Under the pieces are notes generated by a model that worked only from the letters and a program-made list of their open reading frames with translations, had not been told where the DNA came from and ran no database searches. 64,000 nucleotides of DNA from Streptomyces sp. NBC_00376. Lineage in GTDB: Bacteria > Actinomycetota > Actinomycetes > Streptomycetales > Streptomycetaceae. Location of the stretch: the NCBI RefSeq assembly GCF_036077095.1, contig NZ_CP107960.1, positions 4,588,001-4,652,000 on the forward strand, given 5' to 3'. Positions 1 through 64,000 of the stretch are shown here, in pieces. Both the position numbers and the translations under genes were made by a program. The stretch's first letter is position 1. Each line of letters starts with the position of its first letter.

Positions 1-1458
1 GACGAGGTCCGTGGTGTCCGCGGAGCTCGGCCCGGTGGAGGGTACGGCGGTGAGCACCGCGGTGTCACCGGCCTCGTTGAAGGCGGGAGGAGTCGTGGCG
101 ACGATGCCGTCGGTGGCGGTGAGCCGCTTCGCGGCCCGTGCCGCGGCGGCCTTCGGGTCCTCGGCGGTCTTCGCGTCGACGACGACGGTCAGCGGTCCGT
201 TGAAGCCGGGGCCGAAGCCGTCGGCCAGGGCGTCGTAGGCGCGGCGCTGGGTGGTCGAGGTGGACTTCGACTCGTCGCCCGGCATGCCGAGCTGGAGATC
301 GAGCGTCGGTACGGAGATCAGGCCGAGGCCGAGAATGCCGAGCATTAGGACCGCGAGCGGCCGGCGGATCACGAAACGGGCCCAGCGGGTGCCCAGGTTG
401 GGCCGGCCGTCCCTGGCACGCTGGCCGCCGCGCCCCTTGCTCCCCTTGCGCCGGGTACGCGGCAGGACGGCATCGCGGAAGAAGCCGAGCAGCGCGGGCA
501 GCAGGGTCATCGCGACCAGGACGGCGATCACGACGGTGGACGCCGCCGCGAGGCCCATCTTGGTCAGGACCGGGATGCCGACCACGGACAGGCCCGCCAG
601 CGCGATGACGACGGTGAGACCGGCGAAGACGACCGCGGAGCCCGCCGTGCCCACGGCCCGTGCCGCGGCCTCCTCGGCGTCGTGGCCCTCGGCGCGTTCG
701 GTCCGGTAGCGCGAGACGATGAACAGGGCGTAGTCGATGCCGACCGCGAGCCCCAGCATCAGCGCGAGCGTGGTCGTCGTCGTGGACATCCCGATCGCGA
801 CGATCGAGGCCACCCCGATGCCGATGCCGACGATCGCGGTGAGCAGCGGGAGGCCCGCCGCGGCGAGCGAACCGAAGGTGATGAGCAGGACGACCGCGGC
901 GGCGGCGACGCCGACGAGTTCCGTCGTACCACCCAGCTCGCCCTCCGGCACCAGGGCCGATCCGCCGAGCTCGACGGTCAGCCCCGCGTCCCGCCCCTTC
1001 TCGGCGGCGTCCTCCAGCGCCTTGGTGGTGGCGTCGGTGAGATCGATGCTCTGTACGTCGTACGAGACGGTGGAGTACGCGGTGGTGCCGTCCTTGCTCA
1101 CCGCCCCGGCCATCTTGAACGGGTCGAGGGCGCCCTTGACCTGGTCGCCGCCCGCCACGTCCGCGACGATCCTCTCGATGGCCGCCTTGTTCGGGCCCGC
1201 CGTGACCTTCTGGCCCTCGGGCGCGACGAAGACGATCCGGGCGTCGGCGGCGTCGGAGTTGCCGCCGGGGAAGCGCTGGTCCAGCAGGTCGAACGCCTTC
1301 TGCGACTCCGTCCCGGGCATCGAGAACCCGTCCTCGGGGGCGGCCGGGGCCTTGGCCGCGGCGAAGGCGCACGCGGCCAGGACCACCACCCAGAGCAGGG
1401 CGACGAGCCGGCGTCTCCGGAAGGAGAAGCGGCCCAGCCGGTAAAGGAAAACAGCCAC
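1..1458 (-). CDS. MMPL/RND-family transporter, N-terminal part (gene runs off the window)
   Basis: This encodes the N-terminal ~486 residues of an MMPL-type membrane transporter, a proton-driven exporter of lipids or drugs. The chosen GTG start is followed by an Arg-rich stretch and a hydrophobic first helix (LVALLWVVVLAACAF). The diagnostic pore motif GLAVGIDYALFIVSRYR is encoded near 715-765; its Asp-Tyr pair corresponds to the proton-relay pair of MmpL proteins. Family members are about 700 aa, so roughly the last third lies outside the window. An in-frame upstream start cannot be excluded. The substrate cannot be told from sequence. Confidence 0.9.
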   Translation of the reverse strand, partial: MAVFLYRLGRFSFRRRRLVALLWVVVLAACAFAAAKAPAAPEDGFSMPGTESQKAFDLLDQRFPGGNSDAADARIVFVAPEGQKVTAGPNKAAIERIVADVAGGDQVKGALDPFKMAGAVSKDGTTAYSTVSYDVQSIDLTDATTKALEDAAEKGRDAGLTVELGGSALVPEGELGGTTELVGVAAAAVVLLITFGSLAAAGLPLLTAIVGIGIGVASIVAIGMSTTTTTLALMLGLAVGIDYALFIVSRYRTERAEGHDAEEAAARAVGTAGSAVVFAGLTVVIALAGLSVVGIPVLTKMGLAAASTVVIAVLVAMTLLPALLGFFRDAVLPRTRRKGSKGRGGQRARDGRPNLGTRWARFVIRRPLAVLMLGILGLGLISVPTLDLQLGMPGDESKSTSTTQRRAYDALADGFGPGFNGPLTVVVDAKTAEDPKAAAARAAKRLTATDGIVATTPPAFNEAGDTAVLTAVPSTGPSSADTTDLV

Positions 1459-1616
1459 GAGGAGGCGCTCCAGTCTCTCGAAGGAATGCCTCGATCCTTC
1501 GCGAACGGGTGCGTCATCGTCGTCGTGCGGCTGCATGGAGTCGTACGTACTGTCGCTGCAGTACGCGGCCGGTCCGCCCTGCCCCCTGAAGAGGACGCCG
1601 CGGGCGTGTCGTGTCG

Positions 1617-1663
1617 GCCGCCGCCATCGAGGAGGGCCGGGGCCTGTCCTCGATGGCGGCGGC
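1617..1663. terminator. 17-bp perfect inverted repeat, probable terminator
   Basis: The arms 1617-1633 and 1647-1663 are perfectly complementary with a 13-nt loop. The repeat sits just after the hydrolase stop (1704, minus strand) and before the transporter start, so it most likely ends hydrolase transcription. There is no T-run, as is common in Streptomyces. Confidence 0.7.
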
Positions 1664-1703
1664 CTGGCCGACGCGCCTACCGCCTGCTGCCGGCCGCCCG
1701 GCC

Positions 1704-2444
1704 TTACTTCAGGTGCCGGGTGAAGAACTGGGCCGCGGCGTCCCCCGCGAACTGCGGGACGCCGGTGTGTCCGCCCATGTTGGCGTGCAGCGTCTTCTCC
1801 TCGGAGCCGAAGGCGTCGAACAGGTCCAGGGCCGACTGCCGGTCGTTTCCTTCGTCGTCCCACTGCAGCAGGACGTGCAGCGGAATGGTGACCTGCCGGG
1901 CCTCATCGAACATGGTGCGAGGCACGAAACTCCCGGCGAACAGAACGGCGGCCGAGACGCGCGGCTCGACCACCGCCAGCCGGGTCCCGATGGAGATCAC
2001 TCCACCCGAGTACCCGACCGGGCCGCCGATCTCGGGCAGGGCAAGGAGGGCGTCCAGGGCGGCCTGCCATTCCGGAACCGCCTTTTCGACCAGCGGGAGG
2101 ACGAGGGCGTCGACGATCTCGTCGCTGACCGGCTCGCCGGCCGCCAGCGCCCGGCGCAGGTCGGCGCGGGCCTGCTCGACGGCGGGCCAACGGGGCCGGT
2201 CGCCGCTTCCGGGGAGCTCGATGGTGGCCGCGGCGAAGCCGTCCGCCGCGGAGTGCCGGGCCCGGGCCACCAGCCGGGGGTACATCTTGTGCAGCCCGAG
2301 GGGAGGGTGGCCGAGCAGGATCAGTGGTGCCGGTGCGGATGAGGACGCGGATGCGGGCGTCCACAGGATGCCGGGGATCTCGCCGAGGGTGAATTCGCGT
2401 TCGAGGACGCCGTCGTCGAGACGCTGTTCGGAAGTGAATCGCAT
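1704..2444 (-). CDS. alpha/beta hydrolase, dienelactone-hydrolase-like
   Basis: A 246-aa cytoplasmic alpha/beta hydrolase. The nucleophile elbow GYSGG is at about residues 143-147, a candidate acid lies in LQWDDEGN (about 194-201) and the catalytic His in GGHTGVP (about 223-229). The N-terminus contains an LILLGHPPLG strand-loop that would form the oxyanion hole. Length and layout match dienelactone-hydrolase/FrsA-like esterases, but the substrate is unknown. It is a single gene with a hairpin downstream and the WYL regulator gene ending about 290 bp upstream on the same strand. Confidence 0.85.
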   Translation of the reverse strand: MRFTSEQRLDDGVLEREFTLGEIPGILWTPASASSSAPAPLILLGHPPLGLHKMYPRLVARARHSAADGFAAATIELPGSGDRPRWPAVEQARADLRRALAAGEPVSDEIVDALVLPLVEKAVPEWQAALDALLALPEIGGPVGYSGGVISIGTRLAVVEPRVSAAVLFAGSFVPRTMFDEARQVTIPLHVLLQWDDEGNDRQSALDLFDAFGSEEKTLHANMGGHTGVPQFAGDAAAQFFTRHLK

Positions 2445-2731
2445 GGTCGTGCCTTTCGGGAGTGCGCTTGAACGGCGCTCCCGGACGACCTGCCTATCGC
2501 CCGACCGTGACCCCGGAGGGGAGCACCCATGTCGATACTGCGTTCACGGGTACCACCTCCTCGTTCTCTCGCACGGCCTCCGGAAAGCTAGCAGGTGGCC
2601 GCCGTGGTCCGCCAACAGGTTTTTGGCTCCGGGGCGGAGGTCCCGCCCGTGCCGGCGGTGCGATCGCGCGAAGTTCCGTTCGCGTGAGGGGAGATCGCGT
2701 GGCGGGAAACGGGAAGGCGCGCCACCGGGAT

Positions 2732-3745
2732 TCATCGCTGGACGCGATCCCCGGCGCGGTCGTCCTCCACCGGGGAGATCGCTGCGCCGGCCGACAGCAG
2801 CCGCTGCGCCAGCTCGCGGCAGCGCGCCCCGAGCTCCGGAGGGTCGAGTACCTCGAAGTCGTGTCCCAGCAGGAGTACGTGCATGAGCACGGCGTCGAGG
2901 CGCTCGGCGCCACTCAGCACCTCGCAGCGTTCGCTCCCGCGCTGTCGTACGACGGCCGCCGACGCCGGAATCTGCGCGCGCACCGTGTCGGCCGACGCGT
3001 GCACGAGGAAGCGCGCCCGCTGCGGGTAGACCCGGCTCGCCACGCCCTCCTGCACGTACGTCACCGCGTCGGGCGCCGCGCGCGGGCGGAAGTGCCAGGT
3101 GCGTGCGGAGACTTCGGTCATCCGGTCGACGCGGAAGCTGCGCCAGTCGGCGCGATCGAGGTCGTACGCGAAGAGGTACCAGCGCCGGTCGGAGGCGACC
3201 AGGCGGTAGGGCTCGACCCGCCGCCGTCGCACCTCGCCCCCGGACGGGTGGTCGAAGCCTGCCTCGACCTCGTCGCGGCAGGCCCTGGCCAGCGTCATGA
3301 GTACCTCGGGGTCGACCGGCGTGCGCCCTGTGTCGAAGGACTCCACCGAGCCGGAGAGCGCGCGCACCTCGTGCCGCAGCCGGGCGGGCAGCACCTGGTC
3401 GAGCTTGGTGAGCGCCCGGAGCGCGGCGTCGCCGGCGCCGGTGACCGCGCCGCCCGCGCCGACGAGCAGCGAGACCGCGGTGGCGATGGCCTCCTGGTCG
3501 TCGAGAAGCAGCGGCGGCAGCTCCTGCCCCGCGCCGAGCCGGTAGCCGCCGCCGACGCCCTGGGCGGCGTGCACCGGATAGCCGAGAGCGCGCAACCGCT
3601 CGACATCGCGCCGTATCGTGCGCGGCGTGACCCCGAGCCGGTCGGCGAGCTCGGGGCCCGTCCAGACCTGGCGCTGCTGCAGCAGCCCGAGCAGCGTGAG
3701 CACCCGCTCCGTCGTACCCCGCTCGTCCCCGCTCGCCGTATTCAT
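2732..3745 (-). CDS. WYL-domain transcriptional regulator (HTH_11 + WYL)
   Basis: A 337-aa regulator. The N-terminal winged helix reads LADRLGVTPRTIRRDVERL (about 32-50). The WYL core follows at about 180-215 (VEPYRLVASDRRWYLFAYD, then WRSFRVDRM), and a WCX-type C-terminal region covers about 240-325. Family members bind a ligand through the WYL fold and control neighbouring genes. The ATG start places it divergent from the DinB-RidA gene with only 63 bp between them, so autoregulation and control of that gene are likely. An inverted repeat lies in the shared promoter. Confidence 0.9.
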   Translation of the reverse strand: MNTASGDERGTTERVLTLLGLLQQRQVWTGPELADRLGVTPRTIRRDVERLRALGYPVHAAQGVGGGYRLGAGQELPPLLLDDQEAIATAVSLLVGAGGAVTGAGDAALRALTKLDQVLPARLRHEVRALSGSVESFDTGRTPVDPEVLMTLARACRDEVEAGFDHPSGGEVRRRRVEPYRLVASDRRWYLFAYDLDRADWRSFRVDRMTEVSARTWHFRPRAAPDAVTYVQEGVASRVYPQRARFLVHASADTVRAQIPASAAVVRQRGSERCEVLSGAERLDAVLMHVLLLGHDFEVLDPPELGARCRELAQRLLSAGAAISPVEDDRAGDRVQR

Positions 3746-3768
3746 GCCGCCCCACCCTGCCAGAAATA

Positions 3769-3787
3769 GCGGACCGATCCTGTCCGC
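3769..3787. promoter_or_regulatory. inverted repeat in divergent promoter, candidate WYL operator
   Basis: GCGGAC-N7-GTCCGC is a perfect 6-bp inverted repeat centred between the divergent starts at 3745 and 3809. Its position makes it a plausible binding site for the WYL regulator; the assignment is inference. Confidence 0.4.
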
Positions 3788-3808
3788 CAGAGGTGTCAGA
3801 GTGACGCC

Positions 3809-4789
3809 ATGGACGCAAACGAACTCGACTTGAACCGCACGCTGCGCGAGCAGTTGGAGTTCCACTGGAACCACCAGCTCCGAGCCCGGCTGGAGGGCAT
3901 GACCGACGACGAGTACTTCTGGTCGCCGGTGCCGGATGCCTGGAGCGTGCGGCCGCGCGGCAGCTCGACGGCGCCCGTGCAGGCCGGTGCCGGGGACTTC
4001 ACGATCGACTTCGCCTTCCCGCAGCCGGTCCCCGCGGCGTTCACCACGATCGCCTGGCGCCTCGGCCACGTCATCGTCGGCGTGCTCGCCGCACGCAACG
4101 CGGCGCACTTCGGCGCACCGGCGGCGTCGTACGAGACCTGGGAGTACGCCGGTAACGCGGCCACCGCGCTCGACCAGCTCCAGACCCAGCTCGACGTCTG
4201 GCTGGAAGGGGTGCGCGGCCTCGGCGACGCCGGGCTCCGGGTCCCGGTCGGCGAGAAGGAGCCCTTCCCCGAGCTGCCCATGGCCGACCTGGTGCTGCAC
4301 ATCAACCGCGAACTGATCCACCACCTGTCCGAGGTCTGCCTGCTGCGCGACCTCTACCTGCACACGAAGCCCGGCACCTCTGGGGAGCGACACATGGCCG
4401 CGAGGACGACACACCTCGACCCCGAAGAGCTCCACAACAACCCTGCCTTCACGCAGGGGGTGATCACACCCGCCGCCGCCCGCACGGTCCATGTCGGTGG
4501 TCAGCTCGGCACCGACGGAACCGGGAAGCTGCTCGACGGCATCGAGGCGCAGTCCACTCAGGCCATGCGGAACGTGCTGACCGTGCTTGCCGCCGCGGGC
4601 AGCGGTCCCGAGCATGTCGCCAAACTCAACATCTACCTCGTCAACGGAGTCGACGCGCAGGTGGCGTACGCGGCGTCGCGATCGGTGTGGGGCGATCACC
4701 GCACGGCCATCACGGTCGTCTCCACCGCAGGACACGCTCGACCGGGCGCGCTCGTGGAGATCGACGCGGTCGCGGTCATTCCCGAATAG
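3809..4789 (+). CDS. DinB-family domain fused to RidA (YjgF/UK114) domain
   Basis: A 326-residue open frame. Residues 1-190 are a DinB/mycothiol-dependent-like four-helix domain with a conserved internal region (WRLGHVIVGVLAARN) and a late His-containing helix (NRELIHHLSEV). Residues 196-326 are a complete RidA fold with the conserved Arg in HARPGALVEIDAVA; that Arg hydrolyses reactive enamine/imine intermediates in RidA. The two are normally separate proteins. A GGGGAG at 4382-4387 sits 6 nt before an in-frame ATG at 4394 exactly at the RidA boundary, so a free RidA could also be made. It is divergent from the WYL regulator. Confidence 0.85.
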   Translation: MDANELDLNRTLREQLEFHWNHQLRARLEGMTDDEYFWSPVPDAWSVRPRGSSTAPVQAGAGDFTIDFAFPQPVPAAFTTIAWRLGHVIVGVLAARNAAHFGAPAASYETWEYAGNAATALDQLQTQLDVWLEGVRGLGDAGLRVPVGEKEPFPELPMADLVLHINRELIHHLSEVCLLRDLYLHTKPGTSGERHMAARTTHLDPEELHNNPAFTQGVITPAAARTVHVGGQLGTDGTGKLLDGIEAQSTQAMRNVLTVLAAAGSGPEHVAKLNIYLVNGVDAQVAYAASRSVWGDHRTAITVVSTAGHARPGALVEIDAVAVIPE

Positions 4790-4819
4790 GGCGGGCCCGC
4801 GGGCCAGTAGCCTTCCGCC

Positions 4820-5473
4820 ATGAGCGATCGGATGACCGCTGACGGAGACAGCATCCGCCGGGCCAGGGGAACGACCGGGTATGCCGGGGCGGCGGACGCG
4901 CTGGCGGTCCAGTACGAGGAAGTCACCTTCGGCGAGGTCCACCGCGACGTGCTGGGCCTGGTACCCGCCGAGCCTGTGCGGATCCTCGACATCGGCGCGG
5001 GTACGGGGCGCGATGCTGCCGCGTTGGCAGCCCTGGGCCACGACGTCGTGGCCGTCGAGCCGACGGCGGAGCTGCGGGCGCACGGACAGCGCATCCATGC
5101 GGGCAGCGCGATCGGCTGGGTCGACGACCTTCTTCCTGAGCTGGCGCTGCGTCAGCATCCGGGCCGGTTCGACGCGATCTTCGCCACTGCGGTGTGGATG
5201 CATCTGGACGCCGGGGAACGCGGGCAGGCGATGGCCAGGATCGCCGCCCTGCTGATGCCCGGCGGCCGGTTCTTCGTCAACCTCCGCCACGGACCCGTGC
5301 CCGAAGGCCGCCACATGTTCGACGTGTCCGCTGCTGAGACCGTCGAGCTGGGTGCTGCGCACCGCCTGCGGACGGTCCTGAGCAGCGAGCGTGCCGATCT
5401 CCATGGCCGGGACAGCGTCCGGTGGAGCTCGCTCGTGCTCCAGGCGGAGGACTCCCGCGACGCACTCGGCTGA
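4820..5473 (+). CDS. class I SAM-dependent methyltransferase
   Basis: 217 aa. The SAM-binding motif I is ILDIGAGTGRDAAAL (about 54-68), followed by an acidic strand end VVAVEPT (about 75-81) and a post-motif region FDAIFATAVWMHL (about 115-127). It resembles small-molecule methyltransferases of the Methyltransf_11/25 type; the substrate is unknown. It lies 30 bp after the DinB-RidA gene on the same strand, so they may be co-transcribed. A GC-rich palindrome follows the stop. Confidence 0.85.
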   Translation: MSDRMTADGDSIRRARGTTGYAGAADALAVQYEEVTFGEVHRDVLGLVPAEPVRILDIGAGTGRDAAALAALGHDVVAVEPTAELRAHGQRIHAGSAIGWVDDLLPELALRQHPGRFDAIFATAVWMHLDAGERGQAMARIAALLMPGGRFFVNLRHGPVPEGRHMFDVSAAETVELGAAHRLRTVLSSERADLHGRDSVRWSSLVLQAEDSRDALG

Positions 5474-5481
5474 TCCCGACG

Positions 5482-5499
5482 GCGTGCCGCGCGGCACGC
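5482..5499. terminator. palindrome between convergent genes
   Basis: GCGTGCC-GCGC-GGCACGC forms a 7-bp stem with a 4-nt loop between the convergent methyltransferase and CAP genes. It could serve both directions. Confidence 0.5.
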
Positions 5500-5512
5500 G
5501 GGACTGCCGGGT

Positions 5513-6040
5513 TCAGCCCGAGGCCGTCCCGAAGTCCTGCGTCCAGTAGTTGCCGGGCCGGGCGTGGCCCACGCCGATCTCCTTGAACGCGCAGTTGAGG
5601 ATGTTGCGCCGGTGGCCGGGGCTGTTCATCCAGCCCGCCACGACGCTCTTGGGGGTGGTGTAGCCGTGGGCGATGTTCTCGCCGTACGCATGCCAGCCGT
5701 AACCGGCGCGCGCGATCCGGTCGTCCGGAGCCGAACCGTCGGAGCCCGTGTGGGACATATTCTCGCGCGATGCCATGTCCGTGCTGTGGGCCTGGGCGGC
5801 CTTCCTCAGCTCTGCGTTCATCTTCAGCGGCGGGCACCCCACCTTGCGGCGCTCTCTGTTGACGAGCTTCAGCACGCGGGCGTCGGCGCCGGACGCCTTC
5901 GGGGCGCTCGTGGAAGCGGCGGGCTTCTCGGGCGGGGCGTGGCTGCCGGCCATGGCGGCGGTGGGGATGCTCACGGCCCCCGCTGCGACGACAGCGACGG
6001 TCATCTTCCGGTAGGGCATCTTCCTGCGGTGCTTCCTCAC
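5513..6040 (-). CDS. secreted CAP/SCP-domain protein
   Basis: About 175 aa. A basic N-terminus and hydrophobic stretch (MTVAVVAAGAVSIPTAAMAG) form a signal peptide, followed by a Pro/Ser/Ala linker and a CAP domain from about residue 55. CAP signatures are visible: HSTDMASRENMSHTG, GENIAHGYTTPKSVVAGWM, SPGHRRNIL and the closing YWTQDFG, with the expected His and Glu residues. Two Cys residues could form a disulfide. The GTG at 6040 has a GAGG 8 nt upstream. Bacterial CAP proteins are secreted and of mostly unknown activity. Confidence 0.88.
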   Translation of the reverse strand: MRKHRRKMPYRKMTVAVVAAGAVSIPTAAMAGSHAPPEKPAASTSAPKASGADARVLKLVNRERRKVGCPPLKMNAELRKAAQAHSTDMASRENMSHTGSDGSAPDDRIARAGYGWHAYGENIAHGYTTPKSVVAGWMNSPGHRRNILNCAFKEIGVGHARPGNYWTQDFGTASG

Positions 6041-6229
6041 GTATGGGACCTCGCTCGTGGTTGCGGGGCAGCGGGGAGCACTACCCGGGGTCGCGGAGCC
6101 GCATGGCTCCGTTGTCACCACCGGTGGCGAGGAGCCCAGCCGTCGGCCGGGACGCCGATGGGCGCCGCCGTCCCCGTCGCGCCGTCCGAACTCCTGCCGC
6201 CGTCGTCGCTCCCAGTATTGTCCGTCCTC

Positions 6230-7009
6230 CTACCGCCGCCGGGTCGCCGCCGCGACGGTGGCCATGAGTTCCGCGTCAAGTACGGACGGGTCGGCCAGCC
6301 GGGTCGGGGCGGCGTACGAGTTGAGCAGGGCCTTCGTGACGCGCAGGGCGGCCTCGGGGCGGCGCACGATGGGCTTGGCCCAGGCGGTGACGGCCGCGTC
6401 GAGTTCGCGCTCGGGCACGATGCGCTGGAGGACCGACAGCTCGTGCGCCTCGATGGCGTCGAAGGCGCGTCCGGTGAGGATGAGTTCGCGGGCGCGGGCG
6501 GCGCCGACCTCGTGGATGAGCCGTGGCAGTACGCCGCCCCAGGCGGTGGGCAGCCCGAGCGCCAGCTCCGGCAGCCGGAAACCGGCGGTGTCGGCGCCCA
6601 CGCGCAGATCGCAGGCGAGGGCCAGCGCGAGGCCCGCGCCGATCGCCTTGCCCTGGATCCGGGCGATGGTGACGGCCTGACTGGTGGAGATCGCCTCGCA
6701 GACCCGGCGGGCCTTGTCGCCGGCGATCCGGATTCCCCGCCCGGTGGGGTCCTCGTCGAGCCAGTCGGCGAACTCGGTCCGGTCGCCGCCCAGGCAGAAG
6801 TCGTCACCGGCCCCGCTGAGCACCAGCACCCGGACGTCGGGGTCCGGCACGGCCAGGACCGTCAGCAGATCGTCCAGCATCGCCTCGGTGACCGCGTTGC
6901 CGTTCTCCGGGGTGTCCAGCTCCACGCGCAGGACGGCGCCCTCGCGCTCGGCGCGTACCGTGCTCGGCCGCCGGAACGGGGTCAGGTACTGCGGGAGCGA
7001 GAGCTTCAT
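6230..7009 (-). CDS. enoyl-CoA hydratase/isomerase family protein
   Basis: 259 aa with the crotonase fold. The first oxyanion-hole strand is FCLGGDRTEF (about 69-78) and the second is GKAIGAGLALALACDLRVGA (about 118-137). The residues equivalent to catalytic Glu are not both obvious, so it could be a hydratase, isomerase or another crotonase. Its ATG overlaps the stop of the upstream P450 (ATGA), indicating translational coupling. The pair follows the conservon on the same strand, which suggests an oxidative acyl- or polyketide-tailoring role; that link is inference. Confidence 0.85.
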   Translation of the reverse strand: MKLSLPQYLTPFRRPSTVRAEREGAVLRVELDTPENGNAVTEAMLDDLLTVLAVPDPDVRVLVLSGAGDDFCLGGDRTEFADWLDEDPTGRGIRIAGDKARRVCEAISTSQAVTIARIQGKAIGAGLALALACDLRVGADTAGFRLPELALGLPTAWGGVLPRLIHEVGAARARELILTGRAFDAIEAHELSVLQRIVPERELDAAVTAWAKPIVRRPEAALRVTKALLNSYAAPTRLADPSVLDAELMATVAAATRRR

Positions 7010-8265
7010 GTCGCCACGCCCAGCGAGGTGATCCGCCGGAAGACCAGCCGGGAGGCGTAACCGGCCGGCGAGACGGAGCGCAGGGTGGGGAAGCGTTTCA
7101 GCAGCTGCGTCAGGAGGGTGCGTGCCTCCAGGCGGGCGAGGGCCGCGCCGAGGCAGTAGTGCACACCGCCGCCGAAGGTCAGGTGCGTTCCGCCGGTGCG
7201 CTGCACGTCGAAGGCGTCCGGGTCGTCGTTGCGCCGGGGGTCGTGGTTGGCGGCGCCGTACATCACGTGGACCATGCTGTCCTTGGCGATCGGAACGCCC
7301 GCCAGCACGGTGTCCTCGGCCGCGATCCGGGTGTTGATGTGGATCGGCGGGTCGTACCGCAGGACCTCGTCGACGGCTGCGTCGATGTACCCGGGGTTCT
7401 CCGCGAGCCACGCCCACCGGCCGGGTTCCCGCAGGAGCAGATCCACCATGGCCGACAGCAGCGTGGCGGTCGTCTCCAGCGAGGCGATGGTGACGAACAT
7501 GGTGAGCCGGTAGAGGATCTCGTCCGCCGTGTCGCGGTCGGGCTCCCGCGCGTCCCAGGTGTGGATCCAGTCGGTGAGGACATCGTTGCCGGGGCTGGCC
7601 CGGCGCTGCTTCACGAGCTCGGTGAAGTAGCTGCGCAGGTGGAGGGTCGCCTCGGCGGAGACGGCGAGCTGGCTCTTGGTGGGCAGCAGCTCCTGGGCGT
7701 GCACCTGGTTGTGGGTGATCTGCAGGATGTGGGCGTAGTCCTCGGGCGGTATCCCCAGCCAGGCGCCGATGGTGCTGATCGGGAGCTGCTCGCTGACCGT
7801 GCTGACGAGGTCGGCCTCTCCCCAGCGCAGCTTGTCGGCCAGTTCGTCCAGGAGCCGGGTGACGTGCTCCTCGACCTGCGGGGTCAGCCGCTCGATGGTC
7901 GACCGGTCGAAGAGGTTGCCGAGGCTGCGGCGCTGGCAGGTGTGCTCGGGTGCGTTGAGCCGGGAGAGCGTCTTGGTCATCTCCTGCGTGGCGACGGCCT
8001 CCCAGCGCTCGGTGTCCGCCTGGCGTTCCTGCCAGGCGAAGTCGGGCGCCAGCCAGTTGCGCCCGCGCAGCACCTCGCTGCACGCGTCGAAACCCGTGAC
8101 GAAGTACGCGTCCCAGGGGGCGCGTACGACGTCGCCCATGTTCCTCAGATCGGCCAGCAAGGGGTAGGGATCAGCCTGCCCCTCGGGCGATTTGAGACGT
8201 CTCAGGAGGGAGATGAGGGCACGGCGGTCTACGGGGGGCCTGTCTGTGCCACATATAGCGCTCAC
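7006..8265 (-). CDS. cytochrome P450 (canonical motifs)
   Basis: 419 aa, a soluble bacterial class I P450. Motifs are complete: I-helix TIASLETTATLL (about 245-256), K-helix ExxR in DEVLRYDPPI (about 289-298), and the heme loop FGGGVHYCLGAALARLE with Cys as thiolate ligand (about 353-369). The GTG start has AAGGAA 7 nt upstream. It lies 225 bp downstream of cvnE and overlaps the enoyl-CoA hydratase gene by 4 bp. The pairing of a normal P450 with an atypical conservon P450 is seen elsewhere in Streptomyces (CYP154/CYP157-type pairs). The electron donor is not encoded here. Confidence 0.92.
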   Translation of the reverse strand: MSAICGTDRPPVDRRALISLLRRLKSPEGQADPYPLLADLRNMGDVVRAPWDAYFVTGFDACSEVLRGRNWLAPDFAWQERQADTERWEAVATQEMTKTLSRLNAPEHTCQRRSLGNLFDRSTIERLTPQVEEHVTRLLDELADKLRWGEADLVSTVSEQLPISTIGAWLGIPPEDYAHILQITHNQVHAQELLPTKSQLAVSAEATLHLRSYFTELVKQRRASPGNDVLTDWIHTWDAREPDRDTADEILYRLTMFVTIASLETTATLLSAMVDLLLREPGRWAWLAENPGYIDAAVDEVLRYDPPIHINTRIAAEDTVLAGVPIAKDSMVHVMYGAANHDPRRNDDPDAFDVQRTGGTHLTFGGGVHYCLGAALARLEARTLLTQLLKRFPTLRSVSPAGYASRLVFRRITSLGVAT

Positions 8266-8490
8266 GCAGAGTTCCTTGACCTGGGCTCATGGTTACCGGC
8301 AGAACCTACCCCTCCGCATATGCCAGCCATGCGTGGATCTTTGTTGCCCGTATCACAGAGAAACCCTGCTTCAGCCCCTTGTCATCGGCCCCTCGTGCCC
8401 CAACTTCCTCCTGTGTCACTCCAGTTGCGTGTGCGATAGGCCGGGTTATGCGTACAAGTCGTCCGGCGCACCTTGATCATGTCCGGTGCG

Positions 8491-9891
8491 TCACACCCTG
8501 AAGACGTCCAGGAAGGAGCTCCACCAGCCCTTGGTCTTCTTCTGCGGCTCCGCGTGGGTGTGGTCGTGGTGCGCGGCCGGCGCCTCGTCCGGGAAGGCAT
8601 TCCGGGACGGAACGGGCGACTGCGCCACCGATGCCGTGGTGGTCCGGCGGGCCGGGGCGGCGGTGAAGTGCACGGGGAGTGACACCAGGGCACGGTGGAA
8701 GGGCCCCGGCCGCCATTCGACCGCGGAGGGCGAAACGGCGAGAGCGAGGTCGGGCACCGAGTTGAGGATCTTCTCGATCGCGGTGAGGGCGATGAGCTGC
8801 GCGGGGGACTTCGCCGGGCAGACGTGCGGGCCCGCGCCCCAGGCCAGATGGGCGCCCTTGCTCAGGGTCTGGCGGGCGTCGGTGAGCGCGGGGTCGCTGT
8901 TCGCGGCGGCGAAACTGATCAGTACCGGGGTGTCCGCCTTCAGCGTCACCCCGCCCAGGTCGATGTCCTGGACCGGGTAGTGCGTCGCGTAGTTGGCTAT
9001 CGGCGGGTTGTTCCACAGCACGTCGTCGAGGGCGTCCTCGACCAGCATCCCGGTACCCCGCCGGTGCGAGACCCCGGTGTCGTTGGACAGCATGAGGAGC
9101 AGCGCGTTGGCGATGAGGTTGCGCTCCGGCTCGACGCCCGCACCCATCAGCATGACGAGCTGGTCCTTGAGCTCCTCGTCCCGCAGCCCCGCCGGGTGCT
9201 GGATGAGCCAGGAGGTGATGTCCTCGCCGGGCTGGCGCCGCTTGAGCGCGACGAGCTCCATCAGGCACTCGGTCAGCTCGGCGTTGGCCCGGAGCACGTC
9301 CTCGCCGTCGAAGATCGCGGACATGCTGCGGGTCAGCCGGTCGCCGATGTCGCCGGGGCAGCCGAAGAGCTGGTTGAACAGCAGCAGCGGCAGCAGCTTG
9401 GCGTAGTCGCCGAGCAGGTCCGCGCTGCCGCGCTCGATGAACTGGTCGATGAGGTAGTCGGCGATCCGCTCCACGTCCCGGCTGAGCCGGGTGGTGCTGA
9501 GCCGGCCGAGGCTCTCGGTGACCGCCTTGCGCAGCCGGAGGTGTTCGGTGCCGTCCGTGAACAGGCAGTTGGGCCGGTACGCCATCATCGGCAGCACCGG
9601 GCTGTCCAGCGGTACCCGGCCCTCCCGCAGTGCCGCCCACCGCCGCGAGTCCCGGGCGAAGTAGGACGGGTTCTGCAGCACCCGGAGCGCGGCCTCGTGC
9701 TGCACGATCAGGGTGGCCTCCACGCCGGGGGCCAGCTCGATCGGAGCGGCGAGCCCGTGCGCCCGGAATTCGTCGTACACGCGCTGCGGGTCGGCGGCGA
9801 ACTCCGGCCCGTAGAGCGACGTCTGGCGCCCACCGCGCATCGGGCACCCGGTGGGTGCGCTGTACGGGGTGGATCCCGGCGACGAGTCCAT
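8491..9891 (-). CDS. cvnE: conservon-associated cytochrome P450 lacking ExxR (CvnE, CYP157-like)
   Basis: 466 aa. The heme loop is AWGAGPHVCPAKSPAQLIAL, with Trp replacing Phe and Pro following the Cys ligand. The K-helix ExxR is replaced by a D-D-V-L-W sequence (EDALDDVLWNNPPIANY), and the I-helix reads LMGAGVEPERNLI without the usual Thr. Loss of ExxR is the published hallmark of the CYP157 family, often found in conservons. After the P450 domain (about residue 405) there is a ~60-residue Pro/Ala/His-rich linker (HHDHTH) ending in KKTKGWWSSFLDVFRV, possibly an amphipathic membrane or protein anchor. It is downstream of cvnA-D. Catalytic competence is uncertain. Confidence 0.9.
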   Translation of the reverse strand: MDSSPGSTPYSAPTGCPMRGGRQTSLYGPEFAADPQRVYDEFRAHGLAAPIELAPGVEATLIVQHEAALRVLQNPSYFARDSRRWAALREGRVPLDSPVLPMMAYRPNCLFTDGTEHLRLRKAVTESLGRLSTTRLSRDVERIADYLIDQFIERGSADLLGDYAKLLPLLLFNQLFGCPGDIGDRLTRSMSAIFDGEDVLRANAELTECLMELVALKRRQPGEDITSWLIQHPAGLRDEELKDQLVMLMGAGVEPERNLIANALLLMLSNDTGVSHRRGTGMLVEDALDDVLWNNPPIANYATHYPVQDIDLGGVTLKADTPVLISFAAANSDPALTDARQTLSKGAHLAWGAGPHVCPAKSPAQLIALTAIEKILNSVPDLALAVSPSAVEWRPGPFHRALVSLPVHFTAAPARRTTTASVAQSPVPSRNAFPDEAPAAHHDHTHAEPQKKTKGWWSSFLDVFRV

Positions 9892-10020
9892 GTGTGATTC
9901 CTAGGTGTGAACGCGGACCCGAGGGCCCGGACGGCGGAAGGTGAACGGGGCCCGGAAGCGATGGCCCGACCCGGCCCGTACGTACGGCGGTCGTACGCAC
10001 GGCGGTCGGGTGACAGCCTC

Positions 10021-10611
10021 TCAGGCCACGTGTGCCAGAAGGTGCTGGACCAGGGTGATCAGGGCCTGCGCGGACGACTTCTCGTCCCGGGCGTCGCAGT
10101 ACACCACCGGGGTGTCCGGCAGCAGATCGAGCGCCTCGCGCAACTCCTCCTCGGCATGCCGGGAGTACGGATCGAAGCTGTTGACCGCGACCGCGTACTC
10201 CAGCCCGTACGTCTCGACCAGGTCGATCACCGGGAAGGTGTCGGCGAGACGGGCCGGGTCGACCAGGAGCAGCGCGCCGAGCGAGCCGCGGGCCATGTCC
10301 TCCCACAGCTCGACAAAGCGCTGCTGGCCCGGCGTGCCGAACAGGTACAGCACCAGTTCGTCGCTGAGCGTCAGACGGCCGAAGTCCAGCGCGACCGTCG
10401 TGGTCACCTTGTCGGGCGCGCCCCGCAGATCGTCGATGTGCGCGCCGGCCTGCGTCATCCGCTCCTCGGTGCGCAGCGGAGTGATCTCGGAGAGGGTGCC
10501 GATGAGCGTCGTCTTGCCCACGGCGAAGTGCCCGACGACGAGAATCTTCGCCGCACGCCGCACTGCGTCCGGCACATAGATGCTGTCAGCCGAACCGGAC
10601 GTGGAGTCCAT
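10021..10611 (-). CDS. cvnD: conservon small GTPase CvnD
   Basis: 196 aa from the ATG at 10611. The P-loop is ILVVGHFAVGKTTLIGTL, followed by the switch TTTVALDFGRL, a G3-like LFGTPGQQRF, a G4-like VAVNSFD and a G5-like YCDAR. These are the signatures of the Ras-like conservon/MglA-related GTPase family. In S. coelicolor, conservon products form a membrane-associated complex with properties reminiscent of eukaryotic G-protein signalling. The start overlaps the end of cvnC by 26 bp. A longer upstream start is possible but would overlap cvnC further. Confidence 0.93.
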   Translation of the reverse strand: MDSTSGSADSIYVPDAVRRAAKILVVGHFAVGKTTLIGTLSEITPLRTEERMTQAGAHIDDLRGAPDKVTTTVALDFGRLTLSDELVLYLFGTPGQQRFVELWEDMARGSLGALLLVDPARLADTFPVIDLVETYGLEYAVAVNSFDPYSRHAEEELREALDLLPDTPVVYCDARDEKSSAQALITLVQHLLAHVA

Positions 10612-10960
10612 GCAACACCTCTTCGAGGATCTTCCTGTCAACGAGCTGAGCCGGCGGTGGCGCCTTGCGGCGCACCAGATGACCCTGTTCCGCTAAATCG
10701 TTCAGCAGCAGCCTCGCCACCCCGACCGGCTGGCCGAGGTGGCCCGCCACCTCGGCCACCGACAGATAGCCGCCGGAGCACAGCTCCCAGATGGCCCGGA
10801 CCTCCGGACTCGGGTTCGGGGGCGGCTGCCGGTCCGGTGCGATGGTGACCAGGGTGACGAGGGAGAGGCCCTCCGCGTCGGGCAGGCCGCGCCCGCCGGT
10901 GATGACGTAGGACCGGACGAACCCGCTGTTGACCGCCTGCTCCTCGCCCGGCGTCGTCAT
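10586..10960 (-). CDS. cvnC: conservon DUF742 protein CvnC
   Basis: 124 aa. It contains the DUF742 core: YVITGGRGLPDAEGLSLVTL near the N-terminus and a winged-helix-like region EVAGHLGQPVGVARLLLNDL (about 77-96). The C-terminal helix ends ILEEVLHGLHVRFG. The start ATG overlaps the cvnB stop (ATGA), so the two are translationally coupled. In conservons this protein is a component of the CvnA-D complex. Confidence 0.93.
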   Translation of the reverse strand: MTTPGEEQAVNSGFVRSYVITGGRGLPDAEGLSLVTLVTIAPDRQPPPNPSPEVRAIWELCSGGYLSVAEVAGHLGQPVGVARLLLNDLAEQGHLVRRKAPPPAQLVDRKILEEVLHGLHVRFG

Positions 10961-11361
10961 GCGTCCATTCCCACGTCCTGGCGGGGAGGTGTGGTCATCG
11001 CCTTCCCCAGCGCGGAGACCTGCTGCTGCATGCGGAAGGACATGGCCTCCATGTCGACATCGGCCGCGGCGGCCGCCGCCAGGTAGGCGCCGGTGCCCGC
11101 CGCGATCAGGAAGATCCAGCCGTGGTCGTACTCCAGCAGCGTCTGCCGCCAGCGGCCCGGGGCCTGGGCCCCGATGAAGGGGGCGACGGCCCGGCTCAGC
11201 GACTGCATGGAACTCATCGCGGCTGCCACGGTCTCGGCGTCGTCCCGGCCGATCTCGCTGGAGCTGGCCAGCAGCAGACCGTCGGCGGAGACGAGGATCG
11301 CGTGCCGCGCGCCGGGTACCTGGAGCACATCGTTGAGCACCCAGGACAGATCGGGGTTCAC
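10957..11361 (-). CDS. cvnB: conservon roadblock/LC7 protein CvnB
   Basis: 134 aa, a single Roadblock/LC7 domain: LNDVLQVPGARHAILVSADG (about 8-27), a central helix, and a final helix region. Roadblock proteins regulate Ras-like GTPases, matching the neighbouring CvnD. The GTG start overlaps the cvnA stop (GTGA) and its own stop overlaps the cvnC start, giving tight stoichiometric coupling. Confidence 0.93.
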   Translation of the reverse strand: MNPDLSWVLNDVLQVPGARHAILVSADGLLLASSSEIGRDDAETVAAAMSSMQSLSRAVAPFIGAQAPGRWRQTLLEYDHGWIFLIAAGTGAYLAAAAAADVDMEAMSFRMQQQVSALGKAMTTPPRQDVGMDA

Positions 11362-12605
11362 TGGAACTCGGGTCCTTCCATCGTCGTCATGTCACGCCCG
11401 GACCGTGTTCCGCGCTGGAACGCGCCCAGTCGGGAAGCGGTCTCCTCGTTGCTGCGCACCGGCTCCGGCTCGGTGGACGGCACCACCGAAACCGGGCTCT
11501 TGCGACGACGCTTGGGCAGGCCACCGGCGGTGGTGGAGACGGGTCCGCTGGGCTGCGGAGCGGCGATCGGCTGCGCGACCGGAGGGAACAGCGGTGTCGG
11601 GGACGGTGCGGGCGCCCGACGCCGGGGGAGTGCCGCCACTTCCGCTTCGTGGTGGGCGGCGACCGGGGGCGGCGAGGGCACATCGCCGGTGAGCAGCTCG
11701 TCGGGCAGAAGGACCACCGCGCGTACACCTCCATAGGGCGATACGGAGTCCACCGAGACCCTGAACCCGTAACGGGCGGCGAGCACACCGGAGACGGCGA
11801 ACCCGAACTGCGGGGGAATGCCCAGGCTGGAGACGCTGATCGCGGCCTGCGGCGCGAGGAGGGCCGCCGCGCGGTCCTTCTCCTCCTGGCCCATGCCGAG
11901 GCCGGCGTCGTCGACGATGAGGCAGACGCCCGTCGGAACGGCCTGGATGTTGATCTCCACCGGGGTGCCGGGGGCGGAGTAGTTGGTTGCGTTGGCCAGC
12001 AGCTCGGCCAGGACGACCGCGACGGGCTCCACGGCCTTGCTGACGACCGAGAAGTTCACCTGCCCGTTGATCCGCACCCGGTCGAACTGCCGGATACGGC
12101 CCTGGGCGCTGCGGGCCACGTCGAAGACGGAGGCGACGGTCTCCCGGCGCCCGAGCCAGCCGCCGCACAGCACCGCGATGCCCTGCGCCCGGCGGCCGAA
12201 CTGGCTGTTGGCGTGGTCGATGGCCATCAGGTCGGCCAGCATGCCGGGGTCGTCGCCGTACTTCTGCTGGGCGTTCTCGATGACCACCTGCTGCTCGTCC
12301 GCGAGCCCCTGGAGGGTACGCACGGCGGCCTTGAGGACCGCCTTGGTCTCCTCCTCGGCGTCCCTGCGGACGTCGGCCAGCTCGGTGGAGTGCTGATGCG
12401 TCAGACCTGTGTGCGCGACATGGAGTTCGTCACGCTGACGCTGCAACATGTCGCGTTGCTGGTGTAGTTCGGCGTTCTGTCTGCGAAGCCCGATATTGGT
12501 CTTGCGAGCCCGCAGAACGGCACCTACGGCGATCAGCGCGACGACAACCAGTGCCCACAGAAGAGGGCCCTGTGCAAATGTCATGAGACTCACTTCAAGT
12601 GCCAT
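11358..12605 (-). CDS. cvnA: conservon sensor histidine kinase-like protein CvnA
   Basis: About 415 aa. One N-terminal membrane helix (PLLWALVVVALIAVGAVL), then a coiled coil rich in Gln/Arg (about 35-100), then an HATPase_c domain: N box LAELLANATNYSAPGTPVEI and G1-type VDDAGLGMG. A Pro/Ala-rich C-terminal tail follows. I see no clear phosphoacceptor H box, as is typical for CvnA/nitrate-sensor-type kinases. The ATG at 12605 is chosen; ATG 12584 (GAAGTGAG upstream) is an alternative. It is the first gene of the cvnABCDE operon, comparable to rarABCDE of S. coelicolor. Confidence 0.92.
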   Translation of the reverse strand: MALEVSLMTFAQGPLLWALVVVALIAVGAVLRARKTNIGLRRQNAELHQQRDMLQRQRDELHVAHTGLTHQHSTELADVRRDAEEETKAVLKAAVRTLQGLADEQQVVIENAQQKYGDDPGMLADLMAIDHANSQFGRRAQGIAVLCGGWLGRRETVASVFDVARSAQGRIRQFDRVRINGQVNFSVVSKAVEPVAVVLAELLANATNYSAPGTPVEINIQAVPTGVCLIVDDAGLGMGQEEKDRAAALLAPQAAISVSSLGIPPQFGFAVSGVLAARYGFRVSVDSVSPYGGVRAVVLLPDELLTGDVPSPPPVAAHHEAEVAALPRRRAPAPSPTPLFPPVAQPIAAPQPSGPVSTTAGGLPKRRRKSPVSVVPSTEPEPVRSNEETASRLGAFQRGTRSGRDMTTMEGPEFQ

Positions 12606-12833
12606 GGCTATGGATACGGCTTGACGCTCCCTCATGTGCCGCAGGCGCCGGGCCGGTCGAGCCCAGGCTTGCGCCACCCAGGGGAGGCCCCTCCGGATGT
12701 GGGGCCGAGGAGTCCATCCCTCCCGGAATGCCCCCATACGCCATCAGCCCACTGGAAGTAAGATGATCTTAACATCGGTCAGGCGGGCAATTGTCAAGAC
12801 CGACACGCCAGTTGCACTACCGCTGCGGAATGT

Positions 12834-13342
12834 TCACAAGCAGGCGCCGTGGCGCCTTGCTACGGGGCCGGTCGATCTGCCCCCCGGCCCCGCGCCGGGT
12901 TCGGCGAACCGGCGCAGATCCGCCGGAAGCAGCAACAGGATGCGGGCACGCTCCCCGGCGTCCGGTTCCGGCCCCACCGCCGGCCGCAGCAACCCCAGAT
13001 GGGCCTCGGCCGTCTCCGGCACGGAGATCAGCCGCCGGGCCGCGTCGACGAGTGCGGCGGCGGGCGCGGCCCCGTCCCCCAACACGTCCTTCAGGGCCCG
13101 TACGGCCCGCCCACGCGCGGACCGCCACCGCGTGAGCTTCGCGGCGGCAGCGAGGCGGTGGCGCGCGTGGTCACGGGGAAGGCGGGGTCCATGGCGAGGG
13201 TGATGGGGATGCGGTTGTGCGCGTCGAACCCCTGGAGGGCTCCGGTCGGGGCCGATGTCCTGTCGGCGTCCCGACAGAGGTCCTGGCGCTCGTGGTGCTG
13301 GGACAGGGGAGGCGGGACGCGCCGCATCGCGGGCGGGCCCAC
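12834..13342 (-). pseudogene. probable frameshifted remnant of an unrecognised gene
   Basis: Two minus-strand segments in different frames look coding. One reads DAHNRIPITLAMDPAFPVTT (about 13175-13235) and the other, beginning near 13165, reads LTRWRSARGRAVRALKDVLG and continues through ISVPETAEAHLGLLRPAVGP to about 12840. Joining them needs one frameshift around 13165. I do not recognise the family. No good start is visible. It could instead be GC-rich non-coding sequence; the call is weak. Confidence 0.3.
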
Positions 13343-13372
13343 CCGCGATGCGACGCGTCATGTGTCAACGGG

Positions 13373-14296
13373 TCAGGCCTTGACCAGGGTGATCTGGGCG
13401 GTGTTGTCAACGGCGTTCACGGTCACCGGGTAGTCCCGGTCGTCCGCCGAGCCGAAGCCGCGGAACAGCGTGGTGCCGGGGCGGAAGACCGACCCGGGCT
13501 CCATCGCGGTGGTGGGAATGGTGACGTTCCACGGGACCGGGGCGCCGGGAGTGCAGTCGACCACCCCGCCCTCGAACCTGCCGACCGCCTCGCCGGTCTT
13601 CTGGGTCTGGGCGACCAGGCCCGAGAGCGATATGCGGGCCGGCTTGTTGCAGGTGGCGGTACCGCCGACGGCGACCTGTCCGGTCTTGGTGTCGACCTTG
13701 CCCTCGGGGTTCAGGCCGAGCCCGATGGCCAGCGCGGCCGGAGGCTCGGCGGTGCGGGCGTGCACCTCGCCGCGCAGGGGCAGCGCGGAGCCGTTGCAGT
13801 ACTGCTCGAAGGTGGCGTCGAGTTCACGGACGTAGCCGTAGGGGCCGTAGGAGATGTGGGAGACGGTGAACGAACCGGTGCTGGTGGTGCACCACCGGTC
13901 GTCGGCCCCGAACTCCAGCCGCGGGTCCTGTGGCTGGGCGTCGGGCCAGCGGGAGGCCCCGGTGTAGGTGGCGCCCTCGGTCAGCTTCTGGCCCTCGGGG
14001 GCCTGGAGGTGGAGGGACCAGCGCTTGCCCTCGGGAGTGACGATCGTGACGCCCACGGCGCTCTGGGCGGTGGGCCCCGATACGTCGAACATCTCGACCG
14101 AGCCGGCCGTGAACTCCTGGGACCGGCCGTCCGAGACGAACTCACCCGCCTCGCCGCTGAACGCGAGCGAACCCGAGACCGCTTCGTGGGCCTGTGCGGT
14201 GCCGGACAGCGGAGCCGCCGCCACTGCCATGGCCATCGCCGCCGTGAGGACGGCCGCCGCGCGGGCCGCCCTGCGTCCGGTCGTGCTGCTCTTCAT
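13373..14296 (-). CDS. secreted protein of unknown function
   Basis: 307 aa. A Sec signal peptide is clear: basic MKSSTTGRRAARAA followed by a hydrophobic core and AQA cleavage site at about 35-37. The mature part is beta-rich with four Cys (two likely disulfides, e.g. DDRWCTTSTG and FEQYCNGSALP, then TATCNKPA and VVDCTPGAP). A GGAGG 10 nt before the ATG supports the start. I recognise no enzyme motif. It resembles the many Streptomyces exported proteins of immunoglobulin-like or lipid-binding architecture, but no family can be named. Confidence 0.75.
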   Translation of the reverse strand: MKSSTTGRRAARAAAVLTAAMAMAVAAAPLSGTAQAHEAVSGSLAFSGEAGEFVSDGRSQEFTAGSVEMFDVSGPTAQSAVGVTIVTPEGKRWSLHLQAPEGQKLTEGATYTGASRWPDAQPQDPRLEFGADDRWCTTSTGSFTVSHISYGPYGYVRELDATFEQYCNGSALPLRGEVHARTAEPPAALAIGLGLNPEGKVDTKTGQVAVGGTATCNKPARISLSGLVAQTQKTGEAVGRFEGGVVDCTPGAPVPWNVTIPTTAMEPGSVFRPGTTLFRGFGSADDRDYPVTVNAVDNTAQITLVKA

Positions 14297-14471
14297 CAAG
14301 GTTCTTCCTCCTGCGGGAGCGTTGCCCGTCCCGGTGAGCCGGAACGGGGCTGCACACGCGTCACCGAATGACAGTGCCGGTCAAGCCGGACGGAGGGGGG
14401 CGGCTTCGATCTCCTCGGTGACGCAGGCAGGAAGCTAACAGCGCCCACTGACAGCGCTGATGCAGATGCGG

Positions 14472-15338
14472 TCAGCCGATGCAGATGACGAGCAGGCAGA
14501 GCTGGTCCGGCGGTGTTGCCGCGGGGGCGGGATTCCGGGACGGCGTGTCCGCCGCGGGGGCGGCCGGAGGGGTGGTCGTGCCCGGGGCCGGGGCGCTGGT
14601 GGCGGGCGTTTCGGCCGTCGCGGGCGTGGTGCGTGGCTTCGGGGTCGTCGCCGAGGCGGGGCGGGCCGCGACGACGGGCAGCCGCGTGCGCTTCGTGCGG
14701 GCGGTGGACACCGCGACGGTGATCCTCCGCGACGAGCCGCTCGTGGTGGCCGGGTGGGTGTCGGTACCGGAGCTCTGCGGGGCGCGGGTACTCGGCCGGG
14801 TGGACGACGAGTCGGTTTCGGTGGCGTTGTCGGTACCGGTACCGGGGGCGTCGGCCCGGTCCGGGGCGGTGGCCCTCGGCTCGGGTGCCGTGGCGGCCGC
14901 CTGTGCGTCGTGGCCGGTGGACGGCCGGGAGGACGGCAGTACGGCGAGGGTGAGGCCGCCCCCGACGAGCGCGACGGTCGACGCGAGCACGGCACGGCGC
15001 CGGTGCTTCTTCCAGCGCGCCAGTTGGCGACGCCGGGCGGCGCGGCCCTGAGTGGTGGGCATGGCGGATGTGGAGGAAGTGGTGGACGCGGCCGGGGCGT
15101 CGGGGGCGTCAGGGGTGTCGTCGGCGAAGCCGAAGTCGAAACAGTGCGCCGAGTCCGGATGGGCAGCCTGCTCCGGGAACTCCTGCGCGGGCCGGCCCGC
15201 CCCCGCCGAAGCGATGGTTGCCGGGGCCGCGCTGTGGCGGTGATGGCCGGAGGGGGCGATGTCCGGTGCGTACGCGCCGCAGCCGGGGCACACCAGGGCC
15301 CCGTTGAGGGTCCGGCGGCACGAGGAGCAGTAGTCCAT
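14472..15338 (-). CDS. SCO2400-like zinc-ribbon membrane protein
   Basis: 288 aa. The N-terminus MDYCSSCRRTLNGALVCPGC is a CxxC-x11-CxxC zinc ribbon typical of the Streptomyces SCO2400 family. A basic stretch (RRRQLARWKKHRRR, about 98-111) precedes one membrane helix (AVLASTVALVGGGLTLAVL), followed by a ~150-residue Thr/Pro/Ala-rich extracellular region ending in QLCLLVICIG. AGAAGGA lies 6 nt before the ATG. The function is unknown; the layout suggests a cytoplasmic metal ribbon tethered to an exposed low-complexity tail. Confidence 0.8.
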   Translation of the reverse strand: MDYCSSCRRTLNGALVCPGCGAYAPDIAPSGHHRHSAAPATIASAGAGRPAQEFPEQAAHPDSAHCFDFGFADDTPDAPDAPAASTTSSTSAMPTTQGRAARRRQLARWKKHRRRAVLASTVALVGGGLTLAVLPSSRPSTGHDAQAAATAPEPRATAPDRADAPGTGTDNATETDSSSTRPSTRAPQSSGTDTHPATTSGSSRRITVAVSTARTKRTRLPVVAARPASATTPKPRTTPATAETPATSAPAPGTTTPPAAPAADTPSRNPAPAATPPDQLCLLVICIG

Positions 15339-15601
15339 CCGCGATCCTTCTGTACCGACCGCGCCACCAGGCACTCCGGCGACCTGTTCGAGTTCGCACT
15401 CCTGACCGAGCGGGCAACAACGTAACGGCTCCCACGGGAGGTTGTGCGTAGCAGGTGTGTTGCTCTCGCGAAGATCTCCGCCGGTGCAGGCGCCAGGCCG
15501 GGATCCACTCGGATTCGGTCACAATGCGAGACGAGCTGTCTTGAATGGTGGATGCGATGTCATGGTTGCACCCTGCACACACATCTGCCGGGGAGGCTGC
15601 C

Positions 15602-16765
15602 GTGCGCCGTTGGATGATGCTCGCTCTCGGGACCGCGGCGCAGACCGTCGCCTGCACCTTCCTCTACGGACTTCCGTACACCTCGGAGACGCTGAGGCGG
15701 GACAACGGTCTGACCCTCGGTGAAGTCGGACTGCTGGTCGCCTGCCCCACCTTCGGCCTCCTGCTGACGCTCATAGCCTGGGGAGCCCTGGCCGACCGGT
15801 TCGGCGAACGGGTCGTCATCACCTCCGGCCTGGCCATGACCGCCGTACTCCTGTCCCTGGGAGCCACGGTGAACGGCCTGGTCCCCCTGGGAGTGTTCCT
15901 GGCACTGGCCGGGGCGGCGAGCGCATCCGTCTCCGCGGCCAGCGGCCGGCTCGTCGTCGGCTGGTTCTCCGCCCGGGAGCGCGGTCTCGCCATGGGGATA
16001 CGGCAGACGTCGACCCCGCTCGGCATGGGCATCGCCGCCCTGGTGGTCCCCACGCTCGCCGCGCACGACGGAGTCGAGGGGACCGTCCTGTTCTGCGCGG
16101 CGCTGTGCGGTGTCGTCGCCGTGCTCGTCGGCTCGCTGACCACGGACCCGCCCCGCGCCGCGCGGCCGGCGGGAGGGGAACCGGCCGCCAGTCCCTACCG
16201 CCACTCCGGCCTGTGGCGCATCCACGCCTCCAGTGCGCTGCTGTGCGTACCGCAGTTCGCGACGAACGCCTTCGCGATGGTGTTCCTGATCGACGTACGA
16301 GGATGGAGCGCCGTGCATGCGGGTCAACTCCTGGTGCTGTCCCAGGTTTTGGGAGCCCTCTCGCGGGTGGTGGCGGGGCGCTGGTCCGACCGGGTCGGCA
16401 GCCGGGTGCGGCCGATGCGGCAGCTGTCGGTGTGCATCGCCGTCGTCATGGGCGCCACCGCGCTGGGCGCGCTCCGGCCCTCGCCGCTGACGGATCTCGC
16501 CGTGATCGTCGCCTGTGGCATCACCGCGAGCACCAACGGCCTGGCCTTCACCGCCACCGCCGAACTCGCCGGAAGCGCCTGGTCGGGACGGGCCATGGGC
16601 GTCCAGAACACCGGCCAGAACCTCGCCGCGTCGCTCACACCGCCGCTGCTGGGCGGGCTCATCGCCTCGGCCGGGTACGCGCGTGGCTTCATGCTGGCCG
16701 GAGTGCTGGCCGTCGCGGCCTGCTTCGTGATCCCCGCACTCAACGAACCGAAGACTCACTCCTGA
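15602..16765 (+). CDS. MFS transporter
   Basis: 387 aa with about 12 hydrophobic helices. The MFS signature between helices 2 and 3 is WGALADRFGERVVITSG, with the pseudo-repeat GRWSDRVGSRVRPMR in the second half. The GTG at 15602 is preceded by GGGGAGG at 5 nt, so it is preferred to earlier in-frame starts. The 3' end overlaps the convergent Lrp gene by 10 bp. The substrate is unknown; proximity to an Lrp/AsnC regulator hints at an amino- or organic-acid exporter. Confidence 0.9.
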   Translation: MRRWMMLALGTAAQTVACTFLYGLPYTSETLRRDNGLTLGEVGLLVACPTFGLLLTLIAWGALADRFGERVVITSGLAMTAVLLSLGATVNGLVPLGVFLALAGAASASVSAASGRLVVGWFSARERGLAMGIRQTSTPLGMGIAALVVPTLAAHDGVEGTVLFCAALCGVVAVLVGSLTTDPPRAARPAGGEPAASPYRHSGLWRIHASSALLCVPQFATNAFAMVFLIDVRGWSAVHAGQLLVLSQVLGALSRVVAGRWSDRVGSRVRPMRQLSVCIAVVMGATALGALRPSPLTDLAVIVACGITASTNGLAFTATAELAGSAWSGRAMGVQNTGQNLAASLTPPLLGGLIASAGYARGFMLAGVLAVAACFVIPALNEPKTHS

Positions 16766-17220
16766 CCATCGACGCCACCATTGGTGTAAGGGGAGACCGG
16801 CCGCTCGAAGAGGGTCTCCAGGACCACCGTGGCCCGCGTCCCGTTGACTCCTTCGATCGCGTGTATCCGGCGCAGCACGTCCTGCAACTGCTCGGTGGTC
16901 GCGGTCCTGACCTTCACCAGCACCGATGCGCTGCCGGCGATGACATGGGCCTCGACGATCTCGGGGAGCGCGGCGAAGTGCTCCGCCGAATCGCCCATCC
17001 AGGACGTGGAGTCGACCGTCACGTACGCGAGTACGCCGTGCCCCACCGCCGCCGGATCGACCTCGACCGCGGTGCGCCGGATCACGCCGCGTTCCCGCAG
17101 TTTCCGGACGCGTTCATGAGTGGCCCCGGCCGAGAGCCCGACGGACTTGCTCAGCGCGGCGTAGGACCGGGTGGCGTCCTGCTGGAGCTGCGCCAGCAGG
17201 ACGCGGTCGATGTGATCCAC
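16756..17220 (-). CDS. Lrp/AsnC-family transcriptional regulator
   Basis: About 154 aa. The N-terminal HTH covers residues 3-45 (DRVLLAQLQQDATRSYAALS, then GATHERVRKLRERGVI), followed by the RAM ligand-binding domain (AYVTVDSTSWMG, then EAHVIAGSASVLVKV). GTG 17220 is chosen because the next in-frame extension to ATG 17268 would use TAT, TGT, ACA and AGA codons unlike the rest of the gene. It is divergent from the SMP-30 gene and convergent with the MFS transporter, which it may control. Confidence 0.9.
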   Translation of the reverse strand: MDHIDRVLLAQLQQDATRSYAALSKSVGLSAGATHERVRKLRERGVIRRTAVEVDPAAVGHGVLAYVTVDSTSWMGDSAEHFAALPEIVEAHVIAGSASVLVKVRTATTEQLQDVLRRIHAIEGVNGTRATVVLETLFERPVSPYTNGGVDGQE

Positions 17221-17327
17221 GACTCTCCAATCCGTGTTCGGCAGACATTCGCTCGAACCATATGTCATCTTGCGGTCGGTGCTGGATGCCGTAGATTATT
17301 CGGCACCTTCTGGGAGGGATGGACACC

Positions 17328-18284
17328 ATGACCAGCGAACGCCCCTTGCTGTACGAGGCCCTCGACGACCGGTTCCGCACCGGGCGGTGCATGAACGGCG
17401 ATGCGGGTCTTGAGGTCCTGTACACCGGCTGCCGTTGGGCCGAGGGGCCGCTCTACGTACCCGCCTGGCGGCAGCTGGTCTGGAGCGACATCCCCAACGA
17501 CCGGATGCTGCGCTGGGACGAGGAGACCGGCGCCGTCGGTGTCTTCCGCCGCTCGGCGGGGCATACGAACGGCAACACCCTCGACCGCGAGGGCCGGCTC
17601 GTCACCTGCGAGCAGGGCAACCGCCGGGTTACCCGTACCGAACACGACGGCACGATCACCGTGCTGGCCTCCCACTGGCAGGGCAGACGCCTCAACAGCC
17701 CGAACGACGCGACGGTGAAGTCCGACGGCTCGATCTGGTTCTCCGACCCGGACTTCGGCATCACCAGCGACTACGAGGGCCATCGCGCCGAGAGCGAGAT
17801 CGGCTCCAACAACGTCTACCGCATCGACCCGTCCACCGGTGAAGTGCGCCTGGTCGCCGACTGTTTCGGTGCCCCGAACGGCCTGGTCTTCTCGGCCGAC
17901 GAGCAGCGGCTGTTCGTCTCCGACACCAGGGCGGGCCTCATCCGGGTCTTCGACGTGCGCGACGACGGCACGCTGTCGGACGGCGAGATCTTCGCCGTGG
18001 CCAAGGCCCGCCCGGCGGCCCGCTTCGACAACCTCCGCTTCGACGACGACGGCCGGCTCTGGGCCGCCGCGCTGAACGACGGAGTGCACTGCTACGACCC
18101 GGACGGCACCCTGATCGGGCGGCTGGACATCCCCGAGGCGGTGGCCAACATCTCCTGGGGCGGCGCCAAGCGCAACCGTCTCTTCATCACCGCCGAGACC
18201 AGCCTCTATTCGGTGGTCATGAGCGTCACCGGCACCCACCCGACGGGCCCGGGGCAGCGGCCCTGGCCGCCCTCCGCCGGGTGA
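17328..18284 (+). CDS. SMP-30/gluconolactonase-family hydrolase
   Basis: 318 aa, a six-bladed propeller. Metal- and substrate-site motifs are present: GCRWAEGPLYVPAW with the metal Glu (about 33-46), HTNGNTLDREGRLVTCEQGN (about 78-97), LNSPNDATVKSDGSIWFSDP (about 119-138) and FGAPNGLVFS. The second ATG (17328) is preferred because GGGAGGG lies too close to the first. Family members hydrolyse sugar lactones or organophosphates with a divalent metal. It is divergent from the Lrp regulator. Confidence 0.9.
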   Translation: MTSERPLLYEALDDRFRTGRCMNGDAGLEVLYTGCRWAEGPLYVPAWRQLVWSDIPNDRMLRWDEETGAVGVFRRSAGHTNGNTLDREGRLVTCEQGNRRVTRTEHDGTITVLASHWQGRRLNSPNDATVKSDGSIWFSDPDFGITSDYEGHRAESEIGSNNVYRIDPSTGEVRLVADCFGAPNGLVFSADEQRLFVSDTRAGLIRVFDVRDDGTLSDGEIFAVAKARPAARFDNLRFDDDGRLWAAALNDGVHCYDPDGTLIGRLDIPEAVANISWGGAKRNRLFITAETSLYSVVMSVTGTHPTGPGQRPWPPSAG

Positions 18285-18365
18285 ACCGGCACCACCGCGA
18301 CCACCTGGAACAGCCCGCGTCCCGTCCGCCGTCCGGGTCCGAACCGGCGGGTGCCCGACGGGCGG

Positions 18366-18980
18366 TCACGCCGGCGTCGGCGGGGTGAAGATGCGGTCCA
18401 GGTGGTGGCGCAGTACCTCGGCGGCCGATTCCGCCGGCCGCTGGCCCACCAGGATGCTGGTGCCCATGCCGGCCGCCATGGCGAGCAGGCCGATGGCCTC
18501 CGTGCGGGCGTCCACCCCGGGATCGGCGAGACCGGCCTCCTGCGCCTGTCGCAACAGGCCGGTCAGGGCGTCCTCGGCGGCGTCCGGGTTCGCGATGAAC
18601 GGCTGGGCGGCCAAGGCCTCGTCGGTCACGGACAGGATCGCGTACGAGCTGTAGAGGAGGTGGAAGGTCCGGCCCTCCTCGTCGGTCGGGAGAGAGGTCA
18701 GCAGCAGCGCCTCGGCGGTCGCGCGCGGGCCCGGAGCCGTACCGCCGGCCTGCAGGCGGGCGCCCACCCGTGCGGTGAACCGGTCGGTCAGGTGCTGGAG
18801 CCCGTAGAGCAGCAGCTTCTCCTTGGTCCCGAAGTAGTACTGCACGAGCCGCAGCGACACACCGGCCTCGGCCGCCACGTCCCGCATGCCGACCGCGTGC
18901 AGTCCGCGCCGCCCGGCTACCCGGACGAGCGCCTCGGCGATCTGCCCCCGCCGTTCCTCGTGGTCCACGCGTTTCGGCAT
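18366..18980 (-). CDS. TetR-family transcriptional regulator
   Basis: 204 aa. The HTH at about residues 12-56 reads IAEALVRVAGRRGLHAVGMR, then DVAAEAGVSLRLVQYYFGTK. The C-terminal half is the ligand-binding/dimerisation region with a TetR_C_6-like pattern (LLAMAAGMGTSILVGQ). It is divergent from the alpha/beta hydrolase gene at 19144, and palindromes lie between them. It probably represses both itself and the hydrolase. Confidence 0.92.
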   Translation of the reverse strand: MPKRVDHEERRGQIAEALVRVAGRRGLHAVGMRDVAAEAGVSLRLVQYYFGTKEKLLLYGLQHLTDRFTARVGARLQAGGTAPGPRATAEALLLTSLPTDEEGRTFHLLYSSYAILSVTDEALAAQPFIANPDAAEDALTGLLRQAQEAGLADPGVDARTEAIGLLAMAAGMGTSILVGQRPAESAAEVLRHHLDRIFTPPTPA

Positions 18981-19040
18981 GCTCTCGTGTCTCCACCCGT
19001 CGGTCGCGCCTGCGTGGTCCGGCTGCCCGGACGCCTTCAT

Positions 19041-19078
19041 GGTACCGCTGTACCAACGTAGTGATACGGTCGTATTAC
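19041..19078. promoter_or_regulatory. two palindromes in divergent promoter, candidate TetR operators
   Basis: GGTAC-CGCT-GTACC (19041-19054) is a perfect palindrome and GTGATAC-GGTC-GTATTAC (19061-19078) is nearly perfect. Both lie in the 163-bp region between the TetR and hydrolase starts, the usual place for a TetR operator. Confidence 0.55.
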
Positions 19079-19143
19079 GAAGGGCGAGAACGAAGCACGA
19101 AGTGCGAAACGCGAAGAACGAGATCCTCACCGGAGGTGCCGCC

Positions 19144-20058
19144 GTGCCCGAAAACACGACCCGCGTACGCCGTGACATCGGCCGATACGCCAACGACACC
19201 CTGCGCGACCGGTACTTCGCCGCCTGCGATGCCGTTTACGCGCTCGGCGCCCCGGCCCGTTCCGAGACGGACGTCGAGACCGCCTTCGGCACGACCCACG
19301 TCTACCGCTACGGCTCCACCGACCCGGCCGCCGAGTCCCGCACCCCGGTCGTCCTGATCCACGGCTCCGGCGGCTGTTCCGCGCAGTGGTACCCCAACAC
19401 CCGAGCGCTCGCCGCCGAGCGCCCCGTCTACGCCCTGGACACCCCCGGCGACCCCGGCCGCAGCGTGCACCGGGAACCCATGTGGCAGCCCGAGCGCGCC
19501 GCCCAGTGGATGGACGAGGCCCTGGACGCGCTGGGCCTGGACCGGATCCACCTCGTCGGCTCCTCCTACGGGGGCTGGCTCGTCATCAACCAGGCACACC
19601 TGCGCCCCGGACGACTCGCCTCGGTCACCGCCCTCGACCCGGGCGGCCTGGAGAAGGTCGGCCTGCGCTTCTTCGTCTGGATCTTCGCCAGCCTCTTCGC
19701 CACCTCCGCGCCCAAGGCGCTGCGCCCCCGTCTGGCGGCCTGGCTGGAACAACCGGTCCTGATCGTCCCGGAGTTGCGCGCGATGATCCGCTCGGGCGTA
19801 AGGGCCTTCCGTATCCGCCGCCCCGCGCCCCTGCCCCTGTCCGACGACCAACTGGCCACCATCCGCACCCCGTTCCACCTGATCATGGGCAAGCGCAGCC
19901 TCCTGGTGCACCCGAAACGGCAACTGGAACGGGTACCGCGCCTGATCCCCGGAGCCCGAGCCGAAATCATCGCCGCGACCGGCCACGGCCCGCAGATCGA
20001 CCACCCCGACCTGATCAACGACCGGATGCTGGACTTCATGAAGGACACGGACGCATGA
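19144..20058 (+). CDS. alpha/beta hydrolase
   Basis: 304 aa. The oxyanion-hole motif is VVLIHGSGGCSAQWYP (about 65-80), the nucleophile elbow is VGSSYGG (about 137-143), and the catalytic His is in AATGHGPQIDHPD near the C-terminus. GTG 19144 follows GGAGG by 7 nt. The fold matches carboxylesterases/haloperoxidase-like hydrolases. It is divergent from the TetR gene, implying induction by a TetR ligand that may be its substrate. Confidence 0.88.
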   Translation: MPENTTRVRRDIGRYANDTLRDRYFAACDAVYALGAPARSETDVETAFGTTHVYRYGSTDPAAESRTPVVLIHGSGGCSAQWYPNTRALAAERPVYALDTPGDPGRSVHREPMWQPERAAQWMDEALDALGLDRIHLVGSSYGGWLVINQAHLRPGRLASVTALDPGGLEKVGLRFFVWIFASLFATSAPKALRPRLAAWLEQPVLIVPELRAMIRSGVRAFRIRRPAPLPLSDDQLATIRTPFHLIMGKRSLLVHPKRQLERVPRLIPGARAEIIAATGHGPQIDHPDLINDRMLDFMKDTDA

Positions 20059-20100
20059 CACCGCGCGGCTCCGTGCCCCGCGCCGCGTGAGTCCTGCAGA

Positions 20101-20340
20101 TCAGGCGGTCTCCAGGACGACGGTGGGGAGCGGGGCTTCCAGGATCCGTGTGCGGGGCAGTGTGAGGGCGAAGTGCCCTTCGAGGACGGCGAGGGCGATG
20201 CGGTGCGCGTCCTGGCGGGGCGGAGTCCAGCCCCCGGGCCAGCAGCACGCTGTAGCCCCCGAAGGCGATCGACCGGGGGCGGCGAGCCAGGCTATTCCAT
20301 CGGTCATGGAGGTCATGGCGGTCATCATGACGCGCCTCTC
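20101..20340 (-). pseudogene. short frameshifted coding remnant
   Basis: On the minus strand one frame reads IAFGGYSVLLARGLDSAP and a second reads DAHRIALAVLEGHFALTLPR to a stop near 20101. Together they look like a C-terminus broken by a frameshift at about 20220. I do not recognise the parent family. Confidence 0.3.
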
Positions 20341-20550
20341 ACCTCTCACCTCTCGCGAAGGACGCCGACTTGCCGGCCACGTCTGGCAAGTCGGCCATTA
20401 GGAATTCAGCCAGGTCCGATCGCTTTGTGCCATTCGTCGGCAACCTGCCTCCGGTATCGCCGAGGTGCGGCTACACAGGAGGGCCGGGGTGGCGCGCAGC
20501 CTTCCCGATGTGGTGATGGGTCGGCCGGTCGCCGGGGGAGGTCTGAGCGC

Positions 20551-20655
20551 TTGCTGAGCAACTACGTGGGTGCAGTGCTGCTGCTCGCAGTCGTCGTCCT
20601 GGCCGTGGGCTTCCCGGGCCGGCCCGGGAGTTGCGTCGCGCAGGTCGGCCGATGA
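20551..20655 (+). CDS. 34-aa single-helix membrane protein, coupled to the nuclease gene
   Basis: A TTG start at 20551 is preceded by GGGGGAGG (20534-20541). The product begins LLSNYVGAVLLLAVVVLAVG, one membrane helix, then a short Gly/Arg-rich tail. Its TGA overlaps the ATG of the Mrr-like gene (ATGA), a typical coupling arrangement. It may be a true small protein or merely a leader peptide for translation of the nuclease. Confidence 0.45.
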   Translation: MLSNYVGAVLLLAVVVLAVGFPGRPGSCVAQVGR

Positions 20656-21419
20656 GCACCGGCGCGCGCAAGAGGCGGCCGGGAGCGAGCAGACGCCCTG
20701 GCGGGGCCGGACGACCTGGGGCGACCGGACGCCCTGGGGCGGCCAGGCGACCGCCCGTGCGGCGGCGTCCCCGAAAGCGGGGCAAGTCGGGGCAGCGGGC
20801 GGACGGTCGGCTGATCGGGGCCCTGGTGGCCGTGGTGCTGGTGGTGGCCCTCGTCGACTGGCTGCTGGCCCACTGGTGGGTCCTGATCGTCGTGGCCGCG
20901 CTCGCGGTGGCGGCCGGCGGCGTGTGGCTGCGCCGGAAGCAGCAGCGGATGCTGTGGGAAGCGGTACGGGCCCGGGGCCTGCGGTTCGGGCTGTCCCAGC
21001 TGGACGCCCTGCACCACACCCGGTTCGAGGACGCGGTGCGGGACCTGATGTGCCGCGACGGCTGCCGGGACGCGGTCCGGGTCGGCGGTGGCGGGGACCT
21101 GGGCGCGGATGTGAAGGCGACCGATCCCTACGGGCGGCTCTGGGTGATCCAGTGCAAGCACCGGCGCGACGGCCTCGCCGGCTCCGCGGTGGGCACGCCG
21201 GACTTTCAGGTGCTCAACGGCACCGCACGCCAGGTCCACGGCGCCGATGTCGCGGTGATCGTGACGAACGGCCGGGTGACCGCACCCGCCGTGGCCTTCG
21301 CCGAGCAGCAGCGGCTGCATGTGGTCGACCGCCACACCCTCGCGGCGTGGGCGTCCGGCTCACGCCCGCTGTGGGAACTGCTCCGGGCCGTCCCGCCCCC
21401 TCGCAGGCCGACTGCGTAA
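20652..21419 (+). CDS. membrane-anchored Mrr-like restriction endonuclease-fold protein
   Basis: 255 aa. An Arg/Gly/Pro-rich basic N-terminus (about 1-48) is followed by two membrane helices (IGALVAVVLVVALVDWLL and WVLIVVAALAVAAGGVWL). The Mrr_cat domain starts at about residue 110: FEDAVRDLMCRDG, GGGGDLGADVKA with the catalytic Asp, WVIQCKHRRDG with the Q-x-K core, and TNGRVTAPAVAFAEQQ. Such topologically anchored Mrr proteins are common in Streptomyces; whether this one restricts DNA is unknown. It is translationally coupled to the small membrane ORF upstream. Confidence 0.85.
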   Translation: MSTGARKRRPGASRRPGGAGRPGATGRPGAARRPPVRRRPRKRGKSGQRADGRLIGALVAVVLVVALVDWLLAHWWVLIVVAALAVAAGGVWLRRKQQRMLWEAVRARGLRFGLSQLDALHHTRFEDAVRDLMCRDGCRDAVRVGGGGDLGADVKATDPYGRLWVIQCKHRRDGLAGSAVGTPDFQVLNGTARQVHGADVAVIVTNGRVTAPAVAFAEQQRLHVVDRHTLAAWASGSRPLWELLRAVPPPRRPTA

Positions 21420-21640
21420 AGCCGGGTGGAACCGCGTGGAACCACGCAGAAGTACGGGGTCCGCGCCCGGACTCGGATGTGCGACGAACACGCCGGGCGC
21501 GTAGCCGGAAAGGGCTGCTCGGGAACCCAGGGCGGCTCGGCCCATGTTCGAACCCGGACGGTAATCTTTTCGACCCGATCGGAAGGTGGCGCACGAACCC
21601 GCCCTTGCGCTTGACCAAAATATAGAAAATCGGCCGAAAA

Positions 21641-23050
21641 TTGAGAAACATAACATCGCGGTCTTTTCCGCGAATAAATTACAGAACCGCGCTCTCCGTC
21701 TGGCGTCGACCACGGGCACGACTCTGGGCCGTGGCGGGTGTCGTGACCCTCGGTTTCCTCATCGCGCTGGAGATCGCCGCTCATCACTACGGTCTGCCGG
21801 GGCCGCTCGCCAGCCAGGCGAAGGAGGTGGTGGTCGCCCCCAAATCAGGCCCCCTGCTGTATGCCGGCATGGCGTTGATGATGCTGGTGCTCACCTGGCG
21901 GGAACGGTTCATCGCGCTCGGCGCCGCGATCGGTATCGACGTCGTCTTCTGGGTGGTCCGGTGGCTGGCCGATGCCGAGGTGACCGACGGCCACCCCTTC
22001 GGGAACGGCGCGTTGTGGGTGATCCTGGGCTGCGCGGTCATCGCCGTCACCCGCCGTACCGGCTCGGAACGCGTCCTGCTGCTGAAGGGCGTCGGGCTGG
22101 GCCTGCTGCTGGTGGCCGGCCGCAAGACCGGGGACACCTGGCTGCTCATCACCTCCAAGACCCGCCCGGAAGTGCTCGACCAGTACGTGGCGACCGCCGA
22201 TCACGCGCTGGGGAACCCGTCGTGGCTGGTGGGCCGGCTCGTCACGGCCACCGGCCCGATCGGCTTCAACCTCCTCGACATCGTCTACGGGCAGCTCGCG
22301 GTGGCCGCGGTCCTGGTCACCCTGTACCAACTCCGCAACGTGGCGAACGAGCGCCGCTTCCCGGGCCACCACCTGGTGCGATCCTTCCTGGTGATCGGCC
22401 TCCTCGGGCCCGCCTTCTACATGATCTTCCCGGTGGTCGGACCGCTCTACGCGTACGGCACCGGCACCGAGCACTGGACATCCGTCAGCCTGTGGTGGTC
22501 GCAATCGCCGCCCACCGGGCAATGGGCGGTGGCCAACCTGTGGCCGGAGACGCTGCCACCGGTCAGTGCCCCGCACCACATGCCGTTCGACGGCATCACC
22601 CCGCGGAACTGCATGCCCAGCCTGCACACGGCGTGGGCCACCGCGATCTTCATCCATTCCCGGAAGGGCCCACGGTTCCTGCGGTACGCAGGAACGTTCT
22701 GGCTGATCGCCACGCTGACCGCCACGTTGGGATTCGGTTACCACTACGGCGCGGACCTCCTCGCCGGCGTGGTGTTCACGCTCACCATCGAGGCGGCCCT
22801 GCGCACGTTCGACCGCGGCTGGGACCGATCGGGGCTACGGGTGGTCGCCTACGGCGCGACCGTGTTCGCCGCGCTCCTGGTGTCCTATCGCTATCTGCCG
22901 CTGGAGATGGCGAAGCACCCGTGGCTGGCCGGACCGCTTCTCGTACTGGCGATGGTCTCGGTGATCTACGTGTACGTAAGAACCGTCGCACGGTGGGAAC
23001 CGAGAACCGCCCCGACGCGGCAACCGGAATCGCAACCCGAACCGGCTTGA
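21641..23050 (+). CDS. PAP2-superfamily membrane phosphatase/transferase
   Basis: About 469 aa from a TTG start; an in-frame GTG further downstream is possible because the first ~90 bp are AT-rich. About nine to ten hydrophobic helices are present. The phosphatase signatures are NCMPSLHTAWAT (the PSLH catalytic His, about residue 330) and GFGYHYGADLLAG (the second His with Asp, about 368-380). The layout matches the PAP2_3/inositolphosphotransferase-like group, acting on lipid phosphates at the membrane. The AT-rich start region (21605-21690) is unusual for this window and may hold the promoter. Confidence 0.82.
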   Translation: MRNITSRSFPRINYRTALSVWRRPRARLWAVAGVVTLGFLIALEIAAHHYGLPGPLASQAKEVVVAPKSGPLLYAGMALMMLVLTWRERFIALGAAIGIDVVFWVVRWLADAEVTDGHPFGNGALWVILGCAVIAVTRRTGSERVLLLKGVGLGLLLVAGRKTGDTWLLITSKTRPEVLDQYVATADHALGNPSWLVGRLVTATGPIGFNLLDIVYGQLAVAAVLVTLYQLRNVANERRFPGHHLVRSFLVIGLLGPAFYMIFPVVGPLYAYGTGTEHWTSVSLWWSQSPPTGQWAVANLWPETLPPVSAPHHMPFDGITPRNCMPSLHTAWATAIFIHSRKGPRFLRYAGTFWLIATLTATLGFGYHYGADLLAGVVFTLTIEAALRTFDRGWDRSGLRVVAYGATVFAALLVSYRYLPLEMAKHPWLAGPLLVLAMVSVIYVYVRTVARWEPRTAPTRQPESQPEPA

Positions 23051-23161
23051 ACCGATTTGAAAACCCTGCCGCACCGGGGTGCGGGATGAGCACTGCCCGA
23101 GCGGGGCCGGGACACCGGTACGCAGCGAAAGCCCCGCGCCCGGCCCCCCTGCCCCCGAGCC

Positions 23162-23415
23162 CTACCCGAAGCCGATGCACAGGTGACCGGTCAGAGCCGC
23201 GCAGGCCCATTCCTCCCAGGCGTCCGGGGACCAGCCGCGATCGCGGACGAAGACCAGGTACAGCTCGGGGCTGAGCAGCCCGTGCAGCAGGTCGGCGGCG
23301 CGGGCGGTGTCGACGGTCGGGGCGGGCGTCGGGCTCGGTGGTCAGTGCCTCCGCCGCGGCGTGCTGGACGGTGTGGCGAGGGTCCGGGCCGACGGACCAC
23401 TCCGCGGCGATCTCT
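23162..23415 (-). pseudogene. C-terminal remnant of a TetR-family regulator
   Basis: The last part reads LLHGLLSPELYLVFVRDRGW and continues DAWEEWACAALTGHLC before a TAG at 23162-23164, a typical TetR C-terminus. Upstream, the sequence EIAAEWSVGPDPRHTVQHAA is in another frame, so one frameshift lies between about 23300 and 23341. No HTH part is present. It is the first of three broken genes in a row. Confidence 0.6.
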
Positions 23416-23435
23416 CACCGTTGCGACGCCTACGC

Positions 23436-23666
23436 GGCCGGCCGCACAAACGTGCCGCCCCCGGCGCACGGCTACTGATGTTCGGATACGGGCCCGAGGC
23501 CTTCGACGACCCGATCTCCGGCGTCACCGCCGACGAACCGCGCACCGGATTCACCCACTGGCAACTGACCGACGTGACACCCGGCACGAATGACGTCCCG
23601 ACTTCCTGGTTCACGCTGCACCGCACCGCACCCCGCGTGAAAGCCGCCCGGCGCCGGCGGCGGTAG
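23436..23666 (+). pseudogene. C-terminal remnant of a SAM methyltransferase
   Basis: The frame reads ARLLMFGYGPEAFDDPISGV, then FTHWQLTDVTPGTND and PTSWFTLHRT, the closing strands of a class I methyltransferase (about 65 residues). No SAM-binding half precedes it; the sequence upstream belongs to the TetR remnant on the other strand. Confidence 0.55.
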
Positions 23667-23862
23667 TAGGCCACCGTCACCACCGCGAGCAGCGGCCCCC
23701 AGGCGGGCAGCGGCAGATAGCAGGCGGTCATCACCCAGTAGTGGAAGCCCTCGGGCGAGCCGGCGGCGCGCACGTTCTCCACGCCGTTCCAGCTGAACGC
23801 ACCGAGGAACGTGACGAGGGTGACGAGCGCCGCACCGCGGGGCCGCACGTCTCCGATCGCGG
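23630..23862 (-). pseudogene. fragment of a small membrane protein
   Basis: The minus strand encodes two hydrophobic segments, AALVTLVTFLGAFSWNGVEN and YWVMTACYLPLPAWGPLLAV, ending YYRRRRRAAF, where it runs into the methyltransferase remnant. No convincing start is seen. It may be the C-terminal half of a four-helix membrane protein; the family is not recognised. Confidence 0.4.
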
Positions 23863-23970
23863 CGGGAGCGCATCTGGGGCAGGCTCGTGTGAGCGCGCGC
23901 TCATGACTCGGCCCCGCCCCGGAGCCGACGTGCGCCGCGATCCGCACCGCGACGCACCGGAGGTCCGCCC

Positions 23971-25563
23971 GTGCCGGTATCGAAGAACTCCAAGGTCCAC
24001 CTGGTCGGCGGAGGCGTCGCCTCGCTCGCCGCCGCAGCCTTCCTCGTGCGGGACGCGGGAGTTCCGGGAGAGAACGTCCACATCCTGGAGCAGCTGTCGA
24101 TCGCCGGCGGATCGATGGACGGGGCCGTCGCCCCCACCTCCGAGGGCGGGTACGTCACCCGGGGCGGCCGGATGTTCGAGGAAGAGCACTACGTGTGCCT
24201 GTGGAACCTCCTGGAGACGATCCCGACCCTGGACGACCCGGCGATCTCGGTACGGCAGGAGATGCTCGCCTTCAACATCGAGCACCCCACGAACGCCAAG
24301 GCCCGGATCATCAACGGCGACCGCACCGTCGCCGACGCCTCCCGGCTCGGCCTGGACATCCGCGACCGCGCCGACATGACCCGGCTGCTCGCGCTGCCCG
24401 AACGGGTCATCGGCGCCCGCCGCATCGACGACTTCTTCCAGCCGCACTTCTTCACCACCAACTTCTGGTGCATGTGGCGCACGACCTTCGCCTTCCAGAC
24501 CTGGCACTCGGCGATCGAGCTGAAGCGGTACTTCCTCGCCTTCGTACAGGAGTTCGACCGCATCCACACCCTGTCCGGAGTGCGGCGCAGCAAGTACAAC
24601 CAGTACGACTCCGTCATCCGCCCGATCCAGGACTGGCTCACCGCCCAGGGCGTCCACACCGATTTCGGAGTGACCGTCGCCGACGTCGAGTTCTCCGATC
24701 CCGCCGCGCGCCGGATCTCCCGGCTGTACCTGGAGCGGGACGGTGCCGCAGCCGGGACGATCGAACTGGGCAAGGACGACTACGCGTTCCTGACCATCGG
24801 CTCCATGACCGCAGACACCACCTACGGTGACCGCACCACCGTCCCCGAGCTGATCCGCGACAAGCGGGACGGCTCCTGGCGGCTGTGGGAGTCGATCGCC
24901 AAGAAGGCTCCGGACTTCGGACGCCCGACCGCCTTCTGCGGCAACATCGACGAGACGAAGTGGGAATCCTTCACCCTCACCATGACCGGCCGCACCCTCC
25001 TGGACCGCATCCAGGAGTACACCGGCAACGTGCCCGGCGAGGGCGCCCTGATGACCTGGAAGGACTCGCGCTGGCTGCTCTCCGTCGTGGTCCCGGCCCA
25101 GCCGCACTTCCGCGACCAGCAGGAGAACACGTACACCCTGTGGGGATACTCGTTGTTCGGCGACGTCCCCGGCGACCACGTGCCGAAGAAGATGGACGAC
25201 TGCACCGGCGCCGAGATCCTCGACGAGCTCCTCGGCCACCTCGGCTTCGACGACATCGCCGACGAGGTACGCGCCACCACCAAGGTCACCACCGTCCAGA
25301 TGCCCTACATCGACGCCCAGTTCCAGCGCCGCGTCGTGGCCGACCGCCCCCTCGTCGTCCCGGACGGCGCCGAGAACTTCGCCTTCCTCGGCCAGTTCGT
25401 CGAGATCCCCGAGGACGTCGTCTTCACCGTCGAGTACTCCGTCCGCGCGGCCATGATCGCCGTCTACCACCACTTCGGCGTCGACAAGCAGATCCCGCCG
25501 ATGTACCACGGCCTGGCCGACCCGAGGATCGCCTGGTCCGCGCTGAGGACCGCCTTCGCCTGA
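23971..25563 (+). CDS. ohyA: oleate hydratase (FAD-dependent fatty acid hydratase)
   Basis: 530 aa. The Rossmann motif is VHLVGGGVASLAAAAFLV (about 9-26), followed by the family-diagnostic GGRMFEEEHYVCLWNLLETI (about 66-85). Other conserved blocks include HFFTTNFWCMWRTTFAFQ and the C-terminal AFLGQFVEIPEDVVFTVEYS. The GTG start is preceded by GGAGGT at 6 nt. The enzyme hydrates the cis-9 double bond of oleate to 10-hydroxystearate, often for detoxification of free fatty acids. The upstream TetR-like remnant may be a dead regulator. Confidence 0.95.
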   Translation: MPVSKNSKVHLVGGGVASLAAAAFLVRDAGVPGENVHILEQLSIAGGSMDGAVAPTSEGGYVTRGGRMFEEEHYVCLWNLLETIPTLDDPAISVRQEMLAFNIEHPTNAKARIINGDRTVADASRLGLDIRDRADMTRLLALPERVIGARRIDDFFQPHFFTTNFWCMWRTTFAFQTWHSAIELKRYFLAFVQEFDRIHTLSGVRRSKYNQYDSVIRPIQDWLTAQGVHTDFGVTVADVEFSDPAARRISRLYLERDGAAAGTIELGKDDYAFLTIGSMTADTTYGDRTTVPELIRDKRDGSWRLWESIAKKAPDFGRPTAFCGNIDETKWESFTLTMTGRTLLDRIQEYTGNVPGEGALMTWKDSRWLLSVVVPAQPHFRDQQENTYTLWGYSLFGDVPGDHVPKKMDDCTGAEILDELLGHLGFDDIADEVRATTKVTTVQMPYIDAQFQRRVVADRPLVVPDGAENFAFLGQFVEIPEDVVFTVEYSVRAAMIAVYHHFGVDKQIPPMYHGLADPRIAWSALRTAFA

Positions 25564-26012
25564 TGAGGACGGGGGAATTGCCGTTGCCATGGCTTGAAGC
25601 CAACGTACGCCGACATGGAATCCGTTCGGAGACTCACGTTCGTCGTTTTCAGCTCGATGCCCGGTGAGAAGGGCCCGGATGAACAGCGAGATCGAGCCCG
25701 CCCGGCAGAGCGGTCCGCAGCCGGGTCCCGATGCCGGTACATGGAAGATGGCAGCGGAGATGTACCGCAACCGGTATTTTTCGTCGCGGTCGGTCCGCGC
25801 GCCCACGAGGACTGGCTGCCCGACGTGGCCGGCTCAGAACGGGCCGCGGTGTCGCTGCGAAGCGTCGCACGGGGCTGTGGGATCGGCCGTCGAAAAGCGT
25901 GGGGCTCGGGGAAGGCGTCACTGGCGGGACCAGGACGAAAACGCAGTCCCAGGTCGCTGGCCAGGGGCTTGGAACTGCTCGGTGTCGGGCCCGTTGGACG
26001 GCCGGCGCGTGG
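25564..26012. other. no gene seen between oleate hydratase and the LAATG-protein gene
   Basis: About 450 bp with open frames on both strands, but none has a convincing start or recognisable protein. The far end carries the terminator of the sortase-substrate gene. Confidence 0.5.
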
Positions 26013-26039
26013 GGTGGGGTGCCCGGTCGGCACCCCACC
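26013..26039 (-). terminator. terminator of the LAATG-protein gene
   Basis: GGTGGGGTGCC-CGGTC-GGCACCCCACC is a perfect 11-bp stem with a 5-nt loop located 8 bp after the stop codon at 26047. Confidence 0.75.
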
Positions 26040-26046
26040 TCATGCA

Positions 26047-27330
26047 TCAGGCGTGGGTGCCGGCCTTGCGACGGCGTACGAGGAACACCGCGCCTGCGCC
26101 GATCGCCACGGCCGTGCCGCTCGCGAGGGCAAGCTGCGGCATCGCGGAGGACGAGCCCGTGGCGGCGAGGCTGCCGTTCACCGGACGGGACGCGCTGGTC
26201 TGTGTCTTGACGTCCGAGGTGTTCGGCTTGGTGGTGCCGGGCTTGGCGTCGTCGACCTTGCCGGGCTTGCTGCCCGCGGCGGCGATCAGGAACTCGTAGC
26301 CTTCGAGGTCCGGGTTTCCGCCGCAGGTGCCGTTGTCGTTGAAGTAGTCACCGGCGACGAAGGTGACGCCGTTGCCTGCGGGGGCCGAGGCGTCGATCTT
26401 GAGGCGCATCTTGATGTCGGCGTGGGCACCGGCCTTCAGCGGGCTGATGGCGTCCATGTAGTGCTTGTTGTCGACGGTCTTCCACTTCGAGGACGAGGCG
26501 GAGGACCACTGCAGGTGCACCAGGTCATCGATGCTCTTGAGCCCGCTCCGGTCGGTCGCGTGGACGTAGGCGAACGGAAGCACCTCGTCCATCGTCTTGT
26601 CGGTGCCGTTGGTCACCCGGAGGTTGAAGTCGACCTTCGTACCGGCGACGACGGTGGACGGCAGACCCGTGACGACCGTGGTGAGCCTGGCCTCCGGGAC
26701 GCAGTCCTCACCGTCCTCGCCACCCTCCTCCTTCGCCTTGGCCAGCGCCTCGTCGGCGGCGGTCTTGTCGGCGAGGGCCGCCTTGGTGGCCTTCTGCGCC
26801 TGGTCCAGCTTCCGGACCGCGGCGACCCGCTCGTCGTCCCGCGCGTCCAGGGCTTCCACGACCGCGGCATCGGCGGCGGCCTTGGTCTCCTTGGCGGTCT
26901 CGGCGTCGGCCTTCGCTTCGGTGAGCTTGGTCGCGGCGGCGGCCTTCTCCTCCTCGGTGGCCGTCTCCGGGAGTGCGTCGACCACGGCCTGGGCGTCGAT
27001 GACCGCCTGGTCGGCGTCCGCCTTCGCGGCGGCGGCGTCCGCCGCCGCGGCCTCGGCGGCCTTGGCGGCCACGGCCAGAGGATTGGTGTCGGACAGGATG
27101 GCTTCCAGAGCCGCCTCGGCGGCACTCTCGGCCTTTACGGCGTCGTCGTACGCCGCCTTCGCAGCGGCGGCGGCCTTTTCCAGTTCCGCGATGGACGGCT
27201 TGTCCTGCGTCTTGTCCTGCGTCTGTGCTGCCGGCTTTTCGTCGGCGAACGCGGGGGTGACCGACAGCAGGAGAGCAGGCATGGTCACTGCGGCGGCAAC
27301 AGCTGTGGCAAGAATCGGGCGAATCTTCAC
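26047..27330 (-). CDS. sortase-anchored (LAATG) surface protein with long helical N-terminal region
   Basis: 427 aa. The signal peptide is VKIRPILATAVAAAVTMPAL through PAFA. Residues 40-195 are almost pure Ala/Glu/Lys/Asp heptad-like helix, probably a coiled-coil stalk. A beta-rich domain follows (about 205-365) with two Cys. The C-terminus has LAATG, then a hydrophobic helix and RRRKAGTHA, a class E sortase signal as used by Streptomyces. AAGGG lies 5 nt before the GTG. It is likely displayed on the cell wall; the binding partner is unknown. Confidence 0.85.
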   Translation of the reverse strand: MKIRPILATAVAAAVTMPALLLSVTPAFADEKPAAQTQDKTQDKPSIAELEKAAAAAKAAYDDAVKAESAAEAALEAILSDTNPLAVAAKAAEAAAADAAAAKADADQAVIDAQAVVDALPETATEEEKAAAATKLTEAKADAETAKETKAAADAAVVEALDARDDERVAAVRKLDQAQKATKAALADKTAADEALAKAKEEGGEDGEDCVPEARLTTVVTGLPSTVVAGTKVDFNLRVTNGTDKTMDEVLPFAYVHATDRSGLKSIDDLVHLQWSSASSSKWKTVDNKHYMDAISPLKAGAHADIKMRLKIDASAPAGNGVTFVAGDYFNDNGTCGGNPDLEGYEFLIAAAGSKPGKVDDAKPGTTKPNTSDVKTQTSASRPVNGSLAATGSSSAMPQLALASGTAVAIGAGAVFLVRRRKAGTHA

Positions 27331-28173
27331 AAGAGCCCTTCGGTGTCCGAAAAAGAAGAAGGGGTCGCAGCGGGAGGGGGGCACGCAGATGCGACTTGAG
27401 GGGATCGTATGGCCGGGCCAACGGTCCACCACCACGAGTTCTTCACCTGTTCCGGCTAATACCACAGAACTGCGACCGACAGAAAAGACAAAAGGGTGCA
27501 GTTGTGTTCACCGCCTACACTTTCACTGTGATCAATGCCACAGGCTCCTGGGTGCGGTGTTCCGTGCACCCTGGCACCACCCGCCCGCCCGGTGGCCGTC
27601 TCTGAACGATTCGGTGCACCGGTGACCGTGCTGCGCTTCCCCCCCGGGACGCGGCGGGCCCACGAGGACGAGGTCGTCGCTGTACGGGTCGTCGCTGTAC
27701 GGGTTGTCGGTGGCGCGTACTAGCGTTCCCGCAGCGTTCCGTTGCTGTTCGTACGCCTTGAGGAGCCACGATGCCCGGATGCACGCCCGAGCTTCCCGCG
27801 AAGGGCCTACGTGCCCCGACACCGGCGTATGAGTGGAGTCGCTGTGCTCCGCGGAGGGCTTCTGTGTTTCTCGTCCGCACCTCTGCATGCCGGTGCCGAG
27901 AATGCGATCCCGGAACTGGCAGAGACCGCTGTTGACATCCGCGATCGCAGAACTTTTATATGGTTCCTCTTGGGCCCCTCCGTATTTCTCTATGAGTGCT
28001 GCGCTTTTTCGATGATGCAGGAGGGTTTGTCCACTGTTCTCCCGGGAGGAATTACTCGCAGATTGGCCGGTGCCACTGTGAGTGCGAGGCCATGCGTAAT
28101 GGGGAGTGAGTGATCCTTTTCGTGGTAGAGTCTCAATGAATTCACAGGACGCCGCGATTAAAAGGGGAATGGC
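27331..28173. other. long intergenic region
   Basis: About 840 bp without a convincing gene. It contains a 15-bp tandem duplication (GTCGTCGCTGTACGG twice, 27673-27702), and an AT-richer stretch from about 27940 to 28170 just before the next gene that probably holds its promoter. Confidence 0.5.
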
Positions 28174-28773
28174 GTGAATACCGAGAAGGTTACGGCTCGA
28201 CGTCTTACGGCCGAGGAGATTTCAGGCTTGGGCCCCCAGGACGGAATCTTCGTCTCGGCAGGGATGGGTGGCCTTCCTCTCGACTGCTATGCCCCGGCTT
28301 TTCTCACGGAGCCGGGCAAAAATTTCGATGGAGGGTCCTTCGCTGCGAGGACGGTTTTCGGTGAGGAGATTCACGTCCTCCCGGACAATGCCGAAGAGGC
28401 CGGGATCTGGATTGCTGACAAGGAGGGGGAGGAGATCGAGGTTCTCCAGAGTGCCGGTGTCCTCCTGAACCTTGCCCTCTTCGTGCCCAGCGGGAACAAG
28501 GAATCCCTGGAGTCGCTCTACTCCGCCGCGCGGGACGCGTTCGGTGCGGGGGTCGTTCAGCGCTGGAGCGAGGAAGTCGTCGCGGTGCCGGACGTCAAGG
28601 TCGACCTGTACGAGGAGCCGGCCCGGGCGCGGAAGAACACGAACAGCCAGAACCGCGACCGCCGCGCCCTGGACATCTACCCGACCCGAGTGCGGTTCCT
28701 GGAGCCCAGTGAGGGCTGGAAGTTCATTGTCGAACCGCACAAGGAGATCGTCGACGACACGCCGACGATCTGA
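28174..28773 (+). CDS. hypothetical protein
   Basis: 199 aa, acidic, with no membrane helix or known motif. Features are an N-terminal VTARRLTAEEISGLGPQD, a central AGIWIADKEGEEIEVLQSAG and a C-terminal WKFIVEPHKEIVDD. AAAGGGGAA lies before the GTG start. The 5' part and the upstream region have lower GC than neighbouring genes, which hints at acquisition. It may be an immunity- or contact-related small protein, but nothing proves this. Confidence 0.6.
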   Translation: MNTEKVTARRLTAEEISGLGPQDGIFVSAGMGGLPLDCYAPAFLTEPGKNFDGGSFAARTVFGEEIHVLPDNAEEAGIWIADKEGEEIEVLQSAGVLLNLALFVPSGNKESLESLYSAARDAFGAGVVQRWSEEVVAVPDVKVDLYEEPARARKNTNSQNRDRRALDIYPTRVRFLEPSEGWKFIVEPHKEIVDDTPTI

Positions 28774-28839
28774 CCTGATGGCAGCCTGTAGGCCACGCCG
28801 GATGCGCAGGCCCGCTCCCGGTGACGGATTCAAGAGGGC

Positions 28840-28938
28840 GTAGCGACCCGCTGGTCGAGCGGCTGTTGTCAGCAGTTCAGTCAGACGCTCGGCTGGAGTT
28901 TCCCAGCCGAGCGTTCTGCGTGGGCGTGAGTTGGATTC
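28840..28938 (-). mobile_element. 3' remnant of an IS30-family transposase
   Basis: The minus strand encodes NSRPRRTLGWETPAERLTEL, the characteristic C-terminal end of IS30-type transposases. Nothing of the DDE core remains upstream. The perfect 12-bp inverted repeat at 28885-28896/28903-28914 falls inside these codons. Confidence 0.6.
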
Positions 28939-29199
28939 CGCAGCGACAGCGTCCGGGCGGTCGTGGCACCGAGGATGACGATCACGGCGAAGACGGCGGA
29001 GATGGCAGTCCAGGCCATGCTTGGGAATCATCTTTGCTCGGTGGGATCGTCCGCTACCTGACCTGCTGGAACGCTCTCATGGGCAGCTCATGGCGGTGAT
29101 CCGGTCGTACTCGTTCCGACCGCTGTTCATCGCCCCGAAGGGCACGGTCGGCCAGCCTGAATGGGCAGGTTCTTCCCATCAAGGAGTCGAGCGACGTCC

Positions 29200-29517
29200 C
29201 TATTGCGGCGCGTCGCAATCCTGGCAGCGGCTTACGGCCGTCCGTTCGATGTTGCCCTGGGTGGCGCGGAGCGGGCCGGAGGGCGCGAGACGACGCCATG
29301 CCCCGGGTGAGGGGGTGAGCACCCAGCCGTAGACGGGTGGCCGGATGTCGGCCGGGACGATGTGCGTGCAGCCGGGAAGGTGGGCCTTGCCGCTGGCATG
29401 GATGATGATCGCAGCCACCGGCCAGCCGTCCCAGTCGCTGGTGGGTGTGCTGCCGCGGGGTGCGCACGGAGCGCAGTCTGCGCAGTTGTGCATTTCATGG
29501 CGTTCGCAGTACTGCAT
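29200..29517 (-). CDS. small Cys/His-rich hypothetical protein
   Basis: 105 aa. The N-terminus MQYCERHEMHNCADCAPC and the C-terminus SRCQDCDAPQ together offer a zinc-binding set of Cys/His residues. The middle reads GWPVAAIIIHASGKAHLPGC. AGGGGGAGG lies just before the ATG, giving a strong start. The role is unknown. Confidence 0.65.
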   Translation of the reverse strand: MQYCERHEMHNCADCAPCAPRGSTPTSDWDGWPVAAIIIHASGKAHLPGCTHIVPADIRPPVYGWVLTPSPGAWRRLAPSGPLRATQGNIERTAVSRCQDCDAPQ

Positions 29518-29819
29518 GGTCCTCCCCCTGCCAGGTTTCGAGAGCCAACTTCGGTACCAGTACGTGAAGTCATGCCCAAACGGCTCGTTCCCTCGATCCC
29601 TCGGCCTCAGATCCTTGGCGTCCGGCGTCGACGAGGGAGCCGTGCCGGCGCGTGGTCGCTCGCCAGCGTGCGGCGGAGTATGTGGGTGGCGGAGTGGGAG
29701 CGGGCGACCGCATCGCGGTGGTCACCGTTGACCAGGGCTTCGGCGCGCGGCCGCTGCCGCGCGCGTTCCGGCTTACATCGGCTGATGATGGGAGTACGGC
29801 CGAACGCGCGGAGCTGAGC
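29518..29819. other. divergent promoter region
   Basis: About 300 bp between the Cys-rich gene (minus) and the GNAT-AAA+ gene (plus). The GNAT-AAA+ frame stays open upstream of the chosen start, but I see no protein family in that extension. Confidence 0.4.
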
Positions 29820-31088
29820 ATGACGGGTTGGCGTGTCAGGGACTACACCCAGGAAGATCTCGAAGCGGTGATCCGAGTCGACGCGGAGAGCGGCACGGCC
29901 GAAGAGGCACCTCTCTTTCCGCTCTCGGACGCTGTGGCGGCCCTTCAGGCCCTCCACCCGGCGGTGGTGGCCACCGCGGACGAGGAGGTGGTCGGCGCCG
30001 CGGTGAGCAGGGTGGAGGGTGACCGGGCGTGGATCCTGCGCATCAGCATGGCGCCTGCCTGGCGGCACCAGGGGCTGGGCAGCGACCTGATCACGGCCCT
30101 GGAGGACCGGCTGTTCGCCGGTGGCGTCCGAACGGTGCACGCGGTCCTGCCCGACGGCGAGACCGGTGCCACCGCCCTGCGTAACTGCGGCTTCGGCGCC
30201 CGTCCGGGCCTGGTCTTCTTCGAGAAGCGCGGGCGAGTGACCCCTCAGGCGGTCAGCATGCTCTCGTCGCTCGGAGCGGAGCTGCCGCCAGGGGGACTGT
30301 GGCAGAAGGTCGCGGGCATGCAGAGGGAGAAGAAGCTCATCGAGCGGCGTCTGGTCCTGCCACTGGCCCATCCCGAAATGGCCGCCCAGCACGGGGTGGA
30401 GCTGCCGCGGGCGGTAATGCTGTTCGGTCCGCCCGGGACCGGCAAGAGCACGTTCACGCACGCGATAGCCAGCCGTCTGGGATGGCCGTTCCTCGAACTG
30501 TTCCCAGCCCGGCTGGCCGCCGAGTACGGGCTGGCCAGCGGGCTGACAAGGCGCTTCGACGAGATCGCCCGGCTCGACCACGTCCTGGTCTTCATCGACG
30601 AGGTCGAGGAGATCGCGGGGACTCGGAGCGGTGCGGACGCGACCGCGGTCGGTGTCGTCAACGAACTGCTCAAGGCGATCGTCCGGTTCCGGGGCCAAGA
30701 CGGGCGGCTGCTCGTCTGCGCCACGAACGACGTGACCACGCTCGACTCCGCGTTCCTGCGGCACGGCCGTTTCGACTACGTGCTGCCGATCGGCCCGCCC
30801 GACGACCGCGCGAGGACCGCGCTGTGGGAGAGCTATCTGACCCGAGCGGGCGCGGAGGCCGACGGCACGGCGCTGGCGTCCGCCAGCGAGGGGTTCACCC
30901 CTGCCGACATCGCCCATGTGGCGCGCACCGTTTCCCAAGCCCAATTCGAGCGTACCTTCGACACCGGAGCCCGGGCCCGCCCCACCACCGAGGACTACCT
31001 GCGCACGATCGGCGAAACCAGGCCCACGGTCAGCGCCGCCATGGCCCAGGAGTTCGCCCACCAGACCGAGAAGTTCGCCCGCATCTAG
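29820..31088 (+). CDS. GNAT acetyltransferase domain fused to an AAA+ ATPase
   Basis: 422 aa. Residues 1-140 are a GNAT domain (RVRDYTQEDLEAVIRVDAES, RISMAPAWRHQGLGSDLITA as the acetyl-CoA loop, ALRNCGFGARPG). Residues 175-400 are an AAA+ module of the proteasomal/FtsH-like class: Walker A LFGPPGTGKSTFTHAIASRL, Walker B VLVFIDEVEEIAG, sensor region VCATNDVTTLDSAFLRHGRF. GGAG lies 6 nt before the ATG. The fusion may couple acetylation to protein remodelling, but no target is known. Its stop overlaps the end of a decayed gene on the other strand. Confidence 0.85.
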   Translation: MTGWRVRDYTQEDLEAVIRVDAESGTAEEAPLFPLSDAVAALQALHPAVVATADEEVVGAAVSRVEGDRAWILRISMAPAWRHQGLGSDLITALEDRLFAGGVRTVHAVLPDGETGATALRNCGFGARPGLVFFEKRGRVTPQAVSMLSSLGAELPPGGLWQKVAGMQREKKLIERRLVLPLAHPEMAAQHGVELPRAVMLFGPPGTGKSTFTHAIASRLGWPFLELFPARLAAEYGLASGLTRRFDEIARLDHVLVFIDEVEEIAGTRSGADATAVGVVNELLKAIVRFRGQDGRLLVCATNDVTTLDSAFLRHGRFDYVLPIGPPDDRARTALWESYLTRAGAEADGTALASASEGFTPADIAHVARTVSQAQFERTFDTGARARPTTEDYLRTIGETRPTVSAAMAQEFAHQTEKFARI

Positions 31089-31440
31089 GCCGTCCCTTCC
31101 TCCTCGGCCTCCAGGCGCCGGATTCCCTCGGGGGTGAGAGTGACCATCGCCGGGGTGTTGCCCGCTTGTCGGGGTCCTGTTCGGTGAACCAGCCCACGTG
31201 CAGCGCGCGCCCGTCCACGGCAACTGTGTGCGGTACGACAAGCCAGCGGGTGGGATTCACGGTGACGCGGGTGACGCGACCCCAGGGTTCCTCCAGGGCG
31301 GCGGCGAGCGGTGGGAACTCGGCTTCGAGGTCGCGGGAGTAGGGCCACCAGGCCCCGTCCAACTGGCCGGCGAGCGTGGCCTTCGGGGTGAGGGACAAGC
31401 GGGCCGGGAACTCTGCGGCGAGGTCGCCGGGCGCGGTCCG
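31085..31440 (-). pseudogene. deletion-fused remnant: DUF5994 N-terminus joined to the tail of a small wHTH-like gene
   Basis: The 5' part reads LSLTPKATLAGQLDGAWWPY and continues to VGWFTEQDPDK, matching the intact DUF5994 protein at 34987-35565. At about 31163-31165 it switches to a different frame ending NTPAMVTLTPEGIRRLEAEE, matching the end of the protein at 34087-34359. The fusion is explained by a ~1.1-kb internal deletion in a second copy of that operon. The DUF5994 frame has no ATG/GTG start after its upstream stop. Confidence 0.7.
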
Positions 31441-31624
31441 GTCGAGGGTGCCTCAGGACAGCGCCGCCGATGCGGAAGGCTGACCCCCGAATTCACGGCG
31501 GCCGAGCCGAGAGTGCGGCGCCACCGTGGTGGGCGGCCCGGTCTCCTTCGGCGTCGGGCGGGATGCGACAGAGCCCGGCCGAAGTGTTGCGTACCGGCCG
31601 GGCTCCGGGCGTGCGGTGCCCTGG

Positions 31625-31831
31625 TCAGAGCCCCTCGTCGTGCAGGTCCTCTTCGCGCAGCAGGTCGTCCTCGCGGCGGCGCGAGCTCTCCTTCTGCCCG
31701 GGCTTCCGTCCCTGTTCACGGGTCTGCCTGCCCGGTCGGGGCTGCGCGGGGTCTCCGGGGCGATGGTGTTCCTGCGCCTCGCGGCCCCGGCCCTTGCCCG
31801 GCTCCTGACGCTCGTCCTGCGTACCGTCCAT
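31625..31831 (-). CDS. small, highly charged hydrophilic protein
   Basis: 68 aa, almost entirely Arg/Lys/Glu/Asp/Gln/Gly/Pro, starting MDGTQDERQEPGKGRGREAQ and ending LLREEDLHDEGL. AAGAGGAG lies 7 nt before the ATG. It is likely intrinsically disordered; function unknown. Confidence 0.55.
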   Translation of the reverse strand: MDGTQDERQEPGKGRGREAQEHHRPGDPAQPRPGRQTREQGRKPGQKESSRRREDDLLREEDLHDEGL

Positions 31832-32117
31832 GACGGCGCTCCTCTTGATGCGTGGGGGTACGGATTCCTCTCGGATCACGCTGCCACGCACAGCGAAGGT
31901 CCGCATGATGGCGACTGCGAAGCGAGGCACACGGATGACGCCCCGCCTGTCGGCCTCACAGCAGAGAGCGACTGACGGCAGCGACTCGGAATTTTGAGTA
32001 GCGTCCAGAACCGACCCGACGCGCCACGAGGGCACTTGTGGCACACGAGGGCACACGGGCCCCGAGGGGTATGGGCAGCAAGCAAGCCTCAGGCATGTGA
32101 CCTGGGGCTTTGCAGTG

Positions 32118-32159
32118 GAGCGGGTGACGAGAATCGAACTCGCGCTCTGAGCTCGGGAA
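32118..32159. repeat. att-like direct repeat 1 (tRNA-Gly 3' half)
   Basis: A 42-bp copy of the 3' half of tRNA-Gly(CCC), from the 3' end to the anticodon loop, with one difference (GAGCTCGG instead of GAGCTTGG). A degenerate copy of the tRNA terminator hairpin and GGCAC repeats precede it. It marks the distal border of the island. Confidence 0.8.
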
Positions 32160-32545
32160 TCAACCAGCGCGTGATCGCCAGACATGTTCCTGAGCAGCGG
32201 AAACGCTGCACAGGTGTGTTGCTGGCCGACGGCCGGACGGTGCCCTGGGGTGACCGCTCTATACCCACACGAATGGCACGTAGTGGCACGCGGGGTGTGT
32301 CGGATCGGCTGGAGCCGTGCGTCTGGGTTCGGAGGGGACGAGGGGCGGCTGGCGTACCCGGATCCGGAATGGGCGGGCGGGCTCTTCGGGCAGTTCGCCG
32401 GTCAGCAAGTTCGTTCCGGGCCCTGGGCGACTGCGGGAGATTCCGAGAGCGACAATTGTGGGTGGGTGCCGTGCTGGTCGGTCCATGGAGTCGGGTCGCG
32501 AGGTCCTGTCCGGTGGACCGGGTGCCGAGCCGGCGGGAGACGACG
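32160..32545. other. att-arm-like region before the protease gene
   Basis: No gene. It contains GTGACCGCT (32249-32257) and GGCACGTAGTGGCACGCG (32274-32291), resembling sequence to the right of att repeats 2 and 3. These look like arm-type sites of a tyrosine recombinase. Confidence 0.45.
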
Positions 32546-33676
32546 ATGAACGGCTCGGTCCGTGTCGGACAAGTTGTCGGGGTACCACTGCGGATGCACT
32601 GGAGCGTGCCGCTGCTGGTCGTTCTGTTCGCGTACGGTCTTGGCCGCCAGACCCTCCCCGTATGGACTCCAGGGCGCTCGGATGCGGTTTACACCTTCGC
32701 CAGTGCAGTGGGGGCCGTGCTGCTCATGGGCAGCCTCCTGCTCCACGAGACGGCACACGCTGCGATTGCCCGCAGGAAGAAGATCGCGGTACAGGATGTG
32801 ACGCTGTGGGCGCTGGGCGGGATGACCCGGATGGGGCGACCGCCGACGGCCGCGGTGGCTTTCGCAGTGGCGATCGGCGGGCCGCTCACCAGCCTGGCCA
32901 TCGGAAGCGCCGCGCTCGGAGCGGGAATCGGGCTGCACGCGATGTCCGGCTGGGCGGTGCCCGCCGCCGTTCTGGTGTGGCTCGGGTGGGCGAACCTGTT
33001 CCTGGGCGCGTTCAATCTCCTTCCCGCTGCGCCGCTCGACGGCGGAAGGGTGGTGCAGGCGCTGTTGTGGTGGCGTACCGGAGACCGGGAACGTGCGGAT
33101 CGGGCGGCCTCCCGAAGCGGTCAGATCGTGGGCGGGCTGCTGATGGCCTTCGGCTGGATCTCCTTCCTGCGCGGGGCGCCGGGCGGGCTGTGGCTCGTCT
33201 TCGTCGGTCTCTTCATCGCGGTCGTCGCCGGCGCCGAACGGCAGCGCGCCGTGATCCACACAGCGCTGCGGGGCATCAAGGTCGCCGATGCCATGTCCAG
33301 CCCGGTGACCACCGGCGCCGACTGGCTGACCATCCGGCATTTCATCGACGAGGTGGCAGCGAGCTCCCGCCATTCCGCCGTGCCGCTGCTCGATTTCGAA
33401 GGCCGCCCCAGCGGGATCGTTCAGATACGCAAGCTTGCCCGGATACCGGGAGCGCGCCGGGAGGCGTTGCGCGTGCGCGAGGTGGCGATCCCGCTGTCAC
33501 AGTGCGCGGTTGCCGCCCCGAGTGATCTTCTGAGTGAGGCTCTCGACAAGCTCCGCCCAGGTACCGGCATGCGCATTCTCGTCGTGGACGGGCACCATCT
33601 GGTGGGGATCGTCACCGCGAAGGACATTTCACGGCTGACCCGGCAGCACGCGCTGGGGGGCCGAGGGACAGACTGA
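32546..33676 (+). CDS. site-2 protease (Rip3-like) with CBS domain pair
   Basis: 376 aa. Six hydrophobic helices include the metalloprotease motif LLHETAHAA (HExxH, about 69-77) and the second metal motif NLLPAAPLDGGR (about 155-166). The C-terminal third (about 250-360) is a CBS pair (VADAMSSPVTTGADWLTIRH, then MRILVVDGHHLVGIVTAKDI). GGGAGA lies 5 nt before the ATG. Site-2 proteases cut membrane-bound regulators such as anti-sigma factors; the substrate is unknown. It is the first gene inside the island. Confidence 0.9.
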   Translation: MNGSVRVGQVVGVPLRMHWSVPLLVVLFAYGLGRQTLPVWTPGRSDAVYTFASAVGAVLLMGSLLLHETAHAAIARRKKIAVQDVTLWALGGMTRMGRPPTAAVAFAVAIGGPLTSLAIGSAALGAGIGLHAMSGWAVPAAVLVWLGWANLFLGAFNLLPAAPLDGGRVVQALLWWRTGDRERADRAASRSGQIVGGLLMAFGWISFLRGAPGGLWLVFVGLFIAVVAGAERQRAVIHTALRGIKVADAMSSPVTTGADWLTIRHFIDEVAASSRHSAVPLLDFEGRPSGIVQIRKLARIPGARREALRVREVAIPLSQCAVAAPSDLLSEALDKLRPGTGMRILVVDGHHLVGIVTAKDISRLTRQHALGGRGTD

Positions 33677-34086
33677 GCCCTGCGCGACCTCGTAACAGAA
33701 GCCCGCTCCGATTGTCAGGGCCGTCCGTGCCGGAAGTGCACGAACCAGTTCTGGGCTGCAGTCCGGCAGGGCGACACCATCTGAATGGAACACTCTGCGC
33801 CGCTGCTGACGTGAGGCGGCCACATGACGCCCGGCGCGTGGGCCTGATGGCGGGCGTCGTCGCAACGGCCCCAGCGCATTCACTCCGCCGGGGCCGCCCT
33901 TCCGGATCGTCACACGTGAGAGTGCTCGATCCACCTTTAATTGTACGACTGCGGGCCGGACGGACCGGGGGGGCGAGCGGGTCATCGGGCAGGCCCCGTC
34001 CCCCTCGTTCGTGTGCGCGCAGGGGGCCGTGCAGGCCGTACGTGCCGGGCTGAGCGGTGGACGACTCGGCCCTTGGACAGTCCGGC
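33677..34086. other. intergenic region, no gene recognised
   Basis: About 410 bp between convergent genes. A short AT-rich patch (TTTAATTGTACGA at 33936-33948) stands out; no coding sequence or hairpin is convincing. Confidence 0.4.
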
Positions 34087-34359
34087 TCAGTCGCGTTCTT
34101 CTTCTGCGGCCTCCATGCGGCGGATTCCCTGGTGGGTCAGGGAGACCATCGCGGGTGTGTTGCCCGGTTCCCAGTCGACAGTGATCAGGCCCTCGCCGAC
34201 GAGGTACGTGCAGGCGGCGGCCAGGTCTTCCTCCGGGATGCGCAGGTCGTCCCGCAGCTTCCGCCCAGGGACTCCGAGGAGACGGTTGCCTTCGGTGGCT
34301 TCGTAGAGGGCGGTCAGGACTCGCTCGCGGTAGATCTGCCGCTCGCGGAGGGTCGCCAT
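34087..34359 (-). CDS. small winged-helix-like protein
   Basis: 90 aa. The pattern IYRERVLTALYEATEGNRLL, then DLRIPEEDLAAACTYLVGEG and ITVDWEPGNTPAMVSLTHQG looks like a winged helix with a beta-wing, as in small MarR/PadR-like or archaeal regulators. AAAGGA precedes the ATG. It is the last gene of the DUF5994 operon. A tail nearly identical in sequence is found in the remnant at 31085. Confidence 0.65.
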   Translation of the reverse strand: MATLRERQIYRERVLTALYEATEGNRLLGVPGRKLRDDLRIPEEDLAAACTYLVGEGLITVDWEPGNTPAMVSLTHQGIRRMEAAEEERD

Positions 34360-34397
34360 GATCGAGTCCTTTCGTGCATGTGAAGGTCCGGTGCTTC

Positions 34398-34664
34398 TCA
34401 GACTTCGTTGCCGTGGGCGCCGGTGTGCGCGGACGGTCTGCTGGTGGTGAGCCAGGAGAGGGCGGGTCCTGCGGCGGATTCGGTGTCCACGGTGAGGTGG
34501 AGCCGGGTGCCGCCTTTGGGAGCGGGGTAGCTGCGCTGTTCCGTTCCGGCGAAGCAGCGGCGGATTACTTCGGCGACCGCGCGGGCGGCTTCGGGAGTTG
34601 CGGCGACGATCCGGATCTCGGCGTGTCCTGCCTGCGGCAGGGGCTCGTTCTCGACGGGGTACAA
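34398..34664 (-). CDS. small hypothetical protein
   Basis: 88 aa from a TTG start with AAGGGA 10 nt upstream. It reads as one alpha/beta domain: EIRIVAATPEAARAVAEVIR, then SYPAPKGGTRLHLTVDTES. It has no known motif and belongs to the DUF5994 operon. Confidence 0.55.
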   Translation of the reverse strand: MYPVENEPLPQAGHAEIRIVAATPEAARAVAEVIRRCFAGTEQRSYPAPKGGTRLHLTVDTESAAGPALSWLTTSRPSAHTGAHGNEV

Positions 34665-34766
34665 GGCGGTGTGTTCCCTTCGGGGCGAAGCGAGAGGCCG
34701 ACGGGTGGGTTGTCCCGGGTGTCGGGCGCCCCACCCGCGGCCTTCGGTCGGAGGAGTGGTCTGAGG

Positions 34767-34982
34767 TCAGGGCCGGATGCCCGTGAGCCCGCGGCTGGAG
34801 GCTTGCCCTGTCGAGCTGTCGTAGCCGTGGCTGTGGCCGGGTGGCCGGCTGATGGCCGGGAAGGGATCGCTGAAGTGGTAGACCGCGATGCGTGCGTCGT
34901 GCTGGGCGTTGAGCCGGTGGATCAGGAGCATGCCGAGCGCGATCAGGAGGGCGCCTGCCGCGAGCGTGATCAGGGTCTCCAT
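34767..34982 (-). CDS. small single-helix membrane protein
   Basis: 71 aa. One N-terminal membrane helix (LITLAAGALLIALGMLLI) is followed by a basic/polar tail with His residues (PPGHSHGYDSSTG). It starts 4 nt after the DUF5994 stop, so it is translated as part of the same operon. Confidence 0.6.
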   Translation of the reverse strand: METLITLAAGALLIALGMLLIHRLNAQHDARIAVYHFSDPFPAISRPPGHSHGYDSSTGQASSRGLTGIRP

Positions 34983-34986
34983 GTCA

Positions 34987-35565
34987 TCATCTCCGCGTGT
35001 TCCCCGGCAGGGGAATCATCCGCGCGCCGACGACCGGGTGCCGGAGAGGCAGCAGGACGGTCCCGCCATCGGTCTCCCAAGCCTCCTGGCTGCTTCGGGC
35101 GTCCCGCATACGGCGGCCGGTCGCGGCTTCGTCGGACATCAGCACACCGGCGGTGAGGACGCTGCCGGGGACGGCGGCGGCGCTCATCAGCCGGGCGGCC
35201 GCGGCGGGCCCGGTCTCGGGCGGGATCACCAGCAGGTCGCAGCGGCCTCCGGTGTAGGAGAGCAGAATCATCTTGTCGGGATCCTGTTCGGTGAACCAGC
35301 CCACGTGCACGATGTGCCCGGCGGCGGGAACCTTGTGCGGGACGATGGGCCAGCGGGTGGGATTCACCATGGCGCGCGTGATGCGTCCCCAGCGCCCTTC
35401 CAGCGCTTCGACCAGGGACGGAAGCTCGGTGGGCAGGTCCCGTGAGTAGGGCCACCAGGCACCGTCCAACTGGCCGGCGAGGGTGGTCTTCGGCGTCAGG
35501 GAAAGCCGCGTCGGGAGCGGGGGAACAAACGCCCGTGCCACTCCGCGTTCGACGGTCGTGGTCAT
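34987..35565 (-). CDS. DUF5994-family protein
   Basis: 192 aa. The family core is LSLTPKTTLAGQLDGAWWPY, then LPSLVEALEGRWGRITRAMV and HIVHVGWFTEQDPDKMILLS, with a C-terminal LLVIPPETGPAAAARLMSAA. The function is unknown; the proteins are abundant in Streptomyces, often several per genome. It heads a four-gene minus-strand operon and is paralogous to the gene at 35847. Confidence 0.85.
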   Translation of the reverse strand: MTTTVERGVARAFVPPLPTRLSLTPKTTLAGQLDGAWWPYSRDLPTELPSLVEALEGRWGRITRAMVNPTRWPIVPHKVPAAGHIVHVGWFTEQDPDKMILLSYTGGRCDLLVIPPETGPAAAARLMSAAAVPGSVLTAGVLMSDEAATGRRMRDARSSQEAWETDGGTVLLPLRHPVVGARMIPLPGNTRR

Positions 35566-35846
35566 GATGCGGACCCGTCTCCGGGCCGTCCTGCAGGGCG
35601 GCCCAGTGTCTTGATCGCCGGAAACGACGTCCGCGTGGGAGCGGGTGTACGAGGTACTCCCGGTATTTTGAGCGTACTCCGCCCAGCGGTCGGACGAGCC
35701 GCTCTGACCAGGCGATTTCCCGCCGGGCACGCCGTCCGGCCGACAGCCGCGGGCATGACCACCGGCACGCGGAGTACCGTGTGACCACGGCGGTGTCTCG
35801 CCGGCCGTGAGGTGCCGGCGGCCCCCGCGCAGGCAGGCGGACCATC

Positions 35847-36341
35847 ATGGCCGAATCCGACAGCCCGACCCCTCCCAAGCTCCTTCCGGACGAGATCCAC
35901 CGAGCGGTGAATCCCGGCACGGCCCTGCTCCGGCTGCGGACGACGCACTCCCGCGAGGGCGTCCTCGACGGCGCGTGGTGGCCCCGCTCCCGGGACGTCG
36001 CGGCCGAGCTGCCCGCCCTGATCCAGGCGCTCACCACGCACCTCGGCCCCGTCACGCGGGTCGGCCTGGACAAGGACGCCTGGGAGGAGGTCCCGACTCG
36101 TGTTGTTGTCGACGACCGGGTCGTGCACCTCGACTCCTTCCCCGTCGGCGACGACACCGTCCTCATCACCCGTGGCGACAACGACCACTTCGCCCTCCTG
36201 GTGGTGCCCCCGGACACGACACCCGACGCGGCACGTGACGCCATGGCCCGTGCGGTCGACGCGGGTAACGTCACCCGGGCCGCCGAGATCCTCGTCGCCA
36301 CGCTTCCCGAGCGGGTGACCCACCGCCAGGAGCCGGCGTGA
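35847..36341 (+). CDS. DUF5994-family protein (second copy)
   Basis: 164 aa. It carries the core GVLDGAWWPRSRDVAAELPA, then GPVTRVGLDKDAWEEVP, HLDSFPVGDDTVLITRG and FALLVVPPDTTPDAARDAMA. It is clearly related to but diverged from the copy at 34987, transcribed away from it. The 3' end faces the SpoIIE phosphatase gene 13 bp away. Confidence 0.85.
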   Translation: MAESDSPTPPKLLPDEIHRAVNPGTALLRLRTTHSREGVLDGAWWPRSRDVAAELPALIQALTTHLGPVTRVGLDKDAWEEVPTRVVVDDRVVHLDSFPVGDDTVLITRGDNDHFALLVVPPDTTPDAARDAMARAVDAGNVTRAAEILVATLPERVTHRQEPA

Positions 36342-36353
36342 CACGTCCCTCCG

Positions 36354-37556
36354 TCATCCTCGCCACTCGACCAGGACGAGCGTGGCGTCGTCCGAAGTGG
36401 CGTCGCGGCGTGCCCGCTTGAGGGTGTGGGAGAGGTCCCGTGCCACCGCGCGGACCTGCCGTTCCGCCTTCTCCAGTTGGTTCACCCAGTCGATCAGCTG
36501 GTCCTCGCCGAACTCTTCCTGTCCGCTCTCGTGTTCCTCGATCAGCCCGTCGGTGAAGCAGAGGACGCGATCCCCCGGTTCGAGCGTCACCTCGCTGACC
36601 TGCGGCTGTGCTCCTCCGAAGCCGACGGGCAGGGTCGTGGGGCTGTCCAGGCGGCCTACGACGCGGTGCCGGCGGATCAGCATGGGGGCGGGGTGCCCGG
36701 CGTTGACCCACTGGAGGCGGCCGGTGTTCGTGTCCAGCCGCATCATCTGCGCGGTCACGAAGTGGTCGGGCGCGAACTGCTCGGCCACGGCCCGGTCCAT
36801 GAAGAGGTAGATCTCGGACAGTTCGACGCTGATCCGGCGGGCGTGCCGGTACGCACCGATGGCCACCGTGGCCATCGTGGCCGCGTCCAGACCGTGACCC
36901 ATGGCGTCGATCACGGCGAGGTGGAAGGTGTCCCTGTTCAGGGCGTAGTCGAAGCTGTCGCCCGCCACGTCGTAAGCGGGCTCCAGAACGCCGGCGAGGG
37001 CGACGCGCGGCGTCACCATCGACAGAGGCGGCAGCAGCGACCACTGGATCTCGGCGGCGACACTCATCGGTTCGCTGCGGCGGGTGCGGGAGAAGAGATC
37101 GGTGTGGCCGTTCCTGGTCTGCATCATGTCGGCGATCAGGCCGGCGATCCTGCGCAGGAGGCGGCGGTCGTCGTCATCGACGGCGTCCAGCGTGACGGCC
37201 AGGACACCCGACTGGTCGCCCCCGTCCGGCAACGGCAGCAGGACCCGTACGCCGTCGGGCAGCGCGAGTTCGACCGGGCGCGAAGTGAGGAAACACCGCC
37301 CGGCCTCGGAGCCGTCGATGGTCTGCGGTTCGCCGCCCGCCAGCCCTTCGCCCGGCAGGGGGACCAGCCTCTGCTGCCCGTAGTCCTGGAGCAGGATCTC
37401 CGGATCCCGTCCCCCCAGCCGCGCCACCGTGTCGGCCAGGATCGGCCCGACCAGATGGGGCGGCAGCTCGTGGGCCCGGTCCAGGAGCCCGCCCAGCAGC
37501 CCCTCTCCGAAGCTCTCCGAGCGATCCGGATCCCCGGGCGGCGATCCGACTGTCAT
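36354..37556 (-). CDS. SpoIIE-type PP2C phosphatase with N-terminal GAF-like domain
   Basis: 400 aa. Residues 20-165 look like a GAF sensor (AGRCFLTSRPVELALPDGVR, then DRRLLRRIAGLIADMM). Residues 185-400 are the SpoIIE catalytic domain: YDVAGDSFDYALNRDTFHLA, VIDAMGHGLDAATMATVAIG, LQWVNAGHPAPMLIRR, VLCFTDGLIEEHESG and the closing SDDATLVLVEW. The metal Asp residues are present. Such phosphatases dephosphorylate anti-anti-sigma factors in stress regulation; no partner kinase is next to it. Confidence 0.9.
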   Translation of the reverse strand: MTVGSPPGDPDRSESFGEGLLGGLLDRAHELPPHLVGPILADTVARLGGRDPEILLQDYGQQRLVPLPGEGLAGGEPQTIDGSEAGRCFLTSRPVELALPDGVRVLLPLPDGGDQSGVLAVTLDAVDDDDRRLLRRIAGLIADMMQTRNGHTDLFSRTRRSEPMSVAAEIQWSLLPPLSMVTPRVALAGVLEPAYDVAGDSFDYALNRDTFHLAVIDAMGHGLDAATMATVAIGAYRHARRISVELSEIYLFMDRAVAEQFAPDHFVTAQMMRLDTNTGRLQWVNAGHPAPMLIRRHRVVGRLDSPTTLPVGFGGAQPQVSEVTLEPGDRVLCFTDGLIEEHESGQEEFGEDQLIDWVNQLEKAERQVRAVARDLSHTLKRARRDATSDDATLVLVEWRG

Positions 37557-37918
37557 CCCGTTCCCTTCCGCAGGGCGACGGAGGGGCCGTGCAGCGCCTG
37601 CGCCGCGGCCCGGCGGGCACGGGAGCCAGGCCCGTTGCCGGCGATCTCGCCACCAGGATGCGCCTCGGAGGCAGGACACGCCACACGGGTGCCGCCGGAG
37701 GCCGCTCCCACGCCGCATGCCACCGGCGCCGAGTGCGCCGGACGAAGCGGAACGAGGTCCTGGCCTGTCGGGCGTCGACATCCGGGAGGTCAAGGCGATG
37801 AAGAGGGACCAGGTAGCCGCCCCCCCGTTATGGCATTGATGGCACGCGAATGGCGCGCGGGCCCCGAGAGGTCTAGACAACGAACAGGCCCTGGTCGCCG
37901 CCCAGGGCCTTCCTCGTG
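37557..37918. other. intergenic region with arm-like repeats before att 2
   Basis: No gene. At 37835-37860 GGCATTGATGGCACGCG and GGCGCGCGGGCC resemble sequence beside the intact tRNA (49933-49955). A GGCCCTGG/CCAGGGCC hairpin (37888-37909) is a copy of the tRNA terminator. Confidence 0.5.
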
Positions 37919-37960
37919 GAGCGGGTGACGAGAATCGAACTCGCGCTCTGAGCTTGGGAA
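37919..37960. repeat. att-like direct repeat 2 (tRNA-Gly 3' half)
   Basis: 42 bp matching the tRNA-Gly(CCC) 3' half from its end to the anticodon loop, with a single difference at the second base (GGAGC/TAGAGC side). It is preceded by a copy of the terminator hairpin, so the duplicated unit is at least ~95 bp. Confidence 0.82.
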
Positions 37961-38157
37961 TCACCGGTGCTTGCACGCTCGAAGTGCTTCTGGCCTGCAT
38001 GTTCGACCCTGAGATGCGAGGCCGGCGTGGTCCCAGGGCGCCGAGCTTGACCGCTGTTGTCCGCCCCGAAGGGCATGGATGGGGCATGGCGACCGCGGGG
38101 CTGGCAGCCTCTCTTGCGAACCGCATTCTTGTCGAGCGGTCGGCATCCGTGAGGCCA

Positions 38158-38576
38158 TCAGTCCTCGTGCGGAGCCTCAAGCTCGTGGAGCCGTTCCCCG
38201 ATGTCGTCGGCCCAGGCCTGTGCCCACTGCCGCAGCCCGGCGATTGCCCGCTCGTCGAGTCCGTAGGCGGCGAATTCCGTGTCGTCGATCCAGTCGGCTC
38301 CGCTCAGCCGAGCTTGAAGCTCGCTGAGGTCGAAGGAGTCGCGGGCATGGCGCCGACCGAGCTCCTCGAGTTCGACGGGGTTCCAGCGGTCCGTGGCGGC
38401 CTGTACATCGATCAGATCCCTGGCGAGTCCACGGTCGGCCAAGGCGCGGACCTTGGTGAGTGGAGCGGCAGGCGTACCGGGCCGTGCTCGGGACCGGCAA
38501 GCTCGGAGAGCGCTGCGGGCAGGCGCCGGGCGAACTTGGCACGACGGAGATCGGAAAGACCGGGCTGTGATGCCAT
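38158..38576 (-). pseudogene. deletion fusion of an AbiE-like antitoxin N-terminus and AbiEii toxin C-terminus
   Basis: The start MASQPGLSDLRRAKFARRLP, continuing to GPVRLPLH, resembles the protein that precedes AbiEii-type nucleotidyltransferases in Streptomyces. The end, TKVRALADRGLARDLIDVQA and onward to GLRQWAQAWADDIGE, is the C-terminal part of an AbiEii-family nucleotidyltransferase. The two parts are in different frames and the catalytic GSxxDxD part is missing. The junction is near 38460. The match is from memory of the family. Confidence 0.6.
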
Positions 38577-38728
38577 ACGTCGATTATCCAGGAAGAGCCG
38601 ACGATGAGCCGCTCGGGCCGCAGGCAACACTCCTGTGAGCAGGAGACGGGCCCAACCGACCGCCGCCCCACCAGCGGTGAAGCTACCAACAAACAAGCCC
38701 CCGGCTGCCGGCCTGGGGCTTCTGCATG

Positions 38729-38770
38729 GAGCGGGTGACGAGAATCGAACTCGCGCTCCGAGCTTGGGAA
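38729..38770. repeat. att-like direct repeat 3 (tRNA-Gly 3' half)
   Basis: 42 bp like repeat 2, with CTCCGAG in place of CTCTGAG. A terminator-like hairpin (GCCCCCGG/CCTGGGGC) precedes it. With repeat 2 it frames an 0.8-kb mini-element. Confidence 0.82.
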
Positions 38771-39087
38771 TCACTCTGCACGTGATGGACCACAGGGCTG
38801 CTGACCTGCGAGAACATCCACTGAAGGTACTGTTCTTGCCACCTTGGCCGATGCCTTGTCGACCGCTGTTCACCGCCGCTACTGGCACGTTGTGGCATGC
38901 GGTGCTGTCAGGGGCGGAGGAGGTGAAGCTCCTGCCCAGTACCGTCGTTTCCCGGCCGTCACCCCACACGCATACATCCAGAACCCGCATGATTGCGTGA
39001 GCGAGCCCCGGACCGGGGCGGTCCGGGGCCGCCGTAGCCTGCGGCCGGACCCAGAGGATCCCGGTTCCGCCGGAGGGATGGGGAAGG
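38771..39087. other. att-arm-like region downstream of repeat 3
   Basis: No gene. It contains TCGACCGCTGTT (38860-38871) and TGGCACGTTGTGGCATGCGG (38884-38903), similar to the sequences after repeats 1 and 2. Confidence 0.45.
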
Positions 39088-39291
39088 TCAGGCCGGGTTG
39101 ATGTTCTCCGCCTGGGGGCCCTTCTGGCCCTGGGTGACGTCGAACGTCACGACCTGACCCTCCTGGAGCTCACGGAAGCCCGAGGAGTTGATCGCCGAGT
39201 AGTGGGCGAAGACATCCGGGCCGCCACCGTCCTGAGCGATGAAGCCGAAGCCTTTTTCCGCGTTGAACCACTTCACGGTTCCCGTAGCCAT
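39088..39291 (-). CDS. cold-shock domain protein
   Basis: 67 aa, a single cold-shock domain. RNP1 (KGFGFI) and RNP2 (VFAHY) are intact, and the start is [18 protein letters not shown]. It binds single-stranded RNA/DNA and melts structure. GGAAGG precedes the ATG. It is 228 bp downstream of the MerR gene. A close paralogue lies at 43907. Confidence 0.95.
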
Positions 39292-39518
39292 GTCTCATGC
39301 CTTCCAGTCGACTGACGCCTCCCGCTCCATGCGGAAGGCGGAGGTGATCGTCCTGGTTCCTGCGGCACAGCACAGCAAAACGCCCACACCGAAGGGGTGG
39401 GCAGAGGGAACTTCCGAACCACGACAACTCACCGGGACGGTACACGTCCGCACACTCCGTCACCAGAGGAATCGCCTGCACCTGTGCGGGTGCCCGCCGG
39501 TGTCCGGCGGGCACCGCC

Positions 39519-39857
39519 TCAGTCCGCGGTCGGCGGCTCTGCCGATTCGGCGGCGCGGCGGTACTCGGCGTTGATGCGCTGCGCCTCTTCCAGCTGGTCT
39601 TCCAGGACGACGATGCGACATGCGGCCTCGATGGACGTGCCCTGGTCGACCAGTTCGCGGGCGCGGGCGGCGATGCGCAGTTGGTAGCGGGAGTAGCGGC
39701 GGTGGCCGCCCTCCGAGCGCAGCGGGGTGATCAGACGGGCTTCGCCGATGGCGCGGAGGAAGCCCTGGGTGGTGCCGAGCATCTCGGCGGCCCGGCCCAT
39801 CGTGTAGGCGGGGTAGTCGTCGTCGTCAAGACGGCCGTACGAGTCGTCTGCTGTCAC
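39519..39857 (-). CDS. MerR-family regulator
   Basis: 112 aa. The winged HTH reads YTMGRAAEMLGTTQGFLRAI, then EARLITPLRSEGGHRRYSRY, followed by a short coiled coil (VLEDQLEEAQRINAEYRRAA). There is no effector domain or metal-binding Cys, so it is a short HspR/SoxR-like type. GAGAGG lies 5 nt before the GTG. Its upstream region is long and repeat-rich. Small MerR regulators next to csp genes recur in Streptomyces. Confidence 0.88.
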   Translation of the reverse strand: MTADDSYGRLDDDDYPAYTMGRAAEMLGTTQGFLRAIGEARLITPLRSEGGHRRYSRYQLRIAARARELVDQGTSIEAACRIVVLEDQLEEAQRINAEYRRAAESAEPPTAD

Positions 39858-40799
39858 TTGCACCTCTCTTGTGGAACGCGTGGAGGGGCCCTGGTGCCGT
39901 ACGGCACCAGGGCCCCGAAGGAACTACTACACCACCTGCCGGCCCTGATACTGCACCGGCATTCTGTATCCGCGGCCCCGACCTGGCTGCTGTCGGGAGT
40001 GCGGGGATCGCGGTTGCTTGACCGGAGACCACCTCACTATCGATGTCCTGCGGTACCCGGGCCAAAGACTCCAGCCCAGGCGATCCTGATGGCGCGGGCT
40101 CCTCCGTTCTTCCCTCGGTGATCAATTACCTACCATGGGGGTACTGCGTACTACTGGTACTGCTCTACTGCGTACTGCTGGTGTGCGAACTGCTCAGTGG
40201 CCTGTGACAGCGCCACTCTTCGGCAGCCAGCCCCGTTGCCCGTCCTGCGTCTGCTCTGGCTTGGAACCCCACTGCCGAACTTCCCGGTGCGCGCGTCCGC
40301 AGCCGACGCCTTCACCGAGGTACCGCTCAGTCACTTCACTGCTGGGTACTGCGGACTGCACTCACGGGCACCGCAACTGCCATGACAGCGGTCCCGCTCC
40401 GGCGGCCCCTCACTGCGGGCCACCCGGTCCGGCTGTCAGTCCCGTCGCCGTCCTTCAACAACCCTGGCTTCGAAACTCCACTGCCGCACCGCCCTGCAAC
40501 TACATGTACTACCGGCAGTTCGTCTCTGCCAGGTCTTGCTGTCTCTCTGGGTTACGAGAGAAACCATAACCACGCCACCACCCAATGTCTACTCTGGCCA
40601 ATAGAGATTTTTGTGTGTCTCGTGAGGAGGTAATCGACCTCGCCGGAGACTTCGGCCGGCCCGTGGTCAACCGACCCGTCAGAGCGACCGCGGTCAGCCG
40701 GCGGGCCTCTGAGGGGAAGACGGCGACTGCCCGTCTCGCTCGGCAGTACGACCGGTCGAGGGGACGGACGGGACGGACCCGCGAATAGGATCGGCTCTC
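39858..40799. other. long repeat-rich leader/intergenic region
   Basis: About 940 bp without a convincing gene. TACTGCGTACTRCTGGT occurs twice (40142-40158 and 40167-40183), CTGGCTT-GAA-CCCACTGCCG-like sequence twice (about 40256 and 40464), and ACTGC about a dozen times between 40141 and 40490. It may carry regulatory sites for the divergent MerR and downstream genes. Confidence 0.5.
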
Positions 40800-41159
40800 A
40801 TGTCGAAGCCTGACGAGCTGCTCGTTGACGTCGCCACGCTGGTGGAGTCCGGGCACAACAATCAGATGTCCCTGACCGTGGTCACCGGTGGTGCTGTCAT
40901 CACCGGCCGGCTGGCGCCCGAAGCCGTGTGGAGGCAACGGGTGTCGGAGGTCCTGACGGACTCGTCCCGTCTGGGCGAGTTCTCCGCCGCGTTCACCGGT
41001 ACGACGCGGGGGGACGGGCCGCCCGCGTATCTGCACTTCCATATGGCGCGGATCCTTCAGGGCACGGTGGGGATTCCGGAGACGGGTGGGATGTACCGCG
41101 TCTCGATCGCGGATGTCAGCGCCTGGACCATGGGCGACTTCAGCTACTCCGATCACTGA
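40800..41159 (+). CDS. hypothetical protein, possibly GvpU-like
   Basis: 119 aa. It reads NNQMSLTVVTGGAVITGRLA, then YLHFHMARILQGTVGIPETG and YRVSIADVSAWTMGDFSYSD. This beta-rich layout (G-x-VTG-x-L, a middle strand with ARI, W/F-G at the end) resembles gas-vesicle accessory protein GvpU. No other gvp genes are nearby, so a gas-vesicle role is unlikely. It is the only plus-strand gene within the cold-shock module. Confidence 0.6.
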   Translation: MSKPDELLVDVATLVESGHNNQMSLTVVTGGAVITGRLAPEAVWRQRVSEVLTDSSRLGEFSAAFTGTTRGDGPPAYLHFHMARILQGTVGIPETGGMYRVSIADVSAWTMGDFSYSDH

Positions 41160-41280
41160 CGTCGCGCCGCGTAGAGAAACTCACCGGTACGCGGGAGGGC
41201 CCGACCGGCGTGTGCCGGTCGGGCCCTCCCGACTGTTCAGGTGTCAGCTCGCGCTTCCCATCGGCCAGGTGGCCAGATGG

Positions 41281-41592
41281 TCAGACGGCCACCGGGGTGC
41301 CGAGCATCGCGGAGGCGTGCTGGAGTGGGCTGAGGGCGCGGGTGGGCGCGGCGGTCCGGGGGAGGCTGCGGCAGGTGAAGCCGAGCTTGGTCATGGCCCG
41401 GAGGACTTCGTCGGCGCTGAAGTCGCGGCGATCCTGGCGGGTGATGACCTCGCCGACCTGCTTGACGGGGTAGGCGCGGCGGCCGATGGTCACGGACTCG
41501 CCGACGACCTCCTCGGGCTTGATGCCCTTCATGGATTCCAGGACGCCGCTCTTGGTGAGTTCGAACGGGAAGCGGGCGATGACACAGCGCAC
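41281..41592 (-). CDS. SCO5918-like protein of the cold-shock module
   Basis: 103 aa. The start MRCVIARFPFELTKSGVLES and the block IGRRAYPVKQVGEVITRQDR, then ADEVLRAMTKLGFTCR match the SCO5918 family as I recall it, which sits next to a DEAD-box helicase and csp gene in S. coelicolor. GAGG lies 4 nt before the GTG. The molecular role is unknown; the context suggests RNA metabolism in the cold. Confidence 0.75.
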   Translation of the reverse strand: MRCVIARFPFELTKSGVLESMKGIKPEEVVGESVTIGRRAYPVKQVGEVITRQDRRDFSADEVLRAMTKLGFTCRSLPRTAAPTRALSPLQHASAMLGTPVAV

Positions 41593-41641
41593 GATGCCTC
41601 ACAGGGAGAAGAAGGGGATTGTTCCGCCGTGGTGAGAGGGT

Positions 41642-42040
41642 TCAGAGGGCCAGGGCGAGGACGCCCGGGGCGCTGTCCTGCTCGTCCACGACGGACTGGG
41701 TAGCGAGCCGGCGGCGGTGCGTGGCGTGCTCGGCCATCATGGTGGCGGGCGAGGTGTGCGGCCCGCGGTCGCCGAGGATGTCGCGCAGCTGGAGCCGGTC
41801 CGTGTAGGCGGGGCCGTCGCGGACGATGGTGAGCTGGGCCCGGGTGACCAGTCCGGTGCACAGGCTGTCGTTGTCGCAGACTCTCAGGTGTCCAGTCCTG
41901 GCACTGGCCATGACGGACAGGGCCACCTCGACGGTCATGTCGTCGCAGACCTGTGGCCCGGCCGTGTTCATGGCCTTGAGCGCCGTCCGGGGCACGAGGC
42001 CGGCGTTCGCCGGGTGGGGCTGCATCTGGACCAGTGTCAC
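41642..42040 (-). CDS. CBS-domain protein
   Basis: 132 aa. The CBS-like segments are MNTAGPQVCDDMTVEVALSV, then RTGHLRVCDNDSLCTGLVTR and QLRDILGDRG. It probably binds an adenine nucleotide. AGGAGG lies 6 nt before the GTG, so this start is strong. It is 46 bp downstream of the helicase gene in the same operon. Confidence 0.8.
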   Translation of the reverse strand: MTLVQMQPHPANAGLVPRTALKAMNTAGPQVCDDMTVEVALSVMASARTGHLRVCDNDSLCTGLVTRAQLTIVRDGPAYTDRLQLRDILGDRGPHTSPATMMAEHATHRRRLATQSVVDEQDSAPGVLALAL

Positions 42041-42086
42041 AACGTGCCTCCTGCAGAGATGGGTCAGCTTCCGGACCACGCGGTGC

Positions 42087-43610
42087 TCAGGCCGCCGCAT
42101 CGAAGGCGGACTGTCGCCCGCTCACGCGCCGGGCAGCCGCGGCCGGGCTGCGTCGACCGCGGGAGGCCGTGCCGCGCTTGCGCCGCTCGGGTGTCGGCGC
42201 GGTGATCGTCACGGGGGTGCCGGAGGGGGTCCGGGCGCCGGTGATCCGGCTGAGTGCTTCCTCGCCGGAGCGGACCTGGGTGGTCCGGGGCACGATGCCG
42301 GCGGCTGCCATGAGGCGCGTCATGTCGCGGCGCTGGTTGTTGGTGACCAGGGTGACGACACTGCCGGACTCGCCGGCCCGCGCGGTACGGCCGCCGCGGT
42401 GGAGGTAGTCCTTGTGGTCGGTCGGCGGGTCCACGTTCACGACGAGGTCGAGGTGGTCGACGTGAATGCCGCGCGCCGCGACGTTCGTCGCGACCAGGAC
42501 GGTGACGTGCCCTGTCTTGAACTGGGCGAGGGTGCGGGTGCGCTGCGGCTGTGACTTACCGCCGTGGAGAGCGGCAGCCCGGACACCACTGGTGAGGAGG
42601 TCCTGGGTGAGGCGGTCCACGGCGTGCTTGGTGTCCAGGAACATGATCACCCGGCCGTCGCGCGCCGCGATCTCCGTCGTCAGCCGGTGCTTGTCGGCGC
42701 CGTGCACGTGCAGGACGTGATGTTCCATCGTGGTGACGGCACCCTGGGAGGGATCCACGGAGTGGACGACGGGGTCGGTGAGGTAGCGACGGACCAGAAG
42801 GTCGACGTTACGGTCCAGGGTCGCGGAGAACAGCATGTGCTGGCCCTCGGGGCGGACCTGGTCCAGGAGCGCGGTGACCTGCGGCATGAAGCCCATGTCG
42901 GCCATCTGGTCGGCCTCGTCGAGGACAGTGATCGCGACCTGGTCCAGCCGACAGTCACCGCGGTCGATGAGGTCCTTGAGGCGACCGGGGGTGGCCACGA
43001 CGACTTCGGTGCCGCCCCGCAGCGCATTCGCCTGCCGGCCGATGGGCATCCCGCCGACGACAGTGGTCAGGCGCAGCTTCACAGCGCGGGCGTAAGGGGT
43101 GAGGGCATCGGTGACCTGCTGAGCGAGTTCCCGGGTGGGAACCAGAACCAGGGCCAGCGGCTGACGGGGCTCGGCGCGCTGCCCGGCGGTGCGGGCCAGC
43201 AGGGCCAGGCCGAAGGCGAGAGTCTTGCCGGAGCCGGTCCGGCCGCGGCCCAGGACGTCGCGGCCCGCCAGAGAGTTCGGCAGCGTCGCACCCTGGATCG
43301 GAAACGGCATGGCCACGCCTTGCGCGGTGAGCGCGGCCAGCAGGCTCCTCGGCATGTCGAGGTCGCTGAACACCTCGACTGCGGGCAGCGCCGGAGTGAT
43401 CGTCTCGGGCAGGGCGAACTCTCCCTGCATCGCGGCGGGCCGCCGACCACCCGAACGGCTCGGACCTGCTGAACGGTTCGGACCTGCCGAACGGTTCGGG
43501 GCGGACGAACCGAAGCGACTGCCCCGAATCGAACCAGCAGCGGAGTCGTACCCGTGGCCGCCGTTGCGGCGGGCACGGGAGGAACGGCTTTTCGTGCGTG
43601 TGGGGTTCAT
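42087..43610 (-). CDS. DEAD-box RNA helicase
   Basis: 507 aa. A Ser/Arg/Gly-rich basic N-tail (about 1-60) is followed by all helicase motifs: Q motif region FPIQGATLP, motif I GRGRTGSGKT, Ia PTRELAQQ, Ib TPGRL, motif II VLDEADQM, motif III SATL, motif V ATNVAARGIHV, and motif VI HRGGRTARAGESG. A basic C-terminal tail follows. It unwinds RNA, here in a cold-shock operon with csp and CBS/SCO5918-like genes. AAGG lies 6 nt before the ATG, immediately next to a perfect palindrome. Confidence 0.95.
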   Translation of the reverse strand: MNPTRTKSRSSRARRNGGHGYDSAAGSIRGSRFGSSAPNRSAGPNRSAGPSRSGGRRPAAMQGEFALPETITPALPAVEVFSDLDMPRSLLAALTAQGVAMPFPIQGATLPNSLAGRDVLGRGRTGSGKTLAFGLALLARTAGQRAEPRQPLALVLVPTRELAQQVTDALTPYARAVKLRLTTVVGGMPIGRQANALRGGTEVVVATPGRLKDLIDRGDCRLDQVAITVLDEADQMADMGFMPQVTALLDQVRPEGQHMLFSATLDRNVDLLVRRYLTDPVVHSVDPSQGAVTTMEHHVLHVHGADKHRLTTEIAARDGRVIMFLDTKHAVDRLTQDLLTSGVRAAALHGGKSQPQRTRTLAQFKTGHVTVLVATNVAARGIHVDHLDLVVNVDPPTDHKDYLHRGGRTARAGESGSVVTLVTNNQRRDMTRLMAAAGIVPRTTQVRSGEEALSRITGARTPSGTPVTITAPTPERRKRGTASRGRRSPAAAARRVSGRQSAFDAAA

Positions 43611-43620
43611 GCAGAACCTT

Positions 43621-43643
43621 CCTTGATACGGCGCGTATCAAGG
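43621..43643 (-). promoter_or_regulatory. 10-bp perfect palindrome in helicase leader
   Basis: CCTTGATACG-GCG-CGTATCAAGG ends 10 nt before the helicase ATG and abuts its ribosome-binding AAGG. It could be a repressor operator or an mRNA hairpin that occludes the ribosome site, possibly temperature-sensitive. Confidence 0.55.
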
Positions 43644-43851
43644 AATTCCGCAGCATAAGAGCAGCGCTGGGAATCACAGGCACGGGCCGAATGGAATGCG
43701 AACGTGGCCCACGGGAAATTCGTGTCGACGTACGCAAAAATGGGAGATGGCGTGCGAAAAAGAATCCGGTGCATCGCCGGGCGCGGCTCCGAGGAGCCTG
43801 TGCGCCTCAATATTTTATTCCCGTGGATGAATCGCTGCGGAAATGCCTGCA

Positions 43852-43887
43852 GCTGGGGCCCGCACCCCGAGGGATGCGGGCCCCAGC
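43852..43887 (-). terminator. terminator after the second csp gene
   Basis: GCTGGGGCCCGCA pairs perfectly over 13 bp with TGCGGGCCCCAGC around a 10-nt loop, 20 bp after the csp stop. Confidence 0.8.
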
Positions 43888-43906
43888 CACGAAATGCGCG
43901 CCAGCG

Positions 43907-44110
43907 TCAGGCGGAAACGATGTTCTCGGCCGTCGGGCCCTTCTGGCCCTGCGCGATGTCGAAGCTGACCTTCTGGCCTTCCTGCAGTTCGCGGAAGCCC
44001 TGGGCGGCGATGTTCGAGAAGTGGGCAAACACGTCAGCGCCACCACCGTCCTGCTCGATGAAGCCGAAACCCTTTTCCGCGTTGAACCACTTCACGGTGC
44101 CAGTAGCCAT
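43907..44110 (-). CDS. cold-shock domain protein (second copy)
   Basis: 67 aa, [20 protein letters not shown] with RNP2 VFAHF and an acidic middle. AAAGGAG precedes the ATG. It differs from the copy at 39088 in the last third ([18 protein letters not shown]). It is upstream of the helicase but separated by a strong terminator, so it is likely made as an abundant monocistronic mRNA. Confidence 0.95.
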
Positions 44111-44811
44111 GTCATATCTCCTTTGGGCAGTACACCGGAATCCGCACTGCACGGAAACCGCGTCGCCGCGATGATGCCCCGCCCGGAAAATGACCGGAAT
44201 TACAAAGCGCTACCCTGCGGCATCGAGGCCGACCGGAGGCGCTTGAAGTTTTTGGGTACCAAAACTGCAACCGAGTCCGACAGTAGCACGCCATGGAGGA
44301 TTGCGTGCGACAAATATTTCCCCGTGCGCGCTGCGGCAGAAACTCTCCCAGTAAGGGCCGTTAAATTCTGAGGCGGCCGGCACAGGTATTCATTTACCTC
44401 GAGTGCAGCGTTTTTCGAAAGCAAGGTGGCCAATCGGCTGCGACGTCTGCAGCCCATCGGAACCTGCGTCTGCGCCCCGGGGAGCCCTCCCGACAGCCCG
44501 CAGGAGACCCTGTAGCCGCGAGCCCGCCGACCTTCGCCGGTCAACCGTCGTTCCGGGAAGGGGAGTTCGCGTGGCGAGCACAGTGGAGTATGCCGAGTGA
44601 CGAATGCCCGCCTGGGACGAGTCCTCAGCACCGACAAGCAAAAGTGGCGTCCGGAGACTGAACGGTTCCGGCAGTGACGGCTGCCTTCGTCCATCGGGCC
44701 GAGGATGGCTTGCCGAACGGCGGATGGGCTGCGGGGGCTTTGGCTCCGTAATGGAGGCGGCTGTCGGCTCAATCGAGGGTGGCGAGATGACCGGCGCCGC
44801 CGCCATAGGAC
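44111..44811. other. csp promoter/leader region
   Basis: About 700 bp. The part next to csp is AT-rich for this genome (44240-44390) and likely holds its promoter and a long 5' leader, as is usual for csp genes. I recognise no gene. The end of the region meets a gene that seems truncated at its 5' side. Confidence 0.45.
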
Positions 44812-46369
44812 TTGGGCGCCGCGCAGGCCGCGGACCGGGCCCGCCTCCTGCTGGCCCCGTACGAGACCGACCTGCGGACCGCCGAGGAGAGCGAGCACGC
44901 CCTCGTCCTCCTGCACTGCGACGACTGGGAGGAAGGTACCCGCCGGAGCCTGGCCCACGAGGTGACCGTCACCGAGATCTACGCGACGTACCAACGTCAC
45001 CTCCACGAGCAGATCAACCGGCTTGTCGACGAGGGGCGCTTCCCGATGGCGATCCGCATCGGCGACCGGCCGACCGTCGCCGTCCAGGACGAGGTCCGCC
45101 AGCTCCTGGCGCCCCTGTACCCGGACGTGCCCGGGAGGGCTCTGGCAGGAGTGCACGTGACCGCGCTGGGTGGCATGTCGGAGAGCGGCAAGAGCACGGC
45201 CGGCGAGTACCTGCGCACCCAGCACAGCCACGCGCGCCTCAAGATCGGGTACCTCATTGAGGACGCGGCCGACCGGGCGGGGATCCATGACCCGTATCGG
45301 CTGGGGTCCGTCGTGCAGGCCGAGTTGATCGTGGACTCGCTGGACCGCTTCTGCCAGGCCCACCACTTCCTCGACTCCGTCAGCATCGAGTCGCTGCACG
45401 ACTTCGACTCGACCGCCGAACTCGCCCGGATGCTCGGTCCTCAGCTCACCGTCGCCTACCTGAACGCCTCTGAGGCCACGCGCACCCGGCGGGGCACCGC
45501 CGGCTCCCAGGACGTCGCCGACCGAGACCTCATCAAAAGGGAACGAGGCGCGGACAAGATCGTCTCGATCGCCCATGAGGTCATCGGCAACGACGGGCCG
45601 CGCCTCAAGCTGGAGCGGCGGTTGGACCGCATCGCGCTCGATCGCCGCCCCCGGCCGGAGCACCAGCCCTCCACCATGCCGGTCAAGGCGCTAGGACTCC
45701 CCGTGAACCTGGAGTCCTACCTGGCCGAATTTCTCGACCGCACCACCGGCCTGCGCCCGTTGATCGATCTGCTGGCCGTCACCGGCAGCGGCGCCCGGGG
45801 CAAGTACCAGCACGGCTGGAGCGACCTCGACGTCCTTGTCGTGGCCGACGCGTCCGCCCTCGACGAGATGCGCCAGATCCTCGCGGATCTGGAGACCGAA
45901 CTCGGCGGGGTCAAGCTTGGCATGACCGTACTGACCCGCGCCGAGTGCCGGGCCGGCGCCATCACCTCTCGACTTTTTTCACGTCCTCGCTCTCATCGGA
46001 AGCGGGTCGCTGGTCCCCTTGTGGTCCACCCCCGGACTGGCTCTGCCCGCTCCGGACGCGGCCACCGACGTCGCTGTAAGCCTGCGCGACGGCATCCAGG
46101 CCGCCATCGAGATCCGCCGCCAGTTCCTCAAGGGAAGCCCCGACCTCCGCGCCCTCTACAAGGTCACTGCGCTGCTCGCGAAGATTCAGCTCCGTTTCAG
46201 TGGGATCGAGTGCCCCTCCGACAGCGACGCCCTTACCGTCCTCCTCGACACCACACGGCAGGACACGAGCCTGGTCACCACCGCCCGCACCGAGCCGCTC
46301 GCGGCCGAAGCGCTCGCGCTCCTCGTTCTCCAGGCTTGGCTGGACACCCTCCCTGGAGAGACGCGGTGA
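44812..46369 (+). pseudogene. P-loop kinase / nucleotidyltransferase fusion with a frameshift and truncated 5' end
   Basis: A kinase domain lies at about residues 115-275 (VTALGGMSESGKSTAGEYL as Walker A; DLIKRERGADKIVSIA as a kinase lid-like motif). A nucleotidyltransferase domain follows at about 300-370 (LAVTGSGARGKYQHGWSDLD, with the metal Asp pair). After TSRLF the frame shifts at a T6 run (45974-45979); reading with one base less gives HVLALIGSGSLVPLWSTPGL and a proper C-terminus to a TGA at 46367-46369. The start is a TTG directly after a TAG, so the 5' end is probably lost. The disruption may be real, a sequencing error, or phase variation. Confidence 0.65.
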
Positions 46370-47484
46370 GCGCGAACGCCCGACGGCCCATGGCAACAAC
46401 GGGTGTCTTCCACAAGCCGGTGGCGACCCGGGAGCGGGCCGAAGCCGAGGCGAAGGGATGGGCACGGCTTGCCTCCCGCATAGCAGTTCCGGCCCTTCAC
46501 GGGCAGATCGCGTTACCGGACAGGCAGCTCCTCGTCTACGAGGACGTCTTCGCTACCGGCCGGTGCGAGCTGCTGATGGGCGATGTGATCGCCCTCGCCG
46601 ACCGCGATCCGGCCGTCCAGCCCCGCCTGGCCCGCCTCGTGGACGGGGTCTGCGCCGACCTGCGAGCAGCGGCTGAGGAAACCGGGAGGAGCGTGCCGCT
46701 GGCCGAGCGCGTCCCGGACCTCTACCTCGAACGCATCCGCCCCGGTAGCCGACTGGACCGCTGGTACCTGCGCCGCGACCAGCCACTTACCCTGCCCCAC
46801 ACCGATACGACCCTCACCCTCCGGGAACTGGCTGACTTCACCCTCACTGCCAACGGCAGACCGCTGACGTTGAACGTCGCCGACACCATCGACAACCTCC
46901 GCCATGCCCTGGCTCCCGACCGCCGCAGGCTCGCCGGCCTGACGCAGGGCGACCCCACGGAACCCAACATCGCCGACCCGCTGTGCTGGCTCGACTTCGA
47001 GTTCGCCGGGCGCAACACCGTCGCGGGCGAGGCCGCCAACCTGCTCTGGTACCTGATGGCCCTGGGCGGCTGGCTCGTCCCCCACTACCAGCCCGACGTG
47101 TACGCCCGCACCCTCCGCCTCGCCCTGCCGCCCCTGGCCCGCCCGCGCATCGAGCACCTGGAACTGCACCGGAGCAGTCGCCACATCGATGTCCGATACT
47201 CCTGGAACACCAGCCCCGGCCGCGCTGCGGCCATCACCCGTGCCCTGGACGGCCTCCGCAGGGAGAACGGCAGCGGCCTGGAGGAGATCCGTGCCTTTCT
47301 CGCCCTGCGCGTCCTCGGCGTCATCCCGCCCTCCCGGCTCACCGGACACGACCTCCTGCTCGTCCTGATCAAACTCGCCGAGAGCCAGGACCCGCACACG
47401 ACGCTCGACACCTTCTTCACCACCACACCGGCCCCTCACCCCCACCCCGGCGAACGGAGCAGCAATGTCCCTGCCCCTGCTTGA
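46366..47484 (+). CDS. APH/choline-kinase-like phosphotransferase
   Basis: 372 aa from GTG 46366, which overlaps the stop of the preceding gene (GTGA) with GGAGAG 5 nt upstream. The catalytic loop is [13 protein letters not shown], with Gln in place of the usual His before the catalytic Asp, and the metal motif is [10 protein letters not shown]. The C-terminal half is helical ([20 protein letters not shown]). The fold suggests phosphorylation of a small molecule. It overlaps the SDR gene by 20 bp. Confidence 0.8.
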
Positions 47485-48250
47485 GACTCCTCTCCAGACC
47501 CGGCCGCTCCAGGGGCGCACCGCCCTCGTCACCGGCGGGGCCACCGGCATCGGCGCCGAGATCGGACGGGCGCTCGCGGCCGCCGGAGCAACCGTGGCGG
47601 TCAACCACCTCGGCCAGGACCCCGACGCCCTCCTCGCCGCCTTCGAGCGCGCGGGCAGCCCCGGGATCGCGGTGAACGCCGACCTGACCGATCCAGACTC
47701 CGTCCAGACCATGGCCGGCCTCGTCCGGGCCGAGATCGGACCCGTCGACATCCTGGTGAACAACGCCGGTTCCTACCCCCGCGTTGCCTGGCAGGACACC
47801 GACGAGACCGCTTGGAACTACTCCCTCGACGTGAACCTCACCGCTCACTACCGCACCTGCCACGTGCTCACCCCCGACATGATCGAACGCCGCTGGGGCC
47901 GGATCGTGAACATCGGCAGTGTCAACGCCCGCGCCGGCCGGACGAACCTCGTCGCGTACAGCACTGCGAAGGCAGGGCTGCTGGGACTGACCCGCTCCCT
48001 CGCCCGCGAACTGGGTCCGTACGGGATCTGCGTCAACACCGTCATGCCTGGGGCCATCCAGGTCGAGGCCGAGAACACCCTCCCCGCCCAGCACCGTGCG
48101 CGGCCGGAGGATCAGATCAAGCGCCAGTGTGTCCCGCGTCGTGGTCGGCCCGAGGATGTCGCGGCCCTGGTGGCGTTTCTCGTGGGCCCCTCCGCCTCGT
48201 TCATCACGGGGCAGTCCGTCCACGTCGACGGCGGCTGGCTGCTGCACTGA
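47465..48250 (+). CDS. short-chain dehydrogenase/reductase (SDR)
   Basis: 261 aa. The cofactor motif is [20 protein letters not shown] (TGxxxGIG, about 19-38), then NNAG (about 97-100), the catalytic Ser in [11 protein letters not shown], YxxxK in [11 protein letters not shown] (about 160-170), and the closing [12 protein letters not shown]. It is a classical NAD(P)-dependent oxidoreductase. GGAG lies 5 nt before the ATG. It is encoded in a four-gene run with the kinase, phosphotransferase and NUDIX genes. Confidence 0.93.
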
Positions 48251-48280
48251 GACCACCAACAAGCAAGGAGACAAACCGAA

Positions 48281-48718
48281 ATGATGGAACGAGTCCGCGC
48301 CGTCCTCGTCACTGCAGACGACACGATGCTGGTCATCCGCCGTACCCGGCCCGGCATCCCCGAATACTGGGTCCTGCCCGGCGGCGGCGTCGAACCCAGC
48401 GACGAGTCCCGGGAGGCGGCCCTCCACCGGGAGATCCACGAGGAGATCGCGGGGAAGGCCGACATCATCCGCCTCCTCCACACGATGGAGTCCGACGATG
48501 AGCGGCAGCTCTTCTACTTCGCCCGTATCGCGACTTGGTCCTTCGACGACCGCACCGGTCCCGAGTTCAGCGCCGAGGGCCGCGGTGAATACGCGCTGGA
48601 GGAGATTCCGCTGACCATGGAGGGGCTCGACGGCATCGACCTAAAGCCCGAGGAGATCGCCCACGTCCTACGGGGAGCCATCAGGGCCGGAAGCCTCGGA
48701 GTCGAGGCATCGCTCTGA
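48281..48718 (+). CDS. NUDIX hydrolase
   Basis: 145 aa. The Nudix box is GGVEPSDESREAALHREIHE, followed by EI, with the metal Glu residues (about 36-58). The N-terminus VRAVLVTADDTMLVIRRTRP is the first strand pair. AAGGAG precedes the ATG. It hydrolyses a nucleoside diphosphate linked to another moiety; given its neighbours, a nucleotide-activated metabolite is plausible. A perfect terminator follows. Confidence 0.93.
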   Translation: MMERVRAVLVTADDTMLVIRRTRPGIPEYWVLPGGGVEPSDESREAALHREIHEEIAGKADIIRLLHTMESDDERQLFYFARIATWSFDDRTGPEFSAEGRGEYALEEIPLTMEGLDGIDLKPEEIAHVLRGAIRAGSLGVEASL

Positions 48719-48736
48719 GCCTTCGAGTGCGTCAGC

Positions 48737-48780
48737 ACGCCATCAGGGCCGACTCTGAGATGACCCGGCCCTGATGGCGT
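48737..48780 (+). terminator. 15-bp perfect terminator hairpin
   Basis: The arms 48737-48751 and 48766-48780 pair perfectly over 15 bp with a 14-nt loop, 19 bp after the NUDIX stop. It ends the four-gene cassette. Confidence 0.85.
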
Positions 48781-48881
48781 CCGTACGCGCTACTGGCTTA
48801 ACGTCGGCTCGATGCCGCACGCCCTGTACGTAGTAACGGAAAACGAGCCGCGCCCGCGTCTCCTCGGGTCGAGCGGCGCTG

Positions 48882-49271
48882 CTACTGGACCAGCCGGAGC
48901 ACCGGCTTCTGTTCCTGAACGTCCAGCAGGTTCTGCACCCTCTCGCTTGTCCGCGCCAGCTCATGAGCCAGTCGGGAAACCGATAGGCCCGCTTCCCTGG
49001 CAGCCAGGTCGAAAGCTTGCCCAAGCAGCGAAGGCCGTTCACCGGGGAAGTTCGAGACGGATTCCGCGGTGAAGCCCGGCTGGCCGTCGAGAGCGCGTAG
49101 ACGCTGATACGTCCGGCTGGCAGTCGCGTCGGAGATCAGCCCCAGCTCGCGGCATCGTTCGGGGTCGGCGGCGAAGAAGACGGAGATATCGACGGGGAGG
49201 ATGATTGTGCCTTCGGCGTTTCTGCGGAGGACGCCGGGCTTGCAGCCGGAGCGCTGGTACACGGCACTCAT
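48882..49271 (-). CDS. small protein or regulator remnant
   Basis: About 129 aa. The C-terminal half (SLLGQAFDLAAREAGLSVSR, then LAHELARTSERVQNLLD) looks like a helix-turn-helix or ImmA-associated C-terminal region; the N-terminal half contains RNAEGTIILPVDISVFFAAD. There is only a 6-bp gap to the divergent gene at 49278, so one of them has probably lost its 5' end. Confidence 0.45.
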   Translation of the reverse strand: MSAVYQRSGCKPGVLRRNAEGTIILPVDISVFFAADPERCRELGLISDATASRTYQRLRALDGQPGFTAESVSNFPGERPSLLGQAFDLAAREAGLSVSRLAHELARTSERVQNLLDVQEQKPVLRLVQ

Positions 49272-49277
49272 CTGCTC

Positions 49278-49796
49278 GTGGACGAACTCTTCCAGGACCT
49301 GCAGACCCTCACCCAGCACCGGACAACCGTTGCCGAGAGCGAGCGACCGTTCTGGCTCCTCGAAGGGCTTCCGGGCCGCTACGCGCTTCAGTACAACGTC
49401 TCCTTTGCGCGCCGGTTCCTCGTCACAGCGATCGCGCTGACCACCCGCTTCACTCGTGGCTCTTTCCAGCAGCTCAGCTGTGTCGCGGAGGAACTGGTAC
49501 TGAGACTGCTGCTGGAACAGGCGAAGAGCACCCTGGACCTATACGGGCTGCTTGACTCGGGCACTTCGTCAGCGCTCGACTCATTTGCCGACCAGGTCTA
49601 TGAGGACATGGACCACGAGTGGCTGTACGACGATGCGGCGGACGGGATTGACGAGGAACCGGCGCTTGCATCCCTGGGGGTCGCGCCGATGGGCATCAAG
49701 AGTTGGTTCACCCCCTTCAACGAAGGCAGGTACGTCCACCCCTACGCGTTCGATGCCCAAGAGGGTGCCGGAAAAGAGGATGAGGTAGGAAAGTAG
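49278..49796 (+). CDS. conserved hypothetical protein
   Basis: 172 aa. It reads RFLVTAIALTTRFTRGSFQQ, then LSCVAEELVLRLLLEQAKST, YEDMDHEWLYDDAADGIDE and MGIKSWFTPFNEGRYVHPYA. The family is frequent in Streptomyces as I recall it, but its function is unknown. The GTG start has no obvious ribosome site. It lies next to the tRNA end of the island. Confidence 0.55.
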   Translation: MDELFQDLQTLTQHRTTVAESERPFWLLEGLPGRYALQYNVSFARRFLVTAIALTTRFTRGSFQQLSCVAEELVLRLLLEQAKSTLDLYGLLDSGTSSALDSFADQVYEDMDHEWLYDDAADGIDEEPALASLGVAPMGIKSWFTPFNEGRYVHPYAFDAQEGAGKEDEVGK

Positions 49797-49990
49797 GAGC
49801 CTGTCGGTGCTGCCACTTCGCGCCCACCAATACGCGGCGGGTGTGATGCGCGCCACGGTGGGGGCCAGGGGGGCACCTCCGGCTTTCGGCTGCTGGATGA
49901 GGGCCGCCTCATGCCCTGTGGGCGCGGGGTCCTGCGACTTGGGGCACGCGGAGGGCACGCCCCCCCACCAAATGGTCTAGGCAACAAGAA

Positions 49991-50015
49991 AGGCCCCGGT
50001 CATTGACCTGGGCCT
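49991..50015 (-). terminator. tRNA-Gly terminator hairpin
   Basis: A 10-bp stem (one mismatch) with a 5-nt loop just beyond the tRNA 3' end. Degenerate copies stand in front of the three att-like repeats. Confidence 0.7.
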
Positions 50016-50024
50016 TCGTCGTAG

Positions 50025-50095
50025 AGCGGGTGACGAGAATCGAACTCGCGCTCTGAGCTTGGGAAGCTCATGTTCTACCATTAAACTACACCCGC
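50025..50095 (-). tRNA. tRNA-Gly(CCC)
   Basis: A 71-nt cloverleaf read on the minus strand. Acceptor GCGGGTG/CACCCGC with discriminator U, D-arm GTTT-AATGGTA-GAAC, anticodon stem TGAGC/GCTCA with loop TTCCCAA (anticodon CCC) and T-arm GCGAG-TTCGATT-CTCGT are all intact. CCA is not encoded. Its 3' half is the target copied at 32118, 37919 and 38729. Confidence 0.95.
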
Positions 50096-50319
50096 AAAGC
50101 GGGCCGCCTGAGCGGCCTCTACCGCTGCACACTGTACCCCATGCCAGGTCCCCGGCGTTTGAGCCGTGGGGCCTTTTTGCTGTGGCGAGAGGGCGGATGT
50201 GCGTGCTGCGGGCGGGAGTTGGGGGCGTAGCGTGGGGGGTCGGAGTGCCGTGTGGAGTGGCGTCCCGTTCATCCCCTAATGTGGCGTTCTCGTCCAAGGC
50301 TTGTTGGGGAAGGGACTTG

Positions 50320-50493
50320 ATGGACTCCATGGAGCGCACCGTCGTCCGCTGTGCCGAAGGGCACGTTTTCGCTACCGCTTCGTTCCCGATGCAGCATCTC
50401 GGGTCCGGGCGGATCGGTCCCGGGCGGCTTATTCGCTGTCCGCGTTGCGCTCGGTTGCGGCATGCCGTGCCCGTGGTGTTCGAGCGGCGGTAA
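50320..50493 (+). CDS. small zinc-ribbon-like protein
   Basis: 57 aa. [16 protein letters not shown] supplies Cys and His, and [16 protein letters not shown] a CxxC pair, consistent with one zinc site. GGGGAAGGGA lies before the ATG. Such a protein stands before dcd in Streptomyces; its role is unknown. Confidence 0.65.
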
Positions 50494-50561
50494 CGGCGGT
50501 GGCAGGCGCGCGGGTGGTCCCGGATTGGGGTGGGCCCGCGCGTTCTGCGTATCCTCGGGGC

Positions 50562-51137
50562 GTGCTTCTCTCAGATAAGGACATCCGGGCCGAGATCGAC
50601 GCCGGACGTGTACGCATTGATCCGTTCGATGCGTCGATGGTGCAGCCCTCGAGCATCGATGTGCGGCTCGACCGCTACTTCCGGGTGTTCGAGAACCACC
50701 GCTATCCGCATATCGACCCGGCCGTCGAGCAGGCCGATCTGACGCGCATGGTCGAGCCGGACGGGGACGAGGCGTTCATCCTCCACCCCGGTGAGTTCGT
50801 GCTCGCGTCGACTTACGAAGTCATTTCGTTGCCCGACGATCTTGCGTCGCGGCTGGAGGGCAAGAGTTCGCTGGGGCGGCTCGGGCTCGTCACGCATTCG
50901 ACCGCCGGGTTCATCGACCCCGGTTTCTCCGGGCACGTGACGCTGGAGCTGTCGAATCTCGCGACGCTGCCGATAAAGCTGTGGCCGGGGATGAAGATCG
51001 GGCAGCTGTGCATGTTCCGGCTGAGCTCGCCCTCGGAGTTCCCGTACGGCTCCGAGCGGTACGGGTCGCGGTACCAGGGCCAGCGCGGGCCGACGGCGTC
51101 GCGTTCCTTCATGAATTTCCATCGGACCCAGGTGTGA
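50562..51137 (+). CDS. dcd: dCTP deaminase
   Basis: 191 aa. The family blocks are [20 protein letters not shown] (about 26-45), [12 protein letters not shown] (about 106-117), [20 protein letters not shown] (the catalytic Glu in the HVTLEL strand) and the C-terminal [14 protein letters not shown]. It converts dCTP to dUTP for dTMP synthesis (or acts as a bifunctional deaminase/dUTPase as in some actinobacteria). The GTG start gives the expected length. It overlaps the next gene by 4 bp. Confidence 0.95.
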
Positions 51138-51658
51138 TTTCCGTGAGCGGTGATGTGAACGTGGACGACGTGCGGGAGAACCTGACCTACGAGGGGTTCG
51201 GCCGTGCCGTGCGTGAGCTGGCGCAGACCGTGGCGGACGACGGATTCGAGCCCGATGTGGTGCTCAGCATCGCGCGGGGCGGGGTATTCGTCGCCGGCGG
51301 GCTCGCCTACGCGCTGGACTGCAAGAACATTCACCTGGTGAACGTGGAGTTCTACACCGGCGTGGGCACCACCCTGGAAATGCCGGTCATGCTGGCGCCC
51401 GTTCCCAATGCCATCGACTTCTCGGACAAGAAGGTCCTGATCGCCGACGATGTCGCCGATACCGGGAAGACGCTGAAGCTGGTGCGTGATTTCTGTATCG
51501 ATCATGTCGCCGAGGTGCGCAGCGCGGTCATCTACGAGAAGTCGCATTCGCTGGTGAAGTGCGAATACGTGTGGAAGAAGACCGACCGCTGGATCAACTT
51601 CCCGTGGAGTGTGGACAAGCCCGTCGTGCGGCGCAGTGGGCAGGTTCTCGACGCCTGA
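51134..51658 (+). CDS. phosphoribosyltransferase
   Basis: 174 aa. The type I PRT motif is [20 protein letters not shown] (about 98-117), with [20 protein letters not shown] at the PPi-loop side. It resembles the hypoxanthine/xanthine-guanine type found next to dcd in actinobacteria. A GTG at 51134 overlaps the dcd stop; GTG 51143 is an alternative. It likely salvages purine bases, but the specificity is uncertain. Confidence 0.9.
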
Positions 51659-51694
51659 CCCCCCGTACCCGGAGCGGGGCTGCTCAGGGTCGGT

Positions 51695-52855
<1,161 letters not shown>

Positions 52856-52871
52856 CGGCGAGCCGGAGCGG

Positions 52872-53279
52872 TCACTCGGTGATGGTGTGCTCGGCGGTCA
52901 GGAACGGGCGCAGCTCCAGCCATTCGTGGATCGGCTTCCCGCCCGCCCCGGGGGCGGCCGACAGCTCCCCGGCCAGCTCCACGGCGCGCTCGTGGCTGTC
53001 GACGTCGATCACCATCCAGCCGGCGATGAGGTCCTTGGTCTCGGCGAACGGGCCGTCGGTGACCGGCGGGCGCCCCTCGCCGTCGTACCGGACCCACGTC
53101 CCCTCGGGGGCGAGCGCCTGGGCGTCGACGAACTCGCCGGTCTTCTCCAGCCGGGCCGCGAAGTCGTTCATGTACTGCACGTGCGCCGTGATCTCCTCCG
53201 GCGTCCACTGGTCCATGGGGACGCAGTTCACCGCGTCCGGAGCGCCGCGGTAGTGCTTGAGCATCAGGTACTTGGCCAT
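52872..53279 (-). CDS. YCII-related DGPF-domain protein, ECF42 partner
   Basis: 135 aa. It shows the DGPF motif in PPVTDGPFAETKDLIAGWMV (about 72-91), with YLMLKHYRGAPDAVN at the N-terminus. GAGGAG precedes the ATG. DGPF proteins are often encoded with ECF41/42 sigma factors. Their role is unclear, and some are targets of the sigma factor. Confidence 0.9.
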   Translation of the reverse strand: MAKYLMLKHYRGAPDAVNCVPMDQWTPEEITAHVQYMNDFAARLEKTGEFVDAQALAPEGTWVRYDGEGRPPVTDGPFAETKDLIAGWMVIDVDSHERAVELAGELSAAPGAGGKPIHEWLELRPFLTAEHTITE

Positions 53280-53379
53280 CGTGTACTCCTCGGTGCCGGT
53301 GCGACCCATTCTGGTCGCGTTCACCGCTGGGACGGAGCAGGTCACGGGTTTTCGACATCCGAGTCCGCCTCTGTACGAA

Positions 53380-53414
53380 GAAACCCCCGGCGGACGGAAT
53401 GCGCCGGGGGTTTC
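53380..53414. terminator. bidirectional terminator
   Basis: GAAACCCCCGGCG pairs with CGCCGGGGGTTTC over 13 bp around a 9-nt loop, with A-rich and T-rich flanks as in a rho-independent terminator. It lies after the Yip1 stop. Confidence 0.85.
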
Positions 53415-53440
53415 GTCGTACGAACAGGAGCGGGCGGGTG

Positions 53441-54409
53441 TCAGATCGTGCCCAGCTTGATGATCGACAGCAGCGCGATCAGCTGGATCGCTGACGCGCC
53501 CAGCGCCTTCGGCCACGGCAGGTCGTGCGACTTGCTCACCATCGAGGTGAAGAGCGCGGCCGAGGCCAGCCAGGTGACCCAGCCGAGGATCTGGACCAGG
53601 GAGTTCTCGCCGCCGAGGAAGAGCGCGAATATCAGGCGGGGCGCGTCCGTGATCGACATGATCAACATGGACAGGCCCACCGTCGGCTGCCACGCGCCGT
53701 CGCCGCCGAGCTGGCGGGCGAGGGTGTGCGTGACCGCGCCCAGGACCAGGCCGCCGATGACGAAACCGATGCCCGTGATGACGACGTAGGGCACCGCTGT
53801 GGAGATCGTCGCGTGGATCGCGTCGTCCCGGGCCTGGTCGAAGCCGAAGAGCGCGAGCAGGCCGTACAGGAACGTGACGATGAGCGCCGGACCCCAGACG
53901 GGGTAGTCGCGCATCTGCCAGAACGTCGGTCCCGGGCGGAGCACGATGCCGGTGAGCAGCTCCTTCCAGGGCAGCCGGGGGCCTGCGGGCTGGGCGGGGG
54001 CCTGGCCGGCGCGGTAGGTGTCGCCGGGGCCGTACGGGTCCTCGCCGATGCTGAACGCCTGCGTATGGCCCGGGGAGTTGGCGTACGGGTCGCCGTGCTG
54101 GGGGGAGCCGTGGGGGTTCTGGGGGTGCTGGGGCTGGTTGTACGGGTCGCCGAAGTACTCCGGTTCGCCGTGACCGCCGCCGTGACTGCCACCATTGCCG
54201 GCGCCGGCGCCGTTGTAGCCGCCATGACCGCCGCCGTTGTAGCCGCCGTTGTTGTACGGCGGCGGGGCCGCGTTGCCTCCTGCCGGTGGCCAGGGCTGTT
54301 GACCGTACGGCGGCGGTGCCTGTGTGCCGTACGGCTGCTGCCGCGGTTGCTGTTGCGCTTGCTGCGGGGTGCGGTTGTCCCGGCCGCGTCCGATCCTGAA
54401 TCCAGCCAC
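53441..54409 (-). CDS. Yip1-family membrane protein with Gly/Pro/Gln-rich N-terminus
   Basis: 322 aa. Residues 1-140 are low-complexity (Gln, Pro, Gly, Asn, Tyr), including GGNAAPPPYNNGGYNGGGHG. Residues 150-320 contain five membrane helices: ALIVTFLYGLLALFGF, YVVITGIGFVIGGLVLGAV, SMLIMSITDAPRLIFALFLG and others, the Yip1 pattern. It is monocistronic with a strong terminator. The function in bacteria is unknown. Confidence 0.85.
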   Translation of the reverse strand: MAGFRIGRGRDNRTPQQAQQQPRQQPYGTQAPPPYGQQPWPPAGGNAAPPPYNNGGYNGGGHGGYNGAGAGNGGSHGGGHGEPEYFGDPYNQPQHPQNPHGSPQHGDPYANSPGHTQAFSIGEDPYGPGDTYRAGQAPAQPAGPRLPWKELLTGIVLRPGPTFWQMRDYPVWGPALIVTFLYGLLALFGFDQARDDAIHATISTAVPYVVITGIGFVIGGLVLGAVTHTLARQLGGDGAWQPTVGLSMLIMSITDAPRLIFALFLGGENSLVQILGWVTWLASAALFTSMVSKSHDLPWPKALGASAIQLIALLSIIKLGTI

Positions 54410-54549
54410 GTCATCGAACGTACCTGGTCCGGGCCGGTGCGGTCAGGGGGCCTGGGGAACCTGCCCGCCATTGCCGCCGAGCTGTGACATCCCCTAGGGG
54501 AACCCCGGGGGGACAGCCCCAGGGCGGCGGGGCGGCCGGGTACGGAAAG

Positions 54550-54594
54550 CGGAAGCGGCCGGTCCCGCCCCCTGGGCAGGTCCGGCCGCTTCCG
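54550..54594 (-). terminator. terminator of the Fe-S oxidoreductase gene
   Basis: CGGAAGCGGCCGG pairs perfectly with CCGGCCGCTTCCG over 13 bp around a 19-nt loop, 17 bp after the stop. Confidence 0.8.
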
Positions 54595-54611
54595 TCGTGC
54601 GGCTCGCCGGG

Positions 54612-56891
54612 TTACTTCACCGGCTCCGGCTCCGGCGCGTCCGCCGCCTCCGCCTCACCGGCCGGGTCGGCCGGGGTCTTCACGGAGTCCAGCAGCAGTT
54701 GCGACACGTCGACCACCTGGATCGACTCCTTGGCCTTGCCGTCGTTCTTCTTGCCGTTGACCGAGTCGGTCAGCATGACCAGGCAGAACGGGCAGGCGGT
54801 GGAGACGATGTCGGGGTTGAGGGACAGAGCCTCGTCGACGCGCTCGTTGTTGATGCGCTTGCCGATCCGCTCCTCCATCCACATCCGGGCACCACCGGCG
54901 CCGCAGCAGAAGCCGCGCTCCTTGTGGCGGTGCATCTCCTCGTTCCGGAGGCCCGGGACCTTCGCGATGATCTCGCGCGGCGGGGTGTAGATCTTGTTGT
55001 GACGGCCCAGGTAGCACGGGTCGTGGTACGTGATCAGGCCCTCGACCGGGGTCACCGGAATCAGCTTGCCCTCGTCGATGAGGTGCTGGAGCAGCTGGGT
55101 GTGGTGGATGACCTCGTACTCGCCGCCGAGCTGCGGGTACTCGTTGGCGATGGTGTTGAAGCAGTGCGGGCAGGTCGCGACGATCTTCTTCGCGGACTTG
55201 GCCTTCTTGGTCGAGTCGACCCCCTCTTCCTCGTCGAGGGATTCGCCGAACGCCATGTTCAGCATCGCGACGTTCTCCTGGCCGAGCTGCTGGAACAGCG
55301 GCTCGTTGCCCAGGCGGCGGGCGGAGTCACCGGTGCACTTCTCGTCGCCGCCCATGATCGCGAACTTGACGCCCGCGATGTGCAGCAGCTCCGCGAAGGC
55401 CTTGGTGGTCTTCTTCGCCCGGTCCTCCAGGGCGCCCGCGCAGCCGACCCAGTACAGGTAGTCGATCTCCGTGAGGTCCTCGACGTCCTTGCCGACGATC
55501 GGGACCTCGAAGTCGACCTCCTTGGTCCACTCGACGCGCTGCTTCTTCGCCAGGCCCCAGGGGTTGCCCTTCTTCTCCAGGTTCTTGAGCATCGTGCCCG
55601 CCTCGGACGGGAACGCGGACTCGATCATCACCTGGTAGCGGCGCATGTCGACGATGTGGTCGATGTGCTCGATGTCGACCGGGCACTGCTCCACGCATGC
55701 ACCGCAGGTGGTGCAGGACCACAGCACGTCCGGGTCGATGACGCCGTTCTCCTCGGCCGTGCCGATCAGCGGGCGCTCGGCCTCGGCGAGAGCGGCGGCC
55801 GGGACGTCCTTGAGCTGCTCCTCGGACGCCTTCTCGTTGCCTTCCATGTCCTTGCCGCCGCCGGCCAGCAGGTACGGGGCCTTGGCGTGCGCGTGGTCGC
55901 GCAGGGACATGATCAGGAGCTTGGGGGAGAGCGGCTTGCCGGTGTTCCAGGCGGGGCACTGCGACTGGCAGCGGCCGCACTCGGTGCAGGTGGAGAAGTC
56001 GAGCAGGCCCTTCCAGGAGAAGTGCTCGATCTGCGAGACGCCGTAGACGTCGTCCTCGCCCGGGTCCTCGAAGTCGATCTCCTTGCCGCCCGACGTCATC
56101 GGCAGCAGCTCGCCGAGCGAGGTCTCGCCCTTGGCGTTGCGCTTGAACCAGATGTTCGGGAAGGCCAGGAATCGGTGCCAGGCGACACCCATGTCCTGCT
56201 TCAGGGCGACCGTGATCATCCAGATGAAGGAGGTCGCGATCTTCAGGCCGGCGAAGAAGTAGGTGAGGTTCTGGAGGGTGGAGACGTCCATGCCCTCCAG
56301 CCAGTTGACGACCGGGTACGAGATGAAGAAGGAGGACTCGTAGCCGTCGACGTGGTGCTGCGCGCCTTCGAGGGCGTGCAGCATGAAGATGCAGACGCCG
56401 ACGATGAGGATGACGGCCTCGACGAAGTACGCCTGGCCGAAGTTGGACCCGGCGAAGCGGGACTTGCGGCCCGGCTTGCGCGGGTGGGCCAGCTGCCGGA
56501 TCACGATCAGGGTCAGGATGCCGAGCACGGTCATCGTGCCGATGAACTCGACGAAGACGTTGTACGGTGCCCAGTCGCCGATGATCGGCAGGAGCCAGTC
56601 GGCCTTGAAGAGCTGGCCGATGGCGTTGACGATCGTCAGCAGCAGCGAGAAGAAGCCCACCGCCACGAACCAGTGCGCGACACCGACGATGCCCCAGCGG
56701 TTCATCCGGGTATGGCCGAGAAACTCCCTGACCACGGTGACGGTGCGCTGTGCGGGTTCGTCCGTGCGGGTGCCGGCGGGCACGTTCTGGCCGAGCCGCA
56801 TGAAGTTGTAGATCTGCAGGAGGGCGCGGAGGAACAGGGCCACGCCGACCACGATCAGAACCAGCGACACGATGATCGCGGCGAGTTGCAT
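54612..56891 (-). CDS. membrane Fe-S oxidoreductase (HdrDE/GlpC-like fusion)
   Basis: 759 aa. The N-terminal ~250 residues carry about six membrane helices (cytochrome b-like HdrE/NarI type). Two 4Fe-4S motifs follow: CTECGRCQSQCP (about 310-321) and CTTCGACVEQCP (about 400-411). The C-terminal half has two CCG-type domains with cysteines in YWVGCAGA, TCPHCFNT, YHDPCYLG, GFCCGAGG and TACPFC. It probably passes electrons between the quinone pool and a soluble partner, as in ETF-linked oxidoreductases. GAGGAG precedes the ATG. A short acidic tail ends the protein. Confidence 0.92.
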   Translation of the reverse strand: MQLAAIIVSLVLIVVGVALFLRALLQIYNFMRLGQNVPAGTRTDEPAQRTVTVVREFLGHTRMNRWGIVGVAHWFVAVGFFSLLLTIVNAIGQLFKADWLLPIIGDWAPYNVFVEFIGTMTVLGILTLIVIRQLAHPRKPGRKSRFAGSNFGQAYFVEAVILIVGVCIFMLHALEGAQHHVDGYESSFFISYPVVNWLEGMDVSTLQNLTYFFAGLKIATSFIWMITVALKQDMGVAWHRFLAFPNIWFKRNAKGETSLGELLPMTSGGKEIDFEDPGEDDVYGVSQIEHFSWKGLLDFSTCTECGRCQSQCPAWNTGKPLSPKLLIMSLRDHAHAKAPYLLAGGGKDMEGNEKASEEQLKDVPAAALAEAERPLIGTAEENGVIDPDVLWSCTTCGACVEQCPVDIEHIDHIVDMRRYQVMIESAFPSEAGTMLKNLEKKGNPWGLAKKQRVEWTKEVDFEVPIVGKDVEDLTEIDYLYWVGCAGALEDRAKKTTKAFAELLHIAGVKFAIMGGDEKCTGDSARRLGNEPLFQQLGQENVAMLNMAFGESLDEEEGVDSTKKAKSAKKIVATCPHCFNTIANEYPQLGGEYEVIHHTQLLQHLIDEGKLIPVTPVEGLITYHDPCYLGRHNKIYTPPREIIAKVPGLRNEEMHRHKERGFCCGAGGARMWMEERIGKRINNERVDEALSLNPDIVSTACPFCLVMLTDSVNGKKNDGKAKESIQVVDVSQLLLDSVKTPADPAGEAEAADAPEPEPVK

Positions 56892-56998
56892 TTGGGGGCT
56901 CCTCGGGCCTGCGAGGGTGGGGAGGGTCGGATCCAGCGTCAATGAGACGAGTACTGCCGATTATCAGTGATCACAGTGCTTACTAAGCAGTAACTTAA

Positions 56999-57628
56999 TC
57001 AGTCTGTGCTGACAGTACCCACTTCTTCCGTCGTGCTGTAGCCGGACGGGCGGTGATCTGTGTCGCTCAGGCGTGCCCTTCCGCGCCGCGTGAGCCCGCG
57101 GGCCGCCTCGCGCAGCGGAGCGTGTACGGCCCTCGCCAGGATGGCCAGGTCCAGCCCCATCCCGTGGTGCTCGGCGTAGTGCTGGTCGAGGAGATCCGGC
57201 TCGTACCACGGCATTCCCGAGCGGGAGTGCACCTGTGCCAGGCCGGTGAGGCCGGGCTTCAACTCCTGCCGCCAGTGTGCCGCGGCGGGGTCGGCGTCGT
57301 CCGGGGCCAGGGGCTCCGGGCCGACCAGGGAGAGGTCTCCCCGCACGACGTACGGCAGCCGGGAGAGCAGGTCCAGCCGCAGGTGCCGGGTGCGCAGCGA
57401 GCGCAGCACGAAGACGTGGCCGTTCAGGCCGATCCGGGGCGAGCGGGTCAGCACGCCGCCGGGGGGTCTGCGCGCCGCGAGGGCGAGGGTGCCTGCGGCG
57501 AGCAGGGGGGAGGCCAGGGTCAGGAGGGCCGAGCCGAGGGTCACGTCCAGTACGCGCTTGACCGGCGGGCGCTCCCACTGTCGTACGCGTGCCCATGACC
57601 GCGCTCGTCCCCGTTTCTGTGTCTGCAT
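56999..57628 (-). CDS. sugar transferase (polyprenyl-phosphate type)
   Basis: 209 aa. The N-terminal membrane helix is VTLGSALLTLASPLLAAGTL. The catalytic part includes RSPRIGLNGHVFVLRSLRTR, then RLPYVVRGDLSLVGPEP and KPGLTGLAQVHSRSGMPWYE, the WcaJ/ExoY signature. It would transfer a sugar phosphate to a lipid carrier. It is short compared with full-length WcaJ and lacks the extra N-terminal helices. It sits alone upstream of the dnaK operon. Confidence 0.88.
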   Translation of the reverse strand: MQTQKRGRARSWARVRQWERPPVKRVLDVTLGSALLTLASPLLAAGTLALAARRPPGGVLTRSPRIGLNGHVFVLRSLRTRHLRLDLLSRLPYVVRGDLSLVGPEPLAPDDADPAAAHWRQELKPGLTGLAQVHSRSGMPWYEPDLLDQHYAEHHGMGLDLAILARAVHAPLREAARGLTRRGRARLSDTDHRPSGYSTTEEVGTVSTD

Positions 57629-57820
57629 CGTTCGCACCTGCCTGGGATCGCGGCGGATCGAATGCCGGTTTTGCGTGGCTCACGGCATTTTGTGACAGAA
57701 CGATCCCATGAGGCGATGATGGGGGCGGACTGCGCCGCCCGGGGGTCGGGGGGTGTCGTGCGTGGTCGGGGTGGCCGCCCGGCCGGGGAATCGTGGGCCG
57801 CGCGGGGTCTGTGCACGATA

Positions 57821-57841
57821 GTTGAGTCGCCACGACTCAGG
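57821..57841 (+). promoter_or_regulatory. HAIR-like HspR operator (upstream copy)
   Basis: GTTGAGT-N7-ACTCAGG matches the HAIR consensus with two changes and correct 7-nt spacing, 52 bp upstream of the perfect copy. Confidence 0.65.
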
Positions 57842-57845
57842 TCTG

Positions 57846-57893
57846 TTGACAGTGGGGCGGCGGTCGTGCATCCTTGAGTCAGATCCACTCAAG
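57846..57893 (+). promoter_or_regulatory. dnaK promoter with perfect HAIR operator
   Basis: TTGACA (57846-57851) and CATCCT (57869-57874) with 17-bp spacing form a housekeeping-type promoter. CTTGAGT-N7-ACTCAAG (57873-57893), the exact HspR operator consensus, overlaps the -10 region, so HspR binding would block initiation. Confidence 0.9.
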
Positions 57894-57915
57894 TAGTCAA
57901 GCTGGAGGAATTGAA

Positions 57916-59766
57916 ATGGCACGTGCGGTCGGCATCGACCTGGGCACGACTAACTCCGTCGTCAGCGTTCTCGAAGGCGGCGAGCCCACCGTCATCACCA
58001 ACGCAGAGGGCGCCAGGACCACGCCGTCCGTCGTCGCCTTCGCGAAGAACGGCGAGGTGCTGGTCGGCGAGGTCGCCAAGCGCCAGGCAGTGACCAACGT
58101 CGACAGGACGATCCGCTCGGTCAAGCGCCACATGGGCACCGACTGGAAGATCGACCTGGACGGCAAGAGCTTCAACCCGCAGCAGATGAGCGCCTTCATC
58201 CTGCAGAAGCTGAAGCGTGACGCCGAGTCGTACCTGGGTGAGAAGGTGACCGACGCGGTCATCACCGTCCCCGCGTACTTCAACGACTCCGAGCGTCAGG
58301 CGACCAAGGAGGCCGGCGAGATCGCGGGCCTGAACGTCCTGCGTATCGTCAACGAGCCGACCGCCGCCGCGCTGGCGTACGGGCTCGACAAGGACGACCA
58401 GACGATCCTCGTCTTCGACCTCGGTGGCGGCACCTTCGACGTGTCGCTCCTGGAGATCGGTGACGGCGTCGTCGAGGTGAAGGCCACCAACGGTGACAAC
58501 CACCTCGGTGGTGACGACTGGGACCAGCGCGTCGTCGACTACCTGGTGAAGCAGTTCGCCAACGGGCACGGCGTGGACCTGTCCAAGGACAAGATGGCTC
58601 TCCAGCGTCTGCGCGAGGCCGCGGAGAAGGCGAAGATCGAGCTCTCGTCCTCGACCGAGACCACGATCAACCTGCCCTACATCACGGCGTCCGCCGAGGG
58701 CCCGCTGCACCTGGACGAGAAGCTCACGCGCTCGCAGTTCCAGCAGCTCACGGCCGACCTCCTGGACCGCTGCAAGAGCCCGTTCCACAACGTCATCAAG
58801 GACGCGGGCATCCAGCTCTCCGAGATCGACCACGTCGTTCTTGTCGGTGGCTCCACCCGTATGCCGGCCGTCGCCGAGCTCGTCAAGGAGCTGACCGGTG
58901 GCCAGGAGGCCAACAAGGGTGTGAACCCGGACGAGGTCGTCGCCATCGGCGCCTCGCTCCAGGCCGGTGTCCTCAAGGGTGAGGTCAAGGACGTACTGCT
59001 CCTCGACGTCACCCCGCTGTCCCTCGGTATCGAGACCAAGGGCGGCATCATGACCAAGCTCATCGAGCGCAACACCACGATCCCGACCAAGCGGTCCGAG
59101 ATCTTCACGACGGCCGAGGACAACCAGCCGTCCGTGCAGATCCAGGTCTACCAGGGCGAGCGCGAGATCGCGGCGTACAACAAGAAGCTCGGGATGTTCG
59201 AGCTGACCGGCCTGCCGCCGGCCCCGCGTGGCGTCCCGCAGATCGAGGTCGCGTTCGACATCGACGCGAACGGCATCATGCACGTCGCCGCCAAGGACCT
59301 CGGCACCGGCAAGGAGCAGAAGATGACCGTCACCGGCGGCTCCTCGCTGCCGAAGGACGAGGTCAACCGGATGCGTGAGGAGGCCGAGCAGTACGCGGAG
59401 GAGGACCACCGCCGCCGCGAGGCCGCCGAGTCGCGCAACCAGGGCGAGCAGCTCGTCTACCAGACGGAGAAGTTCCTCAAGGACAACGAGGACAAGGTCC
59501 CCGCTGACGTGAAGACGGAGGTGGAGACCGCGCTCACCGAGCTGAAGGAGAAGCTCAAGGGCGAGGACACCGCCGAGATCCGTACCGCCACCGAGAAGGT
59601 CGCGGCCGTCTCGCAGAAGCTCGGCCAGGCGATGTACGCCAACGCCCAGGCCGACGGCGCCCCGCAGGGCGACCCGCAGCCGGGTGCCCAGGCCAAGGCC
59701 GACGACGACGTCGTCGACGCCGAGATCGTGGACGACGAGAAGGACGCCAAGGGCGGTGCGGTGTGA
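57916..59766 (+). CDS. dnaK: chaperone DnaK (Hsp70)
   Basis: 616 aa. The ATPase domain starts [20 protein letters not shown], with phosphate motifs [20 protein letters not shown] and [20 protein letters not shown]. The peptide-binding domain contains [20 protein letters not shown], and the acidic C-terminal tail ends in [21 protein letters not shown] lies upstream of the ATG. DnaK folds proteins with DnaJ and GrpE, and acts as the HspR co-repressor in Streptomyces. The stop overlaps the grpE start (GTGA). Confidence 0.99.
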
Positions 59767-60416
59767 CCGAGGAGACCCCGGGTTTCGAGGAGAAGCCCGA
59801 CGTCCCCTCCGGCGCCACCCCTGACGGAGCTGAGCCGAAGGACGCCTCTTCCTCCTCTTCGGAGGAGGGGGCGGCCCCGGCCGGGGACGCAGTACAGACA
59901 GTCGGCCTGACGGCCCAGCTGGACCAGGTCCGCACCGCGCTCAACGAGCGCACGGGCGACCTCCAGCGGCTCCAGGCCGAGTACCAGAACTATCGCCGCC
60001 GCGTCGAGCGGGACCGGGCCACGGTCAAGGAGATCGCGGTCGCGGGTCTCCTGTCCGAGCTCCTGCCCGTGCTCGACGACGTCGGCCGGGCCCGGGACCA
60101 CGGCGAGCTCGTGGGCGGGTTCAAGTCGGTGGCCGAATCCCTGGAGACGGTCGTCGCCAAGCTGGGCCTGCAGCAGTTCGGCAAGGAGGGCGAGCCCTTC
60201 GACCCGACGATCCACGAAGCCCTGATGCACTCGTACGCGCCGGATGTCACCGAGACGACCTGCGTGGCGATCCTGCAGCCGGGGTATCGGATCGGCGAGC
60301 GCACCATCCGCCCCGCGCGGGTGGCGGTGGCCGAACCCCAGCCGGGTGCGACACCGGCCGCAACGAAGGAAGAGAAGGCAACCGACGAGGAGAGCGGTGG
60401 CACCGAGGAGGTCTGA
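59763..60416 (+). CDS. grpE: nucleotide exchange factor GrpE
   Basis: 217 aa. An acidic, Ser-rich N-tail (about 1-45) precedes the long helix ([20 protein letters not shown]) and the head domain with [20 protein letters not shown], then [20 protein letters not shown]. It releases ADP from DnaK. The GTG start overlaps the dnaK stop by 4 bp. A 94-bp gap follows before dnaJ. Confidence 0.98.
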
Positions 60417-60509
60417 CATTCCGTCCGACCACCTCGCGGCCCACCGCCCGGCCATGCGACCGGCCAGCGGGCCGGTCGCATGGCCGATCGTCCGGAAGGA
60501 GGGACGTCG

Positions 60510-61694
60510 ATGAGCACGAAGGACTTCGTCGAGAAGGACTACTACAAGGTCCTCGGCGTCCCCAAGGACGCCACCGACGCCGAGATCAAGAAGGCGTACC
60601 GGAAGCTCGCCCGCGAGTTCCACCCGGACGCCAACAAGGGCGACGACAAGGCCGAGGAGCGCTTCAAGGAGATCTCCGAGGCGAACGACGTCCTCGGTGA
60701 CAGCAAGAAGCGCAAGGAGTACGACGAGGCACGCGCCCTCTTCGGCAACGGCGGCTTCCGGGCCGGACCCGGCGGTGCGGGAGGCAACTTCAACTTCGAC
60801 CTCGGCGACCTCTTCGGAGGCGCCCAGGGCGGGGGCCAGGGCGGCGCGGCCGGCGGTTTCGGCGGCGGCGGTCTGGGCGATGTCTTCGGCGGCCTGTTCA
60901 ACCGGGGCGGTACGGGGACACGGGTGCAGCCGCGTCGCGGCCAGGACATCGAGTCCGAGGTGACGCTCAGCTTCACCGAGGCCGTCGAGGGGGCCACGGT
61001 CCCGCTGCGGATGTCCAGCCAGGCGCCCTGCAAGGCGTGTTCCGGCACCGGCGACAAGAACGGCACCCCCAGGGTCTGCCAGACCTGCCTCGGCACCGGC
61101 CAGGTCTCGCGCGGCACCGGCGGCGGCTTCTCGCTCACCGACCCCTGCGTGGACTGCAAGGGCCGGGGCCTCATCGCCCAGGACCCGTGCGATGTCTGCA
61201 AGGGCAGCGGACGGGCGAAGTCCTCCAAGACCATGCAGGTCAGGATTCCGGCGGGCGTCTCGGACAACCAGCGGATCCGGCTGCGCGGCAAGGGCGGTCC
61301 GGGCGAGCGCGGCGGACCGGACGGCGATCTGTACGTCGTGGTCCACGTCGACGCCCACCCGGTCTTCGGCCGCAGGGGCGACAACCTCACGGTCACCGTG
61401 CCCGTCGACTTCACGGAGGCGGCGCTCGGCGGCGAGGTGAAGGTGCCCACGCTCGGCGGCCCGGCGGTCACGCTGAAACTGCCCCCGGGCACTCCCAACG
61501 GGCGCACGATGCGCGCCCGCGGCAAGGGCGCCGTACGCAAGGACGGCACCCGGGGCGACCTGCTGGTCACCGTCGAGGTGAAGGTGCCGGGCGACCTCAG
61601 CAACGAGGCCAGGGACGCCCTGGAGGCCTACCGGAAGGCGACCGCGGGCCAGGACCCGCGGGCGGAGCTGTTCCAGGCAGCGAAGGGAGCTTGA
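60510..61694 (+). CDS. dnaJ: co-chaperone DnaJ
   Basis: 394 aa. The J domain carries HPD in EFHPDANKGDD, followed by a Gly/Phe-rich linker. Four zinc motifs are CKACSGTG, CQTCLGTG, CVDCKGRG and CDVCKGSG. The C-terminal substrate-binding region follows, with GDLYVVVHVDAHPVFGRRGD. GGAGGG lies before the ATG. It stimulates DnaK ATPase and binds unfolded clients. Confidence 0.99.
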   Translation: MSTKDFVEKDYYKVLGVPKDATDAEIKKAYRKLAREFHPDANKGDDKAEERFKEISEANDVLGDSKKRKEYDEARALFGNGGFRAGPGGAGGNFNFDLGDLFGGAQGGGQGGAAGGFGGGGLGDVFGGLFNRGGTGTRVQPRRGQDIESEVTLSFTEAVEGATVPLRMSSQAPCKACSGTGDKNGTPRVCQTCLGTGQVSRGTGGGFSLTDPCVDCKGRGLIAQDPCDVCKGSGRAKSSKTMQVRIPAGVSDNQRIRLRGKGGPGERGGPDGDLYVVVHVDAHPVFGRRGDNLTVTVPVDFTEAALGGEVKVPTLGGPAVTLKLPPGTPNGRTMRARGKGAVRKDGTRGDLLVTVEVKVPGDLSNEARDALEAYRKATAGQDPRAELFQAAKGA

Positions 61695-61695
61695 G

Positions 61696-62142
61696 GTGGA
61701 CGGCCGACGACGCAATCCGTACGAACTGACCGATGAATCCCCGGTGTACGTGATCTCGATCGCGGCCCAGCTCTCGGGCCTGCACCCGCAGACACTGCGC
61801 CAGTACGACCGTCTCGGCCTCGTCTCGCCCGACCGCACGGCCGGGCGCGGCAGGCGCTACTCGGCCCGCGACATCGAGCTGTTGCGCACCGTGCAGCAGC
61901 TGTCGCAGGACGAGGGCATCAACCTCGCCGGCATCAAGCGCATCATCGAGCTGGAGAACCAGGTTGCCGCGCTCCAGCAGCGCGTCGCCGAGCTCTCGGC
62001 GGCGGTGGACGGCGCGGCACAGGCGATGCAGCAGCGCGAGGCCCAGGTGCACGCCTCGTACCGGCGCGATCTGGTGCCCTATCAGGACGTGCAGCAGACC
62101 AGCGCGCTGGTGGTCTGGCGGCCGAAGCGGCCGAAGGACTGA
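61696..62142 (+). CDS. hspR: heat-shock repressor HspR (MerR family)
   Basis: 148 aa. The HTH is PVYVISIAAQLSGLHPQTLR, then QYDRLGLVSPDRTAGRGRRY, followed by a coiled coil (ELENQVAALQQRVAELSAAV). It starts one base after the dnaJ stop. HspR binds the HAIR sites upstream of dnaK, and DnaK-bound HspR represses its own operon. Confidence 0.98.
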   Translation: MDGRRRNPYELTDESPVYVISIAAQLSGLHPQTLRQYDRLGLVSPDRTAGRGRRYSARDIELLRTVQQLSQDEGINLAGIKRIIELENQVAALQQRVAELSAAVDGAAQAMQQREAQVHASYRRDLVPYQDVQQTSALVVWRPKRPKD

Positions 62143-62153
62143 GCGCAGGCCTC

Positions 62154-62195
62154 AAGGGCCGGGGAGGCGGCTTACGGGCCGGTTCCCCGGCCCTT
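62154..62195 (+). terminator. dnaK-operon terminator
   Basis: AAGGGCCGGGGA pairs perfectly with TCCCCGGCCCTT over 12 bp around an 18-nt loop, 12 bp after the hspR stop. Confidence 0.85.
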
Positions 62196-62243
62196 TGCCG
62201 TACGCCGCCGCGAAGCGGTGAAGCCGTTCGCGGGGCGGGGCCC

Positions 62244-63230
62244 TCAGCGCTGTTCCTCCTCCAGCATCCCCGACCGTGCTATCAGATAGCCGAGCTGGGC
62301 CCGGCTGTTGCTGCCGAGCGCGGCGGCGAGCTTGGCGACGTGGGCCCGGCAGGTGCGGACGTTCATGCCGAGGCGGCGGGCGATGGAGTCGTCCACATGG
62401 CCCTCCACGAGGAGCTGGGCGATGGAGCGCTGCACCCCGCTGATGCCCAGGGAGGTCGGTTCGTACTTGACCTCCTCCCGCAGCGGAGCCGCTCTGGTCC
62501 AGAGCTGCTCGAACACGTTGGCCAGGTACTGCACGAGCCCGGGGTGGCGGAGTTCCAGGGCGACTTGGTCGTCGTCACTGGCAGGGATGAAGGCGACGGC
62601 CCGGTCGAACACGATCAGGCGGCCGATGAGCTCTTCGAGCGTGCGTATCTCCACGTTGCCGTCGGTCATGCGTTCCGCGTACGCGAGTGTGCTGGGGCTG
62701 TGGCGCGCGGTGTGCTGGTAGAGGGTGCGCATGCCGACGCCGCGGTGGATCACGGACAGGCCGCGTTCCAGTGACTTGCTGAGACGATGCTCGGTCCGGC
62801 CGCCGCCGGGCTGGACGGTGAGCACTTCGGTGCGGCACTCTGCGGTGGCGAGATCGAGGGCCGCGTTGATCCGGTTCCCGCCCTCCAGCACGGTGATGGC
62901 GTGGGTGCTGGGCGGCCCCAGAGTGCTGATGTCCATGAACGGCTCGAACGATTCAGTCAGTTCGACCGAGTGCCGGCGCCGTTCCAGGATCTCGCGCTCG
63001 ATGGGATACAGATGTTGTGCGAGAGCGGTGGTCGGTGGAACGGGCCGGAGCCAGGCCGGGTCGTCCGGATCGGGATGCAGTAGCGCGAACTCCATCAGGC
63101 AGGGCGCCGGTTCCACTTCGGCGCGGGCGATGCGTCCCAGCCGCAAAGCGCTGGCGTAAAGGCGTGCTCCCGCGTCGCACAGTTCGGTGATCCCATGAGA
63201 ATGTGTCGGCTTTGTGTTGCTTGTGGTCAT
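62244..63230 (-). CDS. LuxR-type transcriptional regulator
   Basis: 328 aa. The C-terminal ~65 residues form a LuxR HTH (VQRSIAQLLVEGHVDDSIAR, then RLGMNVRTCRAHVAKLAAAL). Residues 1-250 form an uncharacterised helical/PLD-like sensor region (STHAITVLEGGNRINAALDL, then VLTVQPGGGRTEHRLSKSLE). It has no receiver domain and no phosphoacceptor Asp. GGGGG lies before the ATG. It is divergent from the DIGW-repeat gene with 110 bp between them, so it is the likely regulator of that gene. Confidence 0.88.
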   Translation of the reverse strand: MTTSNTKPTHSHGITELCDAGARLYASALRLGRIARAEVEPAPCLMEFALLHPDPDDPAWLRPVPPTTALAQHLYPIEREILERRRHSVELTESFEPFMDISTLGPPSTHAITVLEGGNRINAALDLATAECRTEVLTVQPGGGRTEHRLSKSLERGLSVIHRGVGMRTLYQHTARHSPSTLAYAERMTDGNVEIRTLEELIGRLIVFDRAVAFIPASDDDQVALELRHPGLVQYLANVFEQLWTRAAPLREEVKYEPTSLGISGVQRSIAQLLVEGHVDDSIARRLGMNVRTCRAHVAKLAAALGSNSRAQLGYLIARSGMLEEEQR

Positions 63231-63340
63231 ATCGTCACCCCCCAGGTTCCTGAACATGCAAGAACATGATGCATCTACGCGGTGGTGCTTGCGTGCCCAG
63301 GTGAGACATCGTCTTAGGTGCGGGGGAGAAGAATCCACAA

Positions 63341-63733
63341 GTGAGGACGAAGCCGACTATGTATAAGCGAATGCATCGCTCGGCGCTTGCCGTCTCGTTC
63401 GTCGCGGCCCTGGGGATCGGGCTGCTGGGCGGCAGCGACATTGGCTGGAGCGAGGACAGCGTTGCCGGTGGCGACATCGGGTGGGCCGTCCAGGCCGCAG
63501 CCGACGGTGACATCGGCTGGCCGGTCGCGCCTGCCAAGTCGTCCGACATCGGGTGGGTCGTCCAGGCCTCGGCCGACGGTGACATCGGCTGGCCGGTCGC
63601 ACCTTCCAAGTCGTCCGACATCGGTTGGGTCTCGCCCGCCAAGTCGTCCGACATCGGTTGGGTCTCGCCCACCGACATCGGCTGGGTCTCGCCCACCGGT
63701 ACCGGATCCGCCACGGCCCGCACAGGCGCATGA
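63341..63733 (+). CDS. exported DIGW-repeat peptide
   Basis: 130 aa. A basic N-terminus (MRTKPTMYKRMHRS) and a hydrophobic segment ALAVSFVAALGIGLLGG form a signal peptide or membrane anchor. Eight DIGW motifs follow at residues 33, 45, 57, 69, 81, 93, 104 and 112; the first six have an exact 12-residue period. Links between them are Val/Ala/Pro/Ser-rich with Lys. No Cys is present. The GTG start is used; ATG 63359 and 63371 are alternatives that keep the hydrophobic segment. The stop overlaps the next gene (ATGA). I know of no described family; it looks like a multi-core precursor or repeat surface peptide. Confidence 0.8.
   Translation: MRTKPTMYKRMHRSALAVSFVAALGIGLLGGSDIGWSEDSVAGGDIGWAVQAAADGDIGWPVAPAKSSDIGWVVQASADGDIGWPVAPSKSSDIGWVSPAKSSDIGWVSPTDIGWVSPTGTGSATARTGA
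63437..63685 (+). repeat. 36-bp-period coding repeat (DIGW units)
   Basis: The GACATCGGNTGG motif recurs eight times, and a longer ~60-bp block is nearly identical in two consecutive copies (about 63507-63570 and 63579-63642), indicating recent expansion by unequal exchange. Confidence 0.9.
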
Positions 63734-64000
63734 CCATCCCGCCGGACGACCGGACCTTCCGGCGAGAGATGGCCACGGCCTACCGATCAGGCTGGCATTT
63801 CATCGATCTCGTCACTGCCATCCCCCACTGTGGCGACTCGTTGATGGTCACTCTGTTCGGCGACCCCATCGTTGTCGCACGTGAAGAAGACGACGAAGTG
63901 CGCGCGTACCGCTGCCTCCGCAAGCCGCGTGGAGCCCCGCAGCCCGTTCGCTGCGCGATCCGGTACGACATGATCTTCGTCAACCTCGACCGGCGGGACC
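63730..64000 (+). CDS. Rieske-like protein, N-terminal part (runs off the window)
   Basis: The visible 90 residues start MTIPPDDRTFRREMATAYRS and read GWHFIDLVTAIPHCGDSLMV, then FGDPIVVAREEDDEVRAYRC and end RYDMIFVNLDRRD. This order of strands matches the Rieske domain of ring-hydroxylating oxygenases, including FVNLD. The expected CxH and CxxH ligands are CLR (62-64) and CAIR (75-78), so both His are Arg. The ATG overlaps the stop of the DIGW gene by 4 bp (ATGA), implying co-translation. The rest of the protein is not visible. Confidence 0.55.
   Translation, partial: MTIPPDDRTFRREMATAYRSGWHFIDLVTAIPHCGDSLMVTLFGDPIVVAREEDDEVRAYRCLRKPRGAPQPVRCAIRYDMIFVNLDRRD

Follow-up and report, generated by a model that had tools for sequence, protein, structure and literature searches.

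This study describes a three-gene module of Streptomyces, located at the end of the window (the whole stretch of 64,000 nucleotides that was analysed), that is probably best explained as a self-encoded peptide ligand paired with a TrmB-like cytoplasmic receptor. The genes specify a divergent regulator with a LuxR-type tail, a peptide with repeated tetrapeptide motifs and a Rieske-like protein. The conservation of the module, the selection for one motif in each peptide and the residue-level co-evolution of motif and receptor were all computed here, and it is the residue-by-residue coupling of the motif to the regulator that points to a peptide ligand and its receptor. No description of the module was found in the open-access literature searched (PMC, preprints not covered).

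A three-gene module between hspR and clpB

The module adjoins hspR on its left and clpB on its right, the latter beyond the window (Table 1). The Rieske-like gene, cut by the window edge, ends in the same genome at L004:8051, equivalent to window position 64050. As described in the initial annotation, the stop codon of the peptide gene (TGA, 63731-63733) overlaps the start codon of the next gene (ATG, 63730-63732) in the sequence ATGA, an arrangement by which the two are translation-coupled. The regulator is indeed divergent from the peptide gene, but the distance of 110 bp first given for it fits the alternative peptide start (GTG 63341), and from the conserved peptide ATG to the conserved regulator start (ATG 63230) it is 128 bp. 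A search of the same genome with the candidate operator that lies between them returned one exact copy, that of the module itself, and, as to a wider regulon, only one two-mismatch match besides the module, at control level.

Table 1. Positions of the module genes and their features in the window
Feature	Position	Strand	Remarks
hspR, left neighbour	61696..62142	+	MerR-type, after dnaK-grpE-dnaJ
Regulator (receptor) gene	62244..63230	-	328 aa, stop 62244-62246
Codon of regulator residue 157 (Gly here)	62760..62762	-	Asp at each of the 94 loci with Ser or Thr words
Codon of regulator residue 153 (Ser here)	62772..62774	-	size inversely related to that of motif residue 3
Codon of regulator residue 136 (Val here)	62823..62825	-	tracks motif residue 2
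Candidate operator GAACATGCAAGAACATG	63252..63268	+	strongly conserved (131-locus alignment), direct repeat of GAACATG
Propeptide gene	63359..63733	+	124 aa counted from conserved ATG
N-terminal segment, basic and hydrophobic (signal or anchor)	63359..63436	+	residues 1-26
DIGW copy 1	63437..63448	+	
DIGW copy 2	63473..63484	+	
DIGW copy 3	63509..63520	+	
DIGW copy 4	63545..63556	+	
DIGW copy 5	63581..63592	+	
DIGW copy 6	63617..63628	+	
DIGW copy 7	63650..63661	+	
DIGW copy 8	63674..63685	+	
Rieske-like gene, first part	63730..64000	+	whole protein 106 aa, runs past window end

The surroundings were compared in 21 longer stretches. Downstream, clpB was present in 21/21, and hspR lay upstream in 17, with none within reach in the remaining four. 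Tandem paralogues of the regulator, from none to several, stand between hspR and the receptor gene (L216-L235), and in S. violaceoruber a periplasmic-binding-protein-like gene (Peripla_BP_4, 372 aa, L247:4410-5528) lies between hspR and these paralogues. In 18 stretches, a small pyridoxamine-oxidase-like gene (PNPOx_N, L004:8194-8604, minus strand) stands between the module and clpB; it is on the opposite strand to the module and absent from the other three. A further regulator of the same family (L168:6599-7702) was seen beside a fumarase-like gene and divergent from an MFS-like gene (names assigned by eye), with no second repeat peptide among its listed ORFs of at least 110 aa.

Matches to the Rieske-like protein were found in 248 of 295 Streptomyces genomes and, with a different query, in 327 of 392 (overlapping samples), counts that include some weak matches (e.g., G048, G439) that may be other proteins. 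The peptide query matched 77 of the 295, the Rieske-like protein being the better conserved of the two. Across the family, the Rieske-like profile matched 30 of 121 genomes, and in the six of these outside the genus the matches were weak, partial and in long frames (389-672 aa), and are most likely true oxygenases. A protein search with the peptide gave 14 relatives, and all eight records naming an organism were from Streptomyces. Three of these eight repeat-peptide records (P0002, P0004, P0006) carry the name 5'-nucleotidase, which looks like a propagated misannotation.

A total of 132 loci were examined, 129 from the best 150 of the 248 matching genomes together with L004-L006; 20 rows among the best 150 were kept as a first held-out set, and L007 was omitted because it is on the same contig as L038. 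The initial annotation had proposed the three genes as a possible system and suggested a search of other Streptomyces for them, and across these loci they do stand together. A peptide gene ending -5 to +10 bp from the Rieske-like start was present in 131/132 (a narrower peptide filter classified 119, and L107 had no peptide even with the wider one), and the regulator adjoined it in all 131 peptide-bearing loci, three of the matches being short (213-281 aa). Of six tested genomes with a Rieske-like match, five also contained the regulator; in the exception, G048, that match is only weak. At E<=1e-60, no regulator was detected in 24/24 tested Streptomyces lacking the Rieske-like gene, a count outside which lie 27 further genomes with no Rieske-like match, nor in 15/15 genomes of other genera.

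A tetrapeptide word and the regulator residues that track it

In the window peptide, the motif DIGW occurs at residues 27, 39, 51, 63, 75, 87, 98 and 106, with gaps of 12, 12, 12, 12, 12, 11 and 8, and in none of 20,000 shuffled versions of the peptide did a 4-mer exceed four occurrences. These positions and the shuffling bear out the eight motifs, six of them at an exact 12-residue period, that had first drawn attention to the gene. The copies differ in their synonymous codons (GACATTGGCTGG, GACATCGGGTGG, GACATCGGTTGG and others) and so are not simply a fresh DNA duplication. Two other features in the initial annotation were likewise upheld: the peptide lacks Cys (one Cys is found in 13/131 relatives), and the segment before the repeats is, by composition, an export-type N-terminus, with a hydrophobic 15-mer (mean Kyte-Doolittle >1.6) after at least one K/R in 128 of 131 peptides.

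Among relatives, the repeated unit follows the pattern [D/E/N]-x-x-W, here called the word, of which 174 loci contain 38 distinct forms. Words were located by the pattern [DEN]xxW, which sets residues 1 and 4 in advance and leaves residues 2 and 3 free, so that copies that have lost residue 1 or 4 escape the count. The number of copies, a comparison suggested at the outset, varies from one to ten among 131 peptides, with a single copy in 22. One word only is used in 102 of the 109 multi-copy peptides, and two words are mixed in the other seven. Over 719 copy pairs, the free word positions show 480 synonymous versus 13 amino-acid differences, while at the flanking positions roughly one half to three quarters of the pairs are unlike. 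With the word conserved and its flanks variable, the four residues are the functional unit, and selection keeps all word copies within one peptide identical while species differ in the word they use. In 26/131 peptides, the word falls among the last five residues, and some peptides are only about 60 aa long with a single C-terminal word. In a divergent clade (L181-L184, from G050, G105, G184 and G047), single-word peptides end in DPTWG or DPAWD.

The structure model of the regulator (mean pLDDT 79) predicts an N-terminal winged-helix-like part, a coiled coil, a TrmB/PLD-like ligand domain (about residues 112-246) and a C-terminal LuxR-type HTH (about 265-305). Its fold matches TrmB/PLD and LuxR-HTH; by sequence there is a weak match to TrmBL2 (E 0.013). 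The tail scores 18.9 bits against the Pfam GerE cut-off of 23.5 and matches VqmA by fold; two tandem paralogues score above the cut-off, at 27.9 and 37.8 bits. A Pfam scan at E<=1 listed neither a TPR nor an autoinducer-binding domain.

Words grouped by motif residue 2 are closely tracked by two residues of the regulator. In the 174 loci, S-words are accompanied by M136/D157 in 59/59 and T-words by V136/D157 in 35/35, P-words by L136 and V, M or L at 157 in 29/29, and I-, V- or L-words by V136 in 50 of 51 and never by D157, with L209 (DLGW) having A136 against the rule. The chemistry is sensible: words with a hydroxyl are paired with Asp, and at position 136 the larger side chain accompanies the smaller Ser. 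After omission of the truncated regulators of L098 and L127, 129 loci entered the co-variation counts, including five regulators identical to another row (one pair, one triple), and removal of 28 near-identical loci left 101 for mutual information. By this measure the best partner of motif residue 2 is residue 136 (z 9.5), followed by 157 (7.0), and the best column of the Rieske-like protein reaches z 1.6. Motif residue 1 (D/E/N) tracks regulator residue 219 (phi 0.82). The tracking of motif residue 3 is spread over several regulator residues (best phi 0.53), and its correlation with residue 153 (Spearman -0.66 over 174 loci) is not corrected for phylogeny.

The rule was written down before the first 20 held-out loci were read, and over 45 held-out loci in all it gave residue 157 correctly in 45/45 and residue 136 in 44/45. 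These comprised the 20 loci set aside, five additional or divergent ones and a second set of 20 taken from matches to an S. violaceoruber query, in which 19 of the 20 words have Ser or Thr; the mixed-word arrays L196 and L197 were included. The five loci L180-L184 were chosen with part of the peptide data known (L180, L183, L184), their receptor residues being read later. For G050 and G105, the receptor residues were known before the peptides: they were L136/V157, the pattern of P-words, and the peptides then turned out to end in DPAWD. An accessory rule linking motif I to V160 failed in the single new I-word locus, L180.

Among 1,120 close pairs (at least 80% identity, held-out loci included), word differences are matched at residue 136 with phi 0.99, the next column reaching 0.40, and at least four of the five exceptions are V- versus L-words, both with V136. 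On the tree, with branches treated alike or weighted by change counts, 17 of 18 changes at residue 136 fall on branches with a word change, compared with 5/8 and 9/32 for the next columns; at residue 157 only 4/10 coincide (p=0.003, larger tree), so that 157 is weaker than 136. Thirteen switches between Ser and Thr words were inferred, some between receptors more than 90% identical. A paralogue on the plus strand, a few kilobases away, has V136/A157 in 10/10 loci with S- or T-words, a constancy that speaks against an effect of lineage. Recognition of the word by the receptor is judged very probable.

The minus-strand tandem paralogues have D157 in 9/9 readable cases at Ser/Thr-word loci (L218_m4 and L230_m2 being unreadable), and may read the same word as the receptor. 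One of the tandem paralogues, L221_m2, has D157 beside an I-word, and this counts against the code.

SCO3664 and actinorhodin

S. coelicolor, which we take to belong to the S. violaceoruber species group, provides a possible view of function. The peptide of S. violaceoruber ends in DTIWS; the signal of about 655 Da imported by BldK in S. coelicolor was considered for the predicted DTIWS peptide and rejected, the hand-computed mass of DTIWS, about 620 Da, giving no fit. In S. violaceoruber (G246), the ORFs between hspR and the module are of 372 aa, 394 aa (+) and 327 aa (-); in the second and third, a GerE domain passes the Pfam threshold. The sizes 394 and 327 aa are those listed for SCO3666 and SCO3665 in PMC3282765, and clpB and hspR are given as SCO3661 and SCO3668 in PMC2631018. 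From this order and these sizes the receptor would be SCO3664 by position, an assignment made by synteny and size in the genome of a relative, and the sub-threshold GerE score of the window regulator would fit the absence of SCO3664 from the LuxR table of PMC3282765. SCO3664, given as a 'regulator' in PMC6585502, is among the genes named in that paper whose transposon insertion raised actinorhodin production more than 50-fold, and polar effects of such insertions are possible. This link suggests a handle for waking silent clusters.

Possible roles of the module and comparison with known systems

In the proposed mechanism, the propeptide, with its export-type N-terminus and one to ten copies of a species-specific [D/E/N]-x-x-W, would be exported and then cut to short, word-containing peptides. 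These would re-enter the cell and bind the TrmB/PLD-like domain of the receptor, where strand residue 136 and helix residues 153 and 157 would form the wall of the site in which motif residues 2 and 3 are read. The bound receptor would alter the transcription driven from the conserved intergenic element and, either itself or by way of other genes, would change antibiotic production. What we infer beyond the computed patterns is that word and receptor bind physically, that the propeptide is exported, processed and re-imported, what the output is, and how the Rieske-like protein takes part; the full export-import form of this reading is favoured with moderate confidence; within the module, no protease, exporter or importer gene was recognized.

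An alternative is that the module is an intracellular sensor of secretion or folding stress, in which precursor that fails to be exported binds the receptor inside the cell and there is no extracellular signal. Its place beside dnaK-grpE-dnaJ-hspR and clpB would suit such a role (hspR in 17/21 stretches, clpB in 21/21), as would the lack of a recognized importer nearby, and co-evolution of receptor and word fits intracellular binding equally well. A stress sensor, however, would have no reason for 38 words or for the 13 inferred Ser/Thr switches, and a word that is uniform within a peptide but changes between species fits discrimination between neighbours; in 26/131 peptides the word stands at the very C-terminus, which also sits poorly with an internal sensor. 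This explanation is considered unlikely.

The initial annotation had put forward a multi-core peptide precursor with a tailoring protein, next to a repeat surface peptide, and the nature of the third gene weighs against this. Its product aligns with the Rieske domain of ring-hydroxylating oxygenases as far as the region of the first ligands, beyond which it lacks the cluster loops, so the earlier label of an oxygenase-like or Rieske-like gene holds for the N-terminal likeness to the alpha subunits but not for the ligand pairs (Cys-x-His and Cys-x-x-His, found in 0/131 loci) or the catalytic domain, which is missing. The Pfam Rieske score is 13.5 bits, below the curated cut-off of 20.3. Each of His23, Cys62, Cys75 and His91 is retained by 128-131 of the 131 proteins without forming ligand motifs, and some A1 sequences lack Cys62 and Cys75. 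Identity was 75-100% among the first 34 loci (two genomes counted twice), and the C-terminus is PRSA in 128/131; the protein is more divergent in the DPxW clade, where L181-L184 end in SITPHCA instead. As a reader of specificity it was rejected, its best phi values against motif residues 2, 1 and 3 being 0.23, 0.38 and 0.21, and specificity is unlikely to be its job; it could possibly be a chaperone, tuner or partner of the receptor. A RiPP precursor tailored by this protein, which the repeats with conserved Trp and the translational coupling might suggest, was set aside as very improbable in view of the missing ligands and catalytic domain, the weak co-variation with the motif, the single word copy in 22/131 peptides and the lack of any other recognized modification enzyme in the module, the pyridoxamine-oxidase-like gene lying beyond it.

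It is highly improbable that the product is a repeat peptide of the cell surface or matrix, under transcriptional control of the regulator and with no ligand role: the signal-like N-terminus, variable copy number and short linkers would agree with this, but the word-receptor code and the short peptides (about 60 aa) whose one word is C-terminal would be left unexplained. Equally hard to credit is a bacteriocin-like or kin-discrimination peptide, sensed as self by the receptor and with the Rieske-like protein giving protection, for which the species-specific words, the tightly coupled third gene and a Pfam Imm35 match below threshold in the relative P0106 (E 0.018; 15.6 bits, cut-off 27.5) could be cited, since the Rieske-like protein hardly co-varies with the word and a defence library search gave no match at E<=0.01, a result on which membership of a defence system was also rejected.

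The peptide ligand and receptor pair looks like an undescribed, species-specific chemical language in most Streptomyces examined, and one that may control antibiotic production. We lean slightly towards a genus-wide form of it, in which residue 136 switches the accepted word (Ser, Thr, Pro or branched) and each strain hears mainly its own kind and sets its antibiotic production accordingly. Communication in Streptomyces is known mainly from gamma-butyrolactones, and a peptide signal that is encoded in a gene, conserved, and readable as a species code would, if true, be a new layer of it. Which words switch antibiotic clusters on or off becomes directly testable with synthetic peptides and single-residue receptor swaps, and the code relating residues 136 and 157 to motif residue 2 is in itself an unusually clean natural record of ligand-receptor co-evolution.

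Each component has relatives among known systems. The third protein shares the N-terminal helix and beta strands of the Rieske domain with the alpha subunits of Rieske non-haem oxygenases, but differs in its length of 106 aa and in the features already noted as absent. The regulator resembles the archaeal regulators TrmB and TrmBL2 in its PLD-like effector domain and in the helix-strand part and long helix of the modelled N-terminus, and differs from them in its additional C-terminal LuxR-type HTH and in the proposed ligand. The TrmB domain is described as sugar-binding in the title of 2f5t, whereas the co-evolution of word and receptor, as read from the alignments, points to a peptide rather than a sugar. 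Unlike the LuxI/LuxR-type and VqmA receptors, it has another ligand-domain fold, no recognized synthase gene and a putative ligand that is gene-encoded. To our knowledge, it would be the first PLD-like domain to read a class of peptide pheromones. The RRNPP systems of Firmicutes (PlcR-PapR, Rgg-SHP, Rap-Phr) signal by export and import of short, species-specific peptides that are read by a TPR receptor. Like them, the module has adjacent genes for a propeptide with an export segment and a DNA-binding receptor (the two-gene layout is stated in PMC10075063), and a short species-specific word, C-terminal in some peptides, that co-evolves with the receptor. It differs in having a TrmB/PLD-like domain and a LuxR-type HTH in place of the TPR, a tetrapeptide word, [DEN]xxW, that is often repeated many times, a coupled third gene and a Streptomyces host. 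The module would thus work like RRNPP but is not a member, because the fold of its receptor is different.
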